A DNA stretch of 23,010 nucleotides from IMG/VR virus record IMGVR_UViG_3300007351_000058, positions 1-23,010 of that record; one strand, written 5' to 3'. The DNA is from a virus. The translations under genes were made by a program, and so were the position numbers. Below the pieces are notes generated by a model. It did no database searches, was not told the origin of the DNA, and worked only from the letters and a program-made list of their open reading frames with translations. This document shows, piece by piece, positions 1 to 23,010 of the stretch (within the stretch, counting starts at the first letter, position 1; every line of letters starts with the position of its first letter).

Positions 1-56
1 ACCTTGGCTTGCTGCGTGGCAAGATCAATGACTTGCGCCGCCGTTAAGGTTGGCAT
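1..56 (-). CDS. Partial CDS, N-terminus of a phage structural protein (runs off left edge)
   Basis: The reverse strand reads an ATG at 56-54 followed by the open frame MPTLTAAQVIDLATQQAK up to the window edge. A GGGAG ribosome-binding sequence lies about nine bases upstream, inside the end of the preceding gene, and the two genes overlap by 32 bases in different frames. Only 18 residues are visible, so no family can be named. The short, tightly coupled layout matches head-completion or connector genes that normally follow the capsid gene in this kind of operon. The existence of the gene is inferred from the start, the Shine-Dalgarno sequence and the overlap. Confidence 0.55.
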   Translation of the reverse strand, partial: MPTLTAAQVIDLATQQAK

Positions 57-471
57 CGCCGGTAGCTCCCAGGAGCGCCGCCAGGTGCTCGCGCTTGCGT
101 ACGTAGAGGTCGTACTCGGCCTTCAGCTTGTTCAGGCCCGCCTCGAGCTGCTTGCGGCTAGCGAGCTGCTGCTCCGTCAGCGCACGGGGCTTGCGGCGGT
201 CGCCCTGGCCATCTTCGATCCTGTCGATAAGCTGGTCAAGCTGGTACTCGTCCTGCGTCCGGCGCGTCTCGTTGACCTGGAGCGCGTCCTCGATCGCCAC
301 AAGCTGGCTCTTGGCCACCTGCCGCGCCGCGACCATCTCCAGCTTGTCCATAACCGCGTCAATCTCAGGCTTGGAGGTCTCGCGGTCGAACAGGGTCTCG
401 AAAACCATCTCGGCCCCGTTACCACCCAAGGGCACCTTCATCACGATGCGAAGCTTCGATGTCTCGCTCAT
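25..471 (-). CDS. Charged coiled-coil phage protein, function unknown
   Basis: This 148-residue protein starts at ATG 471 with a GGAGGG Shine-Dalgarno sequence, and its ATG overlaps the upstream stop (ATGA), which indicates translational coupling. Residues 1-30 could form a small beta-rich head, and residues 35-135 are strongly charged and heptad-like (for example QLVAIEDALQ and QLASRKQLEAGLNKLKAEYD), predicting long helices or a coiled coil. I do not recognise the family. It is the third gene after the major capsid protein, so a structural or assembly role in the head or connector is likely, but this is inferred from position only. Confidence 0.75.
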   Translation of the reverse strand: MSETSKLRIVMKVPLGGNGAEMVFETLFDRETSKPEIDAVMDKLEMVAARQVAKSQLVAIEDALQVNETRRTQDEYQLDQLIDRIEDGQGDRRKPRALTEQQLASRKQLEAGLNKLKAEYDLYVRKREHLAALLGATGDANLNGGASH

Positions 472-938
472 GCGACCCTCCGGCCAGCGATAACCGAACC
501 ACGGCGCCCACGCCGCATAGCCCCAAGCTTGTCTTCACCCTTGCTGATGCGCACGTGGTCTCCGATCCGATAAACGATATCAGCCAGCGTCTCATACACG
601 CTCAGCGGGACCGTGTAGGTCACACCTGCGTCGTACCTCATGTTATTGATGAGGATATATGGACAAGCGTCGATAATCTTGTCGGGGATGTCGATCGTAA
701 TCTCGACGAGCGGTTCGACGAGCGAGTGTTGCTGGCGAAGCTCGGAGCGCCGCTGAGACAGATAAGCCTGCCGCGCGAGCATCTGCTCCTGCTCATCCCG
801 CTTGCGCCGTTCTTCGTCAACGTCCGCCGCCGCGACCTTGTCAATCGCAGCCTTTTCTTCGTCCGACAGCTTAGGCAAGCCAAGATCGGGGAAGAAAACA
901 CGTTTAGGTTCTGCTGTCGGCTTGCCTGGTCTGGCCAT
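468..938 (-). CDS. Phage head-region protein, function unknown
   Basis: This 156-residue protein starts at ATG 938 behind an AGAGGA Shine-Dalgarno sequence. The N-terminal part (about residues 20-70) is a charged helix with EEKAAIDK and EERRKRDEQEQ segments. The middle (about 75-135) has alternating hydrophobic residues suggesting a beta domain (EPLVEITIDIPDKI, then YDAGVTYTVPLSVYETLADIVYR). The tail is very basic (RRGRRGSVIAGRRVA), which could contact DNA or the capsid interior. The stop overlaps the start of the next gene by four bases. I cannot name a family. Its place two genes after the capsid gene suggests a virion or assembly component. Confidence 0.78.
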   Translation of the reverse strand: MARPGKPTAEPKRVFFPDLGLPKLSDEEKAAIDKVAAADVDEERRKRDEQEQMLARQAYLSQRRSELRQQHSLVEPLVEITIDIPDKIIDACPYILINNMRYDAGVTYTVPLSVYETLADIVYRIGDHVRISKGEDKLGAMRRGRRGSVIAGRRVA

Positions 939-947
939 GGAATCCTC

Positions 948-1238
948 TTATGCGATAACGAAGCTGGCCCCAGCGGCGGCCCCCGCACTCACAAGGATCG
1001 GCCAGCCCGTCGCAGGGTCGACTGCAACATAGTCGCCGGGGAGAAGTTTGAGAACCCCCCGGCGTGGCACAATGAGCTGCCCAAACCGGCTGTAGGCCGC
1101 ATTCACGGGGTTGCCCGTAAGATCGTCCAGGATCAGCGATGAAAGAGCAACGAAGTCGGTCTCCGTGATGCCGGCGACGTTAAACCCGGAGGCAGTTAAT
1201 GTATTAGTGGCAGCGGTGCCGAGTGTTCCAAGAGCCAT
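948..1238 (-). CDS. Probable capsid-associated small protein (decoration-like)
   Basis: This 96-residue protein starts at ATG 1238 with a GGAGGT Shine-Dalgarno sequence. It is rich in Ala, Gly, Thr, Val and Leu with few charged residues, beginning MALGTLGTAATNTLTASGF and later showing GVLKLLPGDYVAVDPATGWP. The pattern suggests a compact beta-sandwich, as in head decoration or stabilisation proteins. It lies only 27 bases after the major capsid gene, where decoration proteins are often encoded. The role is inferred from position and composition; no diagnostic motif is visible. Confidence 0.7.
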   Translation of the reverse strand: MALGTLGTAATNTLTASGFNVAGITETDFVALSSLILDDLTGNPVNAAYSRFGQLIVPRRGVLKLLPGDYVAVDPATGWPILVSAGAAAGASFVIA

Positions 1239-1265
1239 AGCAGCAAACCTCCGGGTTAATCAGAA

Positions 1266-2615
1266 TCAGCCGAACACGCCCGCGTTGCTCGACACGCTCT
1301 CAAGACGAACCAGAAACTGCGGCTGTTTCAAGAACATAGCGTAGAACACTTTCCAAGCGATGACGCGTAATTGGTTATGTGCGTCAGACTTGTCAGGCTC
1401 GGCGAGCACTTTCACCCTGACATCGTCGAGAACGACCTGCGCATAGGCACCCTTGCCGATGAAGTACGTCGGGTAGACCGTGATGCCCGTCGCGGGGGCG
1501 GCAGGTGGCACCTGCGCGAGACCGATGCCCGTCAAAGTCACGGTCTGGCCACCCTGAAGACGCGTCGCCTGGCCGAGATAAGTGCCGCTGAGCGGCCCCT
1601 GTGGAGACGTAGCCAGGTTGTTCGTGGTCGAGCCGCCAGGCGCGCTGATGTAGATGTTGTAAGTGAAGCCCGGTGCCGCAGGAAGGGTCACATTGATCGA
1701 GCCGTTCGGTCCCGTGACGGCGACACCAGACTCGGCCTGATGGATTTCGCTCTCGAACCGCTCCAAAGCGGTCGATTTGGTGACGCGCACCACGTAAGTA
1801 CCCGTCGCGAGGCTTCCCGCCGTACCTGCCGTAAGGCCGCCAAGAGCCGCACGGCCGGTCCAGGACTGGATCATGTTCGACTTGCAGAAGCGCACATGCT
1901 CCAGCTCGCCGATCTCGTCGTGGTAGATTTTCTTGATGTCCGAGTAGGACCACGCTGTCGTGACCGTCGCGTCCTCGGACAAATCCTGCGCCACGAAGGG
2001 ATGCAGAAGCCCGACATAATGGGACGTGATGTTATTCGCCGCAGCACGCGCGGCCTGAGCACGCGGGTCAATCCTCTGAAGAGTCTCTTCCGAGCCGTCA
2101 TACTCGGGAACGCCGATCGTCCGCATCATGGCCACGACACGCTTGATCTCGTGGCGATTGATGAAGGACGTGGCTGTCAAGGACGCTCGCGCGCCAACTG
2201 AACCGACGTAATTGACCTGGAGACCCGCAGCAAGCCCATTAAGCGTGTTGCGTTCTAGGAGCATTGCGATCTGGTAGCCAACCAGACGCTCCGCCTCGCG
2301 GACCACAGGGTGCTTGGTCAGGATCTCCATGACATCCGTCAAGATGACCTTGGAGCCCCACTGCTGAACGACAGCACTGACCTGAGAAATAGAGATATCT
2401 TCCTCGTCCGGCGGGACACCCTCCAGCATTGGCGCGTCAGGGAGGGGGAGGAAGTTGAAGCGGGTCATGGTATACGTGTTGCCCCGACCCTCGGGCATGT
2501 CGATTTTCTCGCCGAACGCGTAAGCGACGAGCTGCTTTTGCGTAAGCTCCAGAATCCTGTCCGCAATCAGGTTTTCAACGTCCGATTGCGTCACCGAGAA
2601 CGTATTGACCGCCAT
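1266..2615 (-). CDS. Major capsid protein, N4-gp56 family
   Basis: This 449-residue protein forms the icosahedral shell. It carries the segments I associate with the N4-gp56 capsid family: residues 33-60 (FGEKIDMPEGRGNTYTMTRF), 65-110 (the VPPDEEDISIS region, then QQWGSKVILTDVMEILTKHPVVREA), and near the end YPTYFIGKGAYAQVVLDDVRV and NQLRVIAWKVFYAMFL. Residues about 256-372 look like an insertion: they are Gly/Thr/Ser-rich and beta-patterned (TGTYVVRVTKSTALERFESE, PGFTYNIYISAPGGSTTNN), resembling an Ig or fibronectin-like surface domain. The ATG at 2615 follows a perfect AGGAGG. It sits directly after the scaffold gene, the usual order for procapsid assembly. Confidence 0.92.
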   Translation of the reverse strand: MAVNTFSVTQSDVENLIADRILELTQKQLVAYAFGEKIDMPEGRGNTYTMTRFNFLPLPDAPMLEGVPPDEEDISISQVSAVVQQWGSKVILTDVMEILTKHPVVREAERLVGYQIAMLLERNTLNGLAAGLQVNYVGSVGARASLTATSFINRHEIKRVVAMMRTIGVPEYDGSEETLQRIDPRAQAARAAANNITSHYVGLLHPFVAQDLSEDATVTTAWSYSDIKKIYHDEIGELEHVRFCKSNMIQSWTGRAALGGLTAGTAGSLATGTYVVRVTKSTALERFESEIHQAESGVAVTGPNGSINVTLPAAPGFTYNIYISAPGGSTTNNLATSPQGPLSGTYLGQATRLQGGQTVTLTGIGLAQVPPAAPATGITVYPTYFIGKGAYAQVVLDDVRVKVLAEPDKSDAHNQLRVIAWKVFYAMFLKQPQFLVRLESVSSNAGVFG

Positions 2616-2649
2616 TTAAGCCTCCTAAACGAGCCAGGCGGTCAAGGCG

Positions 2650-3504
2650 TCAAGTCCTGACACGGCCCGCCCTTACTGCCTCGTCAATCAGCCGCTCACG
2701 CTCCGCAAGCGGCAGCTCGCGCAGGTTGCGGGGTGCTTTCGCTCCCCCAGGACGCGCAGCTCCCCTCGGGTTCGGCGCGGCCACCGTCTCGCGCTGCGCA
2801 CGCGCGGACGGAACTGGCTTCTTCTGCACGGCGGCGGCCCGTTCGGCCTCGACAATTTCCGCGCCGCGCAGATACTTGTAGATCGTATCCCTGTTCACAT
2901 GGCTTGGCGGGTTCGTGATCTGCTGGCGGAACAGCTCCTCGACCTTATCGACATACTGCCGCCGCTTGGGCTCTGCCGCCGCGATGGACTGGAATGAAAG
3001 CCGGTCCTGCTCGACGAGCTGCTGCTGCTGCATGTGATAGAGAAGCTGAGCCTGCTGCTCCTGAGCCCTCCGAAGCTTGTAATCAACCCGCTGCTCCGGC
3101 GTCATGCGCGCCAGAAGCTGCTCCTCATTCTGCTGCTCGAACTGAGCCTGTCTCTGCCGCTCAGCCTCGCGCATCTCGGCTATCTGCCGCTCCAGCGCGT
3201 CGGCGCGCAGCCGGGCCTCGCGAGCAGCATTGACCGCCTCTTGCACCCGCTTGCTAGCCGGGTTCGGCCTGCGCTGCGGAGGCGGCTCGTCCTGGGGCTC
3301 GGCAGCTAGTACTTCGCCGCCATCATCCCCATCTTCTTGCCGTTCTTCTTCGTGCCCTTCGTCCGGCCCGACATCTCCTTGTCCGCCATCGCCATCATCG
3401 GCTTCGGCGATTTCGAGGTCATTGGGGTCTGCGAAGTTTTCTTCACCGTCTTCGGGAAGCCCTTGGGCGATTTCATTGATCAGCCTCGGATCACGGGGGT
3501 TCAT
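2650..3504 (-). CDS. Probable capsid scaffolding protein
   Basis: This 284-residue protein fits a scaffold: residues 15-70 are extremely acidic (runs such as EADDGDGGQGDVGPDEGHEE), and residues 80-200 are a long Gln/Glu/Arg-rich coiled coil (REARLRADALERQIAEMREA). The C-terminus is basic (LPLAERERLIDEAVRAGRVR), like the capsid-binding helix of known scaffolds. It has no cysteine or globular core. ATG 3504 has an AGAGGT Shine-Dalgarno sequence. It directly precedes the major capsid gene and should act inside the procapsid and then leave it. The assignment rests on composition and position, because scaffolds are poorly conserved in sequence. Confidence 0.82.
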   Translation of the reverse strand: MNPRDPRLINEIAQGLPEDGEENFADPNDLEIAEADDGDGGQGDVGPDEGHEEERQEDGDDGGEVLAAEPQDEPPPQRRPNPASKRVQEAVNAAREARLRADALERQIAEMREAERQRQAQFEQQNEEQLLARMTPEQRVDYKLRRAQEQQAQLLYHMQQQQLVEQDRLSFQSIAAAEPKRRQYVDKVEELFRQQITNPPSHVNRDTIYKYLRGAEIVEAERAAAVQKKPVPSARAQRETVAAPNPRGAARPGGAKAPRNLRELPLAERERLIDEAVRAGRVRT

Positions 3505-3596
3505 CTTAACCTCTACTGTACGTGACGTGTACGAACGACATGCGCGTAACGTGCGCGGACGCCGGCAGTAACGCTTGCCAAGCGAGTGGTATATAT

Positions 3597-3791
3597 TTAC
3601 CGCTTCTTTTTAGATTTGCAAAGGCGCTCGTAGCGCCGATTATTGCGATCGATCTGAATTTTCTGCCACCTCGGATTTCCAGGATGCCATTGCACGGGCT
3701 CGTAGCCCCGGCAGAAGGTCAACTGGCGCGCTGGCGGGATCTGCTCCGGCGCGAGAGCGAAGCAGAAGAGCACACAGACCGTCGTAATCAC
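3597..3791 (-). CDS. Small secreted-type protein in lysis cassette (possible outer spanin)
   Basis: This 64-residue protein begins at GTG 3791, overlapping the stop of the preceding gene (GTGA). The first 14 residues are hydrophobic with two cysteines (MITTVCVLFCFALA), followed by a Pro/Gln/Arg stretch and a very basic tail ending KSKKKR. This could be a short export signal plus a periplasmic segment. Its place behind a membrane-anchored coiled-coil protein resembles a spanin pair, but I see no convincing lipobox, so a typical Rz1 lipoprotein is not established. It could equally be a small accessory lysis protein. Confidence 0.55.
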   Translation of the reverse strand: MITTVCVLFCFALAPEQIPPARQLTFCRGYEPVQWHPGNPRWQKIQIDRNNRRYERLCKSKKKR

Positions 3792-4030
3792 GGATCATCC
3801 CGCCTGTACTTCTGTAGAAAAGCACTGTCGTCCTGCAAGCGCGCGTGAATTTCGTCGGTTTCGGCGTCAACCACTTCGCGGAGAGCGTTCTCCCGCTCCT
3901 GTTCAGCCAAGGCGTCCGCGACGGCCTCTTTCCGGCCCTGTTCACGAAAAAAGCGCTCGCGGAGATGGCCCGCGAGCGCTTTAATCAGTCTCACGACGGT
4001 GAGAACGATCGATAGGACGGTCGAAATCAC
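3788..4030 (-). CDS. Membrane-anchored coiled-coil protein (possible inner spanin, Rz-like)
   Basis: This 80-residue protein starts at GTG 4030, overlapping the holin stop codon (GTGA). Residues 2-20 form one hydrophobic membrane segment (ISTVLSIVLTVVRLIKALAG). The rest is a charged helix (REQGRKEAVADALAEQE and similar) with coiled-coil character. One N-terminal transmembrane helix followed by a periplasmic coiled coil, directly after a holin, is the arrangement of inner spanins that help fuse inner and outer membranes at lysis. The sequence is too short and generic for a firm family call. Confidence 0.62.
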   Translation of the reverse strand: MISTVLSIVLTVVRLIKALAGHLRERFFREQGRKEAVADALAEQERENALREVVDAETDEIHARLQDDSAFLQKYRRDDP

Positions 4031-4218
4031 GTCTTAGCCAGCCAGGTCCTGATCACGCCGAAAAGCGGCCAAACAGTCGAAATCACCGTGACTACGGCAC
4101 CCCCAATCGACATCCAAAGCTCTTCCGATCCAACGCCAAAGGCAGCCAGGATCATGCCCAGCGCCGCAAACAGCGACCGCAGAGCGTCCATAAGCTTGTT
4201 CTTGGCCGCGTCATCCAT
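4027..4218 (-). CDS. Putative holin
   Basis: This 63-residue protein has a short charged N-terminus (MDDAAKNKLMDALR). Two hydrophobic segments follow, at about residues 12-30 (LFAALGMILAAFGVGS) and 36-60 (MSIGGAVVTVISTVWPLFGV), with a short basic end (RTWLAKT). Size and topology fit a class II-type holin that permeabilises the inner membrane so the muramidase reaches the cell wall. ATG 4218 has a GAGGA Shine-Dalgarno sequence. It is reminiscent of small phage holins of the Pam3-gp28 type, but that is recollection rather than a search. Its place between endolysin and spanin-like genes supports the call. Confidence 0.72.
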   Translation of the reverse strand: MDDAAKNKLMDALRSLFAALGMILAAFGVGSEELWMSIGGAVVTVISTVWPLFGVIRTWLAKT

Positions 4219-4227
4219 GTCCGGTCC

Positions 4228-4452
4228 TCACTTCAGAGAGCTGCGCCTGCCAACCAGGTCGAAAAACGGCTTCAAACCCTCGATCTGACTGTTCAGGCGC
4301 GTAATCTTACCTTGAATTTCTGACTTTTTCGAGACCAAAAGCTCCATCTCGGCGTCCAGAAGCTCCTTCAAGCGCTTGATTTTGTCAACGTAGAACGCTG
4401 TCTGGCCCTCCAGCTCAGCCAAGAGTGCCATTTTCTCTTCTTCAAGTGTCAT
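4228..4452 (-). CDS. Small coiled-coil protein in lysis cassette
   Basis: This 74-residue protein is almost entirely charged helix with heptad spacing (KIKRLKELLDAEMELLVSKK, then ITRLNSQIEGLKPFF) and no membrane segment. Its ATG at 4452 overlaps the stop of the preceding micro-gene (ATGA), and the holin starts ten bases after it ends, so it is translated with the lysis genes. A regulator or partner of holin or spanin is possible by position. No family is recognised. Confidence 0.7.
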   Translation of the reverse strand: MTLEEEKMALLAELEGQTAFYVDKIKRLKELLDAEMELLVSKKSEIQGKITRLNSQIEGLKPFFDLVGRRSSLK

Positions 4453-4577
4453 GGGAACCCCGCCAAGGACATAAAGAAGGTCATGAAGATCACCGTCGCG
4501 CCGATCAGGCCCGCCGCAAGCACGGCAAGGGCGAGAAACAGTAGAAGTGGAAGCTCATTTGCGTTTTTTCGGTCCAT
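4449..4577 (-). CDS. 42-aa single-span membrane protein
   Basis: The frame reads [20 protein letters not shown] and continues [15 protein letters not shown] to a stop overlapping the next start (ATGA). Residues 9-36 form one long hydrophobic segment after a charged N-terminus, giving a type of topology seen in pinholins, holin partners and antiholins. It overlaps the end of the upstream basic micro-gene by 23 bases in another frame. The dense coupling on both sides and the lysis-cassette location support a real gene. The role is inferred only. Confidence 0.6.
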
Positions 4578-4710
4578 TTTTGCCCTTCTTGGATAGCCCC
4601 GCCTTGGAATACGCGATGGCAATGGCCTGCTTCTGAGGCTTACCCGCGTGCATTTCCGTCCGGATGTTCTCAGAGATGACTTTTTTCGACTTCCCAGCTC
4701 GTAATGGCAT
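4555..4710 (-). CDS. 51-aa basic conserved phage protein ([16 protein letters not shown] type)
   Basis: The reverse strand from ATG 4710 encodes a 51-residue basic protein with residues 1-16 [16 protein letters not shown], 20-38 [19 protein letters not shown] and a Lys/Arg-rich tail. I recall this [21 protein letters not shown] pattern as a recurrent small protein in many phage structural and lysis regions. Its function is unknown to me, and nucleic-acid binding is only suggested by the charge. It lies between the endolysin and the small membrane protein. Confidence 0.75.
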
Positions 4711-4722
4711 CCTGCTCCCCCA

Positions 4723-5310
4723 TCACTTGCCCCCCAGGCTCCTATACGCGGCCCGCAAGAGCTTGGCGTATCTAGTCACCTGCCCTGCGCCATTATACCC
4801 GCGCGCGAAGCCTGCCCAGTCCTTCCGCCTCAGATCATCGTCCAGCCGGTTCACCTGGATGAACTTCACGAACGCACGGAGCTGCGGCGGCTCGCCCGTC
4901 AGGAAATTCTCGACCATGAACTTCGCCGAGCGGTAGCCCACTACCGCATAATTCTCCCCGAGGATCTGCGGGCCGCCCCAAGACGCCGCACGGAGCGCGG
5001 CTTCCTCATCGATCTTCATGGCCTCCAGGAGACGAGGATAGCTGTCCTGCGGGTAGCTGTTCCGCCAGCGGGCATAGGCCAGCCCCGCATCGATCGCACG
5101 GATAAGTTTAGCACGGCTGGTCTTCAGCTGGCGATAGAACACGTGCGGCTCGAACAGCATCGTCAGCCGCCCCTTACTGTCATAAGACCTGGCCCGGCTC
5201 TCAACCTTCCAGACCGCCTTGAGCGCGGCAAGCGGCACCTTCAAAGCATCAGCAGCGGCCTCGAAGTCCTCCGGCTTCAGGGCCTCGGCCTTCAAATTTT
5301 CGAGAACCAT
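4723..5310 (-). CDS. Endolysin, N-acetylmuramidase (DUF3380-type)
   Basis: This 195-residue enzyme is predicted to cleave the glycan backbone of peptidoglycan. Residues 12-60 match the muramidase core I associate with DUF3380/PF11860, including the likely catalytic Glu37 in KAVWKVESRAR, the MLFEPHVFYR strand (51-60), the ASWGGPQILGENY motif (109-121) and FARGYNGAG (168-176). There is no signal peptide, so release should depend on the holin. I chose ATG 5310 because GGAG lies eight bases upstream; an in-frame GTG at 5328 would add six residues. A separate peptidoglycan-binding domain is absent, so this is the single-domain form. Confidence 0.87.
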   Translation of the reverse strand: MVLENLKAEALKPEDFEAAADALKVPLAALKAVWKVESRARSYDSKGRLTMLFEPHVFYRQLKTSRAKLIRAIDAGLAYARWRNSYPQDSYPRLLEAMKIDEEAALRAASWGGPQILGENYAVVGYRSAKFMVENFLTGEPPQLRAFVKFIQVNRLDDDLRRKDWAGFARGYNGAGQVTRYAKLLRAAYRSLGGK

Positions 5311-5342
5311 TTGACCTGCTCCAGGCACGGGGCTATATCAGG

Positions 5343-5372
5343 CGCGTGGGTGTCTTCCTTTCCGCCCACGCG
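5343..5372. repeat. Inverted repeat between lectin-like gene and endolysin
   Basis: A perfect 8-bp inverted repeat (CGCGTGGG at 5343-5350, CCCACGCG at 5365-5372) surrounds a 14-base pyrimidine-rich loop. It lies in the leader of the endolysin gene and would form a stable RNA hairpin about 35 bases before the start codon. It has no U-tract on either strand, so a processing, stability or translational role is more likely than termination. Confidence 0.5.
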
Positions 5373-5392
5373 TTTCCTCCCTAAGACAAACT

Positions 5393-5416
5393 GGCGGCCT
5401 ACGGGCCGCCTTTTTT
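5393..5416 (+). terminator. Intrinsic terminator, plus-strand orientation
   Basis: GGCGGCC (5393-5399), loop TACG, and GGCCGCC (5404-5410) are followed by six T residues (5411-5416), a textbook rho-independent terminator for rightward transcription. All neighbouring genes run leftward. On the minus strand the tail is only moderately U-rich (AGTTTGTC), so the element may be weakly bidirectional. It separates the upstream packaging genes from the lysis/head genes. Confidence 0.75.
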
Positions 5417-5420
5417 GCCA

Positions 5421-6128
5421 TCATATGCCCCACTTAGCCGTGAGGTAAGCCTCGGCTAAGGCTATGTCCGGCGCACTCATGACGCCCGCGTACCAGAGAA
5501 GCTCCCCAAGCGCGGCCGGTCCGAGAAATGTGTTCGACCGGCCGAGGATCAAGTCGCCCCCGCCGTTAGCCGTCGTCCCCACGCCACCGTTCTTGTCCAC
5601 CCCATTCACGAAATGATAGGCCTTCGTCGCGTCGTACACGCACCGGTAAACAACCAGGACCGCGTCGGAAAGCGCCCCCGCGTCCGAGGCCGTCGTCGAT
5701 AGAGAGCCGAAGAGCTGCGCGGCTCCTGCCGTCGTAAGCTGCACCCGCCAGCCCGAGCCGATTGTCGCCGAAAAGAGAAACTTGCTAGCCGCGTAGGTAT
5801 GCATGACCACAGCTAGCACGGTGAACGTGGCAACGCCGGTAGGTACGATCGAAGTTAGAAATTGCGGAATAACCGACCACTTCACGCACGGGCGGCCGTT
5901 CAGGCCCGTAGCGTCATAGGCAGGCTGCTGCGCCGCTGTCCCATTCGTCGCGGCTCCGCCCGCCGAACCTTTGTTCCCCCAGGACGCAACGCTGGACCCA
6001 TTAAAGATGAACGTCGAACCGTCCTGCGCGTCGAACCAGCCGGTCAGAGACGCGCCCAAGCTGGCGGGTGTCCATCCTGGATCGCCCGTCGCGAACATGC
6101 GAAGCACCCGCTTGTAGTAGTCGTCCAT
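5421..6128 (-). CDS. Concanavalin A/LamG-like jellyroll virion protein
   Basis: This 235-residue protein starts at ATG 6128 with a GGATGAGA Shine-Dalgarno sequence. Residues 28-110 have the pattern typical of concanavalin A-like jellyroll modules: LTGWFDAQDGSTF, then VASWGNKGSAGG, QQPAYDATGLNGRPCVKW and PQFLTS. The C-terminal LGELLWYAGVMSAPDIALAE followed by YLTAKWGI is also typical of these domains. Such modules bind glycans or decorate virions, so a receptor-binding, fibre-associated or capsid-decoration role is likely. There is no signal peptide. The fold assignment is by pattern; the ligand is unknown. Confidence 0.72.
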   Translation of the reverse strand: MDDYYKRVLRMFATGDPGWTPASLGASLTGWFDAQDGSTFIFNGSSVASWGNKGSAGGAATNGTAAQQPAYDATGLNGRPCVKWSVIPQFLTSIVPTGVATFTVLAVVMHTYAASKFLFSATIGSGWRVQLTTAGAAQLFGSLSTTASDAGALSDAVLVVYRCVYDATKAYHFVNGVDKNGGVGTTANGGGDLILGRSNTFLGPAALGELLWYAGVMSAPDIALAEAYLTAKWGI

Positions 6129-6131
6129 ATC

Positions 6132-6419
6132 TCATCCGAGATTAGGGTCCACTGCCACTGAGACGACCGCCGCGCCCGCGACCATCACGAGCCCCGTCGT
6201 GAACTGGAAGAGGGGGAGAGCGATGGTGTCCATAGCTGCCGACGGCGTCGCGGGGGACTGCGTCGTGATGATCTTGTTCGCAGCCGAGGCCGAGCCCGTG
6301 GCGTCCGTGTCGTGAAACGCGACAGACGCGCCCGCCGAGTGCATGCAGACCACGGCAAGCGTTCCCGCCCCCTTAGTCAGCAGCACGGTGCCAGTCTGAT
6401 TAAGATAAGTTCTCTGCAT
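6132..6419 (-). CDS. Small beta-rich virion protein, unknown
   Basis: This 95-residue protein starts at ATG 6419 behind a weak GGGATAGAG sequence and ends three bases before the lectin-like gene. It is rich in Ala, Thr and Val with alternating hydrophobics (TGTVLLTKGAGTLAVVCMHS; LFQFTTGLVMVAGAAVVSVA). The pattern is that of a small beta protein, as found in phage decoration or fibre-base proteins. No family is recognised. The tight spacing suggests it works with the downstream jellyroll protein. Confidence 0.68.
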   Translation of the reverse strand: MQRTYLNQTGTVLLTKGAGTLAVVCMHSAGASVAFHDTDATGSASAANKIITTQSPATPSAAMDTIALPLFQFTTGLVMVAGAAVVSVAVDPNLG

Positions 6420-6522
6420 GGCTCTATCCCAAAAGTACTCTCTCGTGCTCGAAGCTCACTCGATACAGTCCGCTCTTGTTTGTAAGCTGGCTCCCGCTAT
6501 GCAGTCCGCTCGCGTTACCTAG
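6420..6522 (-). repeat. Gap with three co-oriented copies of a short motif
   Basis: No gene is seen here. Read on the minus strand it carries GAGCGGACTGCATA (6511-6498), GAGCGGACTGTATC (6475-6462) and GAGAGTACTTTTGG (6442-6431). The first two match at 12 of 14 positions and are 36 bases apart. Related copies lie in rightward gaps at 18652, 20721 and 20768. Confidence 0.5.
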
Positions 6523-8556
6523 CTACTGGTTCATAGCCGCGTTGCGCTGCGGACGCGGCTGTACGCCCGCTCCCTTGAGCTGGTCCTGCGGGATCATGCC
6601 CGCTGGCCGCTGCCCTCCTGGAGGGGCCTCTGGCTGGCCTCCAGGGCGAGGCTGCCCAGGCTGTCCAGGAATGCCTGCGCCTTGCGGCGGCGTGCCCGGC
6701 GAGCCGAGCATGCCTGCGATGTCCGCGTGCTTGCGCATCAGCTCCGTAGCCTGTGCCCCTGGCGGGAGGTTCATCAGGGACTCGAAGATGCGCGGAGCCA
6801 TGCGCGGACCGAACACCCCCAGGGTCATGGCATTGATCGCAGGCTCCAGGTTCAGCCTGTAGCCTGGATAGAGCGCGGGAGGGATGCCCCTGAGCACGTT
6901 CAGAGCCGCGATCTGGTTCTGAGCCTGCTGCGCGTTCCTCGTCGCCTCGACCCCATACCACGTAAATGTGGCCGTCTTGAAAATTAAATTGGGGGGCACC
7001 TTCACAAGTGCGCGATCAGCCCCGTTGGCCATCGAACTTTCAAGGAGTATCGCCTCCTGCCGGAACTGATGGTCCAGCTCCAGGAAATAAGTCAGGAGGC
7101 GCGTCAGCACCTGCTCTTCGAGCACGGCGACAGACGCCGCCGTCGTCAGGACCTCAACGTCCTGCTCCTGCGCCAGCTCCGCCTGGTTAGGTTTCTTAGC
7201 AGACGCCACCTGCGTCATCATGGACGGGTTGACGCTGAGGGTCTGCATGACCTGCGCACGGGCCAGCTCAATGATAGCCAGCCCGTCCTTCCACAACGGC
7301 GGGAACTGGGCAAACTGCGTGTCGGCTGGTGAAGTCTCCCATATGGCCCCCATCGTCAGGATCATAGCGTCGATGTTGGGGTTCTTCTGCGGGTCCGTCA
7401 TAGTGATCGGCACGAGGGCATACTGCGCGCTGTCCATGGAAATGTTCAGCGCGTCGTTGGCCAGCACCTGAAAGTCCACCGCGAGGTCCACAGGAGGCTT
7501 GCCCTTGAACACCCCCGCCTGCCGCCGGAGCGGAACCGAAATCAGCGGGCAGCGGTCAGACCAGTAAGGACAGCGCCGCACGGAGAGTATCTGCGTTTTG
7601 TCGGCCATGTACGCCCGGCATAGCCTGCGCTCGCCGTCGATGTAGAGATTCAGCCATATCTCCCACACGACCGCGTAGACCCCGCGCCCGTCCTTGCGCA
7701 CCCCTGCCGCCGCCAGCCGGTTAGACTCGTCGGGTATCTTATACTGGCTCGACTCATCGACCGTCATGGACCGCAAGAGCTGCCGCCCCGCCCGCTTCTC
7801 GATCTCACGGGTTGAGATTTTCTGCCTCACGTCCGCCCGCGTCCACCGGCGCACGATGCACACCGCCCCGCCCCTGGCGAGCGCGTCCTCGACGGAAGAG
7901 GCTGTCGCCGGGGTCACGATGACGTCGGCGTCGTGCAGGACCTCCACACGCGGCCCCTGGTCGATCACAAGCTCGTCCCGGATAATCTCGATGGACTCGC
8001 CAGGCAGGCCCGTCTCCATCGTCTCCCGGATGACCGTGTTGCGCTCAAGCCGCTCCCAATCGACATAGACGTTATACTGCCCCTCGATGTCACCGTGCCG
8101 GACAAGTGTCGGCACAACGTGCGTATGCATCTGCGCGCGGCGCACATAGTGCTCCAGCAGGGCCAGCAGCTCGAACGGCTGGCTCCCATCCTCCGTGATA
8201 CTATCGACGAACCTCTGCGCACGGGGGAATAGCTGATTGGTGAAGCGCGTCTGGCGCGCCTCAACCGCGTCGTGGACGAGAGGGACGAAATACTGGCTCC
8301 GGCCCGCGTAGTTCTGCAAGTGGTTCAGCCGTCCGTGATAGAGGTCCCAGTTGTCCTCGATGGACATGTTGCGGTCCCGGTGGTCCTCCAGCGCCTCGTC
8401 GATGTCCGCCCAGGCCGAGGCCAGCGCGTCGTGCACGCCTGCACGGCGGGTCAAGTCCTCGTCGCGGCTCATGAACTGCTCGGGCGTCTCCTCCGGCTCC
8501 GCGTCCATGACCCGGATGTCGTCCTCATACGGATCTGCGATAGGGTCGTCGGTCAA
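6523..8556 (-). CDS. Portal protein (head-tail connector)
   Basis: This 677-residue protein is the size of podovirus portals and directly follows the large terminase. The N-terminal 60 residues are acidic. The region about 65-120 (NWDLYHGRLNHLQNYAGRSQ, YFVPLVHDAVEARQTRFTNQ, LFPRAQRFV) is the typical start of a portal body. The middle is mixed alpha/beta and about 520-600 is helical (EQVLTRLLTYFLELDHQF). Residues 620-677 are a Pro/Gly/Gln-rich flexible tail. As dodecamer it should form the vertex channel for DNA entry and bind the terminase. The start is TTG at 8556, giving a TTGA overlap with the terminase stop, with GAGG nine bases upstream. Confidence 0.82.
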   Translation of the reverse strand: MTDDPIADPYEDDIRVMDAEPEETPEQFMSRDEDLTRRAGVHDALASAWADIDEALEDHRDRNMSIEDNWDLYHGRLNHLQNYAGRSQYFVPLVHDAVEARQTRFTNQLFPRAQRFVDSITEDGSQPFELLALLEHYVRRAQMHTHVVPTLVRHGDIEGQYNVYVDWERLERNTVIRETMETGLPGESIEIIRDELVIDQGPRVEVLHDADVIVTPATASSVEDALARGGAVCIVRRWTRADVRQKISTREIEKRAGRQLLRSMTVDESSQYKIPDESNRLAAAGVRKDGRGVYAVVWEIWLNLYIDGERRLCRAYMADKTQILSVRRCPYWSDRCPLISVPLRRQAGVFKGKPPVDLAVDFQVLANDALNISMDSAQYALVPITMTDPQKNPNIDAMILTMGAIWETSPADTQFAQFPPLWKDGLAIIELARAQVMQTLSVNPSMMTQVASAKKPNQAELAQEQDVEVLTTAASVAVLEEQVLTRLLTYFLELDHQFRQEAILLESSMANGADRALVKVPPNLIFKTATFTWYGVEATRNAQQAQNQIAALNVLRGIPPALYPGYRLNLEPAINAMTLGVFGPRMAPRIFESLMNLPPGAQATELMRKHADIAGMLGSPGTPPQGAGIPGQPGQPRPGGQPEAPPGGQRPAGMIPQDQLKGAGVQPRPQRNAAMNQ

Positions 8557-10493
8557 TTGAGTGTCCTCGGCAGCGCTGAGAGATACTTACGCCCGTCGGG
8601 GAGCTGCCGCAAGGCCGCGCTCGAGGAGGCCAGCGAGAGGGGCGCGTGCGGTGCCAGCATGGCCGAGCACAGAGCGCGGTCAATGAGCAGGAAGGGAGTC
8701 TTAGGCGGCGGCCGGAACGGGTCCAGCCGAGGCACCCCGCCCATCAGCGCGCGCACGGCCCATCGGGCGGGGGTATGGACCACTAGGGACAGGCGGGAGA
8801 GCCGCTCGCGCAGGTGTCCCTCCCCGTCCTGCGGGGAGAGGCCCATGGCGGGTCGCAAGCGGAGCGCGTTCACGGCGGGGCGCAGGCCCGTGGCGTCGAT
8901 GTCCGCGAAGTGATCAGGAGGGAGAATGCACGTGCGTACGTAAGGGGCCTCCAGCCTGCGCAGCAAGGGCTCCAGCAGCTCCTGCGGCGTACCGGGGGAG
9001 TAGGCATCGGCCTCGACGTGCAAGGCGTCTGACTGCGTCTGCACGAGCAGTGCCACGTAGACCTGGAGCCCGTCCGAAGCCGCCACGACATAGCGCAGCC
9101 CGTGCGCAGGGGGCGTAGCCGCCGTGACCACGCGAGCCGGGTCGTCCAGGTCGTACTTGGGAAGCGGGCGGCGCATGGCGTAGGCCAGCGCGTTCGGCAC
9201 GTCCTTGCGCCCCGTCGGGAACATGTCGAGCTGGTCATAGAGGTCCTGATGCGCGGCCTCGCCTCCCACGAACTCGACCAGGCGTGCGTTGAACGTATCC
9301 TGGAGCGCCTTGATGAAGTCGTCCTTGGCGAGCGCACGGGGGGCGGAATGGTAGGCAACCGGGATGGAGACGCCCGTCTCCTGCATCCGCTTCTGAACAG
9401 GTGCCTTAAGGAACTCCGCGAGCCCGTCCTGCTCGACGCCGATCTCAACGGGATCGTAGCGCTCGGCGACGCCGAACATGTGGTCGATCATCTGGTCCGG
9501 GAGCCAGAAATGCCCTCCCGACTCCCATATGACGAGCTTGCGGCCGATCCATGAGTAGACCACGAAGCCCGTATGCGCGGAAGTTTTGTTAGCCGTCCGG
9601 GCCGGGTCGTACATAGCGTACACGGGCTCGTAGGTGCGCACGCGGGCAGAAGCGGTGAAAGTCTCTCTGCGGAAGACGCGGTCGCTGTCTGCACGGGCTC
9701 TGACCAGGAACTCCTGCTCGAACTGGCGGGAGCGCCCGTGGCGGGCATACTCCAGGCGCGTAGCGTCGATCCACTCGAGGGGGTATCGCGAAGGCCACGC
9801 GGACTGGCGCACGGACTGGTCGTCAAGGTACTCGATCGGAACGGTCATAGTCTCCCAGTCTGGAGACTGAGCGAGGCGCACGGGTAGGGACTCCGGGTTG
9901 AGCGGGGTCGCGCACATGCGTATCTTCGGATTGGGCGTCAGGGCCGGTTTCAGAGTGGCGAAGAACCAGTTAGCGACCTTCTCCCGGCCTTCAGGGGTTG
10001 CTGCGTCCTCCTCGTCCTCCAGATCGTCGATGAAGACGAAATCCGGGCGGGCATCGAGGTGCTTCGTGCCACGGAGAGACTGGCCTTTACCGAGGCACTG
10101 AATGGCGACGTTATTCGGCAGCACGATCTTCGTGGCCTGCCACGTCCGGGTATCCTGCCGTCCGAACAGGCGCTCGATTAGCTCATTGGTCTGCAACTCG
10201 TGCTTCACGGCCTGGAGGCGCTCGATCGCACGGGGCTGGTTGTCCCCGATGATCAGCCCGTTCCTGTACATACGGAACAGCGCGCCGATGATCATGACTT
10301 CTTCCGCCTTTGTCGTCTTGGCGGAGCCACGGAAGAGCATTAGAAGCACATTTGGCCGGTCTGAGAAGAGCAGCTCCTCCATTTGCTTGTGAAACGGCGC
10401 GTCTTCTTGCGGGTGCCTATGCTTGAACAGCATCTCTACCGCACGGCGGGGGTCGCGCGCCAGCAGGTGCAGGATTTTTTCGCGGATGAGCAT
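8553..10493 (-). CDS. terL: Terminase large subunit
   Basis: This 646-residue protein is the motor and nuclease that packages DNA. The ATPase has a Walker A-like loop at 51-61 (LMLFRGSAKTT) and Walker B at 150-157 (PDFVFIDD), followed by the motif III-like CATPLNP (194-200). The RNase H-like nuclease has likely metal ligands Asp296 (MYDPART), Glu354 (GVEQDG) and Asp431 (KDVPNALAYA). About 200 extra residues follow and look like another folded domain. The frame is open to 10592, but that codon lies in the predicted promoter -35 element, so I chose ATG 10493; an in-frame GTG at 10508 is an alternative. The Shine-Dalgarno sequence is poor. Confidence 0.9.
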   Translation of the reverse strand: MLIREKILHLLARDPRRAVEMLFKHRHPQEDAPFHKQMEELLFSDRPNVLLMLFRGSAKTTKAEEVMIIGALFRMYRNGLIIGDNQPRAIERLQAVKHELQTNELIERLFGRQDTRTWQATKIVLPNNVAIQCLGKGQSLRGTKHLDARPDFVFIDDLEDEEDAATPEGREKVANWFFATLKPALTPNPKIRMCATPLNPESLPVRLAQSPDWETMTVPIEYLDDQSVRQSAWPSRYPLEWIDATRLEYARHGRSRQFEQEFLVRARADSDRVFRRETFTASARVRTYEPVYAMYDPARTANKTSAHTGFVVYSWIGRKLVIWESGGHFWLPDQMIDHMFGVAERYDPVEIGVEQDGLAEFLKAPVQKRMQETGVSIPVAYHSAPRALAKDDFIKALQDTFNARLVEFVGGEAAHQDLYDQLDMFPTGRKDVPNALAYAMRRPLPKYDLDDPARVVTAATPPAHGLRYVVAASDGLQVYVALLVQTQSDALHVEADAYSPGTPQELLEPLLRRLEAPYVRTCILPPDHFADIDATGLRPAVNALRLRPAMGLSPQDGEGHLRERLSRLSLVVHTPARWAVRALMGGVPRLDPFRPPPKTPFLLIDRALCSAMLAPHAPLSLASSSAALRQLPDGRKYLSALPRTLN

Positions 10494-10507
10494 GCTAGAG
10501 TGTAGCA

Positions 10508-10524
10508 CCAGACTTGAAATCTGG
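10508..10524. promoter_or_regulatory. 17-bp imperfect dyad in the terL leader
   Basis: CCAGACTTGAAATCTGG is a dyad centred on G10516 with seven of eight positions paired. It lies in the leader between the predicted leftward transcription start (about 10557) and the terminase start codon. It could be an operator or a short RNA hairpin controlling terL expression. The function is inferred. Confidence 0.4.
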
Positions 10525-10541
10525 CGAAAATTTTTTGAATA

Positions 10542-10556
10542 GAACAAACGGTGAAC
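10542..10556. promoter_or_regulatory. LexA-like operator 1 (GAAC-N7-GAAC)
   Basis: GAACAAACGGTGAAC fits GAAC-N7-GAAC, the reverse complement of GTTC-N7-GTTC, which is the established LexA box form of alphaproteobacteria. It sits at the predicted start site of the leftward late promoter, so a bound repressor would block transcription. It is part of a 24-bp repeat (10541-10564) that recurs at 10600-10623 with 21 of 24 identities. Confidence 0.6.
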
Positions 10557-10563
10557 TTGCAAA

Positions 10564-10592
10564 ATTATGCTAAAAATTTTCTGAGAATTCAA
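10564..10592 (-). promoter_or_regulatory. Leftward sigma70-type promoter for the late operon
   Basis: On the minus strand TTGAAT (10592-10587) and CATAAT (10569-10564) are separated by exactly 17 bases of AT-rich sequence. The start would be near 10557, giving a leader of about 64 bases before the chosen terminase ATG. LexA-like boxes flank both sides (10542-10556 and 10601-10615). Confidence 0.6.
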
Positions 10593-10600
10593 GTGTATGA

Positions 10601-10615
10601 GAACAAATAGTGAAC
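10601..10615. promoter_or_regulatory. LexA-like operator 2 (GAAC-N7-GAAC)
   Basis: GAACAAATAGTGAAC fits the same GAAC-N7-GAAC form and lies just upstream of the -35 element of the leftward promoter, 59 bp from box 1 and in the same orientation. The flanks also match (GTGAACTTG followed by AAAA), so the whole 24-bp unit looks duplicated. It could also control rightward early transcription, although I do not see a clear rightward promoter here. Confidence 0.6.
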
Positions 10616-10729
10616 TTGGAAAACTGGAGTGTAATTTGGGGGGAGAGCCAAGCGAATCATTCTCACCCCCGTCGGCGTGCTGCTACCCTGAGTTTCGCAA
10701 CAAGCTCCAAACTCCAGGCGCACGCGGCG

Positions 10730-10745
10730 ATCACAACTTTGTGAT
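10730..10745. promoter_or_regulatory. 16-bp perfect dyad in the early leader
   Basis: ATCACAA and TTGTGAT flank a central CT, giving a perfect 7-bp inverted repeat typical of a dimeric repressor or activator site. It lies about 70 bases before the first rightward gene. An imperfect GCGCA-GAA-TGTGC stem follows at about 10755. The remainder of 10616-10813 shows no convincing gene. Confidence 0.45.
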
Positions 10746-10813
10746 TAGACAAATGCGCAGAATGTGCGATTGTGGGGGCGCCGGTATTTTCCGGGGAACT
10801 AGAGGAGGAAGGA

Positions 10814-10951
10814 ATGATGACATTCTACTGCTACACCACCAGCCACCAGCGCATCGCGCTCTCAGGAGACATCGTGGGCCGGATCGTGCGGGGCACCGGA
10901 GAGGTAGACCTGATCCGCATAGCATGGTCCCTGTGGGACTACGCACGGTAG
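10814..10951 (+). CDS. 45-aa early protein, unknown
   Basis: This first rightward gene starts at ATG 10814, directly behind a near-perfect Shine-Dalgarno sequence (AGGAGGAAGGA). The 45-residue product begins MMTFYCYTTSHQRIALSGDI and ends IRIAWSLWDYAR. It has no membrane segment or recognisable motif. The strong ribosome-binding site and first position in the early operon suggest an abundantly made early protein, as often seen for host-takeover peptides, but that is inference. Confidence 0.65.
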   Translation: MMTFYCYTTSHQRIALSGDIVGRIVRGTGEVDLIRIAWSLWDYAR

Positions 10952-10967
10952 GGAGGGAATATACATA

Positions 10968-10991
10968 CTAGGGGTTGCACGGTGCACCTAG
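10968..10991. promoter_or_regulatory. Compound dyad between early genes
   Basis: CTAGG (10968-10972) and CCTAG (10987-10991) flank an inner perfect dyad TGCAC-G-GTGCA (10976-10986), with an unpaired GGT on one side. It lies between two early genes just upstream of a strong Shine-Dalgarno sequence. It may be an operator or an RNA structure affecting translation of the next gene. Confidence 0.35.
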
Positions 10992-11014
10992 GCCCCGAGG
11001 AGGAGGGTAAACTA

Positions 11015-11209
11015 ATGTATAAAATCAAACATAAGACCCAGCGCTGGATAGCCGCTTCCGGGTTTTACGATATCGAAAGAGCGGAAGCCTGGCTAGCTCG
11101 TTTCGACCCGCGTATGTGGGTCGATAAGTCCCTGCGCGCGGATGACTTCGAAATCGTTCCGGAGCGTGTAGCGCCCCAAGACAAGCCTGTCAAGAGGAAA
11201 GGAACCTGA
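11015..11209 (+). CDS. 64-aa basic early protein, unknown
   Basis: The start at ATG 11015 follows a strong GAGGAGGAGGG sequence; a GTG at 10982 would extend the frame but falls in the upstream dyad. The protein begins MYKIKHKTQRWIAASGFYDI, has a helical centre (ERAEAWLARFDPRMW) and ends in a basic KPVKRKGT tail. It ends one base before the next gene. Its size, charge and position fit an early regulatory or host-modifying protein, but no family is recognised. Confidence 0.7.
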   Translation: MYKIKHKTQRWIAASGFYDIERAEAWLARFDPRMWVDKSLRADDFEIVPERVAPQDKPVKRKGT

Positions 11210-11210
11210 A

Positions 11211-11576
11211 ATGAGCTATGATCTCACCGCAGTGGCCTACGATTGGGGATACCCAGCCGCTGAGACTGTGTGTCCAGAGGAAATGCGGGAAATCAACCGC
11301 ACCGCCTGGACGGCTCTCCGGGCCGCGATGGACGCGGCCGAGCGCGCCGCTGGGGAGTTCGCCAAAGCGAAGAAAAAGCGGGATTGGGCTCGCAAATTGG
11401 AGCGCATCCGCGCGCACGCCGCCGCCATGGCTGATGCCCGAGAACGCCTGTACACGGCCGCTGACGCGATAGAAGAGATAGTCAACCGGGCCAATCCCTA
11501 CGTCGAAACAGCTACCCGCCCGTACGTGCAGCGAGCGCGCAGGCTCGTTCGGGAGGTCGCGGAGGCCGAGAAATGA
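11211..11576 (+). CDS. 121-aa helical Ala-rich protein, unknown
   Basis: The gene starts at ATG 11211 with AGGAAAGGAACC upstream. After a short N-terminal part (MSYDLTAVAYDWGYPAAET) the protein is almost all Ala/Arg/Glu/Lys helix (ALRAAMDAAERAAGEFAKAK, then ARRLVREVAEAEK), probably a coiled coil. Its stop overlaps the ATG of the next gene by four bases, so the two are probably translated together. No catalytic motif or membrane segment is seen. Confidence 0.72.
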   Translation: MSYDLTAVAYDWGYPAAETVCPEEMREINRTAWTALRAAMDAAERAAGEFAKAKKKRDWARKLERIRAHAAAMADARERLYTAADAIEEIVNRANPYVETATRPYVQRARRLVREVAEAEK

Positions 11577-12133
11577 AAACCATCTTCGTGCTCGGGGCGC
11601 CTGACCCCGAAATGGACGCGATCGAGCGCATGCTTACAGACGCTGGCGCGTGCTTCGAATACGCCTTAGGCCAGGACGGTTGCCGGGTTCATCCCGGCAA
11701 CGCCTACGACGCCGTGCCGCCTAGCAGTGACGGTCTACACGTGGCAGTCGAATGCGGCTGGCCGGGTCAGCTCACGTTCACCTGCAATGGCGTCACGAGA
11801 ATACGGGACCTGTGCGACCATCATCGCCCCGGCGATCCAGGCTACGGAGCTGGCCCGGAAGCATACTGGTGGGCCTCCTCTATCGGCCAGGTGGCCCGCC
11901 GGCTGTCGCACCACCAGCTAGACCGGCTGGAATGGACGTGGTCAGAAGCGCCACCAGACGGCCCACACGTACACGTCGTGATCACTCGCGACGGCCCTAT
12001 CGTGCCCGTGCGCACCCAGCACGCCGCGCAGCGGCAATACCGTGAGACCTGGGTCGCCAAGTCTCGCTATTACACACCGCCCGAAGAGCTGCTACTCATC
12101 GCAGAGGCCGACCACACAACTAAGGCGCGTTAG
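11573..12133 (+). CDS. Conserved-looking protein with a DHH-like motif, unknown function
   Basis: This 186-residue protein has three striking segments: MKTIFVLGAPDPEMDAIERM at the N-terminus, RVHPGNAYDA at 38-47, and CDHHRPGDPGYG (81-92) followed by ASSIGQV (101-107). The Asp-His-His triplet after a predicted beta/alpha region recalls motif III of DHH-family phosphoesterases, but other DHH motifs are not clearly present. I recall similar DHHRPGDPGYG and ASSIGQV proteins without assigned function. A small His-rich segment (SHHQLDRLEW) follows. It is ATGA-coupled to the helical protein upstream. Confidence 0.75.
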   Translation: MKTIFVLGAPDPEMDAIERMLTDAGACFEYALGQDGCRVHPGNAYDAVPPSSDGLHVAVECGWPGQLTFTCNGVTRIRDLCDHHRPGDPGYGAGPEAYWWASSIGQVARRLSHHQLDRLEWTWSEAPPDGPHVHVVITRDGPIVPVRTQHAAQRQYRETWVAKSRYYTPPEELLLIAEADHTTKAR

Positions 12134-12171
12134 CAGCGCTCCTACAATCTTAGGTAGAAAGGAAACAAAAC

Positions 12172-12384
12172 GTGAACAAGAAGATGGCCGTCCACAAGCA
12201 GATCGAACTAATTATTGACGAAGTTCGTCATTGGTTAGGACGCGGCTCAGAATTCGAGCGGGAGTTGGACGCGCTCGATATTGAACTTACGTTATGTACG
12301 ATACCCGCAGCGCGTGATGTGCAGGCACGGGCGGAAGCAATCCGAGAAATCGCACATTTTGCACATTCACACGCACTCAGGTAG
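12172..12384 (+). CDS. 70-aa helical protein, unknown
   Basis: The likely start is GTG 12172, with AGAAAGGAAAC upstream. The protein begins MNKKMAVHKQIELIIDEVRH, with an acidic centre (GSEFERELDALDIELTLC) and a helical end (RAEAIREIAHFAHSHALR). It has no membrane segment or metal motif. It is the last gene before the AT-rich inverted-repeat region. No function can be assigned. Confidence 0.65.
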   Translation: MNKKMAVHKQIELIIDEVRHWLGRGSEFERELDALDIELTLCTIPAARDVQARAEAIREIAHFAHSHALR

Positions 12385-12399
12385 ACAATAACAATTGTC
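12384..12399. repeat. Small perfect hairpin after the early genes
   Basis: GACAAT (12384-12389) and ATTGTC (12394-12399) pair perfectly around a 4-base loop, starting at the last base of the 12172 gene's stop codon. There is no U-tract, so it is not a classic terminator. It is the first of three hairpins in the 214-base gap. Confidence 0.45.
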
Positions 12400-12412
12400 C
12401 ATACCAACGCAC

Positions 12413-12451
12413 GGGGGGTTATAGGTACAAATCCTGGAACCTAAGCCCCCC
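12413..12451. repeat. Long G-rich hairpin in the gap before the two-HTH gene
   Basis: GGGGGGTT, a bulged A and TAGGT (12413-12426) pair with ACCTA, AG and CCCCCC (12439-12451), giving 13 pairs (one G-T) around a 12-base loop. It could form a strong RNA stem or a DNA cruciform. A pyrimidine-rich stretch and then alternating TA follow. It may act as a transcription barrier or an origin structure. Confidence 0.5.
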
Positions 12452-12458
12452 CTGTCTG

Positions 12459-12485
12459 TATATATATCTCGAAAAGATATATATA
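12459..12485. repeat. Perfect AT palindrome (candidate DNA-unwinding element)
   Basis: TATATATATCT (12459-12469), loop CGAAA and AGATATATATA (12475-12485) form an 11-bp perfect inverted repeat of nearly pure AT, in a GC-rich genome. Further TA-rich sequence follows to about 12498. Such sites melt or extrude easily and are common at replication origins. Imperfect repeats CTAGTAGACCCC and CTAGCTACCCC follow at about 12514-12546. Confidence 0.5.
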
Positions 12486-12564
12486 TAATAGATATATTCC
12501 ACCGCTCATGCTAACTAGTAGACCCCCTGCCCGTTTCTAGCTACCCCAATATAAAACCCATAGA

Positions 12565-12593
12565 AAAAGTCTGTTCACAGAAGTTTGACTTTT
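12565..12593. promoter_or_regulatory. 7-bp inverted repeat before the two-HTH gene
   Basis: AAAAGTC (12565-12571) and GACTTTT (12587-12593) are perfect inverted repeats separated by 15 bases and end six bases before the ATG of the two-HTH gene. A -10-like TATAAA lies upstream at 12550-12555. No Shine-Dalgarno sequence is visible, so the spot could be an operator or a leader hairpin for autoregulation. Confidence 0.4.
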
Positions 12594-12598
12594 ATGTT

Positions 12599-13888
12599 AT
12601 GCACGTTCCTCTTATCAGGCTAGGCGCGAACTTTCAGCTGGAGACCCCCGTGCATCCCTTAACTCTACATTGGAACCGAACTTTAAGCGCGGAAGATGTC
12701 ATCCGCCTGCTCGCTGGCGACGACGGCGACCGGACGGCAGCGGCAGAAGCCTGGATCAGATATGATCTCTCCAGCGGTTTCCGCCCGCGACTGGCCCGCT
12801 ACGCCTACACCCGCTTCGAAAACCTGGACTTCAATGAAGTCATGGACGTGGGGTTCACCACGCCCCCCCGTGCATTCAATTTCTTGCTCCGGCTTGCCAT
12901 CAAGTCCGGTAAATGGCAGGAGGATTGGAACATATCTCCGCTGGAAATGCAGGATCTGTTCGTGAAAGTCGGCTTCACGAAAACCGCGCTCATCGATGAG
13001 TTAAAGGCTAGTCCGACAACGGTCTATTCCTGGCTTTCGACCGGCTATGTGCCGTGGTACTCGGACAATGGCTCTGATATGGTCCTGGATGAAGCTGTAT
13101 GGGGAGCTCGAACCAACTACGCCGTGCACGCCATAATGGCAAGGAACCTGGAGCGGGCAGCCAGGCATCCAATCGACCATCCCGCCCCCAAATACCTCGC
13201 TAAGGGGAGCCGGGAGCGCAATGGGCCTATCTTCACAGTGACTGACTTGGAGGAAGCCTTGGACGGGCCTTACGATCTCAGGGTGCTGGAAGCACGCGCG
13301 CTGGTGGACATGACCCTCCTGCCCTTAGCCATTCTGGCTTCCGAGCTGGACGTAGCGTCACTCACGGTCAGTAACTGGCGCAAGAACGGCATAGACCTGC
13401 GCCAGGTGGTCAACCACTATCGTATAGCATCCATGCTGAAGGTTATGGCCCCCCGTGCACGCGAACTGCTGCTCGGCGCAGGTTCAAAAGCCGTGCAAGC
13501 AGGAATTCAAGTCCTCGAGAACTGGCCTCTAAACAACCGTATAGCGAACCTGGAGCAATCTCAGATACTGTTCAAGCGCAATCTTATCGATCCTTACAAC
13601 CGGCCTGAACGGAAGCCTCCATCGTTCTACTCAGACCGGGTACCGGCAAAGCGCTTCCGCCGGAATCCAAACGCGCCTATTGACGGGGTGCTCGAAATAA
13701 AGCCTGATCCTGACCCTAGCCCCGACGAGCCCAGCCTCAGCCCCCCCGCCGTGCCTGCCGGACCGCCTCCCGCGCCTGACCCCGAACGCGCGGTGCGCGA
13801 GGCCTTCGGCTTGGATGAATCCCCCGTGCCTACAGCGCCTTTGACGGAAGAAGAACGCCAGCGTATACGCGCCGCGTTTGAAGGCTGA
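12599..13888 (+). CDS. Two-HTH DNA-binding protein, novel (possible replication initiator or regulator)
   Basis: This 429-residue protein is not recognised. Two segments look like helix-turn-helix motifs of the XRE type: 116-150 (FTKTALIDELKASPTTVYSW within it) and 240-263 (LAILASELDVASLTVSNWRK). The region between is mixed alpha/beta and the last 80 residues are a Pro/Asp-rich linker (PDPDPSPDEPSLSPPAVPA) plus a short charged helix. A protein with two DNA-binding segments, encoded beside an AT-rich inverted-repeat region, could be a replication initiator, partition factor or early-to-late regulator. ATG 12599 lacks a clear Shine-Dalgarno sequence. Its own promoter may be the TATAAA at 12550. 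Confidence 0.7.
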   Translation: MHVPLIRLGANFQLETPVHPLTLHWNRTLSAEDVIRLLAGDDGDRTAAAEAWIRYDLSSGFRPRLARYAYTRFENLDFNEVMDVGFTTPPRAFNFLLRLAIKSGKWQEDWNISPLEMQDLFVKVGFTKTALIDELKASPTTVYSWLSTGYVPWYSDNGSDMVLDEAVWGARTNYAVHAIMARNLERAARHPIDHPAPKYLAKGSRERNGPIFTVTDLEEALDGPYDLRVLEARALVDMTLLPLAILASELDVASLTVSNWRKNGIDLRQVVNHYRIASMLKVMAPRARELLLGAGSKAVQAGIQVLENWPLNNRIANLEQSQILFKRNLIDPYNRPERKPPSFYSDRVPAKRFRRNPNAPIDGVLEIKPDPDPSPDEPSLSPPAVPAGPPPAPDPERAVREAFGLDESPVPTAPLTEEERQRIRAAFEG

Positions 13889-13902
13889 CTGCAAAAAAGG
13901 AC

Positions 13903-13931
13903 TTGACAGACCAGCACAAATCGAACATAAT
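13903..13931 (+). promoter_or_regulatory. Strong sigma70-type promoter for the nucleic-acid module
   Basis: TTGACA (13903-13908) and CATAAT (13926-13931) are separated by exactly 17 bases. The start would be near 13938, followed by a leader with a GC hairpin (13970-13991) and the gene at 14011. The promoter directly follows the two-HTH gene, so that protein might act on it. Confidence 0.72.
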
Positions 13932-13969
13932 ATACGTGGTTTAGAAAGGAGCGACTGCGTGACAATCAT

Positions 13970-13991
13970 GCGGGCGCCGCTCGACGCCCGC
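13970..13991 (+). promoter_or_regulatory. GC-rich leader hairpin
   Basis: GCGGGCG (13970-13976) and CGCCCGC (13985-13991) form a perfect 7-bp stem with an 8-base loop in the transcript leader, ending just before the AAGGAG Shine-Dalgarno sequence of the next gene. There is no U-tract. It may stabilise the transcript or tune translation. Confidence 0.45.
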
Positions 13992-14010
13992 CCTCAGAAG
14001 GAGACCATGC

Positions 14011-14235
14011 ATGGAGGACGAAACTGTGATCTATCCCGACTGGGTATACATCGACGAGTTGGAGGCCACAGACGTGGAGCGCGAGCTGGCGGACGTACTC
14101 CAGAACTTGGGCTTTCATGGGCGTGGTGTTTTGCATCAGGATGGCATCATCGCACCGATCTACCTGCGCCAGGCGCGGGCTTTGAGCACGGCCAAGGAGT
14201 TGAAGGCGCACCTTGTACGGTTGCTCACCGAGTGA
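14011..14235 (+). CDS. 74-aa protein, unknown
   Basis: The gene starts at ATG 14011 with AAGGAG seven bases upstream (an out-of-frame ATG lies four bases before it). The product begins MEDETVIYPDWVYIDELEAT and contains a helix (VERELADVLQNLGFHGRGVL) and a basic end (RALSTAKELKAHLVRLLTE). There is no recognisable domain. It is the first gene behind the strong promoter and leader hairpin, so it is probably well expressed. Confidence 0.68.
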   Translation: MEDETVIYPDWVYIDELEATDVERELADVLQNLGFHGRGVLHQDGIIAPIYLRQARALSTAKELKAHLVRLLTE

Positions 14236-14247
14236 AGGAAACCTGCT

Positions 14248-14460
14248 ATGCTCTATCCTAATCTCGCACGCGCACTAAGGCATAATCTGGAATACGCGAG
14301 TAGCGGCTACTACGCGCTTTTAGATGCCATAGCGTTCGAGGAACTGCTTGAAATCCTCGATGGTAACAAGCGCCTGGACCGCCTGTATGGCAAGCCTCCA
14401 GTCTATGACTTTGAAACAGGTGAATGGACGATAGGCAGGACCTCTAATGAAAAGGCTTGA
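14248..14460 (+). CDS. 70-aa protein, unknown
   Basis: The start at ATG 14248 follows GAAGGAAACC. The product has a hydrophobic helical N-terminal half (MLYPNLARALRHNLEYASSG, YYALLDAIAFEELLEIL) and a short polar end. It overlaps the next small gene by 14 bases. I see no motif that gives a function. Confidence 0.65.
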   Translation: MLYPNLARALRHNLEYASSGYYALLDAIAFEELLEILDGNKRLDRLYGKPPVYDFETGEWTIGRTSNEKA

Positions 14461-14668
14461 ACTGTGGCTCGCCATGCAGCGCGAGATACGCGGCTCGCCA
14501 GCCTACCGCCGGGCCGCCCGTGCTTGGGACCGTCTAAAAAAGGAGACAGCCTGTGAACGACAGGACCATGATCATTCTGCTTGCGCTGTGGGGCCTGTTC
14601 GGCTTCGCGCTTCTCGCCGCCCGTCTCGCGCATCACGCGGGGTTCTGAAATGCCCACAAGGTTCATGA
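14447..14668 (+). CDS. 73-aa basic protein overlapping a membrane micro-gene, unknown
   Basis: ATG 14447 has AGGA about eight bases upstream and overlaps the previous gene. The first 35 residues look protein-like (MKRLELWLAMQREIRGSPAY, then RRAARAWDRLKKETA). The remainder is read in the same DNA as the membrane micro-gene at 14553 and looks low-quality (DHDHSACAVGP, RRPSRASRG). Either the protein is mostly its N-terminal helix with a non-essential tail, or a frameshift or sequencing error hides the true stop. Function is unknown. Confidence 0.45.
   Translation: MKRLELWLAMQREIRGSPAYRRAARAWDRLKKETACERQDHDHSACAVGPVRLRASRRPSRASRGVLKCPQGS
14553..14648 (+). CDS. 31-aa single-span membrane peptide
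   Basis: GTG 14553 follows AAAAGGAGACA, a strong Shine-Dalgarno sequence. The peptide reads MNDRTMIILLALWGLFGFAL and then LAARLAHHAGF, a single membrane span with a basic end. It stops one base before the exonuclease gene. The good ribosome-binding site and membrane-like composition in an otherwise overlapping stretch support it. Function is unknown. Confidence 0.5.
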   Translation: MNDRTMIILLALWGLFGFALLAARLAHHAGF

Positions 14669-15150
14669 TCGACATTGAGACCTTGGACACGGCCGTGATC
14701 CTTGAGATTGGCGTAGTCCGTTTCGACCCCGCTAAACCAGAGGCTAGCTGGGCGCGATACCAGTATTTCCCGATCCTCTCCCAGCGCGGCCGCACAATCG
14801 GGAAGCAGTCCAGCGATGCCCGTGATGCGCAGGCATCAGCGAAAAGAACGCATGTCCTGGCACGTGCCTGCGCCGAAATAGGCCGCCTATGGTGCGATGC
14901 TGGAGACGATCTTGAGATATGGGCTAAGCCGCCGTCGTTCGACCTGGAGATACTGTGGCACGCGGCCGAGGCAGAGAATATAATCCTGCCGAGCCGCCGG
15001 ACGTGGCGCGACGTGAGAACCTTGCTGGCGTGCGTTCCGCCTGGCCCGGAGCCTGCTAACGCCCTGCCGCACTCGGCCTTGCAGTACGCGCTCCACCAGG
15101 CGCGTACCGTGTCTGCTATTTTGAGGAGGCTGCATGGCCAGGCTGAGTAA
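14650..15150 (+). CDS. DEDDh exonuclease-like protein (Rv2179c type), last acidic residue replaced
   Basis: This 166-residue protein has the layout of the 3'-5' exoribonuclease family that includes Rv2179c (PF16473). It shows MIDIETLDT with Asp8 and Glu10, SFDLEIL with Asp98, RDVRTLL at 120-126 and HSALQYALHQA at 141-151. Those proteins normally end in His-x4-Asp; here position 146 is Tyr (codon TAC), one base from GAC, so the fourth metal ligand is missing. The product may be weak, inactive or a nucleic-acid binder. I chose ATG 14650; the frame is open upstream to 14581. It overlaps the next gene by 17 bases. Confidence 0.78.
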   Translation: MPTRFMIDIETLDTAVILEIGVVRFDPAKPEASWARYQYFPILSQRGRTIGKQSSDARDAQASAKRTHVLARACAEIGRLWCDAGDDLEIWAKPPSFDLEILWHAAEAENIILPSRRTWRDVRTLLACVPPGPEPANALPHSALQYALHQARTVSAILRRLHGQAE

Positions 15151-16165
15151 AGGGCTCCCTGTCCCCGAGGACATGCGGCCTATTGTCGAGCGGCTTGACA
15201 AGGACCTGAGGGTCGCCGCCCGTGCCATGAGCCGGGAGGAGGCGCGTATGCTTGTGGACACGCGCCTCCAGATGCAGAAGGACCGTATCCGCGCACGCGC
15301 GCGGCTGCGGGCTACGGGCGACTTGAAGGCCGCCCGCTCGCTTGAATGGCTCGGCAACCAGTTCGAGCTGCTGGAGCGGCGGGTCGACCTCTTGCTCGGC
15401 CTCTATGTCGAGCAGCACGAGATTGGCCCGTGGCTGAGCCGCGTGCGCGGTGTCGGCGACATCCTCGCGGCTGGCCTGATCACGGCGATCGACATCGAGA
15501 AATGCGAGACGGCAGGGGACATCTATGCCTTCGCGGGTGTCCCGTGCGTCGGCCAGGTATGGGAGAAGGGCAGGAGGCGGCCGTGGAACGCGGCGCTGCG
15601 CCGCTTGTGCTATAACATCGGCGAGTCGTTTGTGAACGTCTCGGGCAACCCTGACGCTTACTACGGACAGATCTACCGCGCGCGGAAGGAGTACGAGTGG
15701 AAGCGGAACCTGACGGGCGAGCTTGCGGATCGCGCACAGGAGCGGCTGAAGGTCTTTCGCGGCACCAATGAGAGCTGGCGCAAGTGGTATGAGGGTGCGT
15801 ATAGCGGTATAATCATAACCGCCACCCGTGCAGGCGATGAGTTTTTCCGCGCAGGCTTCGACGCGCAGCACCTGGACGGGCTCACCGAGGCCCTATTCCT
15901 GAAGGTCCGCTCGGCGGACAAGGAGGAGAAGAAGCTGGAGGGGGTTCTGCCCGAACCCTTATGGCGGCCCGGCGTGCCCATGCTCAGCCCGGACCATATC
16001 CACCGCCGTGCGAAATGGTTCGCGATCACGATCTTCCTGAGCCACCTCTTTACCGTCTGGTACCGAGTGCACTTCCAGAAGGAGCCGCCCAAGCCGTTTC
16101 CTGAGCGGGTGCTCGGCCATGTGCACATTCTGCCGCCGCCTGATTTCGCAGCCGAAGGAGCTTAA
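15134..16165 (+). CDS. Transposase_20 (IS110-type C-terminal)-like phage protein
   Basis: This 343-residue protein contains, at about 103-138, VRGVGDILAAGLITAIDIEK and then AGDIYAFAGVP, matching the helix-hairpin-helix start of the Transposase_20 domain of IS110/IS116 elements. The region after it (GRRRPWNAALRRLCYNIGES) also follows that domain. The N-terminal 100 residues are a charged helix, not the DEDD RuvC-like domain of IS110 transposases, and the expected catalytic Ser after the GxxP motif is not seen. The C-terminus has a distinct HIHRRAKWFAITIFLSHLFT segment. It is probably a DNA-binding phage protein sharing only this domain. ATG 15134 has a GAGGAGG-type Shine-Dalgarno sequence. Confidence 0.75.
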   Translation: MARLSKGLPVPEDMRPIVERLDKDLRVAARAMSREEARMLVDTRLQMQKDRIRARARLRATGDLKAARSLEWLGNQFELLERRVDLLLGLYVEQHEIGPWLSRVRGVGDILAAGLITAIDIEKCETAGDIYAFAGVPCVGQVWEKGRRRPWNAALRRLCYNIGESFVNVSGNPDAYYGQIYRARKEYEWKRNLTGELADRAQERLKVFRGTNESWRKWYEGAYSGIIITATRAGDEFFRAGFDAQHLDGLTEALFLKVRSADKEEKKLEGVLPEPLWRPGVPMLSPDHIHRRAKWFAITIFLSHLFTVWYRVHFQKEPPKPFPERVLGHVHILPPPDFAAEGA

Positions 16166-16166
16166 G

Positions 16167-16406
16167 ATGTGGGCCGATAACAAAGATGGCAAGGCATCCA
16201 GGTATCACGCCGATGGCGCGGTAATTCTCGTACACCGCTGGCTGTCTATTGCCGACCGGTGGTTTCTCACGGCTGCGTTTGTCAGTATAGACAAGTACGA
16301 GCTGAATAGCCGAGAGTTTGAAGACGCGAAAAAAGAAGCTGTGGACATCGTTCGCACCCGGCTGCGGCGCTTGCTTGAGAGTTTGGATGGAGACCAAGCT
16401 GGCTGA
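16167..16406 (+). CDS. 79-aa protein, unknown
   Basis: The start at ATG 16167 follows GAAGGAG, one base after the upstream stop. The product begins MWADNKDGKASRYHADGAVI, has a hydrophobic centre (LVHRWLSIADRWFLTAAFVS) and a charged helical end (AVDIVRTRLRRLLESLDGDQ). No family is recognised. It overlaps the following membrane protein by 20 bases. Confidence 0.62.
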   Translation: MWADNKDGKASRYHADGAVILVHRWLSIADRWFLTAAFVSIDKYELNSREFEDAKKEAVDIVRTRLRRLLESLDGDQAG

Positions 16407-16533
16407 GATCGCCTTCGTCCTCTTTATCCGCATGTTCAAGTTCGCGCTCGCGTCGGCCGTGTGCGCGCTGACCCTGATGTTCATTATCGCCGTGCTTTGG
16501 AGACGCCATGATCGAGGCCCGCCCTCCGTATAG
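16387..16533 (+). CDS. 48-aa single-span membrane protein
   Basis: ATG 16387 starts METKLAEIAFVLFIRMFKFA, followed by LASAVCALTLMFIIAVLW and a charged end (RRHDRGPPSV). One long hydrophobic region with a positive end suggests an inner-membrane protein. It overlaps the previous gene by 20 and the next by 26 bases, typical of packed phage operons. The Shine-Dalgarno sequence is weak (TTGAGAG). Function is unknown. Confidence 0.5.
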   Translation: METKLAEIAFVLFIRMFKFALASAVCALTLMFIIAVLWRRHDRGPPSV

Positions 16534-17146
16534 CCATACCCATATGGCGGACTTCGACATCTGCCCGAAGCGCTATCTGCACAAGCACGTGCTTCGGGAC
16601 TGTCCTCCAGAACCACCGTCAGAGGCGCTTCTGGAGGGCCGCAGAGTGCACGAGGCCATTGCTAGCTATCTGGCTGGCCGCCCGGATGCTCCGGAGCCCG
16701 CCAGCAAGCTTCCTACGCGGTTCCGTGGCACGTCTCCGGATCAGGGCGAGGTCCTGGTCGAGCGCAAGCTGGCGATCGACGGGCACGGGAGGCCGGTGTC
16801 CTGGCAAGGGTCCTATTATCGAGGGACCATCGACTTCGCTATTGTCAAGCCGCCGGTTGCGCTCCTGGTTGATTGGAAAACGGGCAAGCGGCGGGAGAAC
16901 CCGGCCGAGCTGGAATTTCACGCACTTTTGATCTCCTGCCATTGGCCAGGGGTCGAGACAGTCTCCGCGCAATATGCTTGGCTCAGAGACGAGTGCTTCG
17001 GGCAGGAGTTCCGCATCCCCGTGAAGCGGCTGCTCGAGCAGCACCGCAAGAAAGTCGAGGCCATGCAGGCGAGCACGTTCGAGGCCAGGCCCGGACCGCT
17101 CTGTGGCTGGTGTCCTGTCAAGGTGTGCAGCCATAACAAGACCTAG
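16508..17146 (+). CDS. Cas4/AddB-like Fe-S PD-(D/E)XK nuclease
   Basis: This 212-residue protein has the parts of a Cas4-type nuclease. It shows DICPKRY with Cys19, EGRRVHEA with His48, ERKL with Glu84, GTIDF with Asp109, and VDWKTGK with Asp122 and Lys124 (the D-x-K core). A C-terminal cluster CGWCPVKVC supplies Cys199, Cys202 and Cys207. One N-terminal and three C-terminal cysteines are the known layout for a 4Fe-4S cluster in Cas4 and AddB. It should cut or resect DNA ends during phage replication or recombination. There are no cas1/cas2 genes or CRISPR here. All nuclease residues look intact. Confidence 0.85.
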   Translation: MIEARPPYSHTHMADFDICPKRYLHKHVLRDCPPEPPSEALLEGRRVHEAIASYLAGRPDAPEPASKLPTRFRGTSPDQGEVLVERKLAIDGHGRPVSWQGSYYRGTIDFAIVKPPVALLVDWKTGKRRENPAELEFHALLISCHWPGVETVSAQYAWLRDECFGQEFRIPVKRLLEQHRKKVEAMQASTFEARPGPLCGWCPVKVCSHNKT

Positions 17147-17163
17147 ATGGAAAGAGAGTTCTA
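17147..17163 (+). repeat. 17-bp direct repeat, copy A
   Basis: ATGGAAAGAGAGTTCTA immediately follows the stop codon of the Cas4-like gene. The identical 17 bases occur at 17384-17400 right after the next gene's stop. In this copy the frame reads ATG GAA AGA GAG TTC TAA, a five-residue minicistron (MEREF) just before an AAAGGAGGT Shine-Dalgarno sequence. Confidence 0.7.
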
Positions 17164-17176
17164 AAGGAGGTAAGGC

Positions 17177-17383
17177 GTGTTAGGGTTCAGTAAAGTGGAC
17201 GAGCTGATTGTAGTTCTCGATCATGTCGAGGCTATAATCAGGAGAGGTAGGATCGTCGAGGCCAGGACAATATCTGGCAAGTGCTATGAATTTAACTTCC
17301 ACAGCAGTAACGACGCGGCCGACGCGGTTAGAAAGGCGCTGACTTTGATTTCCGGAAAGGCGGCCGTTCTCAGAGCGATCTAA
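17177..17383 (+). CDS. 68-aa protein flanked by direct repeats, unknown
   Basis: GTG 17177 follows a perfect AAAGGAGGT. The product reads MLGFSKVDELIVVLDHVEAI, then IRRGRIVEARTISGKCYEFN, and ends FHSSNDAADAVRKALTLISG followed by KAAVLRAI. The pattern of beta strand, beta strand and helix is a small compact fold without a recognised name. Identical 17-bp repeats sit directly upstream and directly downstream, so the gene may be a duplicated or inserted unit. Function is unknown. Confidence 0.68.
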   Translation: MLGFSKVDELIVVLDHVEAIIRRGRIVEARTISGKCYEFNFHSSNDAADAVRKALTLISGKAAVLRAI

Positions 17384-17400
17384 ATGGAAAGAGAGTTCTA
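17384..17400 (+). repeat. 17-bp direct repeat, copy B
   Basis: ATGGAAAGAGAGTTCTA, identical to 17147-17163, directly follows the stop codon of the 68-aa gene. A third partial copy, GGAGAGTTCTA, lies at 17426-17436. Confidence 0.7.
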
Positions 17401-17437
17401 TAGCGCACGAGAGACCTGGAAAAACGGAGAGTTCTAA
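17384..17437 (+). CDS. Possible 17-aa peptide MEREFYSARETWKNGEF
   Basis: In repeat copy B the ATG is followed by 16 more sense codons and TAA, giving MEREFYSARETWKNGEF; copy A gives only MEREF. The Shine-Dalgarno sequence is weak. The ends of the peptide share the EREF/GEF pattern because the repeat core recurs. It may be a leader peptide or a remnant of a longer gene disrupted by insertion of the 68-aa gene. Low certainty. Confidence 0.25.
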   Translation: MEREFYSARETWKNGEF

Positions 17438-17458
17438 CTGAGGCAGAGGGAGGATCAG

Positions 17459-17707
17459 ATGAGACGCTGCCAGTGTGGCGCGCCTGTTGAGGCTGACGTG
17501 CCCGAGTTCGTAAACATTTTCTGCTCGGAGTTCTGCCGGGACAAGTGGCTTGCACGCTACCTGCCCGTTAGCTGCCGCTGGTGCGGCGAGGCCGCCGATC
17601 GCCAGGAAGCGATCGAGGTGCAGGACGACGGTGGCCTGTTTCACGCCTTCTGCTCCGGCACGTGCGCGGAGGAGTGGAGCGCCTATTACGCGGAGAGGAC
17701 GTTATGA
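17459..17707 (+). CDS. Zinc-finger-like protein with duplicated Cys module
   Basis: This 82-residue protein has nine potential metal ligands: Cys4, Cys6, Cys22, Cys26, Cys39, Cys42, His62, Cys65 and Cys69. Each half contains a Cys pair followed by FCS.xC...W (FCSEFCRDKW and FCSGTCAEEW), so it looks like two tandem treble-clef or TRASH-like modules. It could bind nucleic acid or protein. ATG 17459 follows GGGAGGATCAG. Its stop overlaps the next start (ATGA). The zinc binding is inferred from spacing. Confidence 0.72.
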   Translation: MRRCQCGAPVEADVPEFVNIFCSEFCRDKWLARYLPVSCRWCGEAADRQEAIEVQDDGGLFHAFCSGTCAEEWSAYYAERTL

Positions 17708-17787
17708 TCGCGGAGTGGTATCTGTTCTATCAGCGGCTCGTGATCCTTTCGGCGATCGGGGCCTTGCTTTTCACGGTGCTGCGATGA
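17704..17787 (+). CDS. 27-aa membrane micro-protein
   Basis: ATG 17704 overlaps the preceding stop (ATGA) and the frame reads MIAEWYLFYQRLVILSAIGA then LLFTVLR, a single membrane span. Its stop in turn overlaps the ATG of the VRR-NUC gene (ATGA at 17784-17787). Double four-base coupling on both sides is strong evidence for a translated micro-gene. Function is unknown. Confidence 0.58.
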   Translation: MIAEWYLFYQRLVILSAIGALLFTVLR

Positions 17788-18077
17788 CGCCGGAAGGCAA
17801 AGTTAAGCAGGCTTACCGCGCTCTACTGAAAGAGCGCGGGGCCTATTTCTTCTCGCCTGTGCAAACGGGGCTTGGGCGCCGCACGCTAGACGATCTGATC
17901 TGCTACCGTGGATGGTTCATCGCGATCGAGGCCAAGGCGCCGGGGGGGAAGCTGACAGACTATCAGGAGCAGACCGCGCGGCAGATCGAGGCGGCCGGTG
18001 GCCGGGTGCTGCGCGCACCGGCCTTGAGCGGGATCGTGCGCCTGCTGGATTGGATTGATAGGGAAGAAGATGCCTAA
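17784..18077 (+). CDS. VRR-NUC domain nuclease
   Basis: This 97-residue protein matches stand-alone phage VRR-NUC nucleases. It begins MTPEGKVKQAYRALLKERGA and carries the core TLDDLICYRGWFIAIEAKAP with Asp (LDDLI) and the Glu-x-Lys of AIEAK, then PGGKLTDYQEQTARQIEAAG and the closing GGRVLRAPALSGI. The family cleaves branched or structured DNA, consistent with its place among the replication genes. ATG 17784 is coupled to the upstream micro-gene. It overlaps the next gene by eight bases. Confidence 0.88.
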   Translation: MTPEGKVKQAYRALLKERGAYFFSPVQTGLGRRTLDDLICYRGWFIAIEAKAPGGKLTDYQEQTARQIEAAGGRVLRAPALSGIVRLLDWIDREEDA

Positions 18078-18594
18078 ATACCCCCCAATTACCTACGCCC
18101 TATTGAGCAGTAAAAAGGTCTGCTCTACGCAACTAGCGCGCTTTCGCGTCTATTTCGGGGATGGCCCTGCTCCCTTGGATGACGGGAGTGCCCGTAAGTA
18201 TGCCGATGACTTTAATTTTTGCGGGGCAGCAGAACACCTCCTGGATCACGCAGACAGTGTGAAGTTCCGGGAAGCTGAGAATTGCGCGCATAGGCTGTGG
18301 AAAGAGAAGTACCGCAGTGCCTGCCTGGCGAAAGGCAGAATTCTAAAACTAGCGCGTGGGAAATATAATTCTGCAGTGGTAAGGGCGTGGCAGAGATGTG
18401 ACGCCGCAATAGGGATGGGTCCAGTAGATAGGTCTCGCGAATATGATGCTTCCGTGGTTAAGGCCTGGGACGACCTCGAAGCCGTATGCATTCCTGAGTG
18501 GCGGTTATGGGACAAAAAAATGACTGGGGCGCAGTCTGCATATAGCGAAGCTGTAGCTATTGCCTTCGTCCGGCTGTATCGGGGGGAAAGCTAA
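18070..18594 (+). CDS. Phage protein with Cys-x2-Q-x4-F...FGD signature, unknown
   Basis: The start at ATG 18070 has AGGGAAGAAG directly upstream. The 174-residue product contains, near its start, KKVCSTQLARFRVYFGDGPA, a Cys-xx-Gln-x4-Phe...Phe-Gly-Asp pattern that I recall near the N-terminus of several phage proteins of unknown function. The remainder is helical with many Trp, Lys and Arg (AENCAHRLWKEKYRSACL, VVRAWQRCDAA, VVKAWDDLEAVC). The two VV(R/K)AW segments suggest an internal repeat. Function is unknown. Confidence 0.7.
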   Translation: MPKYPPITYALLSSKKVCSTQLARFRVYFGDGPAPLDDGSARKYADDFNFCGAAEHLLDHADSVKFREAENCAHRLWKEKYRSACLAKGRILKLARGKYNSAVVRAWQRCDAAIGMGPVDRSREYDASVVKAWDDLEAVCIPEWRLWDKKMTGAQSAYSEAVAIAFVRLYRGES

Positions 18595-18729
18595 AGACGA
18601 GTTTGAAGCTAGAGCACAAGAGCGTCCTAAAAAATGAGAGCATCGAAACTTGAGAGTACTGTCACGCGCGAGCGTCAGAGAGAGTCCAGAGCTGTGCCCT
18701 GAGAGCGTGCTGTCCTGTAGGAGCCTGCT
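18595..18729 (+). repeat. Gap with iterated GAG-type motif
   Basis: No gene is seen in this 135-base gap. It carries six related units: GAGCGTCCT (18620), GAGAGCATC (18636), GAGAGTACT (18652), GAGCGTCAG (18670), GAGAGTCCA (18680) and GAGAGCGTGCTGTCC (18701). All are in the direction of transcription. Other gaps carry close relatives. Confidence 0.45.
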
Positions 18730-18993
18730 ATGAGCCCGTATGAGTCTCTACACACCTATACAGCTTTCCCACGCGAGGGGCCTCCGCCCCCCGTGTGGGG
18801 GGTCTACCGCAAGGGAGTGCTTCAGTATTGGAATCGATCGTGGTGGGCTGCCAAGTGCTGGGCGCGCCGGTGTTGGTTCAGCTCGGAGCTGGAGTTGAAG
18901 AGGCTGGTCTTCGAAAGGAACTCTGAGTGTTTGGCTTCACCTGCATTGACTTCGAGACCTACTTCGACTCCGATTACACACTCACCAAGCTGA
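18730..18993 (+). CDS. 87-aa Trp/Cys-rich protein overlapping the polymerase gene, unknown
   Basis: ATG 18730 follows AGGAG seven bases upstream. The first 60 residues are rich in Trp, Tyr, Arg and Cys (VWGVYRKGVLQYWNRSWWAA, KCWARRCWFSS), which would suit a small nucleic-acid or metal-binding protein. The last 23 residues lie inside the start of the polymerase gene in another frame. A frameshift or a shorter true protein is possible. No family is recognised. Confidence 0.55.
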   Translation: MSPYESLHTYTAFPREGPPPPVWGVYRKGVLQYWNRSWWAAKCWARRCWFSSELELKRLVFERNSECLASPALTSRPTSTPITHSPS

Positions 18994-20708
18994 CTACGGA
19001 AGCCTACGTACGCGATCCGCGCTTCGAGGTTCTGTGCGTCGCGATTGACGGTAAAGCCTATCCGCCATCGCACGTGGCCAAAGCACTTGCCGCCGTGAAT
19101 TGGGACCAGCCCGTGCTCGCGCATCATGCGCAGTTCGACGGCCTGATCCTCTCGCATCACTTCGGCCACAAGCCTCGTTTGTGGCTCGATACGATGAGCC
19201 TGGCGCGGTACCGGCACGGGCCGAACCAGAGCCTGTCGCTGGCCAATCTGGCTGCGAAGTACGACTTGGCTGAAAAGAGCGTGCCCTATGAGGACTTCAG
19301 AGGCAAGCGCTGGGCGGACATGGGTCCGCTCCCGCGGGACAGGCTCATGGAGGGCTGCGCGCAAGACACGCGCCTGACGCGCCAGCTCGCCGAGCAGCTT
19401 CTGCCAGGCGTGCCTGCGGTCGAGCTGGGTATGATGGACATGACCATCCGCATGTTCACTGAGCCGCGCCTGGACATCGACCGGCATACGCTCGTCACGT
19501 TCCTGGGCGACGAGGCCGCGCGGAAAGAGTCCCTGCTCAAGGAGCTTGGCCTCGATGCCAAGGTCTTGCGTTCGGACCGCCAGTTTGCCGCGCTCCTTGA
19601 GAACGAGTTCGACATCGACCTGCCTCTGAAGCCCGGCAAGAACGGTCCGATCCCTGCCACGGCGCGCAAGGATGCGTTCATGGAGGACGCGCTGGCGGGC
19701 GAGTATGGGGAGGACGTGAGGCTTTTTTGCGAGGCTAGGCTGGACCTTAAGAGCACAATGGCCCCCAGCCGTGCGCAGCGCCTGATCGACATGGGCGGGC
19801 GAGGCCGCGCGTGCGTCTACATGGGCTACAGCGCTGCGCATACGCGCCGTTGGGGCGGCGGCGACAAGATGAACTTCCAGAACTTCCCTCGTGAGGACAC
19901 GCCTGGAGGGAAGCTGCGCCATGGCCTGCGCGCGCCTGCGGGGCACGTTCTGATCAAGGCGGACCTGGCGCAAATCGAGCTGCGCGTGAATGCCTGGTGC
20001 GCAGATCAGGAGAATACGCTTCAGGCGCTGCGCGAGGAGCGGGACATCTATTCCGAAAGCGCGTCAGACTATTACGGGCGCAAGATCACCAAGGCGGACG
20101 TGAAAGAGCGCCAGGCATTCAAGGTTGTGAACCTGTCGGGCCAGTTTGGCCGGGGGCACAAGCGCCTTTACGAGCTGCTGCGCAAGACTGGCATCACGCT
20201 GGAGCAGGCCGAGGGCATGACGCAAGCCTGGCGAAGGAGGAACGACCGCATCGTGCAGTCCTGGCGCGATGCTTCGAACGGCCTGGAGACGCTGGCTGGC
20301 CAGCGGGACCGGTTCAATCTGCTGAAGTGCGGGATCAAGCCTGGCGAGGTTCTATTGCCTTCTGGCCAGCGGCTGCTGTACGTCGTGCGGTGGCAGGAGG
20401 ACCAGAGCTGCTGGGCCCGGCTGCACCGCAAGTCGATGGTCCGGTTCCGGCCACCCACGCTCTGCCAGAACATCGTGCAGTCTATCGCGCGTGACGTGCT
20501 GGCCTTGAAGATTTTCGAGGTGTTCAAGCACGTGCATGTGTGGCCCGTGCTCTCGTCTCACGACGACGCGTGCTGGCTGATCGAGGAGCGTGACCTGGAG
20601 GACTGGACCGAGTTACTAGAGGGCGTCTTTACCGCGCCTGTTCCATGGCTGCCGGGCTTGCCTATCCGCTCGGAGATCAAGACAAGCAAAACCTACTTCA
20701 TGGCTTAG
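18927..20708 (+). CDS. DNA polymerase, family A, with 3'-5' exonuclease domain
   Basis: This 593-residue replicative polymerase has an exonuclease domain with DFET (Asp8, Glu10), HHAQFDG (Asp71) and CAQDTRL (Asp147). The polymerase domain shows motif A at 342-353 (LIKADLAQIELR, Asp346), motif B at 395-410 (Arg395 and Lys399 in RQAFKVVNLSGQFGRG) and motif C at 543-550 (SSHDDACW). Motif C is HDD where bacterial Pol I has HDE. Its length is in the range of compact phage enzymes lacking the 5' nuclease. The start is GTG 18927 with AAAGGA seven bases upstream. It is followed by the SNF2 helicase gene. Confidence 0.92.
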   Translation: MFGFTCIDFETYFDSDYTLTKLTTEAYVRDPRFEVLCVAIDGKAYPPSHVAKALAAVNWDQPVLAHHAQFDGLILSHHFGHKPRLWLDTMSLARYRHGPNQSLSLANLAAKYDLAEKSVPYEDFRGKRWADMGPLPRDRLMEGCAQDTRLTRQLAEQLLPGVPAVELGMMDMTIRMFTEPRLDIDRHTLVTFLGDEAARKESLLKELGLDAKVLRSDRQFAALLENEFDIDLPLKPGKNGPIPATARKDAFMEDALAGEYGEDVRLFCEARLDLKSTMAPSRAQRLIDMGGRGRACVYMGYSAAHTRRWGGGDKMNFQNFPREDTPGGKLRHGLRAPAGHVLIKADLAQIELRVNAWCADQENTLQALREERDIYSESASDYYGRKITKADVKERQAFKVVNLSGQFGRGHKRLYELLRKTGITLEQAEGMTQAWRRRNDRIVQSWRDASNGLETLAGQRDRFNLLKCGIKPGEVLLPSGQRLLYVVRWQEDQSCWARLHRKSMVRFRPPTLCQNIVQSIARDVLALKIFEVFKHVHVWPVLSSHDDACWLIEERDLEDWTELLEGVFTAPVPWLPGLPIRSEIKTSKTYFMA

Positions 20709-20783
20709 CTAGAGGCGTTAGAGCGTACTGATCCATCTGAGCTAGAGATGTTCGAGCTGTCCTGACCGAGCGGACTTACCAAT
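20709..20783 (+). repeat. Gap with two copies of the GAG-type motif
   Basis: No gene is seen here. It contains GAGCGTACTGATCC (20721-20734) and GAGCGGACT (20768-20776), co-directional with transcription, as well as GAGCTGTCCTGACC (about 20753). The second exact copy matches the first nine bases of the leftward-gap copies at 6511 and 6475. Confidence 0.45.
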
Positions 20784-22187
20784 ATGAGCAGCTTCCAGCG
20801 TCCTATGGACGATCCTGACTGGCGCTATCCGTGGCCTGGGGCCTATAAGCCCACGGCCAAGCAGCTGAACACGTCGCCGTTTCTTGTTGCTAACCGCCGT
20901 GCGTTCGATTTGAGCGAGGTACGCACGGGGAAGACCTACGCGGCTCTGTGGGCCGCCGACTTCCTGATGCGCCAGCATCCTCCAGGCAAGTTCCGTGTGC
21001 TCATTGTAGCGTCCCTGGAGATTATGGACCTGGTATGGGGCCGGGCGATCATCGAGCTGTTCGGCGGGGATAGGCGGTCCATCGCGCTCAAGGGAGACTA
21101 CAAGCGCCGCCAGAAGCTTCTGGCGCGGCCTTACGACTTCTACCTTATCAACGCGGATGGCCTCACTGCGCGCGGGATCGCGGATATGGTCAAGGCGCGC
21201 CCCGATATTCAGTGCCTTATTGTGGACGAGGCCTCGGCCTACCGTCATCCCGAGACCATGCGCCACCGCACACTGCGCAAGATCGTCGAGAGCGGCAAGC
21301 CTTACCTGTGGCTGCTGACTGGCACACCGTGCTCGCAGTCTCCGATGGACGCCTACGGGCTGACCTGGCTCGTGCACGGGCGGCCGGGGTCGAAGGCCAC
21401 GGTCCGCGACCGCCTGATGTATCTTAAAGCGCCTGGGAGATGGCTACCGCGGGCGGACGCGGATGAGAAAGTGGCGCGCATGCTCCAGCCCGCCGTGCGG
21501 TGGACACGCGAGCAGTGCAAGGAGCTGGAGAACGCGCCGCCAGAAACCTGGCATGTCGAGCCTTCAGCCGAGCAGAAGGCCGCGTTCAAGAAGCTTCAGA
21601 AGGAGTGCATCCTGCGTGTTCACGATGGCGTGATCGACGCTGTAAACGCCGCGGTGCTGCGGGGGAAGCTCTTGCAGATTGCGGCGGGATGCGTATATGA
21701 CACTGAGCACAATTCACGCAAGATAGACAACGCTAGCCGCGTGGCCACGCTGAAAAAGATCATCGCCGAGGCACCCGCCAAGGTAATCGTACTTTCAACA
21801 TGGAACAGCGTGCTGGCGGACTTGGAGGAGAAGATTGAGAACTCAGTCCGCATCGATGGCACGCTTGCGGGCAACGACGAACGTCAGGCGCGCTGGCGGG
21901 CCTTTCTCGATCCTGCGGGGCCGAGGGTACTTCTCGGCCAGGTTCAGCTCGTGGCTTATGGGCTCGATCTGACTGTGGCGGCTACGACGGTTTGGTTCTC
22001 GCCGACGGACGTAACTGAGCATTACATCCAGGCCAATGGCCGCACGGGGGGGCCGAAGCAGAAACTGCGTGTGCAGACCATCCACCTGACAAGCTTCGAA
22101 GCTGAACGCAAGGTATATGACAAGCTGTTGAAAAATAAAGACTTTCAAGACACTGTGCTAGACATTATAAGAGAGGAGACAGTGTGA
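20784..22187 (+). CDS. SNF2-type DNA helicase/translocase
   Basis: This 467-residue superfamily 2 ATPase shows motif I SEVRTGKT (44-51), motif II DEAS (148-151), motif III LLTGTP (177-182) and a C-terminal motif VI-like QANGRTGG. The usual phage SNF2 form has DEAH or DEAD and QAxGRxxRxGQ. Here DEAS and a GRTGGPKQK ending are variants, but Lys50, Thr51, Asp148 and Glu149 are present. It probably translocates on or remodels DNA during replication. The ATG at 20784 has only a weak ribosome-binding sequence. Its last codon overlaps the next start. Confidence 0.87.
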   Translation: MSSFQRPMDDPDWRYPWPGAYKPTAKQLNTSPFLVANRRAFDLSEVRTGKTYAALWAADFLMRQHPPGKFRVLIVASLEIMDLVWGRAIIELFGGDRRSIALKGDYKRRQKLLARPYDFYLINADGLTARGIADMVKARPDIQCLIVDEASAYRHPETMRHRTLRKIVESGKPYLWLLTGTPCSQSPMDAYGLTWLVHGRPGSKATVRDRLMYLKAPGRWLPRADADEKVARMLQPAVRWTREQCKELENAPPETWHVEPSAEQKAAFKKLQKECILRVHDGVIDAVNAAVLRGKLLQIAAGCVYDTEHNSRKIDNASRVATLKKIIAEAPAKVIVLSTWNSVLADLEEKIENSVRIDGTLAGNDERQARWRAFLDPAGPRVLLGQVQLVAYGLDLTVAATTVWFSPTDVTEHYIQANGRTGGPKQKLRVQTIHLTSFEAERKVYDKLLKNKDFQDTVLDIIREETV

Positions 22188-22600
22188 GTGCAGATCTGGA
22201 GAAATGCTCGGATGACGGACTGATCACGACCTACCTGCAAATCCGGGATCAGGTCGAGTCCATCAAGGAGAGCCACAAGCGGGAGCTGGAGCCCTATGGG
22301 CGCGTGCTTGCCGCGATCGATGCCGAAATGACGGCGCGGCTGCAAGCCCGTGAGGCCAAGGGCACGCGAGGTACGGCGGGCCATGCCTATCTCGAAGAGC
22401 TGACCAGCTTCACAATCAACGACCGGGAGCTTTTTTATGACTGGGTCATTGACAACGGCCGGTTCGACTGGCTAACGTCGCACGTCTCGAAGGACGGGAT
22501 CAAAGCGTGGCGGGAGGAAAATCCCGGCAAGCCGCTACCGTCCTTCGTCTCATCCTCAAGCATCCTGAAAACCAAATTCGTCAGAGCTAGAAACACATGA
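22184..22600 (+). CDS. Phage replication-region accessory protein, unknown
   Basis: This 138-residue protein starts at GTG 22184 (GTGA overlap with the helicase stop), with GAGAGGAGACA upstream. It has an N-terminal charged helix (YLQIRDQVESIKESHKRELE), a short Gly-rich turn and a conserved-looking C-terminal part (YDWVIDNGRFDWLTSHVSKD, GIKAWREENPGKPLPSFV). I recall similar proteins with a W/F-D-x2 and EENPG ending beside phage polymerases and helicases, but their function is unsettled. Confidence 0.8.
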   Translation: MSADLEKCSDDGLITTYLQIRDQVESIKESHKRELEPYGRVLAAIDAEMTARLQAREAKGTRGTAGHAYLEELTSFTINDRELFYDWVIDNGRFDWLTSHVSKDGIKAWREENPGKPLPSFVSSSSILKTKFVRARNT

Positions 22601-23010
22601 CACAAGAACTGCCTGGATATCTGCGCCGCTTCGAATACTGGCATGACCCTGCGCAAGCAAACCGCGAAGCCCGTGAGACTAAGCAGCGCCCAGCCTATAT
22701 CTCACTCCAGGACGACCGTTTCAACCTCGTGAACGACGATGGAGAAATTCTGGCACGCCTCGATGAGCTGACTGGTGTCGTGGCTTATGTGAAGAACACA
22801 CCTCTGCATATTTTCTACGGGGAAGAATACAACCCTAACGAGACTAAGCCGCCAGTCTGCGTGTCTTACGATGGTAAATACCCTCACTCTGAAAGTAGTG
22901 AGCCACAGAACCCTGACTGCGCGACATGCCCACAGCATAAATTCGGAAGCAAGAAGGGGTTCTACGGCGGGAAGAGCCGGGCCTGCCGGGTCCGCCGCCC
23001 CATGATCTGG
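22597..23010 (+). CDS. Partial CDS, Cys-rich phage protein (possible zinc site), runs off right edge
   Basis: ATG 22597 overlaps the end of the previous gene (ATGA). The open frame of 138 codons continues past the window. It begins MTQELPGYLRRFEYWHDPAQ. Its end carries PPVCVSYDGKYP, DCATCPQHKFGSKKGFYGG and SRACR, a Cys-x(n)-Cys-x2-Cys-x(n)-Cys arrangement. I recall this PPVC...C..CP...WGS...K.AC pattern in proteins of phage replication regions with a probable metal site and unknown role. The C-terminus is missing from the window. Confidence 0.82.
   Translation, partial: MTQELPGYLRRFEYWHDPAQANREARETKQRPAYISLQDDRFNLVNDDGEILARLDELTGVVAYVKNTPLHIFYGEEYNPNETKPPVCVSYDGKYPHSESSEPQNPDCATCPQHKFGSKKGFYGGKSRACRVRRPMIW

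Follow-up and report, generated by a model that had tools for sequence, protein, structure and literature searches.

Among the closest described systems is that of the tectivirus GIL01. At the late promoter P3 of this Bacillus phage, host LexA at tandem LexA boxes replaces a dedicated phage repressor; LexA acts there together with the phage protein gp7, and P3 also requires the activator gp6 (PMC6182141). A late promoter with LexA boxes is hence not new in itself. In Alphaproteobacteria, Caulobacter and others, the LexA operator is a direct repeat, GTTC-N7-GTTC, i.e., GAAC-N7-GAAC on the other strand (PMC12700426, PMC8565304), and promoters of unrelated alphaproteobacterial phages carry sites for the host master regulator CtrA in connection with lytic deferment (PMC9437464).

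Here we describe a stretch of viral DNA of 23,010 nucleotides (positions 1 to 23,010 of IMG/VR record IMGVR_UViG_3300007351_000058; "the window") in which two boxes of the alphaproteobacterial type bracket a predicted promoter of the late genes. With GIL01 P3 the locus shares LexA-like boxes at a predicted late-gene promoter, but it belongs to a tailed phage, has direct-repeat boxes of alphaproteobacterial type and no known cofactor, and is known from its sequence alone. Whereas the CtrA phages couple CtrA to a cell-cycle signal, the window would couple a putative LexA to a damage signal. Its boxes resemble alphaproteobacterial LexA operators in their half-sites, 7-bp spacer, A-rich left interior, and a GTGAAC variant that recA and imuA promoters also have; unlike host operators, they sit in a phage, and the interior of box 1 (ACGG) is unusual.

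The most economical reading, with P3 as precedent and in our judgment an even call, is that LexA represses the leftward promoter. Host LexA would occupy box 1, at the start site, as well as box 2, immediately upstream of the -35 element, and so repress the promoter for the terL, portal, lysis, and capsid genes, and RecA-driven cleavage of LexA upon DNA damage would relieve this repression, presumably with no further phage factor needed. If true, a tailed alphaproteobacterial phage leaves its packaging and lysis genes under the host's damage repressor, and the co-option of LexA known from GIL01 extends to direct-repeat LexA boxes.

Boxes and repeat tract

The original prediction had described two LexA-like boxes in the same orientation, the 24-bp repeats that contain them, and a TTGAAT-N17-CATAAT promoter between them that reads into terL, all of which we find at the same coordinates and on the same strands (Table 1). 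GTTC-N7-GTTC is exact in both boxes and has no other match on either strand of the 23-kb contig. This bare eight-letter motif is not significant by itself because 0.55 matches are expected in the window and 11 of 100 shuffles reach two or more. The window contains the fuller 15-mer GAACAAAYRGTGAAC twice without mismatch and four times when up to three mismatches are allowed (0.86 expected), a number that none of 100 shuffles reached. The third and weaker box has a score of 16.2, and no other site in the window scores above 8.8; the core of this third box, AACAAAACGTGAACAA, is found again in the gap between terL and the early genes of the relative G488 described below.

Table 1. Coordinates of the boxes, repeats, predicted promoter, and main genes in the window.
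Feature	Position	Strand	Remarks
LexA-like box 1, GAACAAACGGTGAAC	10542-10556	+	lies over the putative transcription start for terL
LexA-like box 2, GAACAAATAGTGAAC	10601-10615	+	immediately upstream of -35
24-nt direct repeat, copy 1	10541-10564	+	
24-nt direct repeat, copy 2	10600-10623	+	21/24 (88%) identical to copy 1, spacing 59
Third, weaker box, AAACAAAACGTGAAC	12163-12177	+	start of ORF 12172-12384
Sigma70-like promoter (predicted)	10564-10592	-	TTGAAT (10592-10587)-17-CATAAT (10569-10564); reads into terL
terL, terminase large subunit	8553-10493	-	first gene of leftward late operon; phrog_38, E 8.9e-53; ATG 10493
Portal protein	6523-8556	-	leftward operon; phrog_1216; 44% to relative L358
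N-acetylmuramidase (endolysin)	4723-5328	-	PF11860, 1.7e-43
Major capsid protein	1266-2615	-	phrog_1357; 51% to L358
429-aa protein, possible phage regulator	12599-13888	+	weak CI/HTH match, E 5.8e-4 and 0.025

A second repeat, AAAATTTTYTGA, lies ahead of each box (10527 and 10573, spacing 46), and the tract resembles a tandem duplication whose copies differ by an indel of 13 bp. The two boxes are therefore not independent chance events, and the duplication could simply have copied a functionless 15-mer that resembles a LexA site by chance, in line with the unremarkable count of the bare motif and with the lack of the bracketing pair in any relative. We consider this very unlikely, since two of the three mismatches between the repeat copies fall on box positions 8 and 9, the least constrained in LexA sites, so that within the box only free positions differ and all constrained ones are kept in both copies. 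Box scores above all controls and sites of the same orientation in the same gap of relatives (both below) likewise argue against chance.

Promoter and gene layout

The box region is the divergent junction of late and early genes. The genes for terL, portal, endolysin, and capsid run leftward, and small ORFs, the protein with the weak HTH match, an exonuclease, an IS110-like protein, a Cas4-like exonuclease, a DNA polymerase, and a helicase are encoded rightward. Homology to G488 begins near the ATG of terL. The promoter has a modest score (9/12; 0.3 expected by shuffling) and is the only sigma70-like one in 10401-10900. Transcription from it would start near 10557; relative to this position, box 1 spans about +1 to +16 and box 2 about -44 to -58. 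A LexA-like box thus overlaps a predicted lytic promoter, as at GIL01. A palindrome, ATCACAACTTTGTGAT, with 7-bp arms and a 2-bp centre that looks operator-like, lies at 10730-10745, right of the boxes and ahead of the first rightward gene.

LexA might also bind the boxes and yet act on the rightward early operon or on the whole divergent junction instead of the late promoter. The GAAC strand usually equals the gene strand at host SOS genes and the boxes of the window point to the rightward operon; the third site lies within that operon, and sites in relatives are far from terL on the early side of the gap. However, the scan of 10401-10900 gave no sigma70-like promoter reading rightward from the boxes, and box 1 lies over the putative start of the leftward one; we regard this alternative as unlikely.

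According to the original prediction, the late genes would respond to DNA damage without a CI-type repressor. This part is not supported because the genome is incomplete: the contig spans 23 kb while a relative has at least 44 kb, and the 429-aa protein, unassigned apart from its weak HTH match, is encoded in the window. Relatives of this protein were not found in IMG/VR at the sensitivity used, no HTH gene adjoins the boxes, and no integrase was recognised in the 23-kb window. The 214-bp gap before the 429-aa gene contains an AT-rich hairpin, TATATATATCT-AGATATATATATA (12440-12500), and an AT-rich inverted repeat resembling it lies in the gap between terL and the early genes of G488 (L369:3239-3283). 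An IS110/IS116-like transposase homologue is encoded at 15134-16165 within the replication module (phrog_4285, E 1.7e-28; weak Pfam Transposase_20); it had no match in 385 alphaproteobacterial genomes, an uninformative result.

Match to alphaproteobacterial LexA operators

Our recovery of 24 lexA boxes of the type GAAC[TC]AAA[CG]TAGAAC from 33 alphaproteobacterial lexA loci fixes the operator as GAAC-N7-GAAC, and sites of the form GAACAANNNGNGAAC occur in Alphaproteobacteria upstream of dnaE2, imuA, nrdJ, nrdA, comM/yifB, and lexA. Box 2 is one base off the dnaE2 operator GAACAAATAGGGAAC, and variants with GTGAAC, as in both boxes, are found upstream of what we take, from the starts of the encoded proteins, to be recA (two genomes), imuA, a Gp37/Gp68-like gene, and SRAP. 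Since the loose pattern GAACAANNNGNGAAC is overall not clearly commoner than its mirror image in 144 genomes, support comes only from its placement upstream of SOS genes.

A combined matrix built from sites at alphaproteobacterial lexA, recA, imuA, dnaE2, and nrd promoters (training range 13.7-24.0) scores box 1 at 19.9 and box 2 at 20.6, both inside the training range and above everything in 60 Markov controls (best site 17.4, best second site 14.1). Scores of 19.6 and 23.1, again inside the training range, are obtained with a matrix of SOS-gene sites, which favours the boxes of the window because its training sites were chosen with a pattern similar to them. A lexA-only matrix does not lift the boxes above background (12.0 and 9.1), since the GTG of the window's boxes is TAG in those of lexA. 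Taken together, we see about equal chances for and against these boxes being operators at which the LexA of an alphaproteobacterial host would repress the leftward terL promoter.

In 25 records of named phages, mostly with alphaproteobacterial hosts, such sites are few; the Caulobacter phage Kuura has one high-scoring box between genes. A search of the literature for the 15-mers of the boxes found none. Bacterial genomes gave 75 stretches with box pairs, mostly coding DNA or unrelated tandem repeats, plus four from Kiloniella, and these were set aside. A site pair of the GAACAATTCGGGAAC type, 45 bp apart, is conserved outside open frames in L174, L175, L189, L213, L222, and L224, which are loci of Rhodocyclales and other Betaproteobacteria.

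Host of the phage

The window is the entire contig C24 of a metagenome-assembled genome (G000, 78% complete) whose 16S we take to be that of Dehalococcoidia. The lexA gene of this bin adjoins ComEA/ComEC-like genes; seven lexA promoters of its order have an exact GAAC-N4-GTTC (mostly GAACANNTGTTC), and the bin's own lexA promoter has a half-matching site. Dehalococcoidia LexA was ruled out as binder of the boxes, which its GAAC-N4-GTTC operator does not fit. The muramidase is closest to those of Rhodobacter, Paracoccus, Sinorhizobium, and Aurantimonas phages (49-55%; other listed hits at most 39%), and cultured Dehalococcoidia are not known to have peptidoglycan. Given these observations and the mismatch of the bin's operator, the phage contig is likely misbinned and its host is probably alphaproteobacterial, an assignment that comes mainly from one protein, the muramidase. 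Repression of the late operon by host LexA, as originally proposed, is partly supported, in so far as the boxes match real operators and lie on the predicted terL promoter; on the other side are the different LexA operator of the bin, a host assigned through one lysis protein, and the mostly boxless junctions of relatives.

Conservation in relatives

The phage DNA collection held no nucleotide relative of the junction or the window, and an IMG/VR search with TerL alone found no relative either. PolA retrieved two distant loci from IMG/VR, and the major capsid protein retrieved the syntenic relative G488 (44 kb), which shares the divergent layout and is 51% (capsid), 42% (terL), and 37% (polA) identical to the window. 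Its gap between terL and the early genes has no exact box and contains TAACAAAACGTGAAC, which matches the box at 14 of 15 positions and is the top-scoring site in the examined parts of the contig.

For a broader sample, one TerL alignment (A1) was too diverse and another (A2) gave 80 loci. Conservation was assessed at a site score of at least 15 in 67 non-redundant loci that had been retrieved with TerL, irrespective of boxes. Sites are about tenfold denser upstream of terL (9 in 148 kb) than in terL and downstream DNA (2 in 336 kb), a mirrored matrix gave three sites, and eight of the nine upstream sites are oriented as in the window. Most are located some 1-1.7 kb upstream of terL, on the side of the gap that faces the early genes; in L415, a site overlaps a promoter reading toward terL. 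A site is present in 9 of the 67 relatives and absent from 58, and none has a bracketing pair. With upstream sites enriched and co-oriented yet confined to so few relatives, the box element appears to be real but patchy, and the bracketing pair peculiar to the window. The alignment of related phages that the original prediction had called for gave an ambiguous picture, with the G488 site, the upstream enrichment, and the orientation on one side and the low frequency of the site and the lack of the bracketing arrangement on the other.

Other box-bearing phage contigs

In IMG/VR, at least 119 stretches, 82 of them non-redundant, contain pairs of GAACAANNNGNGAAC sites spaced by 30-60 bp, compared to five for the mirrored pattern. 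In these paired-box loci, 240 of 375 boxes (64%) lie outside long ORFs, as against 29% of the DNA, and thus more than expected. Boxes are found upstream of the gene for 47 of 51 TerL genes across two unrelated TerL families, and the TerL proteins of the non-redundant loci form seven clusters at 40% identity; these counts are not independent because the loci were selected for their boxes and many of them are relatives of one another. That two unrelated terminase families go with the same motif suggests a host-encoded binder.

Boxes of the form GAACAAANNGTGAAC, paired or in 11-bp tandem, are seen in more than 100 uncultured-phage contigs, often with a terminase gene downstream (e.g., L143:3952-4075, L125:10819-10942, and L061:5029-5118). 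In many uncultured phages, terS/terL are preceded by arrays in which up to about 10 boxes follow one another with an 11-bp period. The array contigs L046-L164 share with the window direct repeats of GAACAAANNGTGAAC upstream of terL, partly in the same orientation; the L061-type pair lies 60 and 135 bp upstream of terL. Unlike the window, they often have four or more boxes, the 11-bp period, and mostly lower G+C, and TerL is the only gene that they share with it. Array phages prefer C at box position 9 and T at 11, from which typical host LexA sites differ. In L051, L053, L056, and L092, a perfect TTGACA-17-TATAAT promoter, identical in several contigs, follows about 90-200 bp downstream of the box array ahead of terS/terL, an arrangement that does not look like simple or known LexA regulation. 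L165, the sole IMG/VR match to the exact 24-nt-type motif, was rejected as a terS/terL overlap in coding DNA.

These arrays raise the alternative, possible if clearly short of even chances, that the repeats are an element of the phage lineage, i.e., operators read by a phage-encoded regulator, origin iterons, or cos/pac sites bound by terminase, with convergent or inherited likeness to LexA operators. Cos/pac sites and replication origins are often located at junctions of terL and early genes; the array consensus is unlike host LexA sites, the identity of the 24-nt repeats runs past the limits of the operator, and the 429-aa protein weakly matches a CI-like HTH. However, blastp found no regulator gene common to the window and the array phages, the motif goes with unrelated TerL/TerS types, no HTH gene is adjacent to the boxes, and this reading does not account for their match to a known host operator. 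Against repression of the late promoter by host LexA we count the patchy relatives and the distance of most of their sites from terL, the GAAC strand, the array consensus, the size and placement of the arrays, the scarcity of sites in named phages, the operator of the bin, the bias of the SOS-gene matrix, and the lexA-only matrix.

A broader reading, which we consider less likely than not, is that GAACAAANNGTGAAC repeats in pairs or 11-bp arrays serve as a widespread operator where terminase and early genes meet in many unrelated uncultured phages, with the window as a two-box version and one host factor, LexA or one not so far known to read this motif, gating the packaging genes. Whether late genes of many uncultured phages are under the control of host damage sensing could be addressed with the set of box-bearing contigs. 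Genes of the GP88 type (PF17338/phrog_1392) are found near box arrays (L130:5250-5906 and L152:131-901), and one is also present in the early operon of G488 (L369:5704-6294).
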